A stretch of DNA of 64,000 bases from an uncultured Collinsella sp. Lineage in GTDB: Bacteria; Actinomycetota; Coriobacteriia; Coriobacteriales; Coriobacteriaceae. The first letter of the stretch is position 1. Each line of letters starts with the position of its first letter. The stretch lies in contig CAKUGT010000006.1 of assembly GCA_934654795.1 (NCBI GenBank), positions 1 to 64,000 on the forward strand, written 5' to 3'. Shown in pieces: positions 1 to 64,000 of the stretch. Under the pieces are notes generated by a model. The model was not told where the DNA came from and searched no databases. It was given only the letters and a program-made list of their open reading frames with translations. Both the position numbers and the translations under genes were made by a program.

Positions 1-3000
1 AGGTCACGCCGCCCGCCGTGCCGGTGACCTCGCGCAGCTCGTAGCTGTGCGTGCCGGGCGCGGTGTAGGTGACCGGGCTGAGCGCGACCGTTCCGTCGGC
101 GGCGTTCCTGCCCGTCGCCGCGACGCTCTCGCTGCCGTCGGCGGCAATCTCGATCAGCTGGAACTCGAACTCGCCCTCGGCCAGGTCGCGGCCCTTGAGC
201 TTCTTGCTCACCTTGATCTGGTCGGTGACGGAGCTCGGCGTCGGGTCCACGCCGTAGGTGTTGGTGAACTCGAATGCGCCCTTGCCCTGGGGCGTGCCCT
301 CGGCGGGCAGGACCTCCGCGGCGATCGTGCCCGCGGCGGTATTCTCGACGACCTTGACCGTGAAGGTCCTAGACGTCACCGCGTCGTTGACCACGCCGTC
401 GACCGAGCCGGACTCGCTCACCCGGTAGGCGAACGTCTTGGAGCGCAGGCCGTCGCCGTCGATCGCGGCATCGCCGAGGTCACTCGGCCGCTTGAACGTG
501 ACGTGGCCCAGCTCGACGTTGCCGGCGGCGTCGTTGGTCGCCTCGGTCACCGTCTTGCCGGAGGCGTCGACCGGTGCGGGCGCGCCGTCCAGCGGTGCAA
601 TCTTGAAGGTGTACTTGCCCGCGATGTCAGCCTGCGTCATGCCGAGTCCGGCCTGGCCGAGCGCCAGCGTCTTGGTGCCCGCGAGGTCGACCGTCGCCTC
701 GTTGGTGCCGTAGCCGTTCACGAACGACAGTGTGCCGTCGCAGCCCTTGGGATAGGTCACGGCAACATCCAGCCCACCCTTGCCGTTATCGGTCACCTTG
801 ACGGTGATGTCGAAGCTCGAGGCGGTCGCCGTCACGCCGGCGGGCAGCGCCGCCGTGTCCTCGGAAACGGTATAGGGGATGGTCCAGGAGCCGTCGGCGG
901 CCCTGGTGGCGGTACCGTCCGCCACCATCTGCTCGAGCGAGCCGATGGTGTAGGCGATGGGCGAGAACGTGAGCTCCGCGGCCTCGCCGTCGTCGGAGGC
1001 CCGGTTGGATGCGGTCGCGACCGCGTTGCCGTGCGCATCGCGGACGGAGAACGAGAACTCGCCCGCCGCCGCGGCGCGACCCGTCAGCGTCTTGGTGGCG
1101 CTGATGGCCACACCGCCCTCGCCCCCGAGCGTGCCGGTGGCATCGTAGGAGTTCTGGAACGCGACCGTCACGGGCGCGGGCGGCACCGTGGCGTCGTCTG
1201 CCGTCGAGACCTCGCTGTGGGCGACCTCGACGCCGTCCCTGGCGACCGTGGTCGTGACCGTGAGCCTGCCCGTCGCGGCATCGTAGGCGGGCGCGATGGT
1301 CACCGTGCGCGGCTCGGTGTCGTTGGCGTAGCCGTAGCCGCCGGTCTTGGTCTCGGTGACGGTGAAGCTGTAGGTCTTGCCCGCGTCGGCGTCGGTGAAC
1401 TTCACGTCGCCCTTTGCGGCGCCGCCGATGAGGTCGATGAAGTCGGCCCGTCCGTCACCGGCCGCGGTCACCGTGTAGGCGTCCTTGCCGGTCTCAAGGC
1501 CGAGCCTGGCGGCCGTCTCGTCGTCGGCGGTCACGGTGAAGGCGAACTGTCCTGCCTCCATCGCGCGGCCGGTGAGCGTCTTGGACAGGCGCACGCCCGC
1601 GCGGGCCGAGTAGTCCAGCCCGGTCGTGTAGGTGTTGACGAAGTCGCCGCCGCTCGCCTGCGCGATCGCGGGCGTCGAGGCCGTGAGGTTGCCGGAGCCG
1701 TCGTCGGTCACGGTCACCGTCATCGTGGCGGCATGGCCGTCGTAGGCCACGCCAGCGATGGCCGTGCCGTCAGCGGGCCTGACCTCGCGCACCGTGTAGG
1801 TGAAGGTCTTGGCGCGCACGCGCTTGCCGCCGACCTCCGCGAACCCGGCGTCCTTGATGTCGTCGAGCGTATAGCGGATGGGGCCGAAGTCGAAGGCGAC
1901 CTTTTCGCCCGCCTTGGTCCCGGCGGCCGTCACGCTGACGGTCTTGGAGCCGTCAACGGAGCCCTCGGGCATGGGCGCGCTGTCCTCGCCCGTGAGCGTG
2001 AACTGGAAGCTGTCGCCCTCCGCCCAGTCGCGGCCCTTGAGCGTCTTGGTGAAGAGCCCCGCGGTGGAGACGTCCCTGCCCTCGGTGGCCGTACCGTACG
2101 TGTTGGTGAACGCGACGGTCGCGCCGGCCTCGGTCACGGTGCCCTCGGCCTTGGAGCCGTCGGCCCCGTCAACCGTAGTCGTGTAGCCCTCGGCGGCGTC
2201 CTCGGTCACGGTGTAGTTTGCGCCCACGGGCAGGCCGGTGATGGTCTTCTCCCCGCCGTGCTTGAGCTTGAAGGTCGCCTTGCCGTCCGCGAACTCCACG
2301 GCGTCCCCACCCTTGCCGAAGGTGCCGGAGACGAGCTCGCCGTCCCCGTCGGCCAGCGCGACCGTGAAGCCGAACTCGCGCTGGCTGTCGCCGCCGACGA
2401 CCGTCTTCTTGACGGTGAGACTGCCGTTCTTAGCGGTGTTGGTAAAGACCGCCGCCTCGACCGTACGCTCGGCAGCATTACCGGCATCGTCGGTCAGCTG
2501 CGCAATCTTAGTCTTGGCAGACAGCTTGCCGGCGCCGTCGTCAGTCACCGTGACGGTGGCATGATAGGTGGCCTTCGAGAAGGTGAGCGCCGTCTCGTCA
2601 CCCGCCTGCTCGGCAATCATATAGGTATAGGTGCCGGGCTTGGCGTACTCGATGGTTCCGAAGTTGCCAACCTGGGCGTCCCTGTTCAGCGTGATCGTCG
2701 ACACGCCATCCTTGGCGCCCTTGGGCATGGGTGCCTCGCCCTCGGCGGTCAGCGTCATGGTAAAGGCATCCGACGTCGTCCAGTTGCGTCCGGAGATCTT
2801 CTTTTGGACCTTAAAGGCGTTCTCCACCTTCGTGGACTCCACGCTATAGATGTTGGTGAATCCGACCTGCGTCGCCTGTCCGACGGTACCCGCCTGGGTG
2901 TTCGTCTTGTCGGCAACCGCAAAGCCGTCCTCGCTCGTCATGAGGCTGCCCTTGGAGTCGAGCTCCTGCACCTCGTAGTGCGCGCCCACGGGCACGGTAA

Positions 3001-6000
3001 CCGTCACGGAGCCACCGGCCTTAAGCGCGATGGTGTCACCGCTCTTGATCTGTCCGCTTACATAGGTGCCGTTGGTTCCGCTGGGACGACCGGTGTACGC
3101 AAAGGTGCCGGTCAGAGGCGTTGTGCCATCGGCCTGGTAGAGCAGCACCTTAAAGGTGAATTCCTTGTTGGGTGCGGTGATGCCTTCGGCGGCCGTGACC
3201 GTCTTGCTCAGCGTCAGGCGGCCGTCAGAGACCTCATCGGTGGTGGTGTTGGTCTTGACGGCAGGGTTGTTGCCGACCTTCACCGACGCCTGGTTGGAGA
3301 TGTCATCCGAAGCGCCGCCGCTCTTAAATGCATCCTCGGTCACACGGACCTTAAACTGGACCGTGCCCTCCTCGCCGGCGGGAACATCCGTCAGCGTCCA
3401 GGTGAGGTTGCCGTCTTTGTCCTTGGAGCCAGCGTTCGCATGGTCGCCCGCGAACTCCACGAACTCGGTCCCCGCGGGAACGGTATCGGTAATCGTCACC
3501 GTTGCCGGCGCGTTCTCGGTGTTCTTGTAGCCGATGGTATAGGTGAGCTCATCGCCCAGCGCCACACCCGACCCCGTCGAATCCTGAGCATCGCTCTCGG
3601 ACTTCTTGGGCACGTAGTTGGTCGTGGTGCCGGTATAGCTCTTTTTGCCGACCGTAACGGTGGCGGTGTTCTTGATGGTGCCGACAGCGCCCTGGACATC
3701 CTTCACAGCGTCCTCGGTAATCTTGACGCGCACGCGCACCGAACCGTGGCTGCCCGCAGGCTGCTTGCCCAGGCTCCACGTGAGCAACTGGCCGTCCGCG
3801 GCGCCCTTATCGGCGTTCTCGCCCTCAAAGGCCTCGAACACAACGCCGGCAGGCAGCTTGTCGGTCACGGTCAAGTTGGCAGTGCCACTATCATCGGCCT
3901 CGTTGTTAACCCAGTTGATGGTGTAGACATAGGAGTCACCCACGGAGAGCAGCTGCCCGTCGATATCCACGCTGGGCTCCGCGACCGTGCCGATCGTCTT
4001 GACCTTATCGCGTGTGTTGTGGAAGACGATCTTGCCGTCCTCGGTACCATCGCGATAGGTCACCTTGGACGTAAGGTTACCGTTGTTGTCGTCGGTCACC
4101 TCGAGCAGCACACGGCACGTCGCGGACGTATCCACGGGACGAACGCCATCTGGCAGGTTGGCCAAGCGCTCCTTTGCCACCAGGTTAAAGCTGTAGGTAG
4201 TGGTGTGGTCGGCATTGTGGCGCTTGTCGGCAAAGCCATTTGCCACTTCGTCGGCAAGATTGACCGTCTTCTCTTCAGGTGTGCTGGTATCGCCGCCGAG
4301 CTTAAAGGTGACCGTACCAAAGTTGACCGTTGCGGTATCGCTCTCGCTCGCCTGGGTCGTGCCCTCATCAATCGGTTTAAGCGAGCCGTCGGCTTTCTCC
4401 GCATACAGGTCAAACGCATACTGACCCGCCTTGATCTTGTCGCCGGAGTCCATTACCTTCTCGGCAGTAAGACCGTCGAATGTTCCGGACGCGGCATAGC
4501 TGTTGGTGAAGGATACCCGAGCCTCGACAGGACCGTCCACGGAGTTCTTTTCATCCTTAGAAAGCTCAGTCCCATCGGCAGCAAAGTGCTTGACGGTAGT
4601 CACAGTATAGAGCGAGCCCGAGCCATCGGTGCGCTTGTTAACCGCAATCGCAACCGTCCAATAGGTGGAATCGTATTTATAGCCGTCCTTGTTGCCCTTA
4701 TTCTCGACAACCTTGTAGGTGAACGTCTTATCCACGTCGTTCGTTGTAAAGGTCAGGCCGCCCAAAATACCGGTATGAGATGCACCGTCGGCCTGGGGCT
4801 CATCGTTGGTAACGGCAAGCTCGCCCTTATCCTTGTCCGCGCGCAGCAGTGCCTTGAGCTTTGCGGTTGAGGCATCGCCTACGCCCGTCACCGTAAAGCC
4901 AAACATGCCGGCATGCAGATCCTTGCCCTTGAGCGTCTTGACGATCTCCAGGCCGCCCTGGAGCTCGTAGCTCGTCGAAGTTTGGTAGCTGTTGGTGAAG
5001 ACGAAGCCGCTCGCACCGGTCGTACCATCGGGGCGCGCGACGAGCTTACCGCCCTCATCGGTTACGGTAACCGTCACGGTATAGACGTGCTGGTCATACT
5101 TCCACTCGCCAAGGCCGCTGTTCGGAGCCACCTCGTTAATGGCGAATGTATACGTGCCCGGCTTGTTGAAGGTAAGCGTCGAGAAGTCAATCTTATCGTG
5201 CGCGCCGTCGGCAAGCTTGTCCCTCGTTTGCCTCTGCTCGGCATAGCCGTTGTCCGCACTCATCGAAGATCCGGTGATGAGCTTGCCGTCGATGGCAGCC
5301 CGGGTAACATCGTCAGCCGCGGTCATGGTAAAGGTGAACTTGTCCTCAGCATCGCGGCCGGCAACCACCTTGGTCACGGACGGAGTGTAGGTCGCCGCAT
5401 CGGTGACCGTATAGGTGTTCTTGAATTTGACCGTCGCGGCACCGGTGGACGTCGCATCCGACGGATAGATCCACTGGCCCTCGAGCTCGTCCTTGCCATC
5501 AACCGTCTTGCTTACCGATGTCGTGACCTTGAGCGTGCCGTCGCCGTTGTCCGCCACGACAGCCTTAACCGTATGGACCGTCTTGTCGTACGTATAGCCC
5601 GTCGCCTTGTCGTCAATCTCGGCCACGGTATAGGTAAACGTCTTGCCGGCGTCATTCTGAGTGAAGGTCAGCCCGCCCTCGGGTACCAAGCTCACGGTCT
5701 TGGGGGTATTGGCCTCGACGTTTGCGGTCTCAAAGACCTTGCCGTCCATGGTAATACCGACCTTCTTGGCAGATGTCTCGTCGGCAGGCTTGACGATATA
5801 GCGGAACGTGCTCTTGGGCGAGCCGAACACCGTCGCGTCCTTGGGATACGTCAGCGTCTTCTCAATCTGCAGGCCGCCAGCGGTGCCATAGTCGAGGCTT
5901 GCCGTATAACGGTTCACAAACGAGACGGAAGGCGTCATGGTTCCGGCATTGCTGGCATCATACTGCTGCACGTATGTGTTCTTGTCTTCCTTGAGCTCGG

Positions 6001-9000
6001 CAATTTTATCGTCCGTCAACGCGCTCGCATCGGCACCATCGCCCAGCAGCGCCGTCACACCTGCGCCCTTGAGCACGGTCGTCACGGTATAGAGCTTGGC
6101 GGGGTCGATGTCGCGCGCAAGGACTTTAACGAGCACGATGGCGTCGCCGGTGTAGCCGGTGTCATAGGTGTAGCCGGCAGCCGCAGGCTGGTTCTCGCGG
6201 ATGCGATAGGCAAACGTATGTCCCAGATCCCGCTCCGTGAGCTCGCGGGCAAAGAGCTTCTCTGCCCCGCGCGTGCCTACCACGGTGCCGGACACACCGG
6301 CGCCCGCCGCCTTATTGGAAAGGTTGGCCTCGGCGCCATCGACCGTGGTCTGGATGCCGTTGTACCAAAGGCCCGTCACGCTAAAGGTAAACTGGCCGTC
6401 AGTCGAGGTACGGCCCATGAGGGTCTTGCTCACCGTCACGCCGCCAAAGGCGCCCGTCGCATGGTATGCGTTGGTAAAGGCAGCCTTGTCGGTTATGGCC
6501 TTGTCCGCGTCGGAGGCTCCGGTGTTGGCATAGGTCACGCTCGCGTGCAGCTTGCCCGTGTGGCCGCCCGACCCGTCAAGATCGGTCACCACAACGGTCG
6601 CGCGGGCGGTGTGCTTGTCCATAGACATGCCCGCCTGACCGTCCTGCGCGGTGTCTTCGGTGATATTGAAGCTAAAGGTGCCCGCGCGCTTGAACGTCAC
6701 GGCCGGAGCGGCTTCGGTGCCAAAGGCAAACGATGCCACGCGTCCCGACTCGGGCGCGGTGACGGTAGCCTGGCTGGCGTTAATAGCGACAGCCCCGTCC
6801 GCCACTGCCTGCGCAGTGGTCTTGTCCAGACCAGTCACGCTGGCGTCGTCCGTAGCGGCGGCAAGGTTAAAGGTGTAGCTCTCGCCCAGGCTCCAGTCGC
6901 GACCGCTCACGGTCTTTTGGCCCTGCAGGGTCGCACTCGTGGGCTCCACACTATATTTATTGGTAAAGGAAGGCGTGACGTTCGTTTTCAGCTGCTCTAC
7001 CGAGCCGTTTGCCGCGGTCTTGTAGTACTCGATCGAGGTTTCGATGCCGGCACCCTTTTTGGCGTTGCGCACCACAGCGTAATAGACCGACCCGTCGTAG
7101 GTCATGCCCACAACATTGCCGGAGTCCTCAGTGAGCTTGTACACGTAGGCGCGTCCCGCATCCGGCTTGGCGGTATAGGAGATCGCCGGCCACTCCACCG
7201 TACCGTCTTTGGCGTTGTTGCCCACGGTCGCGGTGTTGTTCTTGGCGCCCTGAGGCATGGGGGCCGTCACGCTCGTGTCGACCGTATCGGGACTAAACAC
7301 TGCACTAGCATCCGCATATCCGCCAACGCCCTCGAGCTTAAAGCTAAAGGCGTTCTGGGCAAGCGGGAACGTTCCGGCGTTGTCGGTCAGTTTCTTTTGG
7401 GCATGGATGATGATGTCCTTCTCATGCTCATCGTAGCGATTGGTGAAGGTAGCTACCTTATCGGTAACCTCCTTCTTAGTCTCGGCGCCCACGTCATCAC
7501 GCACCTGCATCACCTTCACGCTCGTAACGACCAGAGCGCCGGCACCGTTATCCACCACCACAACCTCAGCGGTATAGGAGGCGGCAGAATAGCTTATGCC
7601 GTCCGCCCCGGCATCGGAACCGGGGATAACCTCCGAGATGGTATAGGTGTACGTGCCAGGCTTGGTATAGGTGATGTCGCCAAACGTTGCCTTCTTATAG
7701 GTGATGTCGCCAACCGTTTCCGTCCGGGTGAACTCGACCGTCGACACCTTGCTCTTGGCACCGTAGGGCATGGGGACGCCGTCCTCGGCTGTAAGCTGCG
7801 CGGTAAAGGTATCGCCATCGGCCCATTCGCGACCCTCGAGCACCTTCTTGGCGCTCAGGCCACTCTGGGCATCGAGCGTTACCGAGCTGGCGCTGTAGTT
7901 GTTGGTGAACTCGAGCTTGTTGCTCGCGGGAATGTTTCCGCCCACGAGCGCCGCGATCGTGCCCTCGATGGTGTTGCCGGTTCCGGACTGCTCCTCGCCG
8001 CCGGCCCTGCGGCTCACGAGCCTAAAGCCAGCCGGAAGCACCGACTCATCGGCAGAGCCGGTCACGGTGTTAACGATGCTCGCCAGCACGTTGCCGTTGG
8101 ACTCCTCGCCCTTGGTGGTGAGCTCGCTCACGCTATACTTGTCATCCTTCTTAAGGTCGTATACGCGGATGGTCTCGCCGGCCTTAATGGAATGGGTGCC
8201 GCCGTTCTTGAGTGTAAAGGAGTTGCCCACGGCCTCGCCGTTCGCATCGAACACATGCGCCTCGTAGCCCTTCTGGGACTCCGGCAGGGTGAACTTAAAT
8301 GTAAAGGTCAGGTCTTCGCCCTTCGCATCCTTGGTAGGCGCGGTGAGGCCATCGTCTGCCGTCACGGTCTTGGTCACTTGCAGACGCGCCACGCGACGGT
8401 CGGTATACTGCACGGCCGTCGCCGTGGTAAAGAGATGATTGAGCTGGAGCGTGCCCAGATCGGTGCCATTGGTGACATCATCATCTTGATAGAGGGCCAT
8501 GCGGTTGATACCCGTGTCGGCAAAGATCGTCGCCAGCTGGCCGTCGCGGACGCCCTTGTCCTCGACATAACGCAGAACGGTCTTGGTGCCTTGCGTCTTC
8601 TCCTCGTAGCGCATGTGCATGAGGCCGTCCGCAAGAGTTGGCGTCACTCCCTTGGCAGTGCTCGTCTGGGCCCACGCCAGGTTACCCTTGTCATCTGTAT
8701 TAGTCGCGCTCTGCAGCTTGCCCTTAATGTGCGTAAGCGTGTTATCGATCGAGTCGGGAGAGCCAAACTGTGCCAGCGAGGCAATGAGCGAGCCCGGGCC
8801 GCTCATGCTGCGCACGCCGTCGTTCTTCTCGCCGGCATCTACGTACACACCCGAATCGTCCACGATCACCTTGGTGATGGTGGAATTTATCTCGTAGCCA
8901 TCCGGGCTCATCGATTCGCGCAGGTAGTACGTACCCTTGATAAGGGGCTTATGCTTTGTCGAATCGAGCGGGAAGCATGCGGCGCCCTCAATGTCATACG

Positions 9001-11236
9001 GATAGGTCATGCCGTTTGCCTGCACGGTGTCATACGGCTCGGCACCCGATTTAATGGCATAGGTTTTAGGGCTATCGCCGGTAACGTCTTTGGCTTGGTA
9101 CAGCTCAAACGTCGCACTGTTCACGGGCTTGCCCAAGTCATCGACCTTCTGCACAAACAGACGGTTCTGAACGTTCGTAAGGTGGATCACGGTTGAGAAC
9201 TGCCTGTTTATCGACTGGTATTGAACCATGGAGGTGTTCTCCGTGGTTGCCTCTGCCAGAGACGACGCCGTGGTGTGATACGCCGCCACGGTATATTCGG
9301 ACTGAGACTTATCCTGTAACATGGCGGCGTACTTCTCGATATCGCCGGGCAGCGACCTGACCGTCACCTCGTAATCGCCCTTGGTGTTGACGGCAAAGAC
9401 ACTCGTGTCGGCCGATTGGGCAGCCTCGACGGCACCGGCAATGCCGTGTTTGGAGCACAGTTTGTAGCCATCGAGCGGATTGCCCGTGACCGCCGTCCAT
9501 GCGTCTTCGCTTGTGTGGTCCTCGCCCGCACCGGTGAGCTTGAGCACGACGGCAAAGGTCGTACCCGAGCTAATGGCGTGGCCCTTATTGTCTACCGTCT
9601 CTTTGGACAGGGAGATGGTCTCCTTGGCGGCCAGATAGCCACCGTTGAGCCACATACGACTACCCGTCCATTGTTTGCCGTCGGCTGTGGTGACCGTTGT
9701 TTCCGGGGCAACAACCACGCCGCCCGTGCCACTCGCCGCGGCCTGCTTGTACTGCAGATGCAACTCGCCTGGCGTTGCGGTGGTCGACGAGGTCAGACTC
9801 GAGCGATATCCCTCGGGCAGGCCTTCCTCTTTGAGTACAAAGTAGTCGTGCCCATCGGCATGCTGGTTATCAAACGAGAGCACGGAACCGTCCGACTTCA
9901 TCCGAAGCACCAGCTGGCCATTGGCGCCCGTCGTGCCCTGAGCGATGGCCTCACCCTGCTCATTCCAGTCGGCATCCGACTGATACAAAGCGAAGGTTGC
10001 GCCCTGGACAGCCTCGCCGTTCTGGTTGACCTTCTCGACCTCGGACGACGGCAGGGTGGTGAGGTTGAACTTGAGTGACATGTTCGATGCGCCCGCGCCG
10101 CGCTCCAGATAAAAGAAGCTCAGCGTGTGCTTGGTGCTGTCACGGAAGGTGCTGCCGGAGAAGTTGGTGGTATCTGCACCGGCGGCGTCGAACTTTGCCT
10201 TGATGGTGGTTTTTTCGATTTCCTGCTCGTCTCCATCCGCACCGTCAATATGACCGACTTTCACTTCGCCGGTAGCAAAGTTGATATCAAGCGTTGCCTT
10301 CTCGTGAATACCACCCAGATCGCCCACGAGTACGTCGTCGATGTAGACCCAGACGTCATCATCGCCCGAAAACTTAAAGATCATATCCTCGTTTTTGGTG
10401 GTCTTACCACCGTTAGGCTGGACAAACTCCGTAGTCATGGACATGCCAAAGTGATGGTTGAGATCCGTGCTTCCATCAACGATCTTTTTAGGGGAGAGGT
10501 TGTTGCCGTTCTCATCAAAAACCTTGCTTGCAGAGTCAAAGGGGAAGAACTGACCCAGATTGGTTTCACTACTCGTATCGCCCTTATATACGCCCGCTTT
10601 ATCGTAGACGTCAAAGGAATTGGTCGTGGAGTTATACACAGCGTAGTTGCCGTTAGAGCCGTACGAGTCGTAGACGTAGTAACCATCCTTGAGCTGGAAG
10701 AGGCCCTGCACATTGTTGTAAACGTCCTTGCCGCTCTGCTGGCCATTTTCCTGGCTGGCGCTGTTAAAGAGGTAATCGAGCGACTCATCGGTGTAGTTAA
10801 CGCCCTGGTAGGTGCCATTTTTGATCTCCGGATAGCCCTTTACCAGTGTGTTCTTCACAAATGGAAGGCGCCCAAAGCCACCGGTGGTGCTCTTGCCCGT
10901 CCACTTGTTAATGCCCGTGCCGGCGCCACCATTGAACTTGAGCTGATGGTCTTTATTGATACCGGTGTTGTTATTCTTGTTGTCGTTGTTTATGTTCTTC
11001 GAGCTATCGTTATCGCCATCGACAACCCAGTAGTCGAACAGGTTAACCGTGGTGCCGGTAGGATTCACCGTCTGCACGGTATGGTCGCTCACGGCAGCCG
11101 ACGCACTCGTCGCGCCAAACATGAGCGCGCACGCCGCCAGCGGGACGGTCAAAACCCTCAGAGCACGCTTGGCAGTATTGGTTTTTGTGCCAAAAGGCTC
11201 CAGTATTTCTCGAACTCTCGCACACAAGCGATTCAT
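1..11236 (-). CDS. Giant modular surface adhesin (isopeptide/Cna-B repeats), 3' end beyond window
   Basis: At least 3745 codons are open on the minus strand; the C-terminus and any sortase motif lie left of base 1. The ATG at 11234-11236 follows a GGAGGG ribosome binding site. Residues 1-47 form a signal peptide ending ATSASA. Around residues 100-390 is a fibro-slime/PA14-like head with the motif DDDVWVYIDDVLVGDLGG (near residue 290). SpaA/Cna-B modules follow near 396-490 and 686-782. About fourteen FctA/Spy0128-type pilin isopeptide modules (V-KTL-GRDW...F-F; KPGTYTY-I-E; Y-ATVTVTD) run from about 1116 to the edge, interrupted near 2409-2670 by two DUF11 modules (VGDSYVYTINW). Known members form intramolecular Lys-Asn isopeptide bonds and act as cell-wall stalks. 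Attachment to host ligands or other bacteria is inferred. It is very likely one intact gene: the frame stays open for 11 kb. Confidence 0.93.
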   Translation of the reverse strand, partial: MNRLCARVREILEPFGTKTNTAKRALRVLTVPLAACALMFGATSASAAVSDHTVQTVNPTGTTVNLFDYWVVDGDNDSSKNINNDNKNNNTGINKDHQLKFNGGAGTGINKWTGKSTTGGFGRLPFVKNTLVKGYPEIKNGTYQGVNYTDESLDYLFNSASQENGQQSGKDVYNNVQGLFQLKDGYYVYDSYGSNGNYAVYNSTTNSFDVYDKAGVYKGDTSSETNLGQFFPFDSASKVFDENGNNLSPKKIVDGSTDLNHHFGMSMTTEFVQPNGGKTTKNEDMIFKFSGDDDVWVYIDDVLVGDLGGIHEKATLDINFATGEVKVGHIDGADGDEQEIEKTTIKAKFDAAGADTTNFSGSTFRDSTKHTLSFFYLERGAGASNMSLKFNLTTLPSSEVEKVNQNGEAVQGATFALYQSDADWNEQGEAIAQGTTGANGQLVLRMKSDGSVLSFDNQHADGHDYFVLKEEGLPEGYRSSLTSSTTATPGELHLQYKQAAASGTGGVVVAPETTVTTADGKQWTGSRMWLNGGYLAAKETISLSKETVDNKGHAISSGTTFAVVLKLTGAGEDHTSEDAWTAVTGNPLDGYKLCSKHGIAGAVEAAQSADTSVFAVNTKGDYEVTVRSLPGDIEKYAAMLQDKSQSEYTVAAYHTTASSLAEATTENTSMVQYQSINRQFSTVIHLTNVQNRLFVQKVDDLGKPVNSATFELYQAKDVTGDSPKTYAIKSGAEPYDTVQANGMTYPYDIEGAACFPLDSTKHKPLIKGTYYLRESMSPDGYEINSTITKVIVDDSGVYVDAGEKNDGVRSMSGPGSLIASLAQFGSPDSIDNTLTHIKGKLQSATNTDDKGNLAWAQTSTAKGVTPTLADGLMHMRYEEKTQGTKTVLRYVEDKGVRDGQLATIFADTGINRMALYQDDDVTNGTDLGTLQLNHLFTTATAVQYTDRRVARLQVTKTVTADDGLTAPTKDAKGEDLTFTFKFTLPESQKGYEAHVFDANGEAVGNSFTLKNGGTHSIKAGETIRVYDLKKDDKYSVSELTTKGEESNGNVLASIVNTVTGSADESVLPAGFRLVSRRAGGEEQSGTGNTIEGTIAALVGGNIPASNKLEFTNNYSASSVTLDAQSGLSAKKVLEGREWADGDTFTAQLTAEDGVPMPYGAKSKVSTVEFTRTETVGDITYKKATFGDITYTKPGTYTYTISEVIPGSDAGADGISYSAASYTAEVVVVDNGAGALVVTSVKVMQVRDDVGAETKKEVTDKVATFTNRYDEHEKDIIIHAQKKLTDNAGTFPLAQNAFSFKLEGVGGYADASAVFSPDTVDTSVTAPMPQGAKNNTATVGNNAKDGTVEWPAISYTAKPDAGRAYVYKLTEDSGNVVGMTYDGSVYYAVVRNAKKGAGIETSIEYYKTAANGSVEQLKTNVTPSFTNKYSVEPTSATLQGQKTVSGRDWSLGESYTFNLAAATDDASVTGLDKTTAQAVADGAVAINASQATVTAPESGRVASFAFGTEAAPAVTFKRAGTFSFNITEDTAQDGQAGMSMDKHTARATVVVTDLDGSGGHTGKLHASVTYANTGASDADKAITDKAAFTNAYHATGAFGGVTVSKTLMGRTSTDGQFTFSVTGLWYNGIQTTVDGAEANLSNKAAGAGVSGTVVGTRGAEKLFARELTERDLGHTFAYRIRENQPAAAGYTYDTGYTGDAIVLVKVLARDIDPAKLYTVTTVLKGAGVTALLGDGADASALTDDKIAELKEDKNTYVQQYDASNAGTMTPSVSFVNRYTASLDYGTAGGLQIEKTLTYPKDATVFGSPKSTFRYIVKPADETSAKKVGITMDGKVFETANVEANTPKTVSLVPEGGLTFTQNDAGKTFTYTVAEIDDKATGYTYDKTVHTVKAVVADNGDGTLKVTTSVSKTVDGKDELEGQWIYPSDATSTGAATVKFKNTYTVTDAATYTPSVTKVVAGRDAEDKFTFTMTAADDVTRAAIDGKLITGSSMSADNGYAEQRQTRDKLADGAHDKIDFSTLTFNKPGTYTFAINEVAPNSGLGEWKYDQHVYTVTVTVTDEGGKLVARPDGTTGASGFVFTNSYQTSTSYELQGGLEIVKTLKGKDLHAGMFGFTVTGVGDASTAKLKALLRADKDKGELAVTNDEPQADGASHTGILGGLTFTTNDVDKTFTYKVVENKGNKDGYKYDSTYWTVAIAVNKRTDGSGSLYTVTTVKHFAADGTELSKDEKNSVDGPVEARVSFTNSYAASGTFDGLTAEKVMDSGDKIKAGQYAFDLYAEKADGSLKPIDEGTTQASESDTATVNFGTVTFKLGGDTSTPEEKTVNLADEVANGFADKRHNADHTTTYSFNLVAKERLANLPDGVRPVDTSATCRVLLEVTDDNNGNLTSKVTYRDGTEDGKIVFHNTRDKVKTIGTVAEPSVDIDGQLLSVGDSYVYTINWVNNEADDSGTANLTVTDKLPAGVVFEAFEGENADKGAADGQLLTWSLGKQPAGSHGSVRVRVKITEDAVKDVQGAVGTIKNTATVTVGKKSYTGTTTNYVPKKSESDAQDSTGSGVALGDELTYTIGYKNTENAPATVTITDTVPAGTEFVEFAGDHANAGSKDKDGNLTWTLTDVPAGEEGTVQFKVRVTEDAFKSGGASDDISNQASVKVGNNPAVKTNTTTDEVSDGRLTLSKTVTAAEGITAPNKEFTFKVLLYQADGTTPLTGTFAYTGRPSGTNGTYVSGQIKSGDTIALKAGGSVTVTVPVGAHYEVQELDSKGSLMTSEDGFAVADKTNTQAGTVGQATQVGFTNIYSVESTKVENAFKVQKKISGRNWTTSDAFTMTLTAEGEAPMPKGAKDGVSTITLNRDAQVGNFGTIEYAKPGTYTYMIAEQAGDETALTFSKATYHATVTVTDDGAGKLSAKTKIAQLTDDAGNAAERTVEAAVFTNTAKNGSLTVKKTVVGGDSQREFGFTVALADGDGELVSGTFGKGGDAVEFADGKATFKLKHGGEKTITGLPVGANYTVTEDAAEGYTTTVDGADGSKAEGTVTEAGATVAFTNTYGTATEGRDVSTAGLFTKTLKGRDWAEGDSFQFTLTGEDSAPMPEGSVDGSKTVSVTAAGTKAGEKVAFDFGPIRYTLDDIKDAGFAEVGGKRVRAKTFTYTVREVRPADGTAIAGVAYDGHAATMTVTVTDDGSGNLTASTPAIAQASGGDFVNTYTTGLDYSARAGVRLSKTLTGRAMEAGQFAFTVTADDETAARLGLETGKDAYTVTAAGDGRADFIDLIGGAAKGDVKFTDADAGKTYSFTVTETKTGGYGYANDTEPRTVTIAPAYDAATGRLTVTTTVARDGVEVAHSEVSTADDATVPPAPVTVAFQNSYDATGTLGGEGGVAISATKTLTGRAAAAGEFSFSVRDAHGNAVATASNRASDDGEAAELTFSPIAYTIGSLEQMVADGTATRAADGSWTIPYTVSEDTAALPAGVTATASSFDITVKVTDNGKGGLDVAVTYPKGCDGTLSFVNGYGTNEATVDLAGTKTLALGQAGLGMTQADIAGKYTFKIAPLDGAPAPVDASGKTVTEATNDAAGNVELGHVTFKRPSDLGDAAIDGDGLRSKTFAYRVSESGSVDGVVNDAVTSRTFTVKVVENTAAGTIAAEVLPAEGTPQGKGAFEFTNTYGVDPTPSSVTDQIKVSKKLKGRDLAEGEFEFQLIEIAADGSESVAATGRNAADGTVALSPVTYTAPGTHSYELREVTGTAGGVT

Positions 11237-11309
11237 GAAGGCCCTCCCCAATCCATGAGGACGGCAAGCAGTGGCTCGCTATATGTGTGTCGTCGTCCCC
11301 ATCGATGCA

Positions 11310-11339
11310 AATATACGCCCCCCCCGCGCAGAAACGCAA
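11310..11339 (-). promoter_or_regulatory. Predicted adhesin promoter with G8 homopolymer in the spacer
   Basis: On the minus strand a -35 TTGCGT (11334-11339) and a -10 TATATT (11310-11315) are separated by 18 bp. The spacer contains eight consecutive G (C8 on the plus strand, 11318-11325). The leader to the ATG is about 70 nt. Losing one G would give the optimal 17-bp spacing, the architecture of slipped-strand phase-variable promoters. The promoter is predicted from sequence only. Confidence 0.6.
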
Positions 11340-11480
11340 GGCGGGTCATCGCTATATACTTAAAAGTGTAGCAATTTGAGTGACCCGAAATTCCCCATCA
11401 GGTTGCAACTCAGGCCCAAAATCGAACCATTCGCGCCACACAAGGTAGCTAAAACAGCCCGTCCCAAAATGACTGGTCGA

Positions 11481-11547
11481 AGTTGCGGTGGAATAGTTCT
11501 TGTTTGGCTGCTCAGGCCGCAAAAACAGGAACTATTCCACCGCAACT
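11481..11547. repeat. 67-bp near-perfect hairpin, possible terminator or repeat
   Basis: A perfect 19-bp inverted repeat (AGTTGCGGTGGAATAGTTC at 11481-11499 and its complement at 11529-11547) flanks a loop that pairs a little further (TGTTT with AAACA). It lies 17 bp beyond the stop of the TadA fusion gene, so it could act as its terminator. The long arms resemble a dispersed palindromic repeat more than a simple terminator. Confidence 0.6.
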
Positions 11548-11563
11548 TATCGAGGGATGCGTT

Positions 11564-13345
11564 TTAGATGCGGGCGAAGTCGTAGGCTTGGGCGGCGGCT
11601 TCGCCGGCGCAGATGAGATTGACTGTGGCTTCCCGCGGATCGAGCGCCTGGTCGAGGGGCATAGGCTTTCGGCAGACGGGAAGCACCAAGTCGATACCCT
11701 GCTCGTACACCGCATCCAGGTTGTCGGCACGACCGCCCACGACAGCGACCACCGGCTTGCCATATCGCTTGGCGCGGCGGGCCACACCCACCGGCGCTTT
11801 GCCGGCGGCGGATTGCTCGTCCATATTGCCCTCGCCCGTTATGACCAGGTCGACATCGCGCACGCGCTCGTCAAACCCAATCAGATCGAGCACCGTCTCC
11901 ACGCCCGAACGCAGCCCCGCGCCGAGCGCCAGCAGCGCGGCACCCAGGCCGCCGGCGGCACCGGCACCGGGCACGCCGAGCACCGAGCCAAATGTCCGTG
12001 CGCCTTCGGACACGCGCAACAACCCTTGAGCCCGCGCCTCGGCAATCGCCGCATCGAGCAGGCGGCCGTAGCCGACCATCCAACTGTCGTACTTGCGCAG
12101 CACCTCGGCGTCACCCGTCGGCAGGCCCTTCTGCCCGCCGAACACCGTCAGCGCCCCACGGCGCCCCACAAGCGGATTCTCGACATCGGAAAGCACGACG
12201 ATGCGCACGCCATCCAACGCCCGCACCGCCGGCACCAGATCAACACCGGCCACTTGCTCAAGGCCCGCGAGCCCCGGCGCGATATCGCAGCCACGGTCGT
12301 CGACAAGACGCGCGCCCAACGCCTGTAGCATGCCAGCGCCGCCGTCGTTGGTGGCACTGCCGCCCAGTCCTATATATAGAGTCTTCGTCCCCGCGCGAAC
12401 CGCGCGGAGTATGAGCTCGCCCACGCCATAGGTTGTAGCAGCCAGCGCCGACGACTCCGTGCAAGGCGAGTACCCGATGCCCGCGGCTTCGGCCATCTCG
12501 ATGACCGCGGACTCGCGCTCGACATCAACCAGCATCCGGGCAGGCACACGCTTGCCCAAGGGACCTGCCACCTCGCAGGTCACAAGCTCGCCACCGCAGG
12601 CGGCAACGGCATCGAGCGTTCCCTCACCACCATCTGCCAGCGGCAATGTGCGCACCTCGGCATCGGGCCAAACGCGTCGTACGCCTTCGGCAACCGCCGC
12701 CTCTGCCTGCGCACTCGAAACACTACCCTTAAAGGAGTCGATCGCCAGCAGCACACGGCGGGGCCGGCGGCACGCAGGACCAAAGTTGAGCGCCTCAACG
12801 GCAATATCTTTGGCACACGCGAACGCCTCGGCATGAGCGGCATGTGCCTCAAGATCGACCCCACAACCGCAGCCAGTACCATCGGTGCCACGCAGCCCAC
12901 TAAAATAGCTGCTCAACACCTCACGACACTCGTCTGCCAGCACGCCGGCGGTCACATTAAACCGATGATTCAGGCGCGAGTCGGCATTCAAATCGTATAG
13001 GGATCCCAACGCGCCCGCCTTGGCGTCGCTCGCGCCATACACGCAGCGCCCCACGCGCGCGTTGACCATAAGGCCCGCGCACATGCAGCAGGGCTCGAGC
13101 GTCACATAGACGGTGCAGTCGGAAAGGCGCCAACGGCCGAGCGTCCGAGCGGCGGCACACAACGCCGCAAACTCAGCATGCGCCGAAGGGTCTTGATCGA
13201 GCTCGCGACGATTGTGCGTCCGCGCGACGATCTCGCCCGCGCACACCACCACGGCACCAATGGGCACCTCGCCCACCGCCGCGGCAGCGCGCGCCTCAGC
13301 CAGCGCCTCGCGCATGAACTTCTCGTCGATTTCGGTGATCGTCAT
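11564..13345 (-). CDS. tadA: Fusion of tRNA adenosine deaminase (TadA) and glycerate kinase
   Basis: This single 593-residue frame joins two enzymes. Residues 1-150 are a TadA deaminase, with the zinc/proton-shuttle motif HAE at 56-58 and PCCMC at 85-89 (C86 and C89 as zinc ligands). TadA converts A34 to inosine in tRNA-Arg(ACG). A Cys/His/Ala-rich linker of about 45 residues leads to residues 197-593, a GarK/GlxK-type glycerate kinase (LLAIDSFKGS, ADGGEGTLDA, GLGGSATNDGGAG, TGEGNMDEQS), which phosphorylates D-glycerate. The chosen ATG (MTITEID) has GGGAAGG upstream; a start 17 codons earlier is possible but overlaps the tRNA promoter area. Both halves look complete, so both activities are expected. 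No stop or frameshift is visible at the junction. Confidence 0.88.
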   Translation of the reverse strand: MTITEIDEKFMREALAEARAAAAVGEVPIGAVVVCAGEIVARTHNRRELDQDPSAHAEFAALCAAARTLGRWRLSDCTVYVTLEPCCMCAGLMVNARVGRCVYGASDAKAGALGSLYDLNADSRLNHRFNVTAGVLADECREVLSSYFSGLRGTDGTGCGCGVDLEAHAAHAEAFACAKDIAVEALNFGPACRRPRRVLLAIDSFKGSVSSAQAEAAVAEGVRRVWPDAEVRTLPLADGGEGTLDAVAACGGELVTCEVAGPLGKRVPARMLVDVERESAVIEMAEAAGIGYSPCTESSALAATTYGVGELILRAVRAGTKTLYIGLGGSATNDGGAGMLQALGARLVDDRGCDIAPGLAGLEQVAGVDLVPAVRALDGVRIVVLSDVENPLVGRRGALTVFGGQKGLPTGDAEVLRKYDSWMVGYGRLLDAAIAEARAQGLLRVSEGARTFGSVLGVPGAGAAGGLGAALLALGAGLRSGVETVLDLIGFDERVRDVDLVITGEGNMDEQSAAGKAPVGVARRAKRYGKPVVAVVGGRADNLDAVYEQGIDLVLPVCRKPMPLDQALDPREATVNLICAGEAAAQAYDFARI

Positions 13346-13396
13346 CGTTCGCCTTCCCTGTTGCAAATTCAAAACGATGCTATCATTACGACTCAC

Positions 13397-13486
13397 GGAG
13401 AGATGGCAGAGCGGTTGAATGCGGCGGTCTTGAAAACCGTTGAGCGCGAGAGCGTTCCGGGGGTTCGAATCCCCCTCTCTCCGCCA
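13397..13486 (+). tRNA. tRNA-Ser(UGA)
   Basis: A 90-nt tRNA with acceptor arms GGAGAGA/TCTCTCC, anticodon loop CTTGAAA (anticodon TGA at 13431-13433), a long class II variable arm, T-loop GGTTCGAATCC and an encoded CCA. It reads UCA serine codons. It is divergent from the TadA fusion gene and convergent with the TetR gene. Confidence 0.95.
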
Positions 13487-13489
13487 CTC

Positions 13490-14122
13490 TTAGTGATGCA
13501 CCGGCGTCATGGTCCGCTCAAACAGCGCATCGACCACGTCGGCAATCTCGGGTCGACTCTCAAGATCGTGACCCGATTCCCACCACTTTGTGAACAGTCG
13601 AATAATGCCGCCGGCGATAAACTCCGATGTCGTCTCGAGCGACACAGGGGCCAAGGCGCCCTCGTCAAGCGTGCTCATCACGCGCTCGCGAATGGAATGG
13701 GCAATGCGGTCGCAAATCATGCTGGTCAGCATGCCCGACATACTGCTCTCCAGGATGTTATCCATGAGCTGCTCATGCGCCAGAATCATGTCCATGGCGT
13801 CGGCAAACACCTCATGGCGAAGCACGCGCACGTCGTCGGCCGACGCTGCACTCCCCTTACCGGTCCGCTTTTGCGGCAGCCCCGACATAAGCTCATCGAC
13901 ATAAAAGGCAAAGTAATCGTTCTTATCGCGAAAGTGCTTGTAGAACGTCGTGCGACGAATCATGGCACGTTCGCACAGCATGGCAACCGTAAGGTCCTCA
14001 AAACGATGTTCTTCGAGGAGCTCGGTAAAGGCGTCGAACAAGGCACGATAGGTTTTCTTAATGCGCAGGTCCATCTGCATCGCATCCTCAGGGCAAAGAC
14101 AGCGCTCGGTAATCTGTCGCAT
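13490..14122 (-). CDS. TetR/AcrR-family transcriptional regulator
   Basis: A 210-residue protein with a helix-turn-helix at about residues 25-70 (FEDLTVAMLCERAMIRRTTF, then YKHFRDKNDYF), the signature of TetR DNA-binding domains. The C-terminal ligand/dimerisation domain is unlike any I can name. The start has AGGTGT upstream; Met15 or Met17 are alternatives. It is divergent from lemA with 159 bp between, so it may regulate itself and possibly lemA. The ligand is unknown. Its 3' end stops 3 bp after the tRNA-Ser. Confidence 0.85.
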   Translation of the reverse strand: MRQITERCLCPEDAMQMDLRIKKTYRALFDAFTELLEEHRFEDLTVAMLCERAMIRRTTFYKHFRDKNDYFAFYVDELMSGLPQKRTGKGSAASADDVRVLRHEVFADAMDMILAHEQLMDNILESSMSGMLTSMICDRIAHSIRERVMSTLDEGALAPVSLETTSEFIAGGIIRLFTKWWESGHDLESRPEIADVVDALFERTMTPVHH

Positions 14123-14281
14123 ATCTTACACCTGTACCCCGCCCTCGCTGAGCGGTCGACCTTACCGAAAACATAACGCTTACCGGAAAGTTCGGCACGG
14201 CAAAACGTTGCGGGTATACTAGTAGCGTTATACCAACGGCAGCTGGCGGATGCCGCCGCGGCCATTCGAAACGGAGACATC

Positions 14282-14833
14282 ATGATTACCGTCATCATCG
14301 GCATCGTTGTTGTCATTGCGATTGTCTGCGCCATCGCCGGCATCTACAACAACATGGTCACCAAGCGCAACCGCATCGACAACGCGTGGCAGAACATCGA
14401 CACGCAGCTGCAGCGCCGCAACGACCTGATCCCCAACCTGGTCGAGACCGTCAAGGGCTACGCCAAGCACGAGCAGGAGACACTCTCCGCCGTGATCAGC
14501 GCGCGTAACACCGCCGTCAAGGCCACCACGCCCGAGGCCAAGATGGAAGCCGACAACGTGCTGACCGGTGCGCTGCGCCAGCTCTTTGCCGTGGCCGAAG
14601 CCTATCCCGATCTTAAGGCAAACACCAACTTTACGCAGCTGCAGGCATCGCTCGAGGATACCGAGAACAAGATTAGCTATGCACGCCAGAGCTACAACGA
14701 TTGCGTGCTCAGCTACAACAACGCCATTCAGACGTTCCCGGCTGTCATCTTTGCCGGCATCTTCCAGTTTAAGGAGCGCCAGGGCTTCGAGGCCGCCGAA
14801 GCAGCCCGCCAGGCACCGACCGTCAAGTTCTAG
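14282..14833 (+). CDS. lemA: LemA family membrane protein
   Basis: 183 residues: an N-terminal membrane anchor (residues 1-21, Val/Ile-rich) followed by the LemA core, with the conserved motifs RIDNAWQNIDTQLQRRNDLI and NLVETVKGYAKHE, then a helical bundle ending at FQFKERQGFEA. The family length is about 180-200. The N-terminus lies outside or in the membrane and the helical domain in the cytosol; the molecular role is not settled in the family. ATG follows GGAG with good spacing. A possible promoter (TTCGGC-18 bp-TATACT, 14191-14220) precedes it, and a strong terminator follows, so it is probably monocistronic. Confidence 0.9.
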   Translation: MITVIIGIVVVIAIVCAIAGIYNNMVTKRNRIDNAWQNIDTQLQRRNDLIPNLVETVKGYAKHEQETLSAVISARNTAVKATTPEAKMEADNVLTGALRQLFAVAEAYPDLKANTNFTQLQASLEDTENKISYARQSYNDCVLSYNNAIQTFPAVIFAGIFQFKERQGFEAAEAARQAPTVKF

Positions 14834-14870
14834 TAGTTTGACAGCGCATCCTTAATCGGCCAAATGCATA

Positions 14871-14914
14871 AACCGCCCCGTCGAACGCATACTTCGACGG
14901 GGCGGTTTCCTTTT
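14871..14914 (+). terminator. lemA intrinsic terminator
   Basis: A perfect 15-bp stem (14871-14885 with 14893-14907) and 7-nt loop, followed by TCCTTTTT. It lies 37 bp past the lemA stop. Confidence 0.88.
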
Positions 14915-14947
14915 TCGCGAAGGTCCCCCTCTAAGCGCCGTGCATTT

Positions 14948-15157
14948 TTAGGAGTATTCAACATAACCAAGAGCTTCGGGCGCTACGATAAATGCCAAAG
15001 ACCGCGAATATCCCTGCAAATCACCCGCTGTCAGCCCATAACCCCGCCCATCATTCGTAGAAAACATCGAGAAATCCCGATTTTTTGCCCGAGGTCGGTA
15101 TGCAGGGGCCTTCGATTGCAGAATACTCGCAAAAATGCACGTCGCCATCACCCCCAC
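14948..15157 (-). CDS. Doubtful small ORF (69 aa) or conserved intergenic repeat
   Basis: A minus-strand frame of 69 codons with protein-like composition (contains FSMFSTNDGRGYGLTAGD and GYSRSLAFIVAPEALGYVEY). It has a GTG start without a well-spaced ribosome binding site. I do not recognise a domain. It may be a decayed gene end or a dispersed intergenic element that happens to be open. Confidence 0.2.
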   Translation of the reverse strand: MGVMATCIFASILQSKAPAYRPRAKNRDFSMFSTNDGRGYGLTAGDLQGYSRSLAFIVAPEALGYVEYS

Positions 15158-15178
15158 ATGGCGCGAACCAAAACAAAA

Positions 15179-15199
15179 GCGCGGCCTAAAAGGCCGCGC
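15179..15199. terminator. GC-rich hairpin, likely distal terminator of ilvE
   Basis: Arms GCGCGGCC and GGCCGCGC with a 5-nt loop. Read on the minus strand it is followed by TTTTGTTTT, so it could end ilvE transcription. Confidence 0.55.
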
Positions 15200-15253
15200 A
15201 CCATCTTTAATTCAGATCTATATTGCCCGTAACGGCAGCGCCGAGGTAACGCA

Positions 15254-15378
15254 GGCCCGAGGGCAACCTTCCTTTCCGGCGCACTCCGCAGGACGAAAGA
15301 ACCTCCGCCGCACGAAGTGCGCAGCGGAGGTTCTTTCATGTCCGAGGACGCGCCGGAAAGGAAGGTTGCCCTCGGGCC
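15254..15378. repeat. 125-bp nested inverted repeat downstream of ilvE
   Basis: The outer arms are 29 bp and perfect (15254-15282 and 15350-15378, starting GGCCCGAGGG). Inside is a second perfect 14-bp stem (15295-15308 and 15324-15337, GAAAGAACCTCCGC), whose loop folds again (CGCAC/GTGCG). It ends 16 bp past the ilvE stop and may terminate or stabilise that mRNA. A structure with the same plan but another sequence lies at 59560-59702. Confidence 0.8.
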
Positions 15379-15394
15379 GAACAGCTATGGCAGC

Positions 15395-16447
15395 TTACGC
15401 CACGGTGTAAACCCAGTTGTGCTTATCCTCGACAGCACCAGACTGGATACCAGTCAGGGTCTCGCGGAGCTTCTTCATCACAGGGCCGATCTCGGTGTAG
15501 CCAGCCGGGAAGGTCACGGTCTCATCGGCACCATAAACCTTATTGTCGATCTCGCCCACCGGGGAGATGACGGCGGCGGTGCCGCACAGGCCGCACTCCA
15601 CAAAGGTGCCGGCCTTGACCTCGGCCCACTCGACGGGGCGCTGGTCGACGGTTATGCCCAAGTCCTGAGCAACCTGAACGAGCGAGCGACGGGTGATGGA
15701 GGGCAGGATGGAGTCAGTGTGCGACTGCGGAACGACGAGGGTGCCATCCTCCTTCACGAACAGGACGTTGGCGCCACCGGTCTCCTCGACATAGGTGCGG
15801 GACTCGGAGTCGAGATACAGGTTCTCGGCATAGCCCTCGCGATGGGCCTCCATCGTGGGCTTGAGGGACATGGCGTAGTTCAGGCCGGCCTTGATGTTGC
15901 CGGTGCCGTGCGGTGCGGCGCGGTCATACTCGGAAACGCGCAGCTTGACGGGCTTGAGACCACCCTTAAAGTACGGACCGACCGGGGTCACGAGAATGCG
16001 GAACGTGTACTCAGGAGCGGGAGCCACGCCAATCACGTCACCGGAGCCGATCATAAACGGACGCACGTACAGGGTCGCGCCGGAACCGAAGGGCGGAACC
16101 CAGGCGGCGTTGGCAGAAACGACCTGCTTGACGGCCTCAACGAACTTGTCCTTGGGGAACGGGGGCATCTCGAGGCGCTGCGCAGAGTTGTACATACGCT
16201 CGGCGTTCATGTCGGGACGGAAGCAGACGATGCTACCGTCCTCGGCGGTGTAGGCCTTCAGGCCCTCAAAGACCTCCTGGCAGTAATGGAAGATGCCACC
16301 GCACTCGGAGACATGCAGGGTGTGGTCGGTGGTCAGGCCGCCCTCGTCCCACTCGCCATCCTTCCAATGAGCCTCGTAACTGTAATCGGTCTTCATGTAG
16401 CCAAAGCCGAGGCTACCCCAATCGATATCCTTCTTCTCGACAGTCAT
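15395..16447 (-). CDS. ilvE: Branched-chain amino acid aminotransferase
   Basis: A 350-residue fold-type IV PLP aminotransferase of the longer BCAT class. The PLP lysine is K186 in HGTGNIKAGLNYA. Other motifs are EVFEGLKAY near 60, ENLYLD followed by EETGGANV, and VECGLCGTAAV near the C-terminus, which fits cofactor phosphate binding. It transfers amino groups between Leu/Ile/Val and 2-oxoglutarate, the last step of their synthesis. The start (MTVEKKDIDW) follows AAGGAG; an upstream in-frame ATG would add 50 unrelated basic residues and is rejected. The leader is about 150 nt, with a TACAAT -10 at 16601-16606 and a CTTTA/TAAAG palindrome further up at 16637-16652. It is monocistronic. Confidence 0.93.
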   Translation of the reverse strand: MTVEKKDIDWGSLGFGYMKTDYSYEAHWKDGEWDEGGLTTDHTLHVSECGGIFHYCQEVFEGLKAYTAEDGSIVCFRPDMNAERMYNSAQRLEMPPFPKDKFVEAVKQVVSANAAWVPPFGSGATLYVRPFMIGSGDVIGVAPAPEYTFRILVTPVGPYFKGGLKPVKLRVSEYDRAAPHGTGNIKAGLNYAMSLKPTMEAHREGYAENLYLDSESRTYVEETGGANVLFVKEDGTLVVPQSHTDSILPSITRRSLVQVAQDLGITVDQRPVEWAEVKAGTFVECGLCGTAAVISPVGEIDNKVYGADETVTFPAGYTEIGPVMKKLRETLTGIQSGAVEDKHNWVYTVA

Positions 16448-16636
16448 ATGTCGCTCCTTACATACACAGTTGCATACTCGCGAACCCGCACGCAAGGACC
16501 GAGGCCGACCGCGTCGCAACGTCGCACGCCCGGAGCGTAGAGCCGGACGGGACACGCGAACGGCATCAAAGCCGATGGCACGTCGATTCGCATGCACGAG
16601 ATTGTACTCCCCGTACGCGTCTGATAAAACGCTTTT

Positions 16637-16652
16637 CTTTAACTAAGTAAAG
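16637..16652. promoter_or_regulatory. Candidate operator upstream of ilvE (CTTTA-N6-TAAAG)
   Basis: The palindrome CTTTAACTAAGTAAAG is centred about 50 bp upstream of the predicted ilvE transcription start. It matches at 14 of 16 positions, on the opposite strand, a palindrome in the leader of the amino-acid ABC transporter (59487-59502). Confidence 0.4.
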
Positions 16653-16672
16653 TATTTTCATTTGACCGAAGC

Positions 16673-16708
16673 AAAAAGGCCCGCCACCGTAAGCGGTGAC
16701 GGGCCTCA
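16673..16708 (-). terminator. Terminator of the DedA gene
   Basis: A 12-bp stem with one mismatch (GGCCCGTCACCG/CGGTGGCGGGCC on the minus strand) followed by TTTTTGC, 28 bp beyond the dedA-family stop. Confidence 0.85.
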
Positions 16709-16735
16709 ACTGCACGGTTTGCGCGCTGGCTCGAT

Positions 16736-17383
16736 CTACGCGTTCTTTTTGCCCAGCTTTGCCTTAACCAGACCGACCACGGTCGGGATGATCGACACGG
16801 CGACGATGCCGATAATCAGCAGCTCAAAGTGCTCCTGCACAAAGGGAATGCCGCCAAAGAAGTAGCCCAGCAGCGTAAAGAGCGTCGACCAGGTAATGCC
16901 GCCCAGCACGTTAAAAATGACAAAGTTGCGCCAGTGCATGCCGCCCATGCCGGCGATAAAGGGCACAAAGGTGCGGATAAACGGAAAGAAGCGGCCCAGG
17001 AAGATGGCCAGGTGGCCCCACTTATCCAAGAAGTCCTCGGACTTTTTGATGCGCTCGGGCGTCATGGCCTTGACCTTGCCCGAGGCAATGATCTTTTTGC
17101 CAAAGAAATGGCCGATCATAAAGTTGCACTGATCGCCCAGGATGGCTGCGGCCCATGCGGTGGCCAAAAGCGCCACGATATTAAAGCCGCCGTTGTGGGC
17201 AAAGAAGCCCGAGGCAAACAGCAGCGAATCGCCGGGAAGGAACGGGAAGAACACCACGCCCGTCTCGATAAAGATAATCAGGAACACGCAGCCATAGGCC
17301 ATAAGCGGGCCGGCGGCGATCCAGCTGGCGATCGCGGTACGCGGATCCTTAAGCAGCTCGGCGATAAAATTGATGAAACCCAT
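16736..17383 (-). CDS. DedA/SNARE-associated (VTT domain) membrane protein
   Basis: A 215-residue integral membrane protein of the DedA family. The conserved motifs are PFLPGDSLLFASGFFAH (residues about 45-61), GDQCNFMIGHFFGKK and FLGRFFPFIRTFVPFIAGMG, the arginine-rich segment typical of DedA half-transporters for undecaprenyl-phosphate or phospholipids. There are about five hydrophobic segments. ATG follows GAGAGG. The longer frame starting 28 codons earlier lacks a ribosome binding site. It stands alone with its own terminator and is divergent from cysE. The exact substrate cannot be told from sequence. Confidence 0.9.
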   Translation of the reverse strand: MGFINFIAELLKDPRTAIASWIAAGPLMAYGCVFLIIFIETGVVFFPFLPGDSLLFASGFFAHNGGFNIVALLATAWAAAILGDQCNFMIGHFFGKKIIASGKVKAMTPERIKKSEDFLDKWGHLAIFLGRFFPFIRTFVPFIAGMGGMHWRNFVIFNVLGGITWSTLFTLLGYFFGGIPFVQEHFELLIIGIVAVSIIPTVVGLVKAKLGKKNA

Positions 17384-17549
17384 GAAGTAAAACCTCTCAG
17401 TTGTGGGCGCGGATACGTCCAAGTTGACCAGTATACGGTTGCGGCGCGACCATGCACACGACCGCACAAAAGCATGACTCCATTACCAGCAAGTTTGCAT
17501 AACTGACACCTGTCACGCAAAGCCGTGAAAGATTGCTCTTCCTAATCCC

Positions 17550-17566
17550 TAGCGAATCGCTATACT
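17550..17566 (+). promoter_or_regulatory. cysE promoter -10 overlapped by a palindrome
   Basis: The 13-bp palindrome TAGCGA-A-TCGCTA (17550-17562) runs into a TATACT -10 (17561-17566). A weak -35 (CTTCCT) lies 17 bp upstream. A repressor bound here would block the promoter. The regulator is unknown. Confidence 0.4.
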
Positions 17567-17607
17567 TTATTGAATCGCATTGCCATGGCGCTAAGGGAGG
17601 GCGGCCG

Positions 17608-18312
17608 GTGAGCTTTATCAATACCATTCGCGAGGACATCAAGACCGTCCAGGCGCAGGACCCCGCTGCGCAAAACGGCCTGGTCATTTTCCTTTCGTAC
17701 CCCGGTCTTCACGCCAAGTGGAATCACGTGCCCGAGCACTGGCTCTGGGAGCATGGTCATCGCTCGCTCGCCCGTGTGCTCTCACAAATCACCCGCCACA
17801 TCACCGGCGTCGAGATTCATCCCGCCGCGCAAATTGGCAAGCACTTCTTTATCGACCACGCCATGGGCGTCGTCATCGGCGAGACCACCATTGTGGGCGA
17901 CAACTGCGTGCTCTACCAGGGCGTCACGCTCGGCGGTACCGGTAACGAGACCGGCAAGCGCCACCCCACCCTGGGCAATAACGTCACCGTGGGCACGGGC
18001 GCCAAGGTGCTCGGCAACATCCGCATCGGCAACAACGTCAAAATCGGCGGCAACTCGGTCGTCGTCAAGGACGTACCCGATAACTGCACCGTCGTGGGCG
18101 TGCCCGGGCGCATCATCAAGCGCAACGGCTGCCGCGTGTTCGAAGAAAGCTTCGACGCCAAGCAGCACCGCGAGTATATGCCCGACGATGCCGCCGAGCA
18201 GAGTGCCCTCAACCGCCAGGGCATCACCGAGAATGCCCGCCGCGTCAAGGAACTCGAGCGAGAGGTGGCCGAGCTCAAAGCCCTCGTCGCCAAGCTCGTG
18301 GACGAGCGCTAG
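17608..18312 (+). CDS. cysE: Serine O-acetyltransferase
   Basis: A 234-residue protein of the short CysE/EpsC type. An N-terminal helical domain is followed by a left-handed beta helix of hexapeptide repeats (about residues 75-165). Catalytic motifs are [25 protein letters not shown] and [20 protein letters not shown]. It acetylates L-serine with acetyl-CoA, the first step of cysteine synthesis. The C-terminal ~40 residues form a charged coiled coil ([19 protein letters not shown]), beyond the usual short tail. Start: GTG at 17608 preceded by AAGGGAGG; an ATG 25 codons earlier would include the promoter region and is rejected. No cysK is seen nearby. It ends in a clear terminator. Confidence 0.92.
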
Positions 18313-18350
18313 GAACGCAAGCGGCACAAAACGACATCGCACCGACGCAA

Positions 18351-18390
18351 AAGGCGCGCCAGGGAGTCCATCCCCGGCGCGCCTTATTTG
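18351..18390 (+). terminator. cysE terminator
   Basis: Stem AAGGCGCGCC/GGCGCGCCTT (18351-18360 with 18376-18385) followed by ATTTG. It lies 38 bp past the stop. Confidence 0.75.
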
Positions 18391-18392
18391 TG

Positions 18393-18423
18393 ATGTGACA
18401 AAGGGACTGTCCCTTTGTCACAT
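18393..18423. repeat. GGGAC/GTCCC palindrome overlapping the ABC gene stop codon
   Basis: Perfect 15-bp arms (ATGTGACAAAGGGAC and its complement) around one base. The last arm base is the first base of the TAA of the ABC exporter gene on the minus strand. It can serve as a bidirectional terminator between two convergent genes. It belongs to the GGGAC-core palindromes found at several gene ends in this window. Confidence 0.75.
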
Positions 18424-20435
18424 TATGCGAACTGGCTCAGATAGAGGTCGGCGTAGGCGCCCTCGGCAGCCAACAGCTCCTTGTGCGTTCCCTGCTCGAT
18501 AATGTTGCCGTGATCCATGACCAGGATGAGGTCGGCATCCACGATCGTCGACAGGCGATGCGCGATCACAAAGCTCGTGCGCCCATGCATGAGCGCGTCC
18601 ATGGCGCGGCCGATGGCAAGCTCGGTGCGCGTGTCCACGCTTGAGGTTGCCTCGTCCAAGATGAGAATCGCCGGGTTGTTGAGCAGCACGCGCGCGATGG
18701 TCAGCAGCTGGCGCTGGCCCTGGCTAATGCTCTCGACATCGTTGGCCACCCGCGTGTCATAACCCTGCGGCATGGTGCGCACAAAGAAGTCGACCTGCGC
18801 GGCGCGGGCGGCAGCCACGATCTCGTCGCGCGTTGCCTCGGGACAGCCATAGGCGATGTTTTCGGCAATCGTGCCGTCGAACAGCCAGGCGTCCTGCAGC
18901 ACCATGCCAAACTGCTGACGGAGCTCACCGCGGTTCATGAGGCGCGTATCCACACCGTCGAGCGTAATGCGGCCGCCGTCAATCTCGTAGAAGCGCATGA
19001 GCAGGTTGATGAGCGTGGTCTTACCCGCACCCGTGGTTCCCACCACCGCAATCTTCTGACCCGGTTCGGCGGTAAACGACACGTCGCGCATGAGCGGCTT
19101 TTCGGGCGTGTAGCCAAAGCGCACATGCTCAAAAGTGACACGGCCCTCCACGCGACCCGACAGCTTGGCGGCCTCGTCCGGCAGTGGATCGGCCTCCATC
19201 TCGGGCTCATCGAGCAGGTCGAACACGCGCTCCGCACTCGCTAGCGCGCTCTGCAGCGAGTTGAAAGTGAACGACAGCTGCGTCATGGGTTCGGACGCCT
19301 CGTAGATAAACTGGAAGAACGCCTGGAACACGCCGACGGTCATGCGGCCGGCAACCAGCATGCTGCAGCCCACGAGCGCAATCACGATCTGCGCCAGGCG
19401 ACCGATAAAGCGGACCGCGGGTCCGACGGCGTTGATCATAAAGTCGGCCTTGGCGCTCACGCGGGCCAGCTCGCCCGAGGCTTCGTGCACTTCGGCAGAG
19501 CTCTGGTGCTCGCGATTGAACGCGCGAATCACCAAACGGCCCGAATAGCCTTCCTCGACCGCGCTCGTGATTTTGGACACCCACTCCTGACGCTCGCCCG
19601 TCACATCATGCGTACGGCGCGAAACCACCTTGGTCACCAGCAGCGATACCGCCGTAAAACCCAAAAAGATCAACGTGAGCCTAACGCTATAGACGAACAT
19701 CATGATGATGGCGCCCGTCACGGTACCGATCGATACCAGCAGCTGCAGCAATCCGCGCTGCATGCTCTCGGACATCTTGTCCAAGTCGTTGGTCGCACGG
19801 CTGACCACTTCGCCGGGGCGATGCGCGTCAAAGTAGGCGAGCGGCAGGCGGCTGAGCTTTTGCGCGATGCGGTTGCGCAGACGCAGGTTGAGTCGCTCGG
19901 CCACACTCGACATCAAAAAGCTCTGCAACGCATAGAACGACCCGGCGGCCGTCCAGATCAAGAAGTAGACAAAGATGGTCTTGCCGCATTGATCCCAGGT
20001 GATGCTGAAGGTGGTTCTGTTGGCAAACGCCACCTGTATATGGCCCCACAGCTCGTCGATAACATGAGCGCTATATGCCGGCGCGGCGGTGTTAAAGATG
20101 ACGTAGAACACGATGCTCGCAAACACGATGTAGAAGCGCCAATGGTCGCCGGCGGCCTCGCCCCACAAGCGGCGCACCGTCGCCCAGGTATCGCGGGGTT
20201 TCTCGTCCTCATCCTCGTCGTCCACATCGCGCATGCGCTCTGCTTCCGCGCGGGCACGCTCGTCCTCGGCACGCTCGTTTTCCTCGTACAGCGCTTGGCG
20301 GCGAGCCTCACGCTCGGCCGCGGCCCTGGCGGCATCATCCAGCTCGGTCGACGCGGCAGCCTGCTCGACCGCTTCGACCGCGTCCACAACGACGGCATCG
20401 ATAGCGTCGCTGCGTTTCTTGAGCTCCCCGGTCAT
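18423..20435 (-). CDS. ABC exporter half-transporter, catalytic subunit with charged N-terminal extension
   Basis: A 670-residue type IV ABC exporter subunit. Residues 1-80 are an unusual Glu/Ala/Arg-rich predicted coiled coil. Six membrane segments lie at about 95-400, and a nucleotide-binding domain follows: Walker A GTTGAGKTT, Q-loop, signature ISQGQRQ, Walker B ILILDEATSS with catalytic Glu, H-loop VIAHRLST. The signature departs from LSGGQ, as expected for the half that completes the degenerate site of a heterodimer. The start is the ATG at 20435 with GGAGGTGA ideally spaced, 1 bp after the stop of the partner gene, so translation is coupled. The substrate is unknown; drug or lipid export is likely from the family. 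Confidence 0.9.
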   Translation of the reverse strand: MTGELKKRSDAIDAVVVDAVEAVEQAAASTELDDAARAAAEREARRQALYEENERAEDERARAEAERMRDVDDEDEDEKPRDTWATVRRLWGEAAGDHWRFYIVFASIVFYVIFNTAAPAYSAHVIDELWGHIQVAFANRTTFSITWDQCGKTIFVYFLIWTAAGSFYALQSFLMSSVAERLNLRLRNRIAQKLSRLPLAYFDAHRPGEVVSRATNDLDKMSESMQRGLLQLLVSIGTVTGAIIMMFVYSVRLTLIFLGFTAVSLLVTKVVSRRTHDVTGERQEWVSKITSAVEEGYSGRLVIRAFNREHQSSAEVHEASGELARVSAKADFMINAVGPAVRFIGRLAQIVIALVGCSMLVAGRMTVGVFQAFFQFIYEASEPMTQLSFTFNSLQSALASAERVFDLLDEPEMEADPLPDEAAKLSGRVEGRVTFEHVRFGYTPEKPLMRDVSFTAEPGQKIAVVGTTGAGKTTLINLLMRFYEIDGGRITLDGVDTRLMNRGELRQQFGMVLQDAWLFDGTIAENIAYGCPEATRDEIVAAARAAQVDFFVRTMPQGYDTRVANDVESISQGQRQLLTIARVLLNNPAILILDEATSSVDTRTELAIGRAMDALMHGRTSFVIAHRLSTIVDADLILVMDHGNIIEQGTHKELLAAEGAYADLYLSQFA

Positions 20436-20436
20436 G

Positions 20437-22173
20437 CTACTCACCTCCCTTCATTTGCGATTCCGCGATGGCGCGGTACACCTCGCAGGTTTCTATAAGT
20501 TCCTCGTGCGTGCCCAAGCCCACGACCTCGCCATCCTTGAGCACGACAATCTGGTCGGCGTGCAGAATCGTCGAGATGCGCTGCGCGATGATGAGCACCG
20601 CGGCGTCGCGCGTCTCGTCCTGCAGCGCATGGCGCAGGGCCGCATCGGTCTTAAAGTCCAGGGCCGAAAAACTGTCGTCGAAGATATACAGGTCGGCGCG
20701 CTTCATGAGCGCGCGAGCAATGGCCAGGCGCTGGCGCTGACCACCCGAGAAGTTCGTACCGCCCTGGGCAACCGGGGTATCGAGCCCCTGCGGTTGATCG
20801 AGCACAAAGGTGCTCTGGGCAACCTGCAGCGCATGAAGCATGTCCGCCTCGGTCGCGTCCTCGTTGCCAAAGCGCAGATTGCTTGCCACGGTGCCCGAGA
20901 ACAGCCACGCCTTCTGCGGCACATAGGCAATGCGCCCGCGAATCTCGTCTTGCGAAAGGTCGCGCAGGTCAACACCGTCCAGGTGGATGGCGCCCTTCGT
21001 GGCATCGTGAAAACGCAGCAAGAGCTTTGCCACCGTCGACTTACCCGAACCGGTCGAGCCCACGATCGCGGTGGTCTGCCCGCGACGACAGGCAAAGTTC
21101 AGGTCGCACAGGGTGTCCTCGTCGGCATCGTCAAAGCGAAACGACATGTGATCGAACACGGCGACCGCATCGGCCCCGTCCTTTGAGTCGAACGCGGCCG
21201 CATCGAGCGTACGCTGGCCATCGACGATGCTCGGCTTAATCTCCAGCACCTGCTGTGCGCGGTTCAGACATGCGGCGGCACGCGGAAGCGTCAGCACCAC
21301 CATCTGGGCCATCATCACAAAGAACAGGATCAGAAGCGCGTACTCCAGCACCGCCGAGATGCTCGCGATCTGCATGGCGTGGGCGCCCACGCGGTTGCCG
21401 CCCACCCACAGTACCGCCACCTCGGCGATATTCATCAGAAAGAAGGTGGAGCTGTCGAGGCCCACAAACAGATGGTTGACTTTTATGGCGTTGGCGGCGT
21501 AGTCGCTAAACACCTCGTCCAGGCGCTGTTCCTCATGACGCTCCTTGTTAAACGCACGGATGACGCGCACGCCCACGATGTTTTCGCGCAGCACCACGTT
21601 CATGCGGTCGATAAAGCTCTGCAAGCGCATAAAAATCGGAGCCGCGTTGGCAACCGTAAAGACCGCCGCAACCAGCACGATCGCAACCACGACGCCCAGA
21701 AGCATGCCCATGGCCGGATCGATGAGCCAGGCGAAGATGATGCCTGCCACCGCCAGGAACGGCACCGGCAGCACCAGCTGAATGGTCTGCAGAATCGCCT
21801 GCTGAATCACGTTGATGTCGTTGAGCGAGCGCGTGATCATCGAACCCGTGCCAAAGCGCTCAAAGTCACTGGCAGACAGCTCGAGCGACTTGTCGTAGAC
21901 GGCATTGCGGATATCGCAGGCCACGTTGGCGGCCAGGCGCGCCGAAAGATAGCAGCCCAACACCGCGCCGCCGCTGGCCATGCCGGTCGCGATAAGCATG
22001 TAGAGACCGTTGCGCAAAATGTAGTCGACATCGCCCGTGGTGATACCGGTGTTGACCATGTTCGCCAACATCGTGGGTACCAGCAGTGTGCCAACGTTGT
22101 CGATTAGCAGCACCAACAACGTCACCGCGACAAGCCTGCGATACGGCTTCATAAACCTCATTAAGAGTCGCAC
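20437..22173 (-). CDS. ABC exporter half-transporter, degenerate-site subunit
   Basis: 578 residues: six membrane segments (about 15-310) and an ATPase domain with Walker A GSTGSGKST and signature FSGGQRQ. Walker B reads YIFDDSFSALD, so the catalytic Glu is Asp, and the H-loop reads IIAQRIST, so His is Gln. Both changes mark the non-hydrolysing site of TM287/288-type heterodimeric exporters; the partner encoded just downstream supplies the active site. The GTG start at 22171-22173 follows a GGGGGAG and overlaps the end of the marR gene by 13 bp, which implies one transcript and coupled translation. It probably exports a compound sensed by the MarR protein. Confidence 0.92.
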   Translation of the reverse strand: MRLLMRFMKPYRRLVAVTLLVLLIDNVGTLLVPTMLANMVNTGITTGDVDYILRNGLYMLIATGMASGGAVLGCYLSARLAANVACDIRNAVYDKSLELSASDFERFGTGSMITRSLNDINVIQQAILQTIQLVLPVPFLAVAGIIFAWLIDPAMGMLLGVVVAIVLVAAVFTVANAAPIFMRLQSFIDRMNVVLRENIVGVRVIRAFNKERHEEQRLDEVFSDYAANAIKVNHLFVGLDSSTFFLMNIAEVAVLWVGGNRVGAHAMQIASISAVLEYALLILFFVMMAQMVVLTLPRAAACLNRAQQVLEIKPSIVDGQRTLDAAAFDSKDGADAVAVFDHMSFRFDDADEDTLCDLNFACRRGQTTAIVGSTGSGKSTVAKLLLRFHDATKGAIHLDGVDLRDLSQDEIRGRIAYVPQKAWLFSGTVASNLRFGNEDATEADMLHALQVAQSTFVLDQPQGLDTPVAQGGTNFSGGQRQRLAIARALMKRADLYIFDDSFSALDFKTDAALRHALQDETRDAAVLIIAQRISTILHADQIVVLKDGEVVGLGTHEELIETCEVYRAIAESQMKGGE

Positions 22174-22661
22174 GACTCCCCCTCACCTTGATTCTCGGCC
22201 TGGCTCTCGGCAGCGATATGCTGCTTAAAGGCATCGCACTCATCGCCGAGCGCATGGGAAAATTTTCCGATTAGGCGCATGATTTCGCGTTGCTCACACG
22301 GCTCAAGCGCGCCAAAGGCTCGCTGCTCGGCCTTGAGTGCCGGCAGCGCATAACGCTCGGCAAACCGCATGCCCGCTTCGGTCAAACGCACAACCTTGTT
22401 CTTACGGCTGCCTTCGGCAAACTCCAACGTTGCAAAGTCCCGCGCCGTCAAGGTTTTAATGGCCGAGTTGATGGTCTGCTTGCTGTAGAACCATTCGCTC
22501 GTCAGGCGGCTTACGGCAATACTGCCGCCCGCCGTGCTGGTATCGACGAGCATCCAGTAAGCGCAGTCCGAAAGACCGCAGGCGCGCGAGAACTCCGAAT
22601 AGATATGGTCGAGTCCATTGAGCAACCGGTCGAAGTCGACCAGCGTAACCGCACTATTCAT
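22161..22661 (-). CDS. MarR-family regulator of the ABC exporter operon
   Basis: A 166-residue winged-helix protein. The recognition helix region (VSRLTSEWFYSKQTINSAIK, residues about 50-70) and the wing (ATLEFAEGSRKNKVVRLTEAG) match MarR/SlyA. It is the first gene of a three-gene operon with both exporter halves. The promoter just upstream carries two copies of an 18-bp site, so autoregulation and repression of the exporter are likely. The C-terminus is acidic and Gln-rich. The ligand is unknown. Confidence 0.9.
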   Translation of the reverse strand: MNSAVTLVDFDRLLNGLDHIYSEFSRACGLSDCAYWMLVDTSTAGGSIAVSRLTSEWFYSKQTINSAIKTLTARDFATLEFAEGSRKNKVVRLTEAGMRFAERYALPALKAEQRAFGALEPCEQREIMRLIGKFSHALGDECDAFKQHIAAESQAENQGEGESCDS

Positions 22662-22677
22662 CTATCCCACCATTCGA

Positions 22678-22737
22678 TTGTCCGATTTTTGACCAATTTT
22701 GTGTCTCTAGATTAGTCCGAGTTTTGACTATCGTCAA
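22678..22737 (-). promoter_or_regulatory. marR promoter with two operator copies
   Basis: The minus strand has -35 TTGACG (22732-22737), a 17-bp spacer and -10 TAATCT (22709-22714). One 18-bp site (plus strand TAGTCCGAGTTTTGACTA, 22713-22730) fills the spacer. A second (TTGTCCGATTTTTGACCA, 22678-22695) lies 35 bp away inside the transcribed leader. They agree at 15 of 18 positions. This is the usual layout of MarR autorepression. Confidence 0.65.
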
Positions 22738-22785
22738 CAGGCTCTCCGCAAATGCTTGCACTTTTATGGCCTATCGGCAGAAAAA

Positions 22786-22816
22786 GACCGCCGGCGCGGG
22801 GGCGGCGCCAGCGGTC
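22786..22816 (-). terminator. Terminator of the 96-aa protein gene
   Basis: A 12-bp stem with one mismatch (22786-22797 with 22805-22816). On the minus strand TTTTT follows immediately. Confidence 0.8.
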
Positions 22817-22842
22817 ACGTGAAAATCGGGTTTTATTGCCTG

Positions 22843-23133
22843 TTAGGCGGCGACGGCCTCATAGACCGTAGCGCCCGAGAAGCTGTCATGCAGGCTCTTG
22901 CCGGCAATCCACGGCAGCTCGACGACCTCGCAGACCGTGTTGACCAGCTCGGAGCAGTCAGTAAAGTGGCCCTTGTCGTTGAGGGCCTCGCAATCCTGAA
23001 CACGCCAATAGCCATCGGTGTGCGTGATGTAGTACTCGTGATCGTCAATCGTCACAAAAGCGCGCGTCTTGGAACGCAGCAGCTTCAGAAATCCTTCGAA
23101 GTCGGTCTCGACGACATCTCCAGCCTGGAACAT
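22843..23133 (-). CDS. Small conserved-looking protein of unknown function (96 aa)
   Basis: A 96-residue soluble, acidic protein starting MFQAGDVVETDFEGFLKLL, with an aromatic-rich middle (EYYITHTDGYWRVQD) and three Cys. There is no signal peptide or membrane segment, and I recognise no family. The start is well supported by AGGAGG eight bases upstream, and a terminator follows, so it is a genuine single-gene unit. It lies between the MarR/exporter operon and a nitroreductase on the other strand; the context gives no function. Confidence 0.75.
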   Translation of the reverse strand: MFQAGDVVETDFEGFLKLLRSKTRAFVTIDDHEYYITHTDGYWRVQDCEALNDKGHFTDCSELVNTVCEVVELPWIAGKSLHDSFSGATVYEAVAA

Positions 23134-23427
23134 GATGTTACCTCCTGGCCCGGCGCCACCACGGCGCATTGATAAACGTTGGTACTCCTTTAGTAAAACC
23201 TTTATCAATTGATATGCGCACATGATTTAGGCAAGTGGTAAAAAACCGCAGGGTAGACGGGATAAAACGTTTAATCATCTCACGTGCTTCTCACATTTTG
23301 CCAGCAGTTTTATGCAAACCTATTTTTCCAATTGGTAGCTAGCGTTATTTGAGGTTTCGTGCACGATTACAGTTTTAGCTCGGCGGGTAAGAACGGGGCA
23401 TCTGCAACGCCACTACAAGGAGACACC

Positions 23428-23949
23428 ATGGAGACTATCGAAGCGCTCATCCACCGCCGCAGCTGCCGCAAATACAGCGATCGTCCCGTCGAGGCCGAAA
23501 AGCTCGCCCGTATTATCGAAGCCGGCCAATATGCACCGAGCGGCATGGGCCGCCAGCCGGTGACGTTTGTCGCCGTCACCGACCCCGCGACCGTCGAGCG
23601 TCTCTCACAGCTCAACGCCCAGGTCATGGGCAGCAACGGCGACCCCTTCTATGGCGCCATGACCGTTGTGGTGGTGCTGGTCGACCGCAGCGTGCCCACG
23701 CATCTGGAAGACGGCTCGCTCGCCATGGGCAACTTGCTCAACGCCGCCTATGCACTGGGTGTCGATTCGTGCTGGATTCATCGCGCACACGAGGTCTTTG
23801 ACTCGCCCGAGGGCCTGGAGCTGCTGGCCAGCTGGGGCCTGCCCGCCGACGGCAGTCTGCGCGGTGTCGGTCACTGCATTCTGGGCTATGCCGAAGACAC
23901 GCTACCCGAGCCCAAACCCCGCCGCGACAACGTGGTGTATGTAAAGTAA
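23428..23949 (+). CDS. Nitroreductase-family flavoprotein
   Basis: 173 residues of the FMN-dependent nitroreductase fold. The N-terminal motif IHRRSCRKYSDRPVEAEKL carries the FMN phosphate-binding arginines. APSGMGRQP and the C-terminal GHCILGYAED are also typical. These enzymes reduce nitro compounds, quinones or flavins with NAD(P)H; the substrate here is unknown. The start follows AAGGAG; an ATG 23 codons upstream is out of reach of any ribosome binding site. It has a 294-bp upstream gap with no obvious operator, and a short GC hairpin (23955-23978) follows the stop. Confidence 0.9.
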   Translation: METIEALIHRRSCRKYSDRPVEAEKLARIIEAGQYAPSGMGRQPVTFVAVTDPATVERLSQLNAQVMGSNGDPFYGAMTVVVVLVDRSVPTHLEDGSLAMGNLLNAAYALGVDSCWIHRAHEVFDSPEGLELLASWGLPADGSLRGVGHCILGYAEDTLPEPKPRRDNVVYVK

Positions 23950-23990
23950 TTAGTTCCGCCGTTCCAACGAACGGCGGACCCGCTCGCAAC

Positions 23991-24566
23991 TTATCTTGCC
24001 GGTGGAGTTGTCGTCGTTTCGTTCGTGTGGGTCGTTTCGGCATCGTCGCCCTGTTCGCCCTCGTCCTTTTGCGCATCAGCGATGGTGGAGGCCGCAGCAA
24101 CGATGCCTCGTTGGGGCGCGACACCCGTCTGAGTCTGTGCGCCCTCGACGACCTCTGTACCTGCATGCGCGAGCTCGGGCGACTTGAACATTGCGTCCAG
24201 GTTGGCACCGCCGCCGGCGTAGCCAAGCGCTGCGAGCGCGATGACAATCACTGCAACGACGACCGCGATCGGAACATAACGATGCCAGCCAGCAGGGTTG
24301 AGCCCACTGCGACGAGCTGCCCCGCGGCTAATGTAGCCAAGCGTTCCGTCGTGCTTGAGCTTGGAGCCCACCACGCGCTTACGACCCCACAGCGACGACT
24401 CGGCCTGCATGGCCAAGCGGGCGCTTGCCGAAGGATAACCATATTTTGTACGCTTAAATGAGCCATCGAAGCCAGAGGCATGCTTGCCCCACGTCACCGA
24501 TGTCGTGCGTCGGCTGACCGGCGCGGCACTCCGCCTTCTGCGGCTCGGTTTTGTAGTCTCAGCCAT
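23991..24566 (-). CDS. Basic single-pass membrane protein, unknown function
   Basis: 191 residues. The N-terminal ~90 are strongly basic (SRRRR, RRTT, GRKRVVGSKLKHDG) and Ser/Gly-rich. One membrane helix lies at about 96-117 (IAVVVAVIVIALAALGYAGG). The remaining ~75 residues are acidic and Thr/Glu-rich and predicted outside. By the positive-inside rule the N-terminus is cytosolic. No domain is recognised. The ribosome binding site (GCGGGGG) is modest. It lies downstream of the NtrC-like regulator on the same strand, 84 bp away, possibly in one transcript. Confidence 0.7.
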   Translation of the reverse strand: MAETTKPSRRRRSAAPVSRRTTSVTWGKHASGFDGSFKRTKYGYPSASARLAMQAESSLWGRKRVVGSKLKHDGTLGYISRGAARRSGLNPAGWHRYVPIAVVVAVIVIALAALGYAGGGANLDAMFKSPELAHAGTEVVEGAQTQTGVAPQRGIVAAASTIADAQKDEGEQGDDAETTHTNETTTTPPAR

Positions 24567-24650
24567 ACGCCCCCGCACGCCGTAACCAAATCGAAACAAT
24601 AACGCTTTGGACTGTAGCACACGCGTCGCGCGCGGTCACGGGCGCCTCGC

Positions 24651-25868
24651 TCAACGGTCATCGTCCTTCAGCAAGCGCCACAGCGTTGTTCGGCTTATGT
24701 CCAGCACCTCCGCCGCACGGGTTCGGTTGCCGTGGAGATGATCTACAACCAGATGTGCGATATCTCGCTCGGTATCGGCCAGCGGTCGCAGGATATACAG
24801 GTCGCTTTCGAGTGTCGGGGCGCCAAAGGTTGCGGTCTTAATCACGTCCTCTTGGGCGAGCACTTCCTCCGCCACAGCGCGGTCCACCGTGCCCGCCCCC
24901 ACCAATATATACAGTCGTTCCGAGACCTCGCGGAGCTGCAGATAATTGCGCGGCCAGCGGTAAGCATCGAGCGCCTTCGTCGCCGCGGCAGACAGCGTGG
25001 GCGCTGCCGTTCCAAATGCATCAGCGAGATATTCCAAATAGCGCGCAACCTTCGTCGACGCGGCTCCCTGCTCGGCGATTGTCGGCGCCACGCTCACCGC
25101 ACAGGCGAAGCGCTCGGTCACAAAGGCGGCTTGATCACTTTCGCTGCCACCCGGCATGTCATTCGCCGTCAGCACCACATGGCAGCGCGTCGCCAACGCG
25201 GTGTCGGCCATCGTGGAAACGAGCTCGCGAAGGCGCTGGGGGCCAACCGCATTCCAGCCCGCAATGCAAAGGGTCAGCCCCGTTTGGAACAGCGGCGATT
25301 CGGCGCTTTTGAGCACGTGGCGCCAACCGCGATCGGTAAGCTCATCGAGCGCAACGGCAACAAAGGGCTGGTCGACAAAAGGACCGTCCAGATAGAGACG
25401 CATGGCAATCTCGACCTGACCCGCTCCCAGCTCGCCCTCGAGCATGAGGGGCACACCGCGCGCATAGCTCTCGGCGACCGGCGCAGCCACCGAGGCCGCC
25501 CCCTCAACGATGCCGTACGCGCTCGATTCGTAGCGGGCCTCAACTTCGTCGGCGTTGAGCCACTCGATGCCCGCATGTGCCGCGGCGCCACGCACCTCGC
25601 GGACCACGACGACCCAAAGGCCCCCGCCCTCTTTGTCGGTGGGGCGAACGGTCAGGCTCAGGCGCGTACCCGCACGTCCCATAACCAGACGCGCGCCGTC
25701 TCCTATACGGTCGAGGCGTTCGGCAACAAAAGCCGCCACACCCCGCTCAAGCGCCGCGTCATTCATGGTCGAAATCGCGACGTCCCCACGCGCATCAATT
25801 GCCAATGCCGAGGCCCCGGCAGCGGCCAGGGCCTCGGTCAAGATGTTCAGCTTGGCATCGCTGTCCAT
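24651..25868 (-). CDS. Degenerate NtrC-type regulator (AAA+ remnant plus Fis HTH)
   Basis: 405 residues with the outline of a sigma-54 enhancer-binding protein: an N-terminal sensor-like region (1-120), a central AAA+-like domain (about 125-330) and a C-terminal Fis-type helix-turn-helix (HGNRTRAAEVLDISRTTLWRLLKDD). The ATPase hallmarks are gone: the P-loop position reads LEGELGAGQVEIA instead of GE-GTGKE, and there is no GAFTGA loop for sigma-54 contact. It therefore probably regulates sigma-70-type promoters by binding DNA, as TyrR does. It lies downstream of yeiH on the same strand. A TTCAAAATTGAA palindrome in its upstream region (25922-25933) may be its own site. Confidence 0.75.
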   Translation of the reverse strand: MDSDAKLNILTEALAAAGASALAIDARGDVAISTMNDAALERGVAAFVAERLDRIGDGARLVMGRAGTRLSLTVRPTDKEGGGLWVVVVREVRGAAAHAGIEWLNADEVEARYESSAYGIVEGAASVAAPVAESYARGVPLMLEGELGAGQVEIAMRLYLDGPFVDQPFVAVALDELTDRGWRHVLKSAESPLFQTGLTLCIAGWNAVGPQRLRELVSTMADTALATRCHVVLTANDMPGGSESDQAAFVTERFACAVSVAPTIAEQGAASTKVARYLEYLADAFGTAAPTLSAAATKALDAYRWPRNYLQLREVSERLYILVGAGTVDRAVAEEVLAQEDVIKTATFGAPTLESDLYILRPLADTERDIAHLVVDHLHGNRTRAAEVLDISRTTLWRLLKDDDR

Positions 25869-26133
25869 GGTTCGCCCCGTCTCCAGCCACGACCCTTATC
25901 TGCGGCTTGGCATCTCAAGTGTTTCAAAATTGAACGATATTGCTCACCAAACACTATAGGGCAGAAGCCGCCGTCCTGCGAGTATAGGTGTTGCCCCGCA
26001 TCGCCATCCTGGCGGGGCGATAAGAGCTCTTCGGGACCTATAAACCTGCGGACAAGCCATACCCGCAAGAGCTCCTATCGCTCCACCGCAGGCATGCGCG
26101 CACCAGCACGCAGCACGCAAATCAGTTGCCTCT

Positions 26134-27168
26134 TTACCAGATTCCCAGCACGTGCTGCATTCCCAAGCTCATGCACGCAATGCCAATCCAGCAGCAAAAG
26201 CCCAACGCGATGGGCTTGCCGCCCTTTTTGACCAGCTCGACGATATCGGTATTAAAGCCAATAGCCGCCATGGCCATCACGATAAAAAACTTCGACAGCT
26301 CCTTGATGGGCGCCGTGATGGACACGGGAAGCTGAAGCACCGTGGTGATTACGCTCGCCAGCACAAAGAACAGCACAAACATGGGAAACGCGCGTTTCAA
26401 CGAGAACGTGCTTTTGGCGTCGCCCCCGGCCTTGCGCGCCAGATGCATCTGCCAGCACGCAAGAACCAACGTGATGGGGATAATGGCCAACGTCCTGGTG
26501 AGCTTGACCACCGTGGCGCTCTCGAGCACGTTGGCGCCGGGATGCATGCTGTCCCAAGCGCTCGCCGCAGCCGTTACGGACGAGGTGTCGTTGATGGCGG
26601 TGCCGGCAAACAGCCCAAAGCCCTCGTTGGTCAGGCCGAGTATGCCACCGAGCGTCGGAAACACGAGCGCCGCGATAACGTTAAACAGGAAGATAACCGA
26701 AATGGCCTGGGCAATCTCGCGATCGTCGGCATCGATGACGGGTGCGGTCGCGGCGATGGCCGAACCGCCGCAAATCGACGAACCCACGCCCACAAGCGTC
26801 GCAATCTTGCCCGGCACGTTCATGACGCGGCAGAGCACGAAGGCGATGACAAGAGAGGTCGAGATCGTCGCCACGATAATCGGCAGCGACTGGGCGCCCT
26901 TGGACAGAATCTGGGAGAGGTTCATGCCAAAGCCAAGCAGGATAACTGCGTACTGCAAGACTTTTTTGGACGTATAGGTGACACCGGAGGCGAGCTGTTC
27001 GCGATGATTCTTGGGAAAGACGAGCGCCAGGACCATGCCGAAGAGGATGGCAAATACCGGCCCGCCGACCACCTCAATCTGTTTGCCGAGCAACGTCGCG
27101 GGGATAGCGATGATCAGGCAGAACAAGACGCCTTTCCAGCGCTCGCGTACGAAATTTGCCAGTTGCAT
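26134..27168 (-). CDS. yeiH: YeiH/UPF0324 family membrane protein (putative sulfate exporter)
   Basis: 344 residues with about ten hydrophobic segments. Conserved family motifs are present: GVGSSICGGSAIAATAPVI (residues about 125-145), GTAINDTSSVTAAA near 190 and FFIVMAMAAIGFNTDI near 300. The family is annotated as a putative sulfate export transporter, on limited evidence. The start (MQLANFVRERW) follows AAGGAA. It is divergent from a GntR regulator with 163-193 bp between them and upstream of the degenerate NtrC-like regulator, either of which may control it. A GC hairpin at 25993-26022 follows the gene. Confidence 0.85.
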   Translation of the reverse strand: MQLANFVRERWKGVLFCLIIAIPATLLGKQIEVVGGPVFAILFGMVLALVFPKNHREQLASGVTYTSKKVLQYAVILLGFGMNLSQILSKGAQSLPIIVATISTSLVIAFVLCRVMNVPGKIATLVGVGSSICGGSAIAATAPVIDADDREIAQAISVIFLFNVIAALVFPTLGGILGLTNEGFGLFAGTAINDTSSVTAAASAWDSMHPGANVLESATVVKLTRTLAIIPITLVLACWQMHLARKAGGDAKSTFSLKRAFPMFVLFFVLASVITTVLQLPVSITAPIKELSKFFIVMAMAAIGFNTDIVELVKKGGKPIALGFCCWIGIACMSLGMQHVLGIW

Positions 27169-27361
27169 ATGGGATTCCTTCTTTCTATTTCACGTTTGCG
27201 ACGGCTTATGATACGGCAACATCGAGCACAGTCTCGCGCAAACAAAGACTAAGATGCCGCAATAGTTCTCGGGCGACAGTCGAATTACTCACTGCGGAGA
27301 GCTGATTCGCGGCATAATAAACAACTGACATATGAGTTTGATAGAACGGTTGCGAGGCACT

Positions 27362-28063
27362 ATGGAAGAATCGATGCACGTCGGCGAGCAAGAAACAAGC
27401 CTACAAGACCAGTCCTACCACACCATTCGACGCAAAATCGTCTACCTTGACTACAAGCCGGGCGAAAAGCTAGGCGTCAAGCAACTTTGCGACGACCTGG
27501 ATATGGGGCGCACCCCTGTGCGCGAGGCACTGGTGCGTCTGGCGCAAGAGGGCCTGGTGCGCACCGTGCCCCAGAGCGGTACCTACGTCTCACCCATCAA
27601 TCTCACCCTTGCCGAGAGTGCCTGTTACATCCGCGAGCATCTGGAAAAGCAGGTGATCGTGGAGTGCTGCGCCCGTGCCACCTCGGCAGGCATCGAGCAG
27701 CTCGACCGCGCCATCGCGCTGCAGGAAAAGGCCATGGCCGAAGAGGATCGCATCGGCTTCTTTTTGAGCGACAACCTCATGCATCACATGATTTTTAGCA
27801 TCGCATGCCGCAGCACCGTGTGGTCGTGGCTCGAGGAGACCAATGCCGACCTGGAGCGCTTCCGCTGGCTGCGCGCCGCCACGCAGGTTCTCGACAATCA
27901 GGACATCGTGAACGAGCACAAGCAGATTCGCCGCGCCATCGCCGGTCGCGACCCCATCGAAGCGAGCTTTTTGGTCAGCAAGCACCTGCACATGATGTTC
28001 CGCAACCAAACCGAAGTTCTGGACCAGTTCCCCGAGTACTTCGAGACCAGCAAGCTCCGCTAA
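27362..28063 (+). CDS. GntR-family regulator (FCD/FadR subfamily)
   Basis: About 233 residues: an N-terminal winged helix (SYHTIRRKIVYLDYKPGEKL, then LCDDLDMGRTPVREALVRLA) and a C-terminal all-helical FCD ligand domain with the metal-binding histidines expected in this subfamily (LMHHMIF; HLHMMF). Effectors in the family are small organic acids; the one here is unknown. The ATG at 27362 is preferred because GCGAGG precedes it; an in-frame ATG at 27332 lacks a ribosome binding site. It is divergent from yeiH, so regulation of yeiH is plausible. The TAA is the first part of a repeated terminator-like element. Confidence 0.85.
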   Translation: MEESMHVGEQETSLQDQSYHTIRRKIVYLDYKPGEKLGVKQLCDDLDMGRTPVREALVRLAQEGLVRTVPQSGTYVSPINLTLAESACYIREHLEKQVIVECCARATSAGIEQLDRAIALQEKAMAEEDRIGFFLSDNLMHHMIFSIACRSTVWSWLEETNADLERFRWLRAATQVLDNQDIVNEHKQIRRAIAGRDPIEASFLVSKHLHMMFRNQTEVLDQFPEYFETSKLR

Positions 28064-28107
28064 CCTGCCAAAAAGGGACAGGTTTATTTTGGCAGGTTTT
28101 ATCTGGG
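28061..28107 (+). repeat. Stop-codon-linked terminator element, copy 1
   Basis: A perfect 12-bp stem AACCTGCCAAAA/TTTTGGCAGGTT (28062-28073, 28087-28098) encloses AGGGACAGGTTTA and is followed by TTAT. The TAA stop of the GntR gene is its first triplet. The same 47 bases occur at 45871-45917 after larE. A variant occurs on the minus strand after the first MFS gene (30478-30514). Confidence 0.85.
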
Positions 28108-28117
28108 CAAATGCAAC

Positions 28118-28152
28118 AAGGCCCGGCTCCGTCTGATGCGGAGCCGGGCCTT
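28118..28152. terminator. Bidirectional terminator between gntR and glmS
   Basis: Perfect 14-bp arms AAGGCCCGGCTCCG/CGGAGCCGGGCCTT with a 7-nt loop, 24 bp past the glmS stop on the minus strand. The T-tract is weak in both directions. Confidence 0.65.
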
Positions 28153-28176
28153 GGTCGTTAGAACAACGGGGCTCGA

Positions 28177-30024
28177 TTATTCAACCGTAACGCTTTTCGC
28201 CAGGTTACGAGGCTGGTCGACGTCGCATCCGCGCAGGATGGCGACCTCGCGGGCGAGCAGCTGCAGCGGGACGCTCGCGGTGATGGGGCTGAACACGTCG
28301 CGGACTGCCGGCACGCGGATGATGCAGTCGGCAATCTTGTTGATCTCCTCGTCGCCCTCGGTGGCAACGACGATGACCTTGGCGCCACGCGCTTTGCACT
28401 CCATAAGGTTCGACACGGTCTTGTCGTAAGTGGCGCTCTTGGTGGCCACGGCGATGACGGGGAAGCCCGGGTCGATCAGGGCAATAGGGCCGTGCTTCAT
28501 CTCGCCGGCGGCATAGGCCTCGGCGTGCAGGTAGCTGACCTCTTTGAGCTTGAGCGCACCCTCGTAGGAAATAGCGGCACCCATGCCACGACCCACGAAC
28601 AGCGCCGACTGCGCGTCCTTGCACAGCAGGGCGGCCTCATGCACGGCCTCGGTCTGGGTATCCAAAATCCACTGAATCTGCTCGGCCGTATCGGAAAGCT
28701 CGCGGAACAGCATGCGCGCCTGCTTGGTGGTCAGACGGTACTTGACCTGCGCCAACAGCAAAGCCAGCAGCGTAAGGCTCACGACCTGGCCGATGAAGCT
28801 CTTGGTCGAGGCGACCGCGATCTCCTTGTTGGCCTTGGTGTAGATGACGCCGTCGCTCTCACGCGCCACGGGGCTGCCCACCACGTTGGTGATGCCGAAG
28901 ACCTTGGCGCCCTTGATGCGCGCGTCGCGAATGGCGGCAAGGGTGTCGGCCGTCTCGCCCGACTGGGACACGGCCACGACAAGCGTCGTCGGCGTGATGA
29001 TGGGATTGCGATAGCGGAACTCGCTGGCCGCCTCAACCTCGGTGGGGATGCGAGCCCAGCCCTCAATAAGGTTCTTGGCGATGAGGCCAGCGTGATAGCT
29101 GGTGCCGCAAGCGATCACGTAGACGCGGTCGATGTCGTTGAGTTCCTCGAGGGACAGGCCCAGCTCGTCGATATCGAGCTCGCCGGCGGGGGTCATACGG
29201 CCCACCAGCGTATCGCGCACGACGCGCGGCTGCTCGTGGATTTCCTTGAGCATAAAGTCGGGATAACCGCCCTTTTCTGCCATGTCCAGGTCCCAGTCGA
29301 TGTGGGTGACCTTGGGCTCGATGACGTTGCCGGCCTCGTCGGTGTACTCGACGCCCGCGGGCGTGAGCTTGGCAAACTGACCGTCCTCGAGCACCACGAC
29401 ATCGCGGGTGGCGTCGATGAGCGCGATGACATCGGAAGCAACATAGGAGCCGGTTTCGCCCACGCCGACTACGATCGGGGAATCCTTGCGGGCCACGGCG
29501 ATCACGCCAGGCTCGTCGGCGGAAACGGCGGCCAGACCATAGGCACCGACCACATGGGTGCAAGCCTCGCGCACGGATGCCATCAGGTCGTGCGTCTCGG
29601 CATAAGCCTCTTCGATCAGATGCGCGAAGACCTCGGTATCGGTCTCGCTCTTAAAGTGGTGGCCGCGACCCTCCAGCTCTTCGCGCAGCTCGGCGAAGTT
29701 CTCGATGATGCCGTTGTGGACGATGGCGATACGACCGTCGCAGCTGGTGTGGGGGTGAGCGTTAACGACGGAGGGCTTGCCGTGGGTGGCCCAACGGGTG
29801 TGGCCGATACCGCAGGTAGCGTCGCTGTCGATGTTGGAAAGCTCGCTCTCCAAGCCCGCGACCTTGCCCACGCGGCGGATGACGTCGAGGTGCGCTGCGG
29901 CGCCCTCGCCCACCTCGAGCGCGACGCCCGAGGAGTCATAGCCGCGATACTCCATACGCTTGAGGCCCGTGACCAGGATGTTCTTTGCAATATCAGAGCC
30001 GGTGTAGCCGACGATTCCGCACAT
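28177..30024 (-). CDS. glmS: Glutamine-fructose-6-phosphate aminotransferase
   Basis: 615 residues, the usual length. The N-terminal glutaminase (Ntn) domain starts MCGIVGYTGS, with Cys2 as nucleophile once Met is removed and GYDSSGVAL and HTRWATHG following. Two SIS isomerase domains come next (SQSGETADTLAAIR; HAEAYAAGEMKHGPIALID), ending in the conserved PRNLAKSVTVE. It makes glucosamine-6-phosphate for peptidoglycan. The ATG follows AAGGGA. The leader is short, and I see no glmS ribozyme. Upstream lies a 500-bp non-coding region filled with repeats. Confidence 0.96.
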   Translation of the reverse strand: MCGIVGYTGSDIAKNILVTGLKRMEYRGYDSSGVALEVGEGAAAHLDVIRRVGKVAGLESELSNIDSDATCGIGHTRWATHGKPSVVNAHPHTSCDGRIAIVHNGIIENFAELREELEGRGHHFKSETDTEVFAHLIEEAYAETHDLMASVREACTHVVGAYGLAAVSADEPGVIAVARKDSPIVVGVGETGSYVASDVIALIDATRDVVVLEDGQFAKLTPAGVEYTDEAGNVIEPKVTHIDWDLDMAEKGGYPDFMLKEIHEQPRVVRDTLVGRMTPAGELDIDELGLSLEELNDIDRVYVIACGTSYHAGLIAKNLIEGWARIPTEVEAASEFRYRNPIITPTTLVVAVSQSGETADTLAAIRDARIKGAKVFGITNVVGSPVARESDGVIYTKANKEIAVASTKSFIGQVVSLTLLALLLAQVKYRLTTKQARMLFRELSDTAEQIQWILDTQTEAVHEAALLCKDAQSALFVGRGMGAAISYEGALKLKEVSYLHAEAYAAGEMKHGPIALIDPGFPVIAVATKSATYDKTVSNLMECKARGAKVIVVATEGDEEINKIADCIIRVPAVRDVFSPITASVPLQLLAREVAILRGCDVDQPRNLAKSVTVE

Positions 30025-30181
30025 AGGATAAATCCCTTCGTTCGCGTGACTGCAAGACGTCCACGCACAGGGGGCGCTGAGACGTATAACGTTCGAGTAT
30101 TGTACTCACGCAAACGCAAGCTGATATACCAGAAGTGGTATCTCAACTTAGATACCACCCGATGCACACACGTCCAGCCGG

Positions 30182-30446
30182 TCCAAACCACCACAATGGG
30201 GACTGTCCCCTTCTTGGTGGTTTTGGACGGGCTGGCCGTCGCTCCGCCGAAATATCTCAATCTGTAACATCTGGGCCGCAAAAAGCCGGTTAGTTGTTAC
30301 AGATCGAGACGTTTGGACCCGATACCAGCGCTTCGTCTCAATCTGTAACAGGTAGAGCCGGTTTTGCCGTCCAGATGTTACAGATCGAGACAGTTGAAGG
30401 CCCGGGCAGCAAAACCACCGCGAAGGGGACTGTCCCCTTCGCGGCG
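30182..30446. repeat. Composite palindromic repeat, copy A
   Basis: Four nested parts. (1) A GGGGACTGTCCCC palindrome inside AACCACC/GGTGG arms (30182-30227). (2) A hairpin CTCAATCTGTAACA (30256-30269) with TGTTACAGATCGAG (30295-30308). (3) A hairpin GTCTCAATCTGTAACA (30335-30350) with TGTTACAGATCGAGAC (30376-30391). (4) A second GGGGACTGTCCCC palindrome with 13-bp perfect arms (30418-30444). A nearly identical copy in the same orientation lies at 38328-38596. No open frame. Confidence 0.85.
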
Positions 30447-30477
30447 GCCCAGCAGGCAGCAGCGTTTCCCCAGATAA

Positions 30478-30514
30478 AACCTGCCAAAATAAACCTGTCC
30501 CTTTTTGGTAGGTT
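30478..30514 (-). repeat. Stop-codon-linked terminator element, copy 3 (variant)
   Basis: On the minus strand, AACCTACCAAAA and TTTTGGCAGGTT pair with one mismatch and enclose AGGGACAGGTTTA. It begins 6 nt past the MFS stop codon. It has the same sense orientation relative to its gene as copies 1 and 2. Confidence 0.8.
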
Positions 30515-30519
30515 TTCGT

Positions 30520-32124
30520 TTAGGTGGTTTGTTTGGGAAAGGTTGTTGCGAGCGCTGCGACAGCGAGGCCGGCCACCACGTAGAAAGCCGTGGCTGCGGA
30601 GCTCGCGCGGACCTCGGCGTTATCTGCCAAGAGCTCTCCTTGTGCCTCGGGCGCAACGTTCATGGATTCCAGGCGCGCCGTAAATGCCGCGTCGCTTTCA
30701 AAGGTGTAGACAACCTCTTCGAGCGCCGTCTTGCCTTGCGTGTCGACCATACCGCTCGCCTCGATACGCGCATCGAGGCCGGTGTTGACGGCGATAAGCA
30801 AGACCGAACCCATGGCAGCGGAGCCCAGCGCGAGGCCGAGATTTCGCGCGGCGCCCTGAATGCCGCCCGACTGCTGGGCGTCACTCGGCGGCACAGCAGA
30901 AGCAACGATGTTGTTGGCCTGCGAGTTCACCAAACCAACGCCCACGCCGCCAAAGAGTGTACCGACCACCATGATGGGCGTAAGCTCGGACGCTCGCACG
31001 CCAAACGCCATGCTCACGCAGGCGGCGGCCATAAAGACATAGCCCACACGGACCACAGACCAGGGCTTGAGCTGCGGGAACTTGCGTGGCACAAACATCG
31101 CGAGCACCAGCATGGGCACGCCCGAGATAATGCCCAGGAGTGCGGTCTGCATACCGCCGAGGCCAATCACAAGCTGATAGTACGAAGTGCCCACCAAGCC
31201 CTGAGCGCCCATGTAAAAGAACGGCAGGGCAATGGCCACAACGCCGGCTCGAACGGTGGCGTTGCGCACAAAGCTCGATGGCAAAATCGCTATACCGTGC
31301 GTCCGCTCCATCCAACGCTCGACCGGAATCAAAACCACCAGCAACAGTATGCCGACGCCAACGATAGGAAGCGCAGGAGAGATACCCGCGATTGTAAAGG
31401 GCGCCTGCGGCAAAGGGGCAAACACGCCCCAAGTCGAGATGCGCGAGAGGCCACACATAACGGCGAACAATCCCAGAGAGGCAATAACTGCACCCGGTGT
31501 GTCAAACTTGCCCGCATGCAGGCCGCCGCCCGTCGGCAGCTTCGCGCTCGCAACGAGCAGGGCCACAAAATAGGCCGCAAGCACGCCAAAGGTCACGCGA
31601 AAGCCCGCAACATCGACCAGAATGCCCAGAGCGATGGGAATGATCGTCGCAAGCGCTGCGGACGCAGCGATAACACCGTACGCCTGCTTGCGCTCCTCCC
31701 CCTCGTACAGCATGGACACCATGCCGAGTACCGAAGGGATAATGAGGCTTGCGCCCAGGCCGACCATAAGACGGCCACCCCAAATAAGCAGCTCGATGCT
31801 CGGCGAAAACGCACACAGCAGCTCGCCCACCACGGCAAGCACCAATCCGGCGCGGAAATTACGGCACCACCCGATAACCATGCCGAGCAAACCGCTCGCA
31901 AGCATAAAGGTTCCTGCCATAAGCGAATAAACCGTGCTCGCCATCTGAACGTCGGAGAGCGGGCACCCAAACACACACATCATCTCGGCCATGGCAACCG
32001 AAAACGCGCCGTTGTCTGCCGAGGTGCCCACCTGAGCGCATGCCAGCACGATCAACGGCGCCAGACGCGCCAAACGAGAAGGCGCCGTGGACTCCATCCC
32101 CGACCTCGAAACCGCGCGATCCAT
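30520..32124 (-). CDS. MFS transporter, DHA2/EmrB-like (paralogue 1)
   Basis: About 534 residues with ~14 hydrophobic segments, a DHA2-type major facilitator. It shares motifs with the second MFS gene at 35859-37475: SADNGAFSVA near the start, YSLMAGTFM, WGGRLMVGLGASLIIPSVLG, ISTWGVF, PFTIAGISP and QANNIVASAV. A soluble loop of ~75 residues precedes the last membrane helix in both. The start at 32124 is chosen because GGTGATG precedes it; an ATG four codons earlier is possible. The substrate is unknown. The gene is divergent from a PRD-type regulator, and a palindromic site overlaps its promoter. The amidohydrolase linked to paralogue 2 suggests an amide or cyclic-imide substrate (inference). 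Confidence 0.85.
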   Translation of the reverse strand: MDRAVSRSGMESTAPSRLARLAPLIVLACAQVGTSADNGAFSVAMAEMMCVFGCPLSDVQMASTVYSLMAGTFMLASGLLGMVIGWCRNFRAGLVLAVVGELLCAFSPSIELLIWGGRLMVGLGASLIIPSVLGMVSMLYEGEERKQAYGVIAASAALATIIPIALGILVDVAGFRVTFGVLAAYFVALLVASAKLPTGGGLHAGKFDTPGAVIASLGLFAVMCGLSRISTWGVFAPLPQAPFTIAGISPALPIVGVGILLLVVLIPVERWMERTHGIAILPSSFVRNATVRAGVVAIALPFFYMGAQGLVGTSYYQLVIGLGGMQTALLGIISGVPMLVLAMFVPRKFPQLKPWSVVRVGYVFMAAACVSMAFGVRASELTPIMVVGTLFGGVGVGLVNSQANNIVASAVPPSDAQQSGGIQGAARNLGLALGSAAMGSVLLIAVNTGLDARIEASGMVDTQGKTALEEVVYTFESDAAFTARLESMNVAPEAQGELLADNAEVRASSAATAFYVVAGLAVAALATTFPKQTT

Positions 32125-32148
32125 GCACATCACCATCCGCTTTTTTCA

Positions 32149-32165
32149 TTCCGTATATGCGGCAA
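32149..32165. promoter_or_regulatory. Candidate operator S1 (MFS1 promoter side)
   Basis: The 17-bp site TTCCGTATATGCGGCAA lies just upstream of the MFS1 start and overlaps a possible -10 (TATACG on the minus strand). It matches S2 (32233-32249) at 14 of 17 positions. Over its last 15 bases it matches S3 (37589-37603), upstream of MFS2, at 14 of 15. Confidence 0.5.
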
Positions 32166-32232
32166 GGATTTAAAACCAACCCTTCCCCTACTCATCATAA
32201 AAAATGCGTATCATGACAGGTGCCACGCTCTT

Positions 32233-32249
32233 TTCCAGATATACGGCAA
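32233..32249. promoter_or_regulatory. Candidate operator S2 (regulator side)
   Basis: TTCCAGATATACGGCAA lies 31 bp upstream of the PRD-type regulator ATG and is related to S1 and S3. It would fit autoregulation. Confidence 0.45.
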
Positions 32250-32280
32250 ATCGAGCTTTCCCGCGATACCAGGAGCCTTC

Positions 32281-34113
32281 ATGAGCATCAATCAACGTCA
32301 AGCCAAACTGTTAAAGATCCTGCTCGACCAGGCAGGATACATCCCAACGGTCGACGTTTCCGATGCCCTTGCCTGCTCAGAGCGCACCGTCCGCAACGAC
32401 ATGCGGGCCGCCAACGCCTTTCTCGACGAGATGGGCATCCAGGCGGCCATCGTCTCCAAGCGCGGCAACGGCATCCGTATCGATGGTGACAGCACGCAGC
32501 GCGGCCAAATCTCGGACATCATCAAGGAGCGCTCGCTCTCCATGGACGCCGGCCTCGACCGCTTCTACCGTGGCATGCTGCTGCTCACCTGCGACTACCG
32601 GCACCAATACACCACCGAATCGCTCGCGCGGGCCATTCTCACCAACAAGCAACAGGCCCAAGACGACCTACGCACGTGGAACGAGCTCATGACGCCTTTT
32701 GGAGCCCAGATCGTACGCGGCCGTCGCATCACCGTCGAGGGCCCCGAGGAATACATCCGCTTCTTTGTCGTCTACTATCTCTTTGAGCTCGCGTCGACCG
32801 CCATGAAGCGCCGCATCGAGCCGCAGCTCTTTGGCGGCAACGAACAGTTCTTCAATGACCTCATCGCATATGTCGAGCGCGAGAGCCATACGCTCTACAC
32901 CGACAATGCCCGCCACCAACTTGCCGTCTACCTGCAGATTATGGCCCTGCGCATTCTTAAGGGCAAAGAGGTCGGCGGCTACACCTCGGCGATTCCCGTT
33001 GTGTACGACGACGTCGCCAACCGCATTGAACAGCACTTTGGCATCGAGGTCTCCGACAACGAGCGCGGCATCATCCGTGACCTCTTTACGGTCTCAACAC
33101 GTCGCTGGACACCGGAATTCCAGCGCACCTATCAACCCACGCCCGAGGCGGCACGCCTCACCGAGGAGTTATTCTGCGCCCTCGGCGAACGCTTTGGCAC
33201 ACGACCACCGCTCCATCTGGAAAAGCCATGCGCCGCGCTCATCGAAGCAGGGCAAACCCACATGCGCTACGAGCGCGCCATCTCACTGCCGCAGGAAAAC
33301 ACCTGGACGGTGCGGTACGACAACATGGCATCGTTCATGCGCCTGTCCGAGGTGCTGCGCGACGCCCCCAGCCTGTCCGGGCTGAATCTATACCAGACCG
33401 ATGTGACGCGCTTGGCAATGCTTTTGCTCTCGTATATGGACGGTCTGTCCTCGCACGACCAGTGGCGTGTCGGACTCGTGGTCAACTGCGGCATTGAGCA
33501 GGTCTTCTATGCACGTGATCGACTCGAGCGACTCATTCCCTGCATGCGGGTCGCGCGCGTGTTGACCGAAACCGAGGTCGCCGAGATTGAATCGGAACCC
33601 AAGCATGGCAGCCTCGACTTTCTGGTGTCGTTTGACCCCATCAAAACGTCGTTGCCGCTCTGCGTGCTGAGCAACGCCATCGACGATGCCGACCGCAGCC
33701 GTATCGAGCTGTTGCTAATGAAGCTCGGGTGCCCGCACGGACTTGATGACGCCCCGCTTGCCGGCGGCCTTCCCGAGCGCGAGCTCGATATTTCGCACGC
33801 GCGCATGCTCACGCGAACCCTTCACGCAGCGCTCGTCGAAGACGGCCTCTGGCGCGGCACGCTCTCCGGCTTCTCAAGCGTCTTCGAGATGCTCTCCTTT
33901 ACACGAGGACCGTGGCTCTTGCTGACCGTTTGCTCCCAAGATGTCGCCCAAACTGGAGCCGTGCATTACCGCGTGGAAACGCGCGTCGGCTTTACCGGCG
34001 ACCGCTTGCAACATATCCTGGTGCTCTGCGTCGCCCCGAGCGACGAGCGCATCCTTACTCCAGCTACGCAGCGCTTCCGAGAGCTCGCATCCGATGCCGG
34101 CCTTGGGCGATAA
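32281..34113 (+). CDS. PRD/BglG-type transcriptional regulator
   Basis: 610 residues. The N-terminus is a helix-turn-helix of the HTH_11/Mga type (LLDQAGYIPTVDVSDALA, then CSERTVRNDMRAANAFL; residues 8-45). The long middle region has helical blocks resembling PTS regulation domains (about 85-300), and a Rossmann-like segment around 395-450 (GLVVNCGIEQVFYARDRLER) resembles an EIIB-Gat domain with a Cys. This is the plan of MtlR/LicR-type activators controlled by PTS phosphorylation. The ATG follows AGGAG with 5-nt spacing. The same frame stays open upstream, but only this start begins a recognisable domain. It is divergent from MFS1. It probably controls both MFS operons (inference from shared sites). 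Confidence 0.85.
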   Translation: MSINQRQAKLLKILLDQAGYIPTVDVSDALACSERTVRNDMRAANAFLDEMGIQAAIVSKRGNGIRIDGDSTQRGQISDIIKERSLSMDAGLDRFYRGMLLLTCDYRHQYTTESLARAILTNKQQAQDDLRTWNELMTPFGAQIVRGRRITVEGPEEYIRFFVVYYLFELASTAMKRRIEPQLFGGNEQFFNDLIAYVERESHTLYTDNARHQLAVYLQIMALRILKGKEVGGYTSAIPVVYDDVANRIEQHFGIEVSDNERGIIRDLFTVSTRRWTPEFQRTYQPTPEAARLTEELFCALGERFGTRPPLHLEKPCAALIEAGQTHMRYERAISLPQENTWTVRYDNMASFMRLSEVLRDAPSLSGLNLYQTDVTRLAMLLLSYMDGLSSHDQWRVGLVVNCGIEQVFYARDRLERLIPCMRVARVLTETEVAEIESEPKHGSLDFLVSFDPIKTSLPLCVLSNAIDDADRSRIELLLMKLGCPHGLDDAPLAGGLPERELDISHARMLTRTLHAALVEDGLWRGTLSGFSSVFEMLSFTRGPWLLLTVCSQDVAQTGAVHYRVETRVGFTGDRLQHILVLCVAPSDERILTPATQRFRELASDAGLGR

Positions 34114-34170
34114 GCCGCCCGGACGCCCGTCGTGCAGGCTCGAGCAAGCCGTCGCAAGCGCTTGAACGCA

Positions 34171-34206
34171 AAGGACCCGTGGCCGCCCCTGCAGCCACGG
34201 GTCCTT
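34171..34206. terminator. Bidirectional terminator between regulator and amidohydrolase
   Basis: Perfect 13-bp arms AAGGACCCGTGGC/GCCACGGGTCCTT. TCTCT follows on the plus strand. It lies between convergent genes. Confidence 0.7.
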
Positions 34207-34238
34207 CTCTATCGTCTTCGGCCTAGGCCGCAGCTAAG

Positions 34239-35855
34239 CTAATTACGAGCCCAGACGGTCTCGCCCTCTTTGACCGTCTCGAGAACGCGCAGGTTGCGCA
34301 CCTCATCGAGCTCAATCTTGAGCGGGTTCTTCTCAACGATGCAGAAGTCGGCAAGCTTGCCGGCCTCGAGCGTACCCTTGCGGTCGAGCTCGCCGTACTG
34401 GAAAGCGCCGTTGACCGTGATGGCCTTCAGGCCCTCGTACACGCTGATCTTCTGATCCTCATCCAGCTGAGCGCCGCCCTTGGTGACGCGCTTGGCGGCG
34501 CACCACACGGCCTCAAAGAAATTGGGGCGCAGCACCGGCGTGTCGGTGTGGAAGGTAAACGGCAGGCCGCACTCCAGAGCATCATGGCAGGCAGACACGC
34601 GACCGCCGCGCACGGGACCGAAGTTCTTAAGGTGTACGTCGGCCCAGTACCAGATATGGCTTGCGAAAATCGACGGGATCATGTTGATCTCAGCCATCTG
34701 CTCGTACTGATCGCGACGGGCAGTCTGGCAGTGGATCATGACCGGGTGCAGGCTCGCCTTGTCGGGATTGGGCGAATCCTCCAATGCGCGCTTGTACACA
34801 CGCAGATACTGGTCGGCAGCAGCATCGCCGTTGGTATGGGCGAGCAGCTGATGGTTGCCATCGATAGCCTTACGCATAAAATCATACGCAGCCTTGTCGG
34901 TCATGGTGCCATAGCCGCAATAGCCCTCTCCCTCATCGCCGGGGGTATAAGGCTCGGTCATCCACGCTGTACGGCCCTGGGGCGAACCGTCAAAGAACAT
35001 CTTGAGGCCGCCGATACGGAAGTGACCGGTGTAGTCCTGAGAGACAAACGACTCGTGATCGGCCAAGATCTTGTCGACATCCTCGCCGTACATGGGGTAG
35101 CTCACGACGTCCATCTTGAGCAAGCCCTTGTTCGCAAGGCCGCAGAACAGCGCAGCGAAGTCGGCGGTGGTGGCGCCCTCCTGGCAGGTGGTGATGCCGT
35201 TTTCCAGATAGATGTCCTGCATCTCGCCGATCATGACATCCATGTCCATCTTCTGACGCGGCTGCGTCACGGCAAAAAGCGGCCACATGGCGCCCGGCTC
35301 CTCGCAATAACCGTCCGGCGTGCCATCGGCCTCGCGGCCATAGCGGGAACCCTCGGGATCGGGGGTCTCGGCGGTAATGTTAGCGAGCTCGAGCAGCTTG
35401 GTGTTGGCAACGATCATATGGCTCGAGGCGTGAACAGCGATGACCGGAATGGTCTCGCTCACGCGGTCGAGCACGTGGCGGTTGGGATGCTCGTGTTCGG
35501 CAAGAGAATTCTGGTCGTAGGAGACGCCCATGATCACGCCGTCCTCGCCAATGCCGCGCTGCTCGGCAAAAGCGGCCAGACGATCGACGATCTCATCGAA
35601 ATCCGCCGCACCGTTAAGGTCGGCAGCCACGATGTACTGCGTGCAGCCCGAGATGTGGCTGTGGGGATCGATCAGGCCGGGCATGAGGCAGGCACCGTCA
35701 AGGTCAATCTCCTCGGCATCCCCGGCCTGAGCGCGAGCCTCCTCGAGCGAGCCGGTGAACGCGATGGTACCGTCGTCTGCAACCAGCAGGGCCTCAAAAG
35801 TATCGCCCTCGCCCGTCATGGGAACAAAGTCGCCATTGAAGTACAGCTTCTTCAT
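34239..35855 (-). CDS. Amidohydrolase (YtcJ-like, amidohydrolase family 3)
   Basis: 538 residues. The N-terminal beta-sandwich strand (KKLYFNGDFVPM) precedes the metal-binding PGLIDPHSHISG (HxH, residues about 64-69). Further likely ligands are in VIHAS-type and MIHCQTARRDQ segments, and FTFHTDTPVLRPN carries the catalytic Asp. The C-terminus GTLEAGKLADFCIVEKNPL is typical of the superfamily. It hydrolyses an amide, imidazolone or related C-N bond; the substrate is unknown. It is the second gene of an operon with MFS2: only 3 bp separate the stop and start, and the ribosome binding site lies inside the MFS2 end. Uptake followed by hydrolysis is the likely pathway. No signal peptide, so cytosolic. 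Confidence 0.88.
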   Translation of the reverse strand: MKKLYFNGDFVPMTGEGDTFEALLVADDGTIAFTGSLEEARAQAGDAEEIDLDGACLMPGLIDPHSHISGCTQYIVAADLNGAADFDEIVDRLAAFAEQRGIGEDGVIMGVSYDQNSLAEHEHPNRHVLDRVSETIPVIAVHASSHMIVANTKLLELANITAETPDPEGSRYGREADGTPDGYCEEPGAMWPLFAVTQPRQKMDMDVMIGEMQDIYLENGITTCQEGATTADFAALFCGLANKGLLKMDVVSYPMYGEDVDKILADHESFVSQDYTGHFRIGGLKMFFDGSPQGRTAWMTEPYTPGDEGEGYCGYGTMTDKAAYDFMRKAIDGNHQLLAHTNGDAAADQYLRVYKRALEDSPNPDKASLHPVMIHCQTARRDQYEQMAEINMIPSIFASHIWYWADVHLKNFGPVRGGRVSACHDALECGLPFTFHTDTPVLRPNFFEAVWCAAKRVTKGGAQLDEDQKISVYEGLKAITVNGAFQYGELDRKGTLEAGKLADFCIVEKNPLKIELDEVRNLRVLETVKEGETVWARN

Positions 35856-35858
35856 GGC

Positions 35859-37475
35859 CTACTCCTCCTCTTTGGAGAACTTCTTGATGGCAGGGGTGGT
35901 GGCCAGGCCAAGCACGATGATGGCGGCACCCACGTAGTAAGCGAAACGAGTGGAGTTGAAGCGAGACTGGGCGTTGATCTCAACCAGAGCGTCACGCTCT
36001 TCATCGCTCATGTCGATGTCCTGGATGGAAGCGCGGAAATTCTCGTCGGAGACAAGGTCGATGTTGCGCTCGGAAATAGCGGCAACGGTGGTCTCGGAAA
36101 TGCGAGAATCGTTGGCGGCTGCATCCTTCACGGAGTTGGTGATACCAAAGAGCAGCACGGCGCCCAGCAGGGCAATGCCGATGGCCTGGCCAACATTGCG
36201 CATGGTGGTCTGAATGCCACCGGACTGGGAAGCGTCGCGCTCGTTCACGGCAAGGGCAACAACGTTGTTGGCCTGGGCGGAAACAATACCAGCACCCGAG
36301 CCGGCGACAACGCAGCCGATGAGGATTCCAGGCATAGAGGCGGCATCGAGGGTGACCGAGAACGCCATGATGATCAGGGCCGCGGCAAGGGTGAGGTAGC
36401 CGACCTGGATGACGCGACGCGGGTTAGCCTTCGGCATGAACTTGGGGATACCGATGGAGAAGGCGAAGGTCGGAACGCCAACGACGATGGAAAGCACGCC
36501 AACGATAGCCGGAGACCAGCCGGCAACGAGCTGCAGGTAGGGCGCCATCAGAATAGACTGAACGCCCATGAAGAAGAACGTGATGGCAGAGGCGGCGAGA
36601 CCAGCGAGAACCTGCGGGGTCTTGAGGAAGGACTGGGGAAGCAGGGCAAAGCCGTTCTTCTCCTCGACCTTCTTCTCGACGTTAATCATGACGATAAGGA
36701 TGATCACGCCCAAGATGGCCATGGGCAGGCAGGGCGAGATGCCGGCAATGGTGAAGGGGCAGGCCGGGAAGGGCTCGACGAGACCCCAGGCGGAGATGCG
36801 GGACACGCCGACCAGGAACAGGAACAGGCCGGTTGCGGCGAGGGCGACGCCGGCGCCATCGAACTTGAGCTTCTCGTCGGACTGCTCGATCTCGGGCAGC
36901 TTAAAGGAAAGCAGGAACACGAGCACAAAGTAGGCAGCGAGGACGAAGAACGTCACGCGCATGCCGGCGGCCATGAGCACAATGGAGAGCAGCAGCGGTA
37001 GCAGGGCGGAAAGGCCAGAAGCGGCGCCGATGCAGCCAAATGCAAGCACGCGGTTCTTACCGTGATAGATCTTGGGGACAAGACCCAGGACCGAGGGGAT
37101 CATGAACGAGGCGCCGAAGCCCACGAGGGTGCGGCCGCCCCAAATGAAGATGGCCATATTGGGGGACATAGCGAGCACAACCTCGCCGGCGGCGCACAGC
37201 AGAGCGCCCATGCGGAAGTTCTTCTTCCAGCCAATAATGGTGCCCATCATGCCACCGGCAATCATGAAGGCGCCGGCCATGAGGGAATAGACCATGTTGG
37301 CAAGCTGGATGTCGGCGGTGGTGGCGCCGAGGTCCTGCGTCAGGGCGGTTGCGGCGAGCGAAAGGGCGCCGTTATCGCCCGAAGTGCCCATCTGGGCCAG
37401 GATCAGAACGAGAACGGGGAGAAGCATGAACTTCTCGGCACCCTTCTCCTCTGCCACAGCTTTAGCTTTAGCCAT
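35859..37475 (-). CDS. MFS transporter, DHA2/EmrB-like (paralogue 2)
   Basis: 538 residues with ~14 predicted membrane segments, clearly paralogous to the MFS at 30520-32124 along its length (SGDNGALSLAA, YSLMAGAFM, WGGRTLVGFGASFMIPSVLG, ISAWGLVEPF, CPFTIAGISPCLPM, QANNVVALAVNERDASQSGG). The loop before the last helix contains an acidic stretch (DLVSDENFRASIQDIDMSDEERD). It leads a two-gene operon with the amidohydrolase and probably imports its substrate or exports its product. The upstream region contains the perfect palindrome ATTGCCG-N6-CGGCAAT. Confidence 0.88.
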   Translation of the reverse strand: MAKAKAVAEEKGAEKFMLLPVLVLILAQMGTSGDNGALSLAATALTQDLGATTADIQLANMVYSLMAGAFMIAGGMMGTIIGWKKNFRMGALLCAAGEVVLAMSPNMAIFIWGGRTLVGFGASFMIPSVLGLVPKIYHGKNRVLAFGCIGAASGLSALLPLLLSIVLMAAGMRVTFFVLAAYFVLVFLLSFKLPEIEQSDEKLKFDGAGVALAATGLFLFLVGVSRISAWGLVEPFPACPFTIAGISPCLPMAILGVIILIVMINVEKKVEEKNGFALLPQSFLKTPQVLAGLAASAITFFFMGVQSILMAPYLQLVAGWSPAIVGVLSIVVGVPTFAFSIGIPKFMPKANPRRVIQVGYLTLAAALIIMAFSVTLDAASMPGILIGCVVAGSGAGIVSAQANNVVALAVNERDASQSGGIQTTMRNVGQAIGIALLGAVLLFGITNSVKDAAANDSRISETTVAAISERNIDLVSDENFRASIQDIDMSDEERDALVEINAQSRFNSTRFAYYVGAAIIVLGLATTPAIKKFSKEEE

Positions 37476-37584
37476 GTGTTGGTTCCTTTCTTTTCCGTTT
37501 CACGCGGGCATTGAACCCCTTTGAGCCCGCGCGTCTTGTCGAGGCAAATATAGGGCGGGGCGCAATAAGGGCAGCATCAGAGCC

Positions 37585-37604
37585 ATTGCCGTAGATGCGG
37601 CAAT
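37585..37604. promoter_or_regulatory. Candidate operator S3 upstream of MFS2-amidohydrolase
   Basis: The perfect palindrome ATTGCCG-TAGATG-CGGCAAT is centred about 120 bp upstream of the MFS2 start. It is related in sequence to S1 and S2 in the divergent MFS1/regulator region, which suggests one regulator for both operons. Confidence 0.5.
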
Positions 37605-37642
37605 TCTGCCGATTGGCCTAAAGGGCGCCGGCTTTTCTCGCG

Positions 37643-37680
37643 CAAAGCAAAACGGCCGGCCCCTTTGTTCGGGCCGACCG
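37643..37680 (-). terminator. Terminator of the 168-aa membrane protein gene
   Basis: A 10-bp stem with one mismatch (37653-37662 with 37671-37680). On the minus strand it is followed by GTTTTGCTTTG. Confidence 0.6.
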
Positions 37681-37712
37681 CTTGAAAGAGAGTTTTTAAT
37701 TGTTGAGATGTT

Positions 37713-38219
37713 TTAGGCAGTCACAGTGGCTTCCGCAGCATCGACACCCGCGGTGGTTGCACCAATAACGACGTAGCCACTCACGCAGCCGGCAATGGCG
37801 CACATGACGCCCTTAAAGATCATCATGCCCGTGCGCGAAAGCGGCAGCGGGAGCACAAAGGCGCACAGCCAGGCAAGGGGCGTGGCGACCGCAAGGGCGA
37901 TGATGCCGACGACAACCGACAGGGGAATCGACTTTTTGGGCAGTTTGGCCAGCCAGCCATAGCCTTCGGAATTACCGAGGTAAACACCCTTGTTGAAGTC
38001 CATTTTGGTCAGCGGCACCACACACCAGGTCAGGATGAGGCCGAGCAGAGCGCCCGTCAGCGCAATCTCCTCGATCACCTTGCCGGCAGCAAAGGTAATG
38101 CTGGCATCTCCCGCGTGCATGCCCATAAAGATGAGCGCGTTAACGACGCCATTGACGATGCCGTAGCCGACGATGCATTTGTTCTTAAGATAGCTCTGGT
38201 AGTCCTTTGCGGCGGCCAT
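37713..38219 (-). CDS. Small four-helix membrane protein, unknown function
   Basis: 168 residues with about four hydrophobic segments: near 12-28, 38-60 (EEIALTGALLGLILTWCVVPL), 92-118 (VVGIIALAVATPLAWLCAFV) and 128-160. There is no signal peptide, and I recognise no family. The start (MAAAKDYQSYL) has GGGGAGGG upstream; the longer frame begins inside the upstream repeat region and is rejected. It is monocistronic with its own terminator, and its promoter region abuts composite repeat copy B. Confidence 0.75.
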   Translation of the reverse strand: MAAAKDYQSYLKNKCIVGYGIVNGVVNALIFMGMHAGDASITFAAGKVIEEIALTGALLGLILTWCVVPLTKMDFNKGVYLGNSEGYGWLAKLPKKSIPLSVVVGIIALAVATPLAWLCAFVLPLPLSRTGMMIFKGVMCAIAGCVSGYVVIGATTAGVDAAEATVTA

Positions 38220-38327
38220 ATGCCCTCCCCGTTTTCGCAGTGTCATTTGAGTGGGGCACAGTGTATCCTCGCGCGTCGCGCACGCTGACCAGAAGGATTG
38301 CCGCATTAACGGCAACGCTCGGCCCTA

Positions 38328-38596
38328 AAACCACCACGAAGGGGACCGTCCCCTTCGTGGTGGTTTGGGCGGGCTGGCCGTCGCTCCGCCGAAATATCTC
38401 AATCTGTAACATCTGGGCCGCAAAAAGGCGGTTAGTTGTTACAGATCGAGACGTTTGCGTTCGGCCCCAGCGCTTCGTCTCAATCTGTAACAGATAGAGC
38501 CGATTTTGCCGTCCAGATGTTACAGATCGAGACAATTGAAGGCCTGGGCAGCAAAAACCACCACGAAGGTGCCTGTCCCCATTGTGGTGGTTTTGA
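38328..38596. repeat. Composite palindromic repeat, copy B
   Basis: Same order as copy A: a GGGGAC-C-GTCCCC palindrome with perfect 19-bp arms (38328-38346/38348-38366), hairpin one (38398-38411/38437-38450), hairpin two (38477-38492/38518-38533) and a degenerate end palindrome (38553-38594). From GGGCTGGCCGTC onward the two copies differ by only a few bases over about 190 bp. The right end carries the TTGACA of the lacI promoter. Confidence 0.85.
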
Positions 38597-38634
38597 CACC
38601 CCAAGGGCAGACGATGCTACAATCTGGCTTGTAC

Positions 38635-38649
38635 TTGAAACGCATCAAA
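38635..38649. promoter_or_regulatory. Candidate LacI operator in the lacI leader
   Basis: TTGAAACGCATCAAA, between the predicted -10 and the start codon. It matches the site upstream of rhaB (43997-44011, TTGAAACGGTTCAAA on the minus strand) at 13 of 15 positions. It implies autoregulation. Confidence 0.55.
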
Positions 38650-38658
38650 GGGGCCGCT

Positions 38659-39771
38659 ATGGCAAAGGTTAAAATCAGCGACGTCGCACGCGAGGCCGGG
38701 GTTTCGTTGGGCACGGTTTCCAACGCGCTCAACCATCCCGAAAAGCTGCGCCCCGATACCCTCAAGCTCATCAACGAGACCATCAATCGCTTGGGCTACC
38801 TGCCCAACCAAAGCGCTCGCCAGCTGGCCGGCGGCACCACCAAGTCCTTTGGCCTGGTCCTCCCCCGCCTCGACCACGGCTTTTCGCTTCAGATTGCCAG
38901 CGGCGCCCACAACGAGGCCCGCAAGCACGGCTATGACCTGCTCATCGCCAACGCCGATAACGACGACATTCTCGAAGACCATTACCTGCGCTACTTTATG
39001 GGCACGCAGATGTCCGGCGTCATGGTTCAGCCCATGGCATCCCCCGACTGGCACCCGGCCATGACCAAGATGCCCGTGCCCATCGTCCATCTGGACATCC
39101 ACTGTTCCGAGCCCGGTTACTACGTGGCCGCCGACAACGAGGCCCAGGGCCGCATCATTGCCGAGCTCGCCATTGCCCGCGGCGCACACCATATTGTCGT
39201 TGTGGGCCGAGCGGCATTTATGCAGCTCACCCTACGCGTGCTTGGCATTCACAAGGCCCTTGCCCTGCGCCCCGATATCAAGATCGAAGTCATCGATGCC
39301 GGTGAATGGAACACCGCTGCCGACGGCTACGGTATCGGCGCCCAAATCGCCGAGCGCCCCGCTGACGAGCGCCCCGATTTTGTCATCGGCCTGACCGACG
39401 TACTGGCGTCGGGCGTTATCTCGGCGTTAATCGACAAGGGCATCTCCGTCCCCGAGCAGGTCCGCGTGGCGGGCTGCGACGGCAATCCGCTCGCCTGGAG
39501 CGGGTCGGTCCCACTGACCACAGTAGCGCCTCCGGGCTACGAGATTGGCCGCAAGGGCGTTCAGTTGCTGATGGAGCAGATCGAGAACAAGCCCGCCGCC
39601 AAGACCAAACGCGTCCGCATCGGCTCTGCCGCGCGCACCGTCACCGCGGTCACGGCCATCGAGGACATCAACCGCCAAGAGCTCGTGCGGCCGTTCTTGC
39701 TCGAGCGTGCCAGCACTCAGGCAAGCAGCCAGGCCGAAGCCACCGCCATCAACCTGGGCGCCTACCTGTAG
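38659..39771 (+). CDS. LacI-family repressor, probable regulator of rhamnose genes
   Basis: 370 residues. The HTH (KISDVAREAGVSLGTVSNAL, residues 4-23) and hinge (LGYLPNQSARQLAGG) are canonical LacI. A periplasmic-binding-protein-like sugar domain follows (about 62-345). The C-terminus is ~25 residues longer than usual, with a Gln/Ala/Ser-rich tail. The start follows AAAGGGG; earlier in-frame codons run through repeat DNA. It is convergent with the isomerase gene of the rhamnose operon, and matching operators in its own leader and upstream of rhaB point to control of the rhaB-rhaD-isomerase genes (inference). Confidence 0.88.
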   Translation: MAKVKISDVAREAGVSLGTVSNALNHPEKLRPDTLKLINETINRLGYLPNQSARQLAGGTTKSFGLVLPRLDHGFSLQIASGAHNEARKHGYDLLIANADNDDILEDHYLRYFMGTQMSGVMVQPMASPDWHPAMTKMPVPIVHLDIHCSEPGYYVAADNEAQGRIIAELAIARGAHHIVVVGRAAFMQLTLRVLGIHKALALRPDIKIEVIDAGEWNTAADGYGIGAQIAERPADERPDFVIGLTDVLASGVISALIDKGISVPEQVRVAGCDGNPLAWSGSVPLTTVAPPGYEIGRKGVQLLMEQIENKPAAKTKRVRIGSAARTVTAVTAIEDINRQELVRPFLLERASTQASSQAEATAINLGAYL

Positions 39772-39803
39772 CATCTTTCCCCAACAATCCAATCCATCGC
39801 CGA

Positions 39804-39850
39804 ACAAAAAAGAGCCCGACAAGCAAACACTTGTTGGGCTCTTCCCTATC
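39804..39850. terminator. Bidirectional terminator, lacI / isomerase
   Basis: Perfect 14-bp arms AAGAGCCCGACAAG versus CTTGTTGGGCTCTT with one G-T type position. An A6 run lies on the left, giving T6 for the minus-strand operon, and CCCTATC on the right. Confidence 0.75.
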
Positions 39851-39882
39851 GTTTCAGCCGAAGTTAGAACGGCAGAACACAG

Positions 39883-41310
39883 CTAGCGGCAGACAACGTC
39901 CACTGGCACGTTCAGGATCTTGGCGACCTTGAGGATCGTGTCGGTCTGGCTGCCCAGGCAGGCGGCCATGTGATGAGTCGGGCCTGTCTCGTTCCAGCGG
40001 TCCATGAACTCACGGGCGCCGATCGAGAACTTCATGCGCATGTTGGTGTCGCCGAAGGTAAAGATCGGGCCGTCGACGTTCTCACCCTCGGCAACCACGA
40101 ACTTAAAGTTGCCGTCGCCGTCCTGCGTGATGCCCAGGAAGGTGATGGTGCCGTGACCGGGATAGAACTGGGTGAGGTAGCCGCCGCCGGTCTTTCCGTG
40201 GAACACGGGGACGACCTTGAGCGTCGGCTTCTTGGCGGTCGAGATGTCGGCATCGCCAGAGCCGGAGTGGCCGATGATGACGATGTCCTCGGGGAAGTCG
40301 ATGGAGTACATCTCGGAAAGCTGGCCGGTGCCAGAGATGGTCTTGAGGATGCTCATGGCAATGGCGACCTTCATATCGCCCTCGACCGCGCAGCTCGTGC
40401 CCTGCTTGATGAGCATGGAGAACGCCGGGATGAGCATGGAGTCGAGCACGCCGGCCTGACCCTTGGCATAGCCGTCGTAGTGGCTGGCGACCAGACCGAT
40501 CTCCTCGTCCTTGACCCACTGCTCAAAGGCGACGACATACTTGGCCATCTCCTGGATGGGCTCGTCGGTGACCTTGGCGCCGCCCTCGACGTCAAAGGTG
40601 TCGAGAATCTCGGCAGCCTTGGCGTCCACGGCAGCCTGGTCGTCGATGTTGTCGGCGATGGCCCACATCTTCTCCCAGTCAAACTGCTTGGTGTAGAGGC
40701 CCAGACGGTTGTAGAGGTTGGTCTCGTCGATGTAGAGGTCCATCATGCCCGGGTACGGACGGCCGATCTGGGCGATGTTGGTGCGGCGCAGGCGACGACG
40801 CACCTGGGCGGCACGGCACCACTGCTCGAGCTGCTCGGCCACAGCCGGGTCGCCACCCTCGACAACGCCGGTCACGACGGCATGACGCTTGCCGGCGCGG
40901 TTAAGGTCGGCCACGACCTCGCCGGGGGCGCCGCAGGCGTACAGATCGCCCAGCCACGTGGGGATGTCGGTGTTGGCGTAGTCGGGCTGGGCCTTCTTCT
41001 GCACGTTGACCACGACGACGGGCACGTCCAGGTCGCGCACGACCGGCAGCACGTTGTAGCTCGTGGCATAGGTGAGCATCTGCAGGATAACCAGATCGAC
41101 GTCCTCGGCGCGGAACTTGTCGCCGGCGACCTGGGCCTGCTCCTTGGTGGTCACCATGCCGCCGTCGATAAGCTCGACAGTCGTGGGCAGCGTGGCCTTA
41201 AAGTCCTCGTACTGCTGCTCAAAATTGGGAACGAGCTGCGGGAACTGCGGAAGATAGGCACCGAGGGCGATCGAGAAAACGCCAACCTTGGCTTTGGTGT
41301 TAACGAGCAT
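39883..41310 (-). CDS. Sugar isomerase of the L-fucose/L-arabinose isomerase family
   Basis: 475 residues. The two-domain plan resembles arabinose/fucose isomerases: an N-terminal Rossmann-like domain (KVGVFSIALGAYLPQFPQL; VDLVILQMLTYATSYNVLP) and a C-terminal metal-site domain with SHYDGYAKG and the conserved GPTHHM near the end. The family converts aldoses to ketoses with Mn2+. Because it is the last gene of an operon with rhamnulokinase and rhamnulose-1-P aldolase, it most likely isomerises L-rhamnose to L-rhamnulose in place of RhaA (inference); L-fucose is an alternative. The start has GGAGGA at ideal spacing. It lies 126 bp after rhaD with a hairpin (41383-41433) between. Confidence 0.8.
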   Translation of the reverse strand: MLVNTKAKVGVFSIALGAYLPQFPQLVPNFEQQYEDFKATLPTTVELIDGGMVTTKEQAQVAGDKFRAEDVDLVILQMLTYATSYNVLPVVRDLDVPVVVVNVQKKAQPDYANTDIPTWLGDLYACGAPGEVVADLNRAGKRHAVVTGVVEGGDPAVAEQLEQWCRAAQVRRRLRRTNIAQIGRPYPGMMDLYIDETNLYNRLGLYTKQFDWEKMWAIADNIDDQAAVDAKAAEILDTFDVEGGAKVTDEPIQEMAKYVVAFEQWVKDEEIGLVASHYDGYAKGQAGVLDSMLIPAFSMLIKQGTSCAVEGDMKVAIAMSILKTISGTGQLSEMYSIDFPEDIVIIGHSGSGDADISTAKKPTLKVVPVFHGKTGGGYLTQFYPGHGTITFLGITQDGDGNFKFVVAEGENVDGPIFTFGDTNMRMKFSIGAREFMDRWNETGPTHHMAACLGSQTDTILKVAKILNVPVDVVCR

Positions 41311-41436
41311 GATTTCCTCCCATGAGAAAAGTTGATGTTTGCAAGCAAGCGGGCGCGGCTGTTATCAGATCAGCAGCGATATGACGGCGGTTTCCACGAG
41401 CTCCCCAGCAACCGGAACCGCCGTTTTTCCTACCTA

Positions 41437-42267
41437 CTAGTCAACAAATGCCTCGTTGATCTTGATGCCGAAGTCACGGCAGGTGTCCTTGAGGCCCTTG
41501 TCGCTAATCTTGTTGAGGAAGTCATCCGAACCACCGTTGGCAGCACGCGCGGCCAGGTAGATCTCGGCGGCCTTCTCGACGGTGTGAGCCAGGCCAAAGG
41601 TCGTGTCAAAGTCGGGACCGGCGGCGAACAGACCGTGATGAGCCCAGACGATGGTGTCGTAGGTCTTCATGAGCTCGGAGCTTGCCTCGGCGATGGCCGG
41701 GCCACCCGGGACCATCCAGGGCACAACGCCCACACCGGTCGGGAAGACGACGACGCACTCGGTCATCATCTGCCACAGGATGCGGGTGAAAGCACGGTCC
41801 TCCAGCGGCACCACGAAGGACATCTCGATGATGCCGGGGGTGTGAGCGTGGTAAATCACCCGGTCGGCGCCATCGGTACGGGCGGCGGCGACACAGTGGT
41901 TCATATAGTGGCTCTCGAACTCACTGGTCGGACGGGCGCCGTTGGCAAGGCCCCACACAATGCGGAAGGCGTCGCCGGTCTCGTTGATCTCGACGATGCC
42001 GATGTTGGCGTGCGGATCCTCAAGAACATTGCGCATGTACTTGCCCGAGCCGGTGCTCACAAAGTACTGGCCGGCAAGATTCTCGCCGCGCACGCCCATC
42101 TTGACCCACTCGCGAGGCTCCTCGAAGAACGGCTTGGCCTCGGCGACCTCCTCGTCGGTCATACGGTAGGTGAGGTTGCCGCCGTTGCGCTCATGCCAGC
42201 CCTGCTTAAAGCCGTCATCGCACAAGCGGCAGAAGCCCTTGATAAACGCCAGATCTTCCATTGCCAT
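41437..42267 (-). CDS. rhaD: L-rhamnulose-1-phosphate aldolase
   Basis: A 276-residue class II aldolase of the RhaD type, with the same length and motif order as the E. coli enzyme: WHERNGGNLTYRM, STGSGKYMRNV, IVWGLANGARPTSEFESHY, zinc ligands in HAHTPG and HHGLF, and FPTGVGVVPWMVPG. It splits L-rhamnulose-1-phosphate into DHAP and L-lactaldehyde. The start follows GAGGAG; a second Met two codons on is equally possible. It is the middle gene of the rhamnose operon, with 199 bp back to rhaB containing a GC hairpin near 42326-42368. Confidence 0.93.
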   Translation of the reverse strand: MAMEDLAFIKGFCRLCDDGFKQGWHERNGGNLTYRMTDEEVAEAKPFFEEPREWVKMGVRGENLAGQYFVSTGSGKYMRNVLEDPHANIGIVEINETGDAFRIVWGLANGARPTSEFESHYMNHCVAAARTDGADRVIYHAHTPGIIEMSFVVPLEDRAFTRILWQMMTECVVVFPTGVGVVPWMVPGGPAIAEASSELMKTYDTIVWAHHGLFAAGPDFDTTFGLAHTVEKAAEIYLAARAANGGSDDFLNKISDKGLKDTCRDFGIKINEAFVD

Positions 42268-42466
42268 TGTTTGTCTCCTCTCCGGGACCCGCAGGTCCAA
42301 TTGAAAAACTTAGGTAAGCCGATTGACGACGGCGCGGAGCATGGTTCGTGTAGGGCCTCCGCGCCGCATGTCATCGGAGAGAGCCGCTCGCGCCCGGCAG
42401 GAGTCGCTTGCCGCACGCGGGGCTGGGGGTAGGTGAAGGGTGAATTGGGGCAGGCCCCGCTCTCGT

Positions 42467-43951
42467 TTAGGCCTGGGCGCCCTTGGGGTCGATGCGCTTA
42501 ACATCGAAGGAACGGGCAACGCAGGCGCGGGCAGCGGCCAAGTCGGTAAAATCGCCGCCGGCGATCATCTGCACGATAAAGTTGCCGATGCAGGTGCCCT
42601 CGATGGGGCCGGCGAACACGGGAAGCCCGCAGGTGTCGGCCGTCATCTGGTTGAGGTAGTAATCCTGGCAGCCGCCGCCCACGATGTTGATGCTCGTGTA
42701 GTCGTGGCCCGAAAGCTCGCGCAGGCCCTCGATGGCCTTGGCATACGAGCGGGACAGGCTGCAGTAGTTGGTGCGCATGATCTCGCCCACGGTCTGCGGA
42801 ACCGGCTCGCCGCCCTCGGCGCAGGCCTGCTTAATCTCCTGGATCATGGAATCGGGGGCCAGGAAACGGTCGTCATCGACATCGACATACGCCTCGAAGG
42901 GCTCGGCCTCGCGGCAGAGCGTGCGGAGCTCGTCAAAGCCAACCTTATGATCCATGAGAGCCTTATGCGAGGTCTTGCCCTCGACGTAGTCGACGCCGTT
43001 GATCTCGCGGCGGACGGACTGGTTCATCCACAAGCCCATGATGTTCTTGAGGAAACGGTAACGCTTGAGGTAGCCGCCCTCGTTGGTAAAGTTCTGCTTG
43101 CGAGCGAGCTCGTTGGTGATGGCGTGCTGGTTCTCAACGCCCAGCAGGCTCCATGTGCCGCTCGAGATATAGACGGCATTGTCGTCCTTGGCGGGTACGG
43201 CCAGGAAGGCAGAGCCGGTGTCGTGCGTGGCGGGCAGCACAACGGTCGCGGAGTAGCCGATCTTCTCGGAGATGTCGGCCGTGAGCTCACCGAGCACAGC
43301 GCCGGGCATGGTCGGCTCCAGGAAGATGCCCCGGGGAATACCAAAGCGCGAAAGGATCTCGGTGTCCCACGTGCACTTCTCGGCATCGAGCATGCCGGTG
43401 GTACTCGCGTTGGTGTACTCGTTGGCCTTAATGCCGGTCAGGCGCCAGTTAAGATAGTCCGGAATCATCAGGAAGGTGCGAGCTGCCTCGAGCTGCTCGG
43501 GATGCTCGTTCTTAAGGGCGAGCAGCTGATAGAGCGTGTTGAAAGGCTGACGCTGAATGCCGGTACGGGCATAGACCTCAGCCGGGTCCATAATTTGATC
43601 GGCAACTTCGTAGATGCCGTCAGTGCGGGCATCGCGGTAGGCGACCGTATCGCCGACGATCTTGTTGCGCTCGTCGAGCAGCACGAAATCAACGCCCCAG
43701 GTATCGATACCGATGGTGGCCGGAGCCTGTCCGGTCTGATCCTTGACGGCGCGCAAGCCTGCGACAACATGGTCGAACAGAGCCTCAACGTCCCAGCAGT
43801 CGTGGCCGTCTACGCGCTTTTGCTCGTTATCGAAGCGGTAGACCTCCTGATAGGACATCTTACCGTCCTCGACCCAGCCAGCAAGAACGCGACCGCTCGA
43901 GGCACCGATATCGACCGCTGCGTAATGCTTGGACTCGATGCGACTCTCCAT
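42467..43951 (-). CDS. rhaB: Rhamnulokinase
   Basis: A 494-residue FGGY sugar kinase. Motifs are close to E. coli RhaB: AVDIGASSGRVLAGW (phosphate 1), GIDTWGVDFVLLD, LPFNTLYQL-type NTLYQLLAL, ATHDTGSAF, SSGTWSLLG, NIMGLW and the adenosine motif INIVGGGCQDYYLNQ. It phosphorylates L-rhamnulose at C1 with ATP. The ATG at 43951 has GGGAGA upstream; Met codons 4 and 9 residues earlier are alternatives. It is the first gene of the operon, and the operator TTTGAACCGTTTCAA lies 46 bp upstream. No rhamnose transporter is seen in the window. Confidence 0.94.
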   Translation of the reverse strand: MESRIESKHYAAVDIGASSGRVLAGWVEDGKMSYQEVYRFDNEQKRVDGHDCWDVEALFDHVVAGLRAVKDQTGQAPATIGIDTWGVDFVLLDERNKIVGDTVAYRDARTDGIYEVADQIMDPAEVYARTGIQRQPFNTLYQLLALKNEHPEQLEAARTFLMIPDYLNWRLTGIKANEYTNASTTGMLDAEKCTWDTEILSRFGIPRGIFLEPTMPGAVLGELTADISEKIGYSATVVLPATHDTGSAFLAVPAKDDNAVYISSGTWSLLGVENQHAITNELARKQNFTNEGGYLKRYRFLKNIMGLWMNQSVRREINGVDYVEGKTSHKALMDHKVGFDELRTLCREAEPFEAYVDVDDDRFLAPDSMIQEIKQACAEGGEPVPQTVGEIMRTNYCSLSRSYAKAIEGLRELSGHDYTSINIVGGGCQDYYLNQMTADTCGLPVFAGPIEGTCIGNFIVQMIAGGDFTDLAAARACVARSFDVKRIDPKGAQA

Positions 43952-43996
43952 GTGCTCTCCCATTTTGAAGCGGTTCATTTACAGTTTTCATTATTA

Positions 43997-44011
43997 TTTG
44001 AACCGTTTCAA
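43997..44011. promoter_or_regulatory. Candidate LacI operator upstream of rhaB
   Basis: The near-palindrome TTTGAACCGTTTCAA with a central CG, typical for LacI-family sites. It matches the site in the lacI leader. Confidence 0.6.
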
Positions 44012-44097
44012 TTTCAATATGAGTCAATTTCAGTCCGGCGAGCGGTTGTTTCTAATCGGTAAACGGTATTTTTTGGGTTGAAGTCTCTTTCAAATAC

Positions 44098-44138
44098 AAA
44101 GATGCGGCCACCCGCGCTGAGCAGCTGGCCGCATCTTT
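44098..44138 (-). terminator. Terminator of the HAD phosphatase gene
   Basis: Perfect 13-bp arms AAAGATGCGGCCA/TGGCCGCATCTTT. On the minus strand TTTGTATTTG continues. It separates the HAD gene from the rhamnose operon. Confidence 0.8.
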
Positions 44139-44170
44139 AAAATGTTATTGAAATGGCTCGGGTGCAAACG

Positions 44171-44821
44171 CTAGCGCACGGCCTTGACCGCCGCCGTCAG
44201 ATCGAATAGCGTATCGAGCACGGCCTCGCAGCCGTCCACCACGTCCTGCGGCAGCGGCACGATATCGGGGACAGCAAAGACGTGGCAGCCAGCCGTAATG
44301 CCCGAGACGCAGCCGTTGCGCGAATCCTCGACCACGGCACATTCCTCGGGAGCAAAGCCCGCGCGCTCGCAGGCGAGCAGATACATCTCGGGGTCGGGCT
44401 TGCCGTGCACGACGTCCTCGCCACACGTTACCGTTTCAAACTTGTCAAAGAGGCCGACCATCTTAAGGTTGCGCTCGGCCGTAACATGGCGCGATGACGT
44501 CGCAAGGCCTACGTGATAGCCCGCAGCCAGCAGCTCGTCTATGCACTCGGCGGCGCCGGCCTTAAGCTCCAGGTCGGTCTTGACCATCTCGTCGCGAATC
44601 TCCTTGTGGCGATGATAAATCGCCTCAGCGGTTTCTCTGCTGCCGCAATGCGCCTCAAGGATGTCCATGACATCGGGCAGCGTGCGACCGATAAACTGAT
44701 GAATCAGCGTGTCATCAATCGCGACACCCAGCTCAGCAGCGGGCGCTTTCCATGCCTTGATGCCCAGACGCTCGGTGTCGACCAGCGTTCCGTCCATATC
44801 AAAAATAACAGCCTTGATCAT
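44171..44821 (-). CDS. HAD superfamily phosphatase/phosphomutase (subfamily IA)
   Basis: 216 residues. HAD motif I is VIFDMDGTLVDTE (both Asp present), motif II is ATSSRHV, motif III is the Lys in GKPDPEMYLLA, and motif IV is VVEDSRNG. A helical cap (about residues 20-85) makes it subfamily IA, close to beta-phosphoglucomutase or sugar-phosphate phosphatases. The start (MIKAVIFD) is set by motif I; the longer frame adds 29 unrelated residues. It is monocistronic between the rhamnose operon and larE. The substrate is unknown; a sugar phosphate from the neighbouring pathway is possible. Confidence 0.9.
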   Translation of the reverse strand: MIKAVIFDMDGTLVDTERLGIKAWKAPAAELGVAIDDTLIHQFIGRTLPDVMDILEAHCGSRETAEAIYHRHKEIRDEMVKTDLELKAGAAECIDELLAAGYHVGLATSSRHVTAERNLKMVGLFDKFETVTCGEDVVHGKPDPEMYLLACERAGFAPEECAVVEDSRNGCVSGITAGCHVFAVPDIVPLPQDVVDGCEAVLDTLFDLTAAVKAVR

Positions 44822-44931
44822 ATCGGTCCCCCATCGACTCTCGCTGTCGCATTGCCGCAACTCTACCGCATTTGGCAACTTGTATATAACGTATATACCA
44901 TATTGCACTTTCGTTACATAGATAGAAGTCT

Positions 44932-44960
44932 TATGACAAGCAGCCCAGTAGGATTATAGT
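44932..44960 (+). promoter_or_regulatory. Predicted larE promoter
   Basis: -35 TATGAC (44932-44937), 17-bp spacer, -10 TATAGT (44955-44960), giving a leader of about 28 nt. A GTATATA-ACG-TATATAC palindrome lies upstream at 44882-44898, on the HAD gene side. Confidence 0.4.
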
Positions 44961-44994
44961 TTTCGATCGAGTACTCAACGATAAGGATCGTTTC

Positions 44995-45873
44995 ATGATT
45001 TTAGACACCACGGCACCCGCAGAGGAGCTTCAAGACAAGCTATCGGCGCTCGAACAGCTGCTTTTGGCATACGGGCGCGTGGCTATCGGGTTTTCCGGCG
45101 GCGTTGACAGCAGCTTTTTGGCCGCCGTATGCGCCCGCATCATGCCTACCAATACCCTCCTCGTCCATCTCACCACGCCGCTCATCGGCACGCCCGAACA
45201 GGCTTCGTTTGAGCGGTCCGTTGACGGACAAACCGATGAGGGTCCGCATTTTATGCTCCCCGTGCTCAATCTTTCGGTCGATCAGCTGCAGCTCCCCCAG
45301 GTAGCCTGCAACGATGCCGACCGCTGCTACCACTGCAAGCGCGCCGGCTTCACCGCCATCGTCAACCACGCCAAGTCGCTGGGCTTTCCCACCGTCATCG
45401 ATGGCAGCAATGCAAGCGATCGAGGCGATTACCGCCCCGGCATGCGTGCGGCAGAAGAACTCGGCGTGCGTTCACCCCTTATGGAGGTCGGCTTTACCAA
45501 GGGCGAAGAGCGCGAGCTGCTGCGCGCATGGGGCTATCCCGTTTGGAACCTGCCGGCGGGGGCCTGCCTTGCCACGCGCGTCCCCACGGGCGAGAAGCTT
45601 ACGCGCGAGAAGGTCTCCCTGATTCGCGCCTGCGAGGATTACCTGCACAATCTTGACCTGGCTCAGGTCCGCGCACGCCTGGTCGGCGGCTGCATGCATA
45701 TCGAAGCCGCTCCCGCAGATGTCGCAAAGATTGCCGCCCTCGGCGGTACCGCCGTCGACGACAAGGGCAAGACCCCGCTGCCTGCCGCTATCGAGTCCGC
45801 GCTGCGCGACCTAGGCTGCGGCCACATCTCCCCCGAGGTCACCCCCTACATCCACGGCAACATGAATCAGTAA
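44995..45873 (+). CDS. larE: LarE-type ATP-dependent sacrificial sulfur transferase
   Basis: 292 residues. The PP-loop AIGFSGGVDSSFLA (residues 30-43) binds ATP. CYHCKR (111-116), DGSNASDRGDYRPGMRA and PAGACLATR (Cys191, the position of the sacrificial cysteine of LarE) follow. LarE donates sulfur to pyridinium-3,5-bis(thiocarboxylate) for the nickel-pincer cofactor of lactate racemase. No larA, larB or larC is near, so the target enzyme is unknown; other nickel-pincer enzymes or a different thiolation are possible. The start follows AAGGA. It has its own promoter, and its stop is fused to terminator element copy 2. Confidence 0.88.
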   Translation: MILDTTAPAEELQDKLSALEQLLLAYGRVAIGFSGGVDSSFLAAVCARIMPTNTLLVHLTTPLIGTPEQASFERSVDGQTDEGPHFMLPVLNLSVDQLQLPQVACNDADRCYHCKRAGFTAIVNHAKSLGFPTVIDGSNASDRGDYRPGMRAAEELGVRSPLMEVGFTKGEERELLRAWGYPVWNLPAGACLATRVPTGEKLTREKVSLIRACEDYLHNLDLAQVRARLVGGCMHIEAAPADVAKIAALGGTAVDDKGKTPLPAAIESALRDLGCGHISPEVTPYIHGNMNQ

Positions 45874-45917
45874 CCTGCCAAAAAGGGACAGGTTTATTTT
45901 GGCAGGTTTTATCTGGG
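45871..45917 (+). repeat. Stop-codon-linked terminator element, copy 2
   Basis: The same 47 bases as at 28061-28107, starting with the larE TAA. Perfect 12-bp stem 45872-45883/45897-45908, followed by TTAT. Confidence 0.85.
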
Positions 45918-45930
45918 GAAACGCAGACAG

Positions 45931-45967
45931 GGCCGCGACGTCTATAGCGTCGCGGCCCCTTTCCTTG
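45931..45967 (+). terminator. Second terminator after larE
   Basis: Perfect 10-bp arms GGCCGCGACG/CGTCGCGGCC, 7-nt loop, then CCTTTCCTT. Confidence 0.7.
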
Positions 45968-46001
45968 GAGAAGGATCGATTAATGAAACGGAGAGCCCGT
46001 T

Positions 46002-46454
46002 CTAGCCCTCGAGTCCGGCGTTGATGAGCTCGGCAATCTCGACGGGATCGGTGCTCGCGCGCACCTTGTCACGGAAGCCGGCGTCCATCAGCATCACGGC
46101 AGCCTTGGAAAGCAGGCGCAGATGCGTGGTTCCAGCTTCGCCGGCGGGCACGTACAGCGCAAGCGCGACATCGACGGGCACGCCGTCAAAGCTCGGCCAC
46201 TCGACAGGCTCGGCCAGCTTGAGCACGGCAACGCCCGGCGTATGGATCGCGTCGCTCTTGGCATGCGGAACGGCAAAACCGGCGACAAGGCCCGTCTCGG
46301 CCTCGTTCTCGCGAGCAATGAAGGCCGCCTCTACAGCAGCAGCATCGTCGGCAAAGCCGAGCTCGATGGCCTGCTCGGACAAATAATGCAGGGCGTCCTC
46401 GCGCGAGGCGGCGGCATACCCGATCGTCACTTGGTTGGCAGATACAAATCCCAT
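46002..46454 (-). CDS. PTS fructose/mannitol-type EIIA component
   Basis: A 150-residue single-domain EIIA of the Fru/Mtl family. The active-site His lies in GFAVPHAKSDAIHTPGV, and the C-terminal motif LRLLSKAAVMLMD is conserved. It accepts phosphate from HPr and passes it to the IIB domain encoded at the other end of the operon (50527-51999), which lacks its own IIA. It is last of six genes, 11 bp behind the transketolase C subunit. The start has AAGGTTT with weak spacing. Confidence 0.9.
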   Translation of the reverse strand: MGFVSANQVTIGYAAASREDALHYLSEQAIELGFADDAAAVEAAFIARENEAETGLVAGFAVPHAKSDAIHTPGVAVLKLAEPVEWPSFDGVPVDVALALYVPAGEAGTTHLRLLSKAAVMLMDAGFRDKVRASTDPVEIAELINAGLEG

Positions 46455-46465
46455 GGAAACCTTCC

Positions 46466-47404
46466 TTACAACACGGACCTGACCGTGGCTTCGATGCCGT
46501 CGGCGTCCAAACCGTACTTGTGCAGCAGATCAACCGCAGGGCCGGACTCGCCGTACACATCGCGCACGCCGACGCGACGCATCGGCACTGGATGCTGCTC
46601 CGCGAGCACCGAGGCAACGGCCTCGCCCAATCCGCCGACAATCGAATGCTCCTCGGCGGTGACCACACGACCGGTCTTCTTGGCGCTGGCAACCACCAGG
46701 CGCTCATCAAGCGGCTTGATCGTGTGCATGTTGATGACCTCGGCGTCGACACCATCGGCAGCGAGCGCCTCGGCGGCCTCGAGCGCCTCGGCGACCATGA
46801 GGCCGCATGCGACGATAGTCACATCGGAACCCTCGCGCACGACCACGCCGCGACCAATCTTGAACTCATAGTCCTCGTGGTCGTTGATAACCGGCGTAGC
46901 CAGACGGCCAAAACGCATGTAGACCGGGCCCTCAAACTCATAGGCGGCGCGCACGCAGGCGCGAGCCTCGATGTCATCGGCAGGAACGATCACCGTCATA
47001 CCCGGGATCGTGCGCATGAGCGCGATATCCTCGCAACACTGATGCGTGGCGCCGTCCTCGCCCACCGAAATGCCGGCATGGGTGGCGCCAATCTTGACGT
47101 TGAGATGCGGGTAGCCAATGGAATTGCGGACCTGCTCGTAGGCGCGACCGGCGGCAAACATCGCAAAGGTGCTCGCAAAAGCAACGTGGCCCGTGGTCGC
47201 GATGCCGGCGGCAAGACCCATCAGGTTGCTCTCGGCGATACCGGCATCGTAAAAGCGCTCAGGGTGGGCAGCCTTAAACTTACCCGTCTGCGTAGCGGCA
47301 GCCAGGTCGGCATCGAGCACTACAAAGTCATCGTGCTCATTGCCCAGCTCGACAAGTGCCTCGCCATAGCTAACGCGCGTGGCGACTTTCTTGACCTCTG
47401 CCAT
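46466..47404 (-). CDS. Transketolase, C-terminal subunit (split enzyme)
   Basis: 312 residues covering the pyrimidine-binding and C-terminal transketolase domains: RVSYGEALVELGNEHDD, RFYDAGIAESNLMGLAAGIA, GEDGATHQCCEDIALMR and a C-terminal Rossmann domain (GRVVTAEEHSIVGGLGEAV). With the N-terminal subunit it forms one thiamine-diphosphate transketolase for two-carbon transfer. Its ATG overlaps the TAA of the upstream subunit gene by one base, so the two are made in step. Confidence 0.93.
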   Translation of the reverse strand: MAEVKKVATRVSYGEALVELGNEHDDFVVLDADLAAATQTGKFKAAHPERFYDAGIAESNLMGLAAGIATTGHVAFASTFAMFAAGRAYEQVRNSIGYPHLNVKIGATHAGISVGEDGATHQCCEDIALMRTIPGMTVIVPADDIEARACVRAAYEFEGPVYMRFGRLATPVINDHEDYEFKIGRGVVVREGSDVTIVACGLMVAEALEAAEALAADGVDAEVINMHTIKPLDERLVVASAKKTGRVVTAEEHSIVGGLGEAVASVLAEQHPVPMRRVGVRDVYGESGPAVDLLHKYGLDADGIEATVRSVL

Positions 47405-48234
47405 TAGAGCTCCTCTCCTGCTGCCGCGAGCTCGGCCATGGCCTGCTCAAACTGCTCGTCATTGGGCGCCTTGCCATGCCAGCCAACCTGGTTCTCCATA
47501 AAGGAGACGCCTTTGCCCTTCACCGTCTCGGCGATGATAGCGACGGGCGCGCCATCCACCTCGCGAGCTTCGGCAAAGGCGGCGGCAATCTGCGCCATGT
47601 CGTTACCGTCGGCAAGCTCGATCACATGCCACTTAAAGGCGCGAAACTTGTCCGCGAGCGGCATGGCCGAGTTGACTTCATCGATCGTGCCGTCAATCTG
47701 CAAGCCGTTGTGGTCGACGACGGCAACAAGATTGTCGAGCGCATGGTTGCCGGCGAACATGGCCGCCTCCCACACCTGGCCTTCCTCGCACTCACCGTCG
47801 CCCAGCAACGTGTAGACACGGTAGCTGTCGCCCCAGTGCTTAGCGGCAAGCGCCATTCCAACTGCAGCAGAGATGCCCTGACCGAGCGAGCCGGTGGACA
47901 TATCGATGCCCGGGGCGTCGTTCATATTGGGATGGCCCTGCAGGCGGCTACCAATATGGCGGAGCGTCTCGAGCTCTTCGACGGGAAAATAGCCGCGATG
48001 TGCCAGTACCGAATACAGGCCCGGCGCCGCGTGACCCTTGGAGAGCACAAAGCGGTCGCGATCGGCCTTGTGAGGGTCGGCAGGATCGATATTCATTTCC
48101 TCAAAGTACAGATAAGTCATGATGTCGGCAGCACCGAGCGATCCACCCGGATGTCCCGACTTGGCCGCGTGAACCGCAGTCACGACACCCTTCCTGACCT
48201 CATTGGCGACCTTCGCCAGCTCCTGGTTGGTCAT
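47404..48234 (-). CDS. Transketolase, N-terminal subunit (split enzyme)
   Basis: 276 residues of the thiamine-diphosphate binding domain: AAKSGHPGGSLGAADIMTYL, FVLSKGHAAPGLYSVLA, DMSTGSLGQGIS and the ThDP motif GDGECEEGQVWEAAMFAGNH through NGLQIDG. The start MTNQELAKV follows AGAGAGG; the upstream extension is rejected for lack of homology. It sits 63 bp after the fsa-like gene in the PTS operon. Confidence 0.93.
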   Translation of the reverse strand: MTNQELAKVANEVRKGVVTAVHAAKSGHPGGSLGAADIMTYLYFEEMNIDPADPHKADRDRFVLSKGHAAPGLYSVLAHRGYFPVEELETLRHIGSRLQGHPNMNDAPGIDMSTGSLGQGISAAVGMALAAKHWGDSYRVYTLLGDGECEEGQVWEAAMFAGNHALDNLVAVVDHNGLQIDGTIDEVNSAMPLADKFRAFKWHVIELADGNDMAQIAAAFAEAREVDGAPVAIIAETVKGKGVSFMENQVGWHGKAPNDEQFEQAMAELAAAGEEL

Positions 48235-48297
48235 ACGAATTCCTCTCTTGAGAACAACCCCGGCACCGGATGACGCGATGCCGGGGCAACCCACTCG

Positions 48298-48981
48298 TTA
48301 GGCCTGAGCGACGACCTTCTGCCAGTCAGCCTCAAAAGAGGCGAGGCCCTGGTCGGTCAGCGGGTGATGCAGGCACTTCTTGAGAGCGGCCATGGGCACG
48401 GTCGCAATGTCGGCACCAAGAAGAGCCGCCTGGGTCACGTGGTTGGGCGTGCGGACCGAAGCGGTGATGATCTCGACGGTGTCGTCGACGTTCTTGCCGG
48501 TCCAGTCATAGTTCTTGATGCAGGTCACGACATTGTCGAGCTGCGAGATGCCGTCCTCGGCGATGTCGTCAAAGCGGCCGACAAACGGGCTGATGTAGCG
48601 GGCGCCGGCATTGGCGGCCATAAGGGCCTGCGTCGGCGAGAAGACGAGCGTCATGTTGACACGCACGCCCGCATCGGCCAGCGCGCGGCAGGCGGCGAGG
48701 CCGGCCTCGCAGACGGGGAGCTTGACCACAATGTTGGGGGCGAGGGCGGCAAGGCGCTTGCCCTCCTCGATCATGCCCTCGGCCGTGGTGGCGGTAGACT
48801 CGGCAGACACGGGCAGACCCTCGCAGAGCTCGGCAATCTTGAGCATATGGGGCTCAAAGTCGGCGAGCTTACCGCCGGTCTTGGCGTACAGGGACGGATT
48901 GGTGGTAACACCGGCCAGGCAGCCCCAGCTCTTGGCCTCGGCAATCTCGTCAAGGTTGGCGGTATCGATAAAGAACTTCAT
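48298..48981 (-). CDS. fsa: Fructose-6-phosphate aldolase / short transaldolase
   Basis: A 227-residue protein of the short TalB/FSA family: MKFFIDTANLDEIAEA, GVTTNPSL, the Schiff-base lysine in IVVKLPV, and ARYISPFVGRFDD. It performs a transaldolase or F6P-aldolase reaction (dihydroxyacetone plus glyceraldehyde-3-P). Sequence alone does not separate the two activities. The start follows AAGGAG; nine extra codons upstream are not used. In an operon with transketolase it would supply the other half of non-oxidative pentose-phosphate chemistry. Confidence 0.9.
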   Translation of the reverse strand: MKFFIDTANLDEIAEAKSWGCLAGVTTNPSLYAKTGGKLADFEPHMLKIAELCEGLPVSAESTATTAEGMIEEGKRLAALAPNIVVKLPVCEAGLAACRALADAGVRVNMTLVFSPTQALMAANAGARYISPFVGRFDDIAEDGISQLDNVVTCIKNYDWTGKNVDDTVEIITASVRTPNHVTQAALLGADIATVPMAALKKCLHHPLTDQGLASFEADWQKVVAQA

Positions 48982-49012
48982 GGTGCAAACTCCTTCTAAG
49001 GAATCCAAAACT

Positions 49013-49050
49013 CAAAAAATAGGACAAAGGGAATGTCCCTTTTGTCCTAT
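49013..49050 (-). terminator. GGGAC-type terminator after the GatZ-like gene
   Basis: Arms ATAGGACAAAGGGA (49019-49032) and TCCCTTTTGTCCTAT (49036-49050, one bulge). On the minus strand TTTTTT follows. Just before it in transcription is a second hairpin, GCCGGGCCC/GGGCCCGGC (49053-49088). It may reduce expression of the downstream genes rather than end the operon. Confidence 0.7.
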
Positions 49051-49107
49051 GTGCCGGGCCCGCAGCTGGGACATGCCCCGGGCCCGGCGTCGTGTAGGGA
49101 AAGCTAC

Positions 49108-50382
49108 CTAGTCCTCGAGAGCCTTCTCGATGCGGCTCGTGACGCCCTTGAGGTTAAGACCGACGACGTACTGCTTGATCGGGCGCTTGATGTGCTCGAT
49201 CACAAAGCGCTTGCCGTCGATGTCCTGGGCAGCGAGGTTGCGGTAGAGCTTCTCGACCTGCTCCTTGACCTCGGGGTCGTTGAAGGCGTAGTGACCGGAG
49301 ACATCCAGAATCTTCAGGCTGAGCTCGTCGTCTGCCAGGATGTCATCAACCTGCAGGTTAACGTCATCGCCGGTCATCCACTTGCGCCAGCGCTCGGTCT
49401 TGATAGCCTTGACCAGCAGCGTGTGATACAGGTCGGAGGGATCGTCGCACAGGCCGTTGTCGACCAGGATCTGCTCGGTAGCGCAGAGCTTGAGGTAAGC
49501 GCGGGTCTCCTCGGTGCCGTACTGAGGGGCGACATTGGAGGCCGTCACGTGAGCCGGGATGTGCTCGAGCAGCGTCGCGTCATCCAGATAGTCGGCGTTG
49601 TGCTCCTTCAGGCCCACACCGTAGCGCTTGGCCATGTCGGCGAGCTCGCGGGCATTCTTAAAGTTGTAATGACCGACCTGCTCGGTCCAGCGGGTGAGCG
49701 TACCGGTCTGGCCGACGATAAAGGTGGGCATGGGGCAGCCGCGCTTCTCGAGCTCGGGCTGCAGCTGAGAAATGAACTCCTCGTACTTGTCGGTGGAGGT
49801 CAGGCCGCCATTGGTCTCCTCGGTACCGACCTCATAGGCAACCTCGGGCAGGTTATGCTCGCGACGGTACTGCTCAAGGTAGTCGATAAGATCGATCGTG
49901 CGGCGAAGCACCACGTCGAGCGGAATAACCTTGCCGATCTGATAGGGGTCCTTGGTGGGGTCGACCATCAGCAGGTCAAAACCTGCCTCCATGTCGGCGA
50001 CAAAGGACTTGCGGGCGAGCTCCATGGCCTCGTCCTCGGGCAGGTGGGCGTTACGCTCCTCGTCGCGCTGCCACGGACCGCCGTGATCGCGGCACAGGTA
50101 GTACGGACCGGTGTAACCCACCTCGTCGGCAACCTTCTTGATGTCGGCGGCAAAGCGCGTCTGGTCCCAACCGTTGACGTAGCCGGCGCCCATCTCGTCC
50201 ATATCGACCTGGTTGCGGCTGGCGATAAACATGGGCGGGAAATCCTCGTCCTTGGCAAGCTCGAACACGGCCTGAATCAGGTTGGGGCTCATGGGGCCAA
50301 TGCCGACCATGGTTGCGTGATCGCCGCTAACCTGCAGCTTGAGCATGCCCTGAACGGCCTGGCGGATGGTGAGGTTGGACAT
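49108..50382 (-). CDS. GatZ/KbaZ-like protein (tagatose-bisphosphate aldolase, non-catalytic subunit family)
   Basis: 424 residues. Motifs fit the GatZ/KbaZ family: FIASRNQVDMDEMGAGYVNG, YLCRDHGGPW, YEVGTEETNGG, GVGLKEHNADYLDD and HVTASNVAPQYGTEETRAYL. In E. coli the homologue only supports GatY/KbaY, but no GatY-type aldolase is present here, so it may act alone or do another reaction. It follows the PTS IIBC gene after 144 bp with a structured spacer. The start has GAGAAGGAG. A ketose phosphate delivered by the PTS is the likely substrate or precursor (inference). Confidence 0.85.
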   Translation of the reverse strand: MSNLTIRQAVQGMLKLQVSGDHATMVGIGPMSPNLIQAVFELAKDEDFPPMFIASRNQVDMDEMGAGYVNGWDQTRFAADIKKVADEVGYTGPYYLCRDHGGPWQRDEERNAHLPEDEAMELARKSFVADMEAGFDLLMVDPTKDPYQIGKVIPLDVVLRRTIDLIDYLEQYRREHNLPEVAYEVGTEETNGGLTSTDKYEEFISQLQPELEKRGCPMPTFIVGQTGTLTRWTEQVGHYNFKNARELADMAKRYGVGLKEHNADYLDDATLLEHIPAHVTASNVAPQYGTEETRAYLKLCATEQILVDNGLCDDPSDLYHTLLVKAIKTERWRKWMTGDDVNLQVDDILADDELSLKILDVSGHYAFNDPEVKEQVEKLYRNLAAQDIDGKRFVIEHIKRPIKQYVVGLNLKGVTSRIEKALED

Positions 50383-50451
50383 TTTGTTCTCCTTCTCCAG
50401 AGGATTTTTGACAAAAGTTCCCTGGGACCCAGATGTGGGCCCTATCAGTAC

Positions 50452-50512
50452 GGATGGATTTTGTTGTGTAGGGGCGGTTGTGCGGAGTCAAATCCATCCC
50501 TCCGCACAACCG
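50452..50512 (-). promoter_or_regulatory. Interleaved inverted repeats in the PTS-GatZ spacer
   Basis: Two perfect inverted repeats overlap in the order B'-A'-B-A on the transcript: B (13 bp, CGGTTGTGCGGAG, 50475-50487 with 50500-50512) and A (10 bp, GGATGGATTT, 50452-50461 with 50490-50499). Both cannot form as simple hairpins at once, so the RNA forms alternative structures or a pseudoknot. A third stem (GGGCCCA/TGGGTCCC, 50424-50442) follows. This could be an attenuator or a processing site. Confidence 0.6.
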
Positions 50513-50526
50513 GAGTCCTTAAAGGT

Positions 50527-51999
50527 TTACTTGGCCTGCTTATCGAGCGTGGGCTTCATGGCAATCAGGATTGCAGCGGCGACCAAGGAGCCAATCACGA
50601 TGTCCAGGCAGAACAGCGCGACGTTGTTGGTGGCGAGGGCGACGATAAAGCCACCATGCGGAACGTAGCAGTCGATGCCCTGGAAGGCGGCAAGCGCCGC
50701 GCCCACGGCAGAGCCGATGCAGATGCCGGGCAGGGTGTGGCCAAGATCCTTGACCGCGAAGGGAATAGCGCCCTCGGTAATGCCGATGCAGCCCATGAAC
50801 AGCGCGGAGATGCCCATCTGACGGTCAGCGTCATCGAACTTGTTCTTGGCGATGAGCGCAGCGAGGCCACAGGCGATCGGGGGAACGGCGACGGCGACGC
50901 GGAACATACCATTAGGACCGTAGATTCCGGAGGCCATGATGGCCATGGTGAAGGTCGAGGCGGTCTTGTTGATGGGGCCACCCATATCGAAGGCGGTCAT
51001 AACGCCAATGACCAGACCCAGGACAACCGCGGAGCCGCCTTGCAGACTGCCGAGCACGCCGGTAAGCCAGTCCATCACAAAGCCAAGCGGCGTGGCCAGG
51101 ATGTAGATATAGGCCATACCCAGGACAAGCGAGGTCAGAATCGGGATGATCAGGATGGGCATGATGGTCTGGATGGTGTTGTTGACCTTCCAGGTCTTCA
51201 TCCAGCGGACAAAGTAGCCGCAGATAACCGCCATGATCATGGCGCCCAAGAAGCCGGTCGAAACGCTGTTGCCGTTAGGGGTAACGACTGCGTTGTTGAC
51301 CAGGTAGCCCAGGACAAAACCGGGGGCGAGCGCGGGCTTGCCGGCCATCGAGTAGGAGATATATGCCGCAAGCACCGGGATCATCATGGAGATGCCGGCC
51401 ATGCCGATGGTGTTAAGACTCACCATCAGCGGATTCGTAACCTCCATGCCGTTGGCGCCGGCGGTACCGGATGCCAGCGAGAAGGCGAGAAACACGCCGC
51501 CGATAACGACGATGGGGATAAAATAGGAAACGCCGGTATTGAATGCATTGAGCAGCGTCTTACCAGGATCGGCAAAGATAGACTGCTTGGACGCCGGTGT
51601 CGGGGCCTGCGGGGCAGCGGAGACGGCCTTCTTCTCTGCCTTGGCCTCGGCCTTGGGCGCGTCAACGGCGCCACCCGTCGCCTTGATGATCTCAACGGCC
51701 TGGTCGATGATCTTCACCGGATCGGCGATTACATCCGAGGTGCCGACCTTCAGGAACTTGCCCTCGGCCATCTTCTGCTCAAAACGATCCTCGTTCTCGA
51801 CGCCCACGTCGACGGACTCGAGCACCAGGTCGGCGGAATCCACGTCTTCCTGCGTCAGCTCGTTCTCGATACCCAGGCCACCCTGAGCCTCGACTTTGCA
51901 CTCGATGCCACGGGCGGCGCATTCATCCTGAATCGCCTTCTGGGCCATATACGTGTGGGCAATACCCACGGTACAGGCGGCAACGCCTACGATCTTCAT
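50527..51999 (-). CDS. PTS fructose-family EIIBC component
   Basis: 490 residues. The IIB domain (1-100) has the phospho-cysteine in VAACTVGIAHTYMAQKA. An Ala/Lys/Pro-rich linker (about 110-145) leads to a IIC domain with ~9-10 membrane segments (GVSYFIPIVVIGGVFLAF; FDMGGPINKTAS; MGCIGITEGAIPFAVKD). It phosphorylates a sugar during uptake; fructose-family IIC proteins also take mannose-type or rarer ketoses. IIA is encoded separately at the end of the operon. The start MKIVGVAACTVG follows GAGGGA; the longer frame extends into the leader. First gene of the operon, divergent from a LacI regulator. Confidence 0.92.
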   Translation of the reverse strand: MKIVGVAACTVGIAHTYMAQKAIQDECAARGIECKVEAQGGLGIENELTQEDVDSADLVLESVDVGVENEDRFEQKMAEGKFLKVGTSDVIADPVKIIDQAVEIIKATGGAVDAPKAEAKAEKKAVSAAPQAPTPASKQSIFADPGKTLLNAFNTGVSYFIPIVVIGGVFLAFSLASGTAGANGMEVTNPLMVSLNTIGMAGISMMIPVLAAYISYSMAGKPALAPGFVLGYLVNNAVVTPNGNSVSTGFLGAMIMAVICGYFVRWMKTWKVNNTIQTIMPILIIPILTSLVLGMAYIYILATPLGFVMDWLTGVLGSLQGGSAVVLGLVIGVMTAFDMGGPINKTASTFTMAIMASGIYGPNGMFRVAVAVPPIACGLAALIAKNKFDDADRQMGISALFMGCIGITEGAIPFAVKDLGHTLPGICIGSAVGAALAAFQGIDCYVPHGGFIVALATNNVALFCLDIVIGSLVAAAILIAMKPTLDKQAK

Positions 52000-52414
52000 T
52001 GCTTCCCTCTTTTCATAGAGTTGCGTGCGCAAGACACCGTTTGCGGAGGCCTCCGGAGCATCCCCTGCCGTTTGGACTTGCTGTCTTTTCGACAAGACCA
52101 ATATAGGTGCTCGTTTTTCTTAATGCCAGCTTATTTCGGTAAACGCGCAGGTCAGAGCGTTGGTTATGCTATTTGGTTATGCGTTTAACCAAAAATGAAT
52201 CCTGCGATTTTACCCTCGATTTCAAAAGTCAAGAAGTATTTGATTTTCTCGGTAGACGGCAGATGCGCATGCCGGTCACAAATTTCGACCCCACCCGTAT
52301 ACCGCATTTGTTGCATACTCATATGAAAGGAAAAGGTCGCTCACCGAAGCGCATCCCTCACCAAGACTCAAAGTCATCATGTTGGAAAATGCTCATCTGT
52401 CGGAAGGAGTCGCT
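52000..52414. other. 415-bp divergent control region, PTS operon / LacI
   Basis: On the PTS side a possible -10 TATATT (minus strand, 52100-52105) gives a ~95-nt leader. The operator palindrome at 52172-52193 is flanked by a direct half repeat TTGGTTATGC (52160-52169). Towards lacI the DNA is AT-rich, with a possible promoter near 52290-52320 that I cannot define. No gene seen. Confidence 0.55.
52172..52193. promoter_or_regulatory. Candidate operator of the PTS operon
   Basis: Perfect 8-bp arms TTTGGTTA/TAACCAAA around TGCGTT, with a repeated half-site 13 bp to the left. A central CG and such arms suit a LacI-family protein, and the regulator gene is next to it. Confidence 0.6.
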
Positions 52415-53425
52415 GTGGCAAAACAGCGCGTTACGATCGCAGACGTCGCTCGAGAGGCGGGAACCTCGACGGCAAGCGTCTCGTATTACCTCAACGACAA
52501 ACGAGAAAAGCTTAGCGAGAAGACGCAGGCAAAGATTGCGCGCGTCATCAAGGAACTCGGATACGTTCCCAACGCCCAAGCGCAAACGCTCACCGGCAAG
52601 CAGACCCACGTCATCGCCATCATCATTTTGGATAACACCAACAAGTGGGCGGGCCTCGTCCTCAACGGCATGGAACAAGTCATGCTCCCCGCGGGCTACC
52701 AGACGGTCGTTTGCACGAGCAACTTTAACCCCGAGACCGAGCTCATGTATGTCGACAAAATGCTCTCGCTGGGCGTCGATGGTTTTATCATCCAGCCCAC
52801 GGCAAATTTCAAGGCAGTCCACGACCGCATCAAGCGCGCCGGCAAGCCCGTCGTCTTTTTTGACGCGGCCATCTACAGCCCAGGCACCAGCTGGATCAAA
52901 ACCAACCTCTACGACGGCGTGTACAATGCCACGCAGGCGCTTCTCGATGCCGGCTACGAGGACTTTTTCTCCATTGCCGCTAACATGACCGAAATGCGCA
53001 CCCGCATGGAGCGTTTTCAGGGGTATGCCGAGGCACTGGCAGCGAACGGACAGCTCTACAAAGCGATTCCCATCGACCACAACAAGCCGTCGGTCGGTGA
53101 GCTTACCGAGTACTTTAAATACAAGTTCAACCCCGCCAAGCGAACCCTTATCTTCGTGCAAAATCAGTGGGCACTTCCCCGTGTCTACAAGGCTCTCCAG
53201 CCCATGGCCCATCTACTTCCGCAGCAAATCGGTCTTTTGGGACTCAACTGCGAAGACTGGACCAACCTCACCACGCCGACCGTCTCCACGATCATCGAGC
53301 CCGTCGACCAGGAAGGCAGAGAGGCGGCCGAGATGCTCCTCGCGCTACTCGATGGCAGCAGCACGCCCGGTGAGCAGCGCATTCTCGAATGTAAACTCAA
53401 TTGGCTCGGTTCCACCTCGATCTAG
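52415..53425 (+). CDS. LacI-family regulator of the PTS operon
   Basis: 336 residues: HTH VTIADVAREAGTSTASVSYYL, hinge LGYVPNAQAQTLTG, then a sugar-binding domain. It has several features unlike the rhamnose LacI (FNPETELMYVDKML; LNCEDWTNLTTPTVSTI). The GTG at 52415 is chosen because GGAAGGAG stands 5 nt upstream; an ATG 12 codons earlier lacks such a site. It is divergent from PTS IIBC, so local control of that operon is very likely. The inducer should be a phosphorylated sugar or the PTS substrate. Confidence 0.88.
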   Translation: MAKQRVTIADVAREAGTSTASVSYYLNDKREKLSEKTQAKIARVIKELGYVPNAQAQTLTGKQTHVIAIIILDNTNKWAGLVLNGMEQVMLPAGYQTVVCTSNFNPETELMYVDKMLSLGVDGFIIQPTANFKAVHDRIKRAGKPVVFFDAAIYSPGTSWIKTNLYDGVYNATQALLDAGYEDFFSIAANMTEMRTRMERFQGYAEALAANGQLYKAIPIDHNKPSVGELTEYFKYKFNPAKRTLIFVQNQWALPRVYKALQPMAHLLPQQIGLLGLNCEDWTNLTTPTVSTIIEPVDQEGREAAEMLLALLDGSSTPGEQRILECKLNWLGSTSI

Positions 53426-53554
53426 CCATACGTCAAATATGAGGCAAATGAATCCGTAGCGTTTGTCCCAAATCTTAAGTATTTGTTCGACAGAACGGCC
53501 TCTGTCGGCTCCTGCTAGACTGATAGATTCCCAACCGTCCATCTAGGAGCCTCC

Positions 53555-54541
53555 ATGTCGCGCAAGCCCGCTTACAAGCAAGTACTTTCCATCGGCACCG
53601 CCGTGGTGCTGGGGTTTGCGCTGTTCACAGGGTCGCTCGACGGGGCGCCCAAGCTGTTGTCGCCGCAAAGCGATGAGCAGGCGGCAGCCCTGGCCGAAAA
53701 ACAAAACGAGAGCCCCAGCCGCACCGACGACGAAGCAGACCTGGTTGCCCGGCTCGAATCAGGAACAGCGAGCTCCTCGGACTCTCAAAATAGCCAAGAC
53801 TCTGGCGATGGCTCCGAGTCCACCGCGACCAACACCAACGGCAACGTTACCTCCGCGGATAGTGCCGCCACCCCCATCGACGAGGTCGAAAACCCCGACC
53901 TCGACCGCGCACGCGGCGTATACCTCAGCAGCATTCCCGACTATGCGGGCAACCCCTATGTCGCCTTGCGCGCCGATAGCACGCACCCGTTGGGCACGCC
54001 GTCGTTCACGCTCGACGAGTACGAACGAGCCGCCGAAGAAGGTTGCTTTAAGAAATTCTCCAAGCTCGATAGCCTGGGTCGCACCCGCAAGGCGCTCGCC
54101 TGCGTTGGGCCCGAATCGCTCGGCCAAGGTAAGCGCGGCGATATCTCGCGTATCCATCCCGCTGGATGGCGTCAGCAGCGCTACGACTTTATTCCGGGCC
54201 AGAGCCTCTACAACCGCTGCCACCTTATCGCCTGGTCGCTCTGCGGCGAAAACGCCAACCGTAAGAATCTCCTCACCGGCACGCGCTATCTCAACGAGAC
54301 GGGCATGCTACCGTTTGAAGAGCAGATTCTCAACTATATTCGCGATACGGGCAACCATGTGCTCTACCGCGTCACGCCCATGTATAACGAAGAGGAACTT
54401 GTCTGCCGTGGCGTGCGCCTCGAGGCGCAATCGGTCGAGGACCACGGCAAGACCCTCTGCTTCCACGTATATTGCTACAACCTGCAGCCGCACGTGCAGA
54501 TCGACTACGCCACCGGCCGCAATCAGGCCTCGGGGGACTAG
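53555..54541 (+). CDS. Secreted or membrane-anchored DNA/RNA non-specific endonuclease
   Basis: 328 residues. The N-terminal hydrophobic segment (about 9-27, VLSIGTAVVLGFALFTGSL) is a signal peptide or anchor. Residues 35-115 are a Ser/Asp/Thr/Asn-rich linker. The nuclease domain (about 120-320) has the active-site block YNRCHLIAWSLCGENANRKN and LLTGTRYLNETGMLPFEE; NRCH replaces DRGH as usual in the DNA-entry nuclease subfamily. The His and Asn expected for one-metal catalysis are present. It acts outside the cell, for nutrient scavenging, biofilm DNA or DNA uptake. ATG follows AGGAG. Monocistronic. Confidence 0.88.
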   Translation: MSRKPAYKQVLSIGTAVVLGFALFTGSLDGAPKLLSPQSDEQAAALAEKQNESPSRTDDEADLVARLESGTASSSDSQNSQDSGDGSESTATNTNGNVTSADSAATPIDEVENPDLDRARGVYLSSIPDYAGNPYVALRADSTHPLGTPSFTLDEYERAAEEGCFKKFSKLDSLGRTRKALACVGPESLGQGKRGDISRIHPAGWRQQRYDFIPGQSLYNRCHLIAWSLCGENANRKNLLTGTRYLNETGMLPFEEQILNYIRDTGNHVLYRVTPMYNEEELVCRGVRLEAQSVEDHGKTLCFHVYCYNLQPHVQIDYATGRNQASGD

Positions 54542-54599
54542 GGCCGACCAAGCTGCCCCAAAACCTAACGTGATCCGTTTTTCTCCGCCCCCCTAGGGA

Positions 54600-54637
54600 T
54601 CAAAAAGGGCCGCCCTGGATTGCCCAGAGCGGCCCTT
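54600..54637 (-). terminator. Terminator of the EF-G-like gene
   Basis: A 14-bp stem with one mismatch (54605-54618/54624-54637). On the minus strand TTTTTG follows. It may also stop the nuclease transcript from the other side. Confidence 0.85.
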
Positions 54638-54671
54638 GCATCGGCACGTATGTTACAGGCAACGCCACACG

Positions 54672-56747
54672 CTACTTAGCGCGACCCTCCTCATAGCGCT
54701 CGACCAGCTTGGCCTGAACGTCATAGGGAACCTGCTCATAGCCAGCGGGCTTCATGGTAAAGTCGCCTGTGCCGCGCGTGATGGAGCGCAGGCGCGTCGA
54801 GTAATCCGTCAGCTCGGCCAGCGGCGCCTGGGCAATTACCACGGTGTCTCCGCGCTCATCGGTCTCCATGCCCGTCACGCGACCGCGCGAGGCAGAGATG
54901 TCGCCCATCACGGCGCCGGCGTAGCTCTCGGGAATGGTCACCGTGATTTCCTCGATGGGCTCCAGCACCACCGGGTCGGCATCGGCGCACGCCTTGCGCA
55001 GACCGATGCGAGCCGCCGCGCGGAACGCCATCTCGTTGGAGTCGACGCTGTGATACGAACCGTCGTACACCGCGACACGGATGCCCGTGAGCGGATAGCC
55101 GGCGATAATGCCGTCCTTCATGGTCTCCTGGACGCCCTTATCCACGGCGGGGATCAGCGAGCGCGGAATGCGGCCGCCCACGACCTCGTCCACAAACTCG
55201 TAGCCGTCGCTCGTGCCGTCGGGCCCAATGAGCGGCTCCACGCGCAGCCAGCAGTCGCCGTACTGACCGGCGCCACCGGTCTGCTTCTTGTGACGGCCTT
55301 GAGCGCTCGCCGTGCGGCGAATGGTCTCGCGATATGGAATGCGGATCGGCACACTCTTGGCCGCGACCTTGGTGCGGTCCTCCAGGCGGTTGAGCAGCAC
55401 CGACACCTGTGCCTCGCCCACGGCAGAGATGATGGTCTGGCCCGTCTCCTCGTCGCGGTCGATGCTCATGGTCGGATCGGCCTTGCAGGCCTTCTCGATA
55501 AACGTGTAGAGCTTCTCCTCGTCACCGCGGTTCTCGGCCTCGATAGCGATGCGGTACTGCGAGTTGGGGAACTTGAACGCAGCCGCCTCGACCTTACCGG
55601 TAATGGAAAGCGTGTCGCCCGTCTCGGCAGCCAGCTTGGGCGCCACGATGATGTCGCCGGCATAGGCGTGACCAACCTCGGTCATATCGCGACCGCACAT
55701 CACATACAGGTGTGCCAGGCGATCGCTCTTGCGGGTACGGGCGTTGACCAGCTCAAGGCCCGGCTCAAGCGTGCCCGTCAACACCTTGATAAAGCTAATA
55801 CGACCCTGCTGCGGATCAGCCAGCGTCTTAAACACAAACGCCACCGGGCGGTCGTCATCGCTCGAGATCTTGAGCGAATCGCCATCGATGAGCGGCATCT
55901 CGCCGTAGTCCGTCGGCGCCGGGAAGTACGTGGCGATGTCGTCCATCAGCGAGTTGACGCCCTGCTCCTTAATGCAATCGCCCGCAAAGACCGGCACAAA
56001 GATGCGCTCGGCGATCGCCTTGGACAACAAGCCCTCAAGCTCCTCCTGCGTCAGCGTCTCCTCGCCTTCGAGGTATTTCATCATCAGCTCGTCGTCAGCC
56101 TCGGCCACCAGCTCGCACAGATGGTCGTGGGCCTCCTCGGCCTGGGCACGATACTCCTCGGGGATCTCCGACTCAACGGCCTCGGCGCCGTTGCAGTGGC
56201 GCGCCTTCATGCGCACCAGGTCGATGATGCCGTCAAAGTCCTCGCCCTCGCCCCAGGGAAGGGTCACGGCGCCCAGACGCGTGCCGAAGCGCTCCTGCAG
56301 CAGCTCCATGGTGGTCGCAAAACTGGCCTCGGGACGCGACAGGCGATTCACGAACACCGCGCGCGCCAGGCGCAGGTCCTCGGCGGCATACCAGAGCTTG
56401 ACGGTCGTGGGCTGTGGGCCGGCCTCGGCGTCGACCACAAACAGAGCCGTCTCGCAGACACTCATCGCGGCAAAGGCGTCGCCGATAAAATCGGGATAGC
56501 ACGGGGCATCGAGCACGTTGATGCGGGCGCCCTTCCAGTCAATCGGCGCGATGGTCGTCGAGATGGAGAATGCGCGCTTGACCTCTTCGGGGTCATAGTC
56601 AAGCGTGGGCTTGGTGCCGTCGTGGCCGCCCAGACGGGCGGTCTTGCCGGAAAGGTGGAGCATGGCCTCGGCGAGTGAAGTCTTGCCCACCCCGCCTTGG
56701 CCTACGAGCACCACGTTCCTTACGTTGCCGGTCTTGGGAGCACCCAT
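54672..56747 (-). CDS. EF-G-like translation GTPase (FusA2 type)
   Basis: 691 residues with all five EF-G domains in order: G domain 1-270, domain II, III (PTMSIDRDEETGQTIISAVGE), IV (GRHKKQTGGAGQYGDCWLRV) and V (ASRGRVTGMETDERGDT). The G motifs are altered: G1 GQGGVGKTS, G3 DAPCYPDF instead of DTPGHVDF, G4 VNRLSRP instead of NKMD. This pattern marks the second EF-G of actinobacteria (FusA2/EF-G2), which binds ribosomes but is not the main translocase; its role is uncertain. Start MGAPKTGN with AAGGAGG. It stands alone, with no rpsL, rpsG or tuf nearby, which supports a paralogue. Confidence 0.88.
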   Translation of the reverse strand: MGAPKTGNVRNVVLVGQGGVGKTSLAEAMLHLSGKTARLGGHDGTKPTLDYDPEEVKRAFSISTTIAPIDWKGARINVLDAPCYPDFIGDAFAAMSVCETALFVVDAEAGPQPTTVKLWYAAEDLRLARAVFVNRLSRPEASFATTMELLQERFGTRLGAVTLPWGEGEDFDGIIDLVRMKARHCNGAEAVESEIPEEYRAQAEEAHDHLCELVAEADDELMMKYLEGEETLTQEELEGLLSKAIAERIFVPVFAGDCIKEQGVNSLMDDIATYFPAPTDYGEMPLIDGDSLKISSDDDRPVAFVFKTLADPQQGRISFIKVLTGTLEPGLELVNARTRKSDRLAHLYVMCGRDMTEVGHAYAGDIIVAPKLAAETGDTLSITGKVEAAAFKFPNSQYRIAIEAENRGDEEKLYTFIEKACKADPTMSIDRDEETGQTIISAVGEAQVSVLLNRLEDRTKVAAKSVPIRIPYRETIRRTASAQGRHKKQTGGAGQYGDCWLRVEPLIGPDGTSDGYEFVDEVVGGRIPRSLIPAVDKGVQETMKDGIIAGYPLTGIRVAVYDGSYHSVDSNEMAFRAAARIGLRKACADADPVVLEPIEEITVTIPESYAGAVMGDISASRGRVTGMETDERGDTVVIAQAPLAELTDYSTRLRSITRGTGDFTMKPAGYEQVPYDVQAKLVERYEEGRAK

Positions 56748-56984
56748 GATGACCTCCTTGCAGGGTCGCGCGCGATGCGCGACGCCAACGGGGAGAGTTC
56801 GCGGTCGGTGCCGTCCCGGGAGCAGCATTGTCGGCAGCCGAGCCGACTCACCCTCCAAATGTCCTATGCCACCACCCTACCCTTGCAGCCGCCTGTCCAT
56901 GCATACCTTTCGGCACGCGTATGGATACGGGCGGCGAGAGGAGAAAGCGGGCATGGAAGGCAATTGTTGGGCCCCACCGATGCG

Positions 56985-57023
56985 AATAAAAACCGCCGCA
57001 GACCAAAAGACCTGCGGCGGTTT
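56985..57023 (-). terminator. Terminator of the amino-acid ABC transporter operon
   Basis: Perfect 12-bp stem AAACCGCCGCAG/CTGCGGCGGTTT (56990-57001 with 57012-57023). On the minus strand TTTTTATT follows. Confidence 0.88.
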
Positions 57024-57044
57024 CGCCTCAATTAACACCTGAGT

Positions 57045-57809
57045 CTATCCCTCGATACGACTCAAGAACTCGCGCGTACGCTGCTCGCGCGGATGGTCGA
57101 TCACCTGCTCGGCAGGGCCCTCCTCGACAATGCGGCCGCCATCCATAAAGACCACGCGGTCGGCAACGTCGCGGGCGAACTGCATCGCGTGCGTCACGAT
57201 CACCATCGTCATATTCTGCGCCGCGAGGTCCTTGATGACACGCAGCACCTCGGCCGTCAGCTCGGGATCGAGCGCCGAGGTCGGCTCGTCAAAGAACAAG
57301 ATTTCCGGATCGAGCGCAAGGGCGCGGGCGATACTCACGCGCTGCTGCTGACCGCCCGAAAGCTCGCAGGGCACTTTGTTCTCATTGCCCGTAAGCCCCA
57401 TCTGCGCAATCAGCTCGTGTGCACGGGCCTCCGCTTGCTCGCGCGGGCGCTTGAGCACGCGGATCGGCGCGTCGGTGATGTTTTTCATCACGGTATAGTG
57501 CGGGAACAGATTGTAGTTCTGGAACACCAGGCCAAACCGCGAGCGTGCCTGCTTGGGCACATCGCCCTTCGCATAGACCGCGCCTGAGCCCGCGTCCGTC
57601 GCGACCGCAAGATCGCCAAACGAGAGCGAGCCGCCGTCGAGCGTCTCGAGCAGCGTGGCACAGCGCAGCAGCGTGGACTTACCGCCACCCGAAGGCCCGA
57701 TAATCGCCACGACCTCGCCACGCTTCACCTCGAGCGAGATATCCTTGAGCACCTCATTGCCGCCAAACGCCTTACGGGCGCTTTCGATTTTCATCACTGA
57801 ATTAGTCAT
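57045..57809 (-). CDS. Polar amino-acid ABC transporter ATPase (GlnQ type)
   Basis: 254 residues: Walker A GPSGGGKST, Q-loop FQNYNLFPH, signature ELSGGQQQRVSIARAL, Walker B LFFDEPTSALDPE, H-loop VTHAMQFA. These motifs match GlnQ/HisP. It powers uptake through the permease whose gene overlaps its start by 8 bp; translational coupling is expected. A Met five codons on (MKIESARKAF) is an alternative start. A dozen residues after the first beta strands (VATDAGSGAVYAKGDVP) form an insertion compared with typical members. Confidence 0.92.
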   Translation of the reverse strand: MTNSVMKIESARKAFGGNEVLKDISLEVKRGEVVAIIGPSGGGKSTLLRCATLLETLDGGSLSFGDLAVATDAGSGAVYAKGDVPKQARSRFGLVFQNYNLFPHYTVMKNITDAPIRVLKRPREQAEARAHELIAQMGLTGNENKVPCELSGGQQQRVSIARALALDPEILFFDEPTSALDPELTAEVLRVIKDLAAQNMTMVIVTHAMQFARDVADRVVFMDGGRIVEEGPAEQVIDHPREQRTREFLSRIEG

Positions 57810-58455
57810 GGTAATAGTCCAGCTTCTTTTCGGCAGCGCCCAGCAGCATCTCGACTACGAAGTTAAAGACCCAGTAGATCAGCGCTGCAATCGCAAACGG
57901 CACCATGCTCACCTGCGAGGCGACCAGTGCCTTGGCCGTCGAGAACATCTCGCCCACGCCGATGGCAAACGCCAGCGACGTGTCCTTGACCAGCGTGATG
58001 ATCTCGTTGCCCATCGCCGGCAAAATGCGCTTGGCGACCTGCGGCATCACGATATACAAAAACGTCTGCATGCGCGAATAGCCCAGTACCTCGGCGGCCT
58101 CGTATTGACCGCGCGGAATGGATTGCAGGCCCGAGCGATAGATCTCGGCAAAGTAGCCGGCATAGTTGATGATGAACGCCACGACGCACGCCGTCCACTT
58201 GGAATCAGGCGTGAGCGAAATGCCAAACACGTAGTACGGGGCAAAGTAGATGGCAAACATCTGCAGCATGAGCGGCGTGCCGCGCATGACCGAGATATAG
58301 ATGCGCGCAATCCAGCGAAGCGGCGCGATTTTGCTCATGCGCATAAACGCCACAGGGATTCCCAGCGGAATCGACCCGAGCAGCGTCAGCACAAACAGCT
58401 GCAAGCTGACCAGGAAACCCTGGCCAAGCATCTGCATCATGACTTGGATAGACAA
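57802..58455 (-). CDS. Polar amino-acid ABC transporter permease
   Basis: A 217-residue HisMQ-type permease with five membrane segments. The family motif EAAEVLGYSRMQTFLYIVMPQ contacts the ATPase; YAGYFAEIYRSGLQSIPRGQ is typical. I chose the TTG at 58455, since GAGAGGGTAGG lies directly before it and the later ATG pair (58440, 58437) is too far from it. One permease gene is present, so it should work as a homodimer. It follows the binding-protein gene after a 150-bp spacer with a large hairpin. Confidence 0.88.
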   Translation of the reverse strand: MSIQVMMQMLGQGFLVSLQLFVLTLLGSIPLGIPVAFMRMSKIAPLRWIARIYISVMRGTPLMLQMFAIYFAPYYVFGISLTPDSKWTACVVAFIINYAGYFAEIYRSGLQSIPRGQYEAAEVLGYSRMQTFLYIVMPQVAKRILPAMGNEIITLVKDTSLAFAIGVGEMFSTAKALVASQVSMVPFAIAALIYWVFNFVVEMLLGAAEKKLDYYHD

Positions 58456-58506
58456 CCTACCCTCTCTTTCACAGCAACAGAACAGCAAACCCAATGCTAA
58501 AGCGGG

Positions 58507-58601
58507 TTTTCCAGGTGCCCGGGTTTGCCGTGAAAGAGGAGCGCCGCGTACTAAATGTACGCAAGCGACGGTTTGAACGGCAAAATCGGGTGCCTGGGAA
58601 A
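58507..58601 (-). repeat. Large imperfect hairpin between binding-protein and permease genes
   Basis: Arms of 25 bp (58507-58531 and 58577-58601) pair with about four mismatches. Inside, GCGTAC-TAAAT-GTACGC (58546-58562) pairs perfectly. The position suits a processing or attenuation site giving more binding protein than permease and ATPase, as in other ABC operons. Confidence 0.6.
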
Positions 58602-58605
58602 GCCG

Positions 58606-59466
58606 CTATTTGAGAACCCAGTTGTCGAAGGAAAGACCGTAATCTGCGTATTTATCGCAGAGGTCCTTGACCGTGCCGTCCTCGTAGAGCGCCTTGAGCG
58701 ACTCGGTTACAGCATCGGCCGACTTGGTGTCGCCCTTCTTAAAGCCGACGGCGTAGTGCTCGCTGGACAGCGGCTCATCAAGCTGCGTGTAAGCATCGGG
58801 CTTGGCGGCAAGCTGATACTGGGCAATCGAAAGGTCGCACGCCACGGCATCGACCGCACCGCTCTCGAGCTGCATAAAGGCCGTGTTGTACTCGCCAATG
58901 GTATCGAGCGTGGCAAACGTCGCCGCCAGATCCTTCTGGTCACCCTCGAGCACGTCCTGCGCAGCGGAATCAGTCTGGGTAATCACTGTCTTGCCGGCAA
59001 GATCGTCCCAGCTCTTGATACCCGCGTCCTTCTTGACCACGAGCACCTGCTCGTTGAGCATGTACGGATCGGAGAACGTGTAGTCGTCCTCGCGGCCCTC
59101 CATAGTAAAGCCGTTCCAGATGCAGTTGATGGCACCCGAGTTGAGCAGCGTGTCCTTGGCATCCCAGTCGATAGCCTCATACTCAACGTCCCAGCCCTGC
59201 TTGTCGGCAACGGCCTTGGCAAGATCGAGGTCAAAACCGGTGTACTCGCCATCGTCGCCTACAAAGCCATACGGAGGATAGGACTTGTCAAAGCCCACGA
59301 CGAGCTTCTTGGACTCCGCAGCGCCCTTCACGTCCTTGGCTGCGGCAGAACCGGCAGCGGAGCCCTTGCCGGCACCACCGCCGCAGCCGACAAGACCAAG
59401 GCCAAGCACCGTGGCAAGCGAGCCGGCTAGACCAACAAACTGACGACGAGACATATCGGTATTCAT
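58606..59466 (-). CDS. Amino-acid ABC transporter substrate-binding lipoprotein, Tat-type signal
   Basis: 286 residues. The signal MNTDMSRRQFVGLAGSLA carries a twin-arginine motif (SRRQFVGL) and a lipobox ending LVGC, so it appears to be exported folded by Tat and lipidated. A Gly/Ala/Ser-rich linker precedes a type II binding domain (SBP_bac_3): VVGFDKSYPPYGF, GFDLDLAKAVAD, NCIWNGFTMEGRED, and the C-terminal LKALYEDGTVKDLCDKY. It binds a polar amino acid; the specificity is unknown. Start follows GAGGGGG. First gene of the transporter operon; a CACTTTA/TAAAGTG palindrome lies in its leader. Confidence 0.92.
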   Translation of the reverse strand: MNTDMSRRQFVGLAGSLATVLGLGLVGCGGGAGKGSAAGSAAAKDVKGAAESKKLVVGFDKSYPPYGFVGDDGEYTGFDLDLAKAVADKQGWDVEYEAIDWDAKDTLLNSGAINCIWNGFTMEGREDDYTFSDPYMLNEQVLVVKKDAGIKSWDDLAGKTVITQTDSAAQDVLEGDQKDLAATFATLDTIGEYNTAFMQLESGAVDAVACDLSIAQYQLAAKPDAYTQLDEPLSSEHYAVGFKKGDTKSADAVTESLKALYEDGTVKDLCDKYADYGLSFDNWVLK

Positions 59467-59484
59467 GGTATTCCCCCTCGATAG

Positions 59485-59504
59485 CACTTTAGTTAGGTAA
59501 AGTG
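59485..59504. promoter_or_regulatory. Palindromic operator in the ABC transporter leader
   Basis: CACTTTA-GTTAGG-TAAAGTG, about 12-31 bp downstream of the predicted transcription start, so it fits repressor binding. An extra half-site CACTTTACC lies in the promoter spacer (59529-59537). Related palindromes stand upstream of ilvE and of the aminotransferase at 62294. Confidence 0.55.
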
Positions 59505-59522
59505 AGTCATGTAACGTTCAGA

Positions 59523-59551
59523 ATCATACACTTTACCTTGATGGAGCACAA
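59523..59551 (-). promoter_or_regulatory. Predicted promoter of the amino-acid ABC operon
   Basis: On the minus strand, -35 TTGTGC (59546-59551), 17-bp spacer and -10 TATGAT (59523-59528). Confidence 0.5.
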
Positions 59552-59559
59552 GGTTGGGG

Positions 59560-59702
59560 CTCCCGGTTGGGCGGCACCCGGCGCGGAGTTTAATTTGCTG
59601 CCCTACAGTCCTGCTCACGACGGAGAGCACATTAAGTGCTCTCCTGTTCGTGCGGAACTCGCGACAAATTTAACTCCGCGCCGGGTGCCGCCCAACCGGG
59701 AG
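59560..59702. repeat. 143-bp nested inverted repeat
   Basis: Outer arms of 38 bp (59560-59597 and 59665-59702; CTCCCGGTTGGGCGGCACCC at the left end) pair with a single mismatch. Inside is a perfect 9-bp hairpin, GGAGAGCAC-ATTAA-GTGCTCTCC (59622-59644). It lies directly upstream of the ABC transporter promoter and has the same plan as 15254-15378. Confidence 0.85.
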
Positions 59703-59807
59703 ACAACGTGCTCGGGGCCTTAAATAGGCGTCCTCTCCAAACGAGCTCGTTAAATGCACGGTACAATTGCTTCGGACTTTTCTTTTTCTTTAATAGTGGG
59801 GTTATTG

Positions 59808-61241
59808 ATGGCAGAATCTCGTGCGGAGCGTAAGGCTCGTCGTGCTTTGATCGAGGCGGCTGAGGGGTCGGAGGAGAAAAAATCTTCTAAGAAATCCAAG
59901 TCGTCTCAGGATGCGAAGGGCAAGGCTAAGGCCAAGCGCCCCAGTTCTCGTCGGAGCGAGGACAAGGCATCTCAGACTCGCTCCAAGCGCTCGCATAAAG
60001 ATCCGGTTTCGTCTGCGCGTAAGGCTGTGGATCCCAAGTCTCCCTGTTCAATCATGAAAGCTTGTGGTGGGTGCACGGCGCTCAATCGTCCTTATAAGAA
60101 GCAGTTGGCGGCCAAGCAGGCTGCTATGGAGGAGCTGTTTGCTGAGCTCTGTGAGCGCGAGGGTGTTGCCGTTGATCCCATTCGTGGTATGGGTGTCACC
60201 CTGGGCGACCCGGGCAAGTATCCTGCGCCGCGTGGTTTTCGTCATAAGGCCGCCACACCGTTTGCTCCTGGTAAGGAGGGTGCTGTCCGCTGTGGCTTCT
60301 TTGAGCGCGGCACGCACAAAATCGTCGCCGTTCCCAAATGCCCCGTTGAGGCGCCGGGCGCTCGTCAGATTCTCAACGGCATCGCTCGCGAGGCCGAACG
60401 TCTGCACATTCCCGCCTTTAACGAAGACAAGCATCTGGGGCTGCTTCGCTATGCCGTCGTTCGCTGCGGCTGGCGTACCGACCAGGTCATGGTTACGCTC
60501 GTGACCGCTCAGCGCGACCTGCCGCATGCGCAGGAGTTCTTTGAAGCCGTCGCGGCGCTTGATCCGCATATCGTCACCGTCGCTCAGAACATCAACGGAC
60601 GCCCTGGAAATGCCATCTTGGGCGAGGAGACCCGTATCGTCTATGGCGCCGAATGCATGCGCGACCAGCTACTCGGTTGCGAATTCGACATCTCCCCTAC
60701 CGCGTTCTATCAGACCAACCCGCAGCAGACCGAACTGCTCTATCAACTCGCCATTGACGGTATGGATCTGCAGCAGGGTGACGTACTCATGGATGCCTAT
60801 TGCGGTAGCGGAACTATCGGCCTGTGCGCAGCTAAAGATGCCCAGGACAAAGGTGTCGGCATTATGCTGCTCGGTGTTGAGCGCAACCCCGCCGGCATTG
60901 CCGACGCACGTCGCAATGCCGAGCTCAACGGACTCACCCGCAGTGCTTGGTTTATGGCCGACGACGCCACCGATTACATCCTGGACGCTGCCGACAACAA
61001 CGAGCGGATCGACGTCCTTTCCATCGACCCGCCGCGCGCCGGCTCCACCCCCGAGTTCCTCGAAGCCGCCTGCGCACTCAAGCCGCGCCGCATCACCTAT
61101 ATCAGCTGTAACCCCGTGACCCAAGAGCGCGACCTGCACCAGCTCCTCGACGGAGGCTATCGCCTGCTCAAGATCACGCCCGTCGACATGTTCCCCCATA
61201 CCGACCACACCGAAACCGTAGCGGTCCTCGAACGCCGCTAA
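59808..61241 (+). CDS. rlmD: 23S rRNA (uracil-C5)-methyltransferase, RlmD/RumA family
   Basis: 477 residues. Residues 1-85 are a Lys/Ser/Arg-rich disordered extension in place of a typical TRAM domain. Then come the iron-sulfur cysteines (PCSIMKACGGC), a central domain and a SAM-dependent methyltransferase domain: FYQTNPQQTELLY, MDAYCGSGTIGL, IDPPRAG and the catalytic Cys in YISCNPVTQERDL. It methylates a uridine of 23S rRNA. The start MAESRAERKA is in frame after GTGGGG; upstream codons have no homology. The first ~180 codons use many T-ending codons (GCT, CGT, TCT), unlike the C-ending usage of the rest. Monocistronic. Confidence 0.88.
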   Translation: MAESRAERKARRALIEAAEGSEEKKSSKKSKSSQDAKGKAKAKRPSSRRSEDKASQTRSKRSHKDPVSSARKAVDPKSPCSIMKACGGCTALNRPYKKQLAAKQAAMEELFAELCEREGVAVDPIRGMGVTLGDPGKYPAPRGFRHKAATPFAPGKEGAVRCGFFERGTHKIVAVPKCPVEAPGARQILNGIAREAERLHIPAFNEDKHLGLLRYAVVRCGWRTDQVMVTLVTAQRDLPHAQEFFEAVAALDPHIVTVAQNINGRPGNAILGEETRIVYGAECMRDQLLGCEFDISPTAFYQTNPQQTELLYQLAIDGMDLQQGDVLMDAYCGSGTIGLCAAKDAQDKGVGIMLLGVERNPAGIADARRNAELNGLTRSAWFMADDATDYILDAADNNERIDVLSIDPPRAGSTPEFLEAACALKPRRITYISCNPVTQERDLHQLLDGGYRLLKITPVDMFPHTDHTETVAVLERR

Positions 61242-61256
61242 TCCACCGGCACAAGA

Positions 61257-61286
61257 AAGGGGGCGGCCCGTCTGGACCGCCCCCTT
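61257..61286. terminator. Bidirectional terminator, rlmD / PHP gene
   Basis: Arms AAGGGGGCGG/CCGCCCCCTT, 10-nt loop, between convergent genes. On the minus strand TCTTGT follows. Confidence 0.7.
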
Positions 61287-61306
61287 CACTTGGTTTATGA
61301 ACGCCG

Positions 61307-62128
61307 TTACATGCCCTTGCGCAGGTCGCAGACGCCGGCTGCCGCCATCTCGCGAAGCAGCGTCTCGCGATCGCGCGTCACAATCAAATCCAACGGGAAG
61401 TGAATCTCGTCGAGCATCTTGCGGGCATGGTCGAGCTTGCCAATTGCCATGCCAATGTGGGCATCGGTCGACACGCCAATGCCAACGCCCAGCTCGGCGC
61501 AGCGCTCGGCGATCTTGCGGCATACGGCCCAATGCTCAGTGTCGGCACCGTGCTCAAGGCTATGGTTGTTGATCTCGATAATCTTGTGCTTGGCCTTGGC
61601 CGCCAACAGCACCTCATCGACATCGAACGGCACGCCCGAACGCCCCGTATGCCCAAGCATGAACACCTTGGGGTGCTCCACGGCATTGATGTACATCTCG
61701 GTCGTCTGGGCGAGCGTCGCGCCTTCGGCAAACTGCGGGTTATGCACGCTTGCCACCAAATAATCCAAATTACGCGTCACCAAATCGAACAGCGAATGCT
61801 CACGACTATACGAATCGCCGGCGATATTGAGCGAAACGGGAATGTCCTCGCCAAACAAGCTTCCGTCCAGCGAAACGATATCGGCCTCGGCGCCGCGGAG
61901 CACCAGCACGCCGCTCCAAATGCGCGGCCAGATATCCTGGTTAATAAAGAACTGGAAACTGCGCAGGTCATTGGGGCAAGGCGTAACCATCGAGCTTAAA
62001 TGATCGGCGGAACCGAGCACCTGAAGGCCACGCTCCGCCGCCCAATAGATGTTCTCCTCAATGGTTGAGTACGCATGCGCGGAGAACATCGTATGAGTAT
62101 GGATATCACAGGAAAGCAGGTAGGGCAT
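61307..62128 (-). CDS. PHP-domain phosphoesterase (YcdX-like)
   Basis: 273 residues with the PHP metal-binding motifs: CDIHTHTMFSAHA (HxH, motif 1), GSADHLSS (motif 2), ASVHNPQFAEG, MLGHTGRSG, EINNHSLEHG and STDAHIGMAIG. This matches the trinuclear-zinc YcdX family of phosphatases. The substrate is not established. Start MPYLLSCD with AAGGAG; the upstream extension of the frame is unrelated. It lies downstream of the aminotransferase on the same strand with 165 bp between, including a weak hairpin (62229-62259). Confidence 0.88.
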   Translation of the reverse strand: MPYLLSCDIHTHTMFSAHAYSTIEENIYWAAERGLQVLGSADHLSSMVTPCPNDLRSFQFFINQDIWPRIWSGVLVLRGAEADIVSLDGSLFGEDIPVSLNIAGDSYSREHSLFDLVTRNLDYLVASVHNPQFAEGATLAQTTEMYINAVEHPKVFMLGHTGRSGVPFDVDEVLLAAKAKHKIIEINNHSLEHGADTEHWAVCRKIAERCAELGVGIGVSTDAHIGMAIGKLDHARKMLDEIHFPLDLIVTRDRETLLREMAAAGVCDLRKGM

Positions 62129-62293
62129 CAGGTCTCCTTGTCCAGCATGGCCGTCGCGTATATTCATTGTACGCATAGCTTTCGGCAGTCGTAAAACTGC
62201 TTCATCCCAATCACACAACGGCATAGACAACGGGGTCTGGCTCAACACCAAACCCCGTTTCACGTAAAACATTGTAAGCAGAGCGCTTTACTT

Positions 62294-63478
62294 TTAACGA
62301 TACTCGTCCGCCAACTGTTTCCAAGCGGGTAGCGAATTGATAATCGTTTCGTAACTCACGCAATAGCCCAGGCGGAACCAACCAGGCATGCCAAAGCTGT
62401 CCGAGGGCACCGCAAGCAGCTCATACTTCTTCGCGCGCTCACAGAAAGCGTTCGCATCGGGCTCCAGCGCCTTCACCCACAGGTAGAATGCACCATCCGG
62501 CTCAACATAGGTGTAGCCGTACTCCGCCAGTGCATCGGTAAGCGCGGTGCGGTTGCGCGCATAGGCCTCAACGTCACTCGGTTCATCGATGCAATCGATA
62601 ATCACGCGCTGGAAGAGCGCCGGCGCACACACGAAGCCCAGCGTACGAGCGGCACCGGCAACGGCGGGCATTAGACGAACTGCCTGAGGATTCGTATCGG
62701 GAACCAGAATCCACCCCACGCGCTCGCCCGGTAGCGAAAGCGACTTGGAATACGAGTAGCACACGATGGTGTGCTCGTAGATCGAAGGCACCCAAGGCAC
62801 CTCGGTGCCATAGACAATCTCGCGATACGGCTCATCCGAGATAAGCATAATCGGATTCTCGGGATCGCGCTTGGCGTTGACCTCGCGTAAAACATTGGCC
62901 AGTCGCGTCAGTGTATCGCGCGTATACACGGCACCGGTCGGGTTGTTGGGTGAGTCGATAATGACGGCAGCCGTCTTATCGGTAATCGCCTTGAGCACGT
63001 TATCCACGCTCAACTGGAACGTATCTTCATCGGCGAGTGCCTCGACACACGTACAGCCGGCTTTCTCAATCCACACGCGATACTCCGGGAAGTACGGGGC
63101 GATAACAATGACCTCGTCACCCGGGTTCGTAACGGCATTGAGCGTGCAGGTGAGCGAAGCCGCCGCGCCCACGGTCATAAAGACATCCTTGCCCTCATAG
63201 CTCGTACCGAAGCGACGGTTGAGCGACTCAGCCACGGCGGTACGGCACTGCGGCAGGCCCGGTGCGGGCGTATATCCGTGCAGCTGCTCGCTCGGCAGTT
63301 CAAGCGCCTTTTTGATGGACTCCGCGACGGCAGCGGGAGCAGGAACACTCGGGTTGCCCAGCGAGAAATCGAACACGTTTTCCGCACCGATTTGCGCCTT
63401 GCGCTCAAGGCCATAGCTAAAAATCTCACGGATGATGGAGCTTTCCGCACCGCGAGCATACATAGTTTCGTTGATCAT
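62294..63478 (-). CDS. Class I/II PLP-dependent aminotransferase
   Basis: 394 residues of fold type I. The PLP lysine is in YSYSKSLSLPGERVGW. DSPNNPTGAVYT (Asn/Pro motif), SDEPYREI (Asp for the pyridine N), GNPSVPAP near the start and FRLGYCVS (substrate carboxylate Arg) are all present. The closest general type is the aspartate/aromatic/alanine group; the amino acid cannot be fixed by sequence. ATG follows AAAGGGG; a start 33 codons earlier lies in a palindrome and is rejected. A CTTTA-like palindrome (63511-63526) and a TACAAT box stand upstream. Confidence 0.9.
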   Translation of the reverse strand: MINETMYARGAESSIIREIFSYGLERKAQIGAENVFDFSLGNPSVPAPAAVAESIKKALELPSEQLHGYTPAPGLPQCRTAVAESLNRRFGTSYEGKDVFMTVGAAASLTCTLNAVTNPGDEVIVIAPYFPEYRVWIEKAGCTCVEALADEDTFQLSVDNVLKAITDKTAAVIIDSPNNPTGAVYTRDTLTRLANVLREVNAKRDPENPIMLISDEPYREIVYGTEVPWVPSIYEHTIVCYSYSKSLSLPGERVGWILVPDTNPQAVRLMPAVAGAARTLGFVCAPALFQRVIIDCIDEPSDVEAYARNRTALTDALAEYGYTYVEPDGAFYLWVKALEPDANAFCERAKKYELLAVPSDSFGMPGWFRLGYCVSYETIINSLPAWKQLADEYR

Positions 63479-63510
63479 CTGTTCCCCTTTCGCATAGGCG
63501 CTATTGTACG

Positions 63511-63526
63511 CTTTAGTCGAGCAAAG
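63511..63526. promoter_or_regulatory. Weak third member of the CTTTA/TAAAG operator group
   Basis: CTTTAGTCGAGCAAAG lies 33 bp upstream of the aminotransferase start and just above a TACAAT box. It matches the site at 59487-59502 at 12 of 16 positions. Confidence 0.3.
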
Positions 63527-63540
63527 TGCCGCAGCAATGT

Positions 63541-63598
63541 TGATTGGGGACAGACTTAAATGCGTGAAAACGCTCATTTAAGTCTGTCCCCAATCAAC
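63541..63598. repeat. GGGGACAG palindrome upstream of the aminotransferase gene
   Basis: Perfect 23-bp arms (63541-63563 and 63576-63598; core TTGGGGACAGACTTAAATG) with a 12-nt loop. It belongs to the GGGAC-core palindromes, here between ftsH and the aminotransferase. Confidence 0.8.
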
Positions 63599-63622
63599 AG
63601 ATGGCCCCATATCGCTCAAAAG

Positions 63623-63656
63623 AAAAAGCCTCCGCAGGTTTCCCCGCGGAGGCTTT
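63623..63656 (-). terminator. ftsH terminator
   Basis: Perfect 11-bp stem AAAGCCTCCGC/GCGGAGGCTTT (63625-63635 with 63646-63656). On the minus strand it ends in TTTTTC. Confidence 0.88.
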
Positions 63657-63667
63657 CGTGACAAAGA

Positions 63668-64000
63668 TTACTCGTCGACGTCAGTATTGCCGTCGGCCTT
63701 CTTTTCGTCAGCGCTCTCGGCATCGTCAGCATCCTCGGATGCGACGTCGGCATCCTCCTGCATGGCCGCCTGCGCAAAGGCCGCGGCATCAGCCGCCAGC
63801 TCCTCCTCGCTCATGCGAGGCGCACGCTTCTTGGCCGGCATACCGGCCGCCTTGGCATTGCGCTCCTCCTTGGCCGCCAGGATATCGCCCTCGCGCTCAA
63901 GGTAGGCATCCCACTCATTGTCGAGCAGGGCGTTCACGGCGTCGCCTTCGACGGTCTCGCGCTCAAGCAGCACCTTCGCCATCAGATCGAGCTGATCGCG
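63668..64000 (-). CDS. ftsH: C-terminus of FtsH-type AAA+ zinc metalloprotease (partial)
   Basis: The last 110 residues of a protein whose 5' part lies beyond the window. RDQLDLMAKVLLERETVEGD and ALLDNEW match the helix that ends the FtsH peptidase domain. A tail of ~80 residues follows, first mixed charge, then strongly acidic (EDADVASEDADDAES; DEKKADGNTDVDE), a longer tail than in E. coli. FtsH degrades membrane and regulatory proteins at the cytoplasmic membrane. The assignment rests on this short part; other AAA+ proteases are unlikely. Confidence 0.75.
   Translation of the reverse strand, partial: RDQLDLMAKVLLERETVEGDAVNALLDNEWDAYLEREGDILAAKEERNAKAAGMPAKKRAPRMSEEELAADAAAFAQAAMQEDADVASEDADDAESADEKKADGNTDVDE

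What the first reader, a model, noticed from the sequence alone, without database searches (positions are those of the whole stretch)
11310..11339. Phase-variation candidate: G8 tract between -35 and -10 of the giant adhesin gene
The only good promoter upstream of the 11-kb adhesin has eight G in an 18-bp spacer. One-base slippage gives 17 or 19 bp, which would switch expression. This is the layout of known slipped-strand phase-variable surface-protein promoters (for example Neisseria porA, Bordetella fim), and the gene is a surface protein.
Basis: partly seen in the sequence, partly recalled or inferred. Interest (0 to 1): 0.75.

Follow-up and report, generated by a model that had tools for sequence, protein, structure and literature searches.

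The report
Slippery G-tract in adhesin gene promoter
A run of eight G bases lies in the likely promoter of a giant surface-adhesin gene of a Collinsella gut bacterium, and because the same run has a different length in close relatives, it probably acts as a random dial or switch for making the protein.

Summary
C8 on + (G8 on -) at 11318-11325 is the only G/C run of 7 or more in 64 kb. It lies between TTGCGT and TATATT (18-nt spacer), 81 nt before the ATG of a predicted sortase-anchored giant adhesin in the Collinsella aerofaciens group. Comparison supports a phase-variable tract: 2 of 43 held genus genomes carry the same promoter with G10 instead of G8, while 17 nt before and 18 nt after the tract are identical in all three. 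In the adhesin family, 7 of 19 genus loci have G8 or longer at the 5' end (0.02 expected), in four different sequence settings. In one sister group the G9 allele reads from a leader into the adhesin; G7, G8 and G10 alleles stop early. Other genus tracts also vary (brxA G9/G10; sugar transferase G8-G11). Inferred, not shown: the promoter itself (-35 only 3 of 6, no start mapped), any effect on expression, and variation within one strain. In the window a coding switch is ruled out by a stop between tract and gene; in relative G009 that frame is open. New member of a known kind.

The parts
11318..11325 (-). G8 tract (C8 on +), proposed slipped-strand tract
   Evidence: G10 at the same site in G039 and G009
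11334..11339 (-). candidate -35 hexamer TTGCGT (3 of 6)
   Evidence: invariant in the three aligned loci
11310..11315 (-). candidate -10 hexamer TATATT (5 of 6)
   Evidence: invariant in the three aligned loci
11300..11342 (-). block of 17 nt, tract, 18 nt, invariant in three loci except for tract length
11278..11283 (-). second possible -10 site, 34 nt below the tract: TATAGC here, TATAAT in G039 and G009 (rival promoter)
11243..11249 (-). likely ribosome-binding site GGGGAGG, 6 nt before the ATG (by eye)
   Evidence: invariant in the alignment
1..11236 (-). giant adhesin gene (ATG 11236; runs off the window): Fibro_Slime, SpaA, FctA in 14 stretches, DUF7601
   Evidence: complete 4006-aa orthologue with MPDTG near its C-terminus in G039
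11480..11548 (.). 26-nt inverted repeat (96%) between the upstream gene and the adhesin promoter
11564..13396 (-). upstream ORF, same strand, with deaminase and glycerate kinase domains

Best explanation
The G8 tract is a hypermutable slipped-strand (contingency) tract in the promoter of a sortase-anchored giant adhesin. Slippage in replication adds or removes G residues, which changes the -35/-10 spacing (18 nt at G8, 20 nt at G10) and so raises or lowers transcription at random within a population. Shown: position, tract-length difference between related genomes with invariant near flanks, recurrence of G-tracts at the 5' ends of related adhesin genes, and length variation at two other G-tract loci in the genus. 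Inferred: that TTGCGT/TATATT is the working promoter, that spacing is the causal variable, that lengths near G7-G8 are the more active ones, and that cells within one population differ.
For: Tract and hexamers verified; only long G/C run in 64 kb. 2 of 43 genus genomes share the promoter; tract G10 versus G8, the 17 nt before and 18 nt after it identical. G>=8 on the sense strand at the adhesin 5' end in 7 of 19 loci from 18 of 43 genus genomes, G7 in 3 more, neither in 9; 0.02 expected from the density of such runs in three genomes. In 80 loci from named records, 6 have G>=8 in the 5' window against 5 runs in 522 kb elsewhere, and 4 of those 5 lie at the 5' end of the ORF that holds the adhesin match. 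Sister group: six distinct alleles, G7 three times, G8, G9, G10; only the G9 leader reads into the adhesin. Other loci vary too: brxA G9 in 4 and G10 in 3 of 7, the tract being the only indel in about 321 bp; sugar transferase G8-G11 in 8 of 17 loci read. In the window a stop (TAG) lies between the tract and the ATG in the adhesin frame, so a frame switch cannot work there. Best promoter-like pair in the window's upstream region.
Against: The -35 matches only 3 of 6 and the strict scan finds no promoter. Shuffled sequence gives an equally good pair in 2.6% of trials. In the two G10 relatives this pair ranks only 4th and 8th, and they carry a TATAAT 34 nt below the tract that could be the real -10. 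In G009 the adhesin frame is open right through the tract. G8 followed by TANNNT is not commoner in the genus than its reversed control (107 versus 144 overlapping matches, my sums), so promoter-type tracts are no genus-wide rule. Only three alleles of this promoter were available, from different genomes, none from one population.
Confidence: 0.6

Rival explanations
1. The tract is phase-variable but not as a -35/-10 spacer: the working -10 is the downstream TATAAT-like element, or a regulator binds above the tract, and length changes alter the distance to an upstream site, as modelled for Bordetella fim and reported for Neisseria nadA.
For: TATAAT lies 34 nt below the tract in G039 and G009; the candidate -35 is weak; the G028 adhesin has its tract in another position relative to a -10-like element. 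nadA: start of abstract seen; fim: passages.
Against: The window has TATAGC there, while TATATT is invariant; the longest invariant block holds the tract and TATATT.
Confidence: 0.2
2. The tract acts in a translated leader, by frame or by translational coupling, as in the sister adhesins.
For: The sister group has a leader switch. An ATG 24 nt above the tract opens a 38- or 39-codon frame whose TGA overlaps the adhesin ATG in the window and in G009; in G009 the adhesin frame is open through the tract.
Against: In the window and G039 the adhesin frame is closed below the tract (TAG, TGA), so no tract length can join them; in G039 the leader frame ends elsewhere; in G009 no ATG, GTG or TTG stands above the tract in the adhesin frame. 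By eye no Shine-Dalgarno precedes the leader ATG.
Confidence: 0.09
3. Neutral homopolymer: the length differs between species but does nothing.
For: Homopolymers are mutable anywhere (established knowledge); no expression data.
Against: Runs of G>=8 are few (10, 16 and 12 in three genomes) yet recur at adhesin 5' ends far above expectation.
Confidence: 0.09
4. Assembly or sequencing error in tract length.
For: Homopolymers are error-prone; raw reads were not available.
Against: Two different genomes both read G10, and two other loci show one-base differences across several genomes.
Confidence: 0.02

Closest known systems
Neisseria meningitidis porA promoter (poly-G between -35 and -10)
   Same: G-tract between -35 and -10 of a surface-protein gene; 11G, 10G and 9G give high, middle and low expression (PMC3639595, passages)
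   Different: Gram-negative; expression measured there, not here; here the promoter is only predicted and the gene is a predicted sortase-type giant adhesin
Bifidobacterium breve sortase-pilus G-tract switch (bbr_0113, bbr_1889)
   Same: G-tract replication slippage at the 5' end of sortase-dependent pilin genes of a gut actinobacterium (PMC9187656: abstract and two Results sections read)
   Different: There the tract joins two reading frames; here it is outside the coding sequence in the window. The Collinsella sister adhesins (L090-L093) resemble the coding type
Bordetella fim2/fim3/fimX C-stretch promoters
   Same: Homopolymer overlapping a surface-fibre promoter; length goes with transcript level (PMC1891110, passages)
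   Different: The model there is distance from an activator-binding region to the -10 box, not a -35/-10 spacer
Neisseria meningitidis nadA
   Same: Adhesin under phase-variable differential spacing of distal promoter elements (PMC2791445, title and start of abstract only)
   Different: Repressor NadR binds operators there; no regulator was looked for here

Membership tests
Promoter-spacer slipped-strand phase variation (porA type) | Homopolymer or short repeat lies between -35 and -10 of the promoter | tested here: inconclusive
   Sequence fits with an 18-nt spacer, best pair in the region, but -35 is 3/6, no transcription start is known, and the strict scan finds none
Promoter-spacer slipped-strand phase variation (porA type) | Tract length varies between isolates with constant flanks | tested here: met
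   G8, G10, G10 with 17 and 18 identical flanking nt; between species-level genomes, not within one strain
Promoter-spacer slipped-strand phase variation (porA type) | Length change alters expression reversibly | not testable with these tools
   no expression data
Promoter-spacer slipped-strand phase variation (porA type) | Controlled gene encodes a surface-exposed product | tested here: met
   by prediction: Fibro_Slime, SpaA, FctA domains; MPDTG, hydrophobic stretch and RRRR at the C-terminus of the G039 orthologue
Bifidobacterial pilus coding G-tract switch | Tract inside the coding sequence so that length sets the frame | tested here: not met
   In the window the tract is 81 nt above the ATG and a TAG closes the adhesin frame between them; likewise TGA in G039; in G009 the frame is open but has no start above the tract
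Bifidobacterial pilus coding G-tract switch | Controlled gene is a sortase-dependent pilin-type protein | tested here: met
   by domain prediction
Bordetella fim-type activator-spacing promoter | Activator-binding site above the tract with distance to the -10 set by the tract | not tested
   no regulator site was searched

The most novel reading that the evidence does not exclude
Human gut Collinsella carries a genus-wide set of G-tract contingency loci (giant adhesins, surface-polysaccharide enzymes, a BREX defence gene), and in its giant fibro-slime adhesins the switching tract has arisen repeatedly and in different places (promoter in one lineage, leader frame in another, codons after the signal peptide in a third), so the same surface protein family is put under random control by several independent routes.
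Probability: 0.55. Interest if true: 0.72.

Novelty: new member of a known kind. Interest (0 to 1): 0.56.

Why it matters
Collinsella aerofaciens is a common human gut commensal. A random dial on a 4000-residue adhesin would make cells of one strain differ in surface display and attachment, so phenotypes from single colonies could mislead. It would extend slipped-strand phase variation, best known from Gram-negative pathogens and shown in Bifidobacterium, to this genus, and it gives simple read-level tests in existing data.

Tried and rejected
Genus-wide promoter rule: G8 followed by TANNNT within 0-8 nt occurs in 34 of 43 genomes, but the reversed control is no rarer (107 versus 144 overlapping matches, my sums), so no enrichment. 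Viral contigs: 0 matches to the promoter pattern. Rfam: no family at 10900-11900. Frame switch in the window: rejected because a TAG lies between tract and ATG; not rejected for G009. Own genome: not held, so no own-strain alleles. Literature on Collinsella, judged by listings only: 'phase variation' 7 papers, 'slippage' 4, 'contingency loci' 0, Coriobacteri with 'homopolymeric' 8, a mixed search with 20 of 529 listed, and a pili/adhesin/sortase search with 12 of 610 listed; no listed title or abstract start concerns G-tract variation in Collinsella. Only this open-access library was searched. porA searches: (1 paper; 10 of 24 listed; 20 of 126 listed) led to the Bifidobacterium paper.

Counting notes: of 24 match rows I counted 19 loci; the others are further parts of the same genes (L084, L085, L086, L088) and one weak second hit in G016 (L087), left out. 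L088 was used to read the G033 tract. The run density behind the 0.02 comes from three genomes that themselves carry such adhesins, and the 400-bp span was chosen after seeing the data. Of 38 G>=8 runs, 30 became loci; 24 ORFs (the longest sense ORF nearby, sometimes 400-560 nt below the tract) were scanned with Pfam, two adhesin loci (L177, L181) were not, and four gave no ORF. At the sugar transferase 17 of 18 matches were read; in 2 the fixed-position reading found no run and may have missed it, since one or both matches lie near a contig end.

Full report
What is there. The minus strand carries G8 at 11325-11318, between TTGCGT (11339-11334) and TATATT (11315-11310), spacer 18 nt, 81 nt before the ATG at 11236. 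It is the only G/C run of 7 or more in 64 kb. The gene reads off the left end of the window. Its domains are Fibro_Slime (TIGR02148), SpaA, FctA in 14 stretches, and DUF7601. The G039 orthologue is 4006 aa and ends in MPDTG, a hydrophobic stretch and RRRR, which I read as a sortase signal.

Organism. The nearest held genome shares 23% of the window's sampled words. The best named match is Collinsella aerofaciens MCC370 (L089); its 18450-base contig has the length of the G009 contig that carries the same promoter. I place the window in the C. aerofaciens group.

Is the promoter real? With a recalled sigma-70 matrix the pair is the best in 369 bp of the window (8.05; next 4.16 sharing its -10, then 4.08) but ranks 4th and 8th in the two relatives, where the spacer is 20 nt. 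The strict scan finds no promoter, and 128 of 5000 shuffles give as good a pair around a G8. So sequence alone is only suggestive. Conservation adds weight: of 380 aligned columns 299 are invariant, and the 17 nt before and 18 nt after the tract are among them without a break.

Tract variation. Of 43 genus genomes, 2 carry this promoter, both with G10. The two extra G are the only gap within 60 nt on either side.

Could it be a coding switch? In the window and in G039 the adhesin frame is closed between tract and ATG (TAG, TGA), so no tract length can fuse a leader to the gene. In G009 one extra base opens that frame through the tract, though with no ATG, GTG or TTG above it. An ATG 24 nt above the tract gives a short frame whose TGA overlaps the adhesin ATG in the window and in G009 but not in G039. 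I see no Shine-Dalgarno before it. Translational coupling is thus unlikely but not excluded.

Recurrence. The adhesin N-terminus has relatives in 18 of 43 genus genomes. Of 19 loci, 7 have G>=8 near the start on the sense strand (G039, G009, G004, G041, G037, G028, G033), 3 have G7 (G018, G036, G007), and 9 have neither. With 10, 16 and 12 runs of G>=8 in three genomes, 0.02 are expected in 19 x 400 bp; even four independent groups give P about 8e-9. The 400-bp span was chosen after seeing the data. In 80 loci from named records, 6 have G>=8 in the 5' window, all six from records named Collinsella; 5 runs lie elsewhere in 522 kb. Four of those five (L096, L101, L118, L145; three Bifidobacterium, one Clostridiales MAG) lie at the 5' end of the ORF that holds the adhesin match; L099 does not. 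74 of the 80 loci have no such tract in the 5' window, so the feature is far from universal.

Different placements. In one sister group the tract is in a leader with its own start: of six distinct alleles, the G9 allele reads on into the adhesin (1490 aa open in the locus), while G7 (three), G8 and G10 stop after 20-27 residues. In G033 it follows the signal-like stretch in the adhesin frame; in L112 it is in the adhesin frame too; in G028 it lies outside that frame, near a -10-like TATAGT; in L100 it is undecided, since the frame is open through it.

Other loci. Pfam scans of 24 ORFs beside 30 of 38 runs in three genomes found two sugar transferases, two glycosyltransferases, an epimerase, a flippase, an O-antigen-ligase-like protein, BrxA and one adhesin of the sister group; others do not fit a surface theme (a PTS enzyme, MraW, ATPases, a GH31-like protein), and 8 of 24 had no Pfam family at E 1e-5. 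At brxA the tract is G9 in 4 and G10 in 3 of 7 genomes and is the only indel in about 321 bp with 0-6 mismatches. At the sugar transferase it is G8-G11 in 8 of 17 loci read, G5 in 7 (one of them at another site), and not read in 2. Adhesins, surface sugars and phage defence are the kinds of genes that known contingency loci control (established knowledge).

Mechanism. The most likely reading is slipped-strand variation of promoter spacing, as in porA, where 11G, 10G and 9G give high, middle and low expression (PMC3639595, passages). Spacing of 17-18 nt should be more active than 20 nt (established knowledge of sigma-70 promoters), so G8 is predicted more active than G10. Whether Collinsella follows this is not shown. 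The main rival is a different -10 or an upstream regulator, with the tract setting a longer distance: TATAAT stands 34 nt below the tract in both relatives, TATAGC in the window.

Comparison. The nearest relative by gene type is the B. breve sortase-pilus switch (PMC9187656, abstract and two sections), whose tract joins two reading frames; the window's tract cannot. The nearest by mechanism is porA. Bordetella fim fits less well (PMC1891110, passages). I found no description of G-tract phase variation in Collinsella in the searches named (listings only), which cover one open-access library.

Verdict. Ordinary in kind, new in place, and well supported as a variable tract; the promoter-spacer step is probable but not shown.

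Noticed in passing
L193 (G009) and L199-L205: G9/G10 tract just before the BrxA domain of a BREX-type defence gene; with G9 the frame opens 142 nt above the tract, with G10 only 15 nt above it in the two G10 loci read for this: candidate phase-variable phage defence.
   Followed up: partly
L172, L191, L206-L222: Sugar-transferase gene with a G8-G11 tract near its start in 8 of 17 loci read; six others have G5 followed by a different sequence at the site.
   Followed up: partly
L175, L182, L183, L185, L188: Other G>=8 tracts beside or some hundred nt above glycosyltransferase, epimerase, flippase and O-antigen-ligase-like genes: a possible phase-variable surface-polysaccharide set.
   Followed up: no
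L096, L101, L118, L145: Related adhesin ORFs of three Bifidobacterium species and a Clostridiales MAG carry G8-G11 at their 5' ends, so the association crosses phyla.
   Followed up: partly
L064 (G009 contig 23): The G009 orthologue of the adhesin stops early (2852 aa) after an apparent frame change; described only.
   Followed up: no
11444-11476: Short sequence with up to ten matches per genome in 20 of 98 related genomes, several as opposed pairs: a dispersed repeat of the genus.
   Followed up: no
11480-11548: 26-nt inverted repeat (96%) between the upstream gene and the adhesin; the terminator scan found nothing there.
   Followed up: no
11564-13396: One ORF holds both a deaminase domain and a glycerate kinase domain, an apparent fusion.
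   Followed up: no
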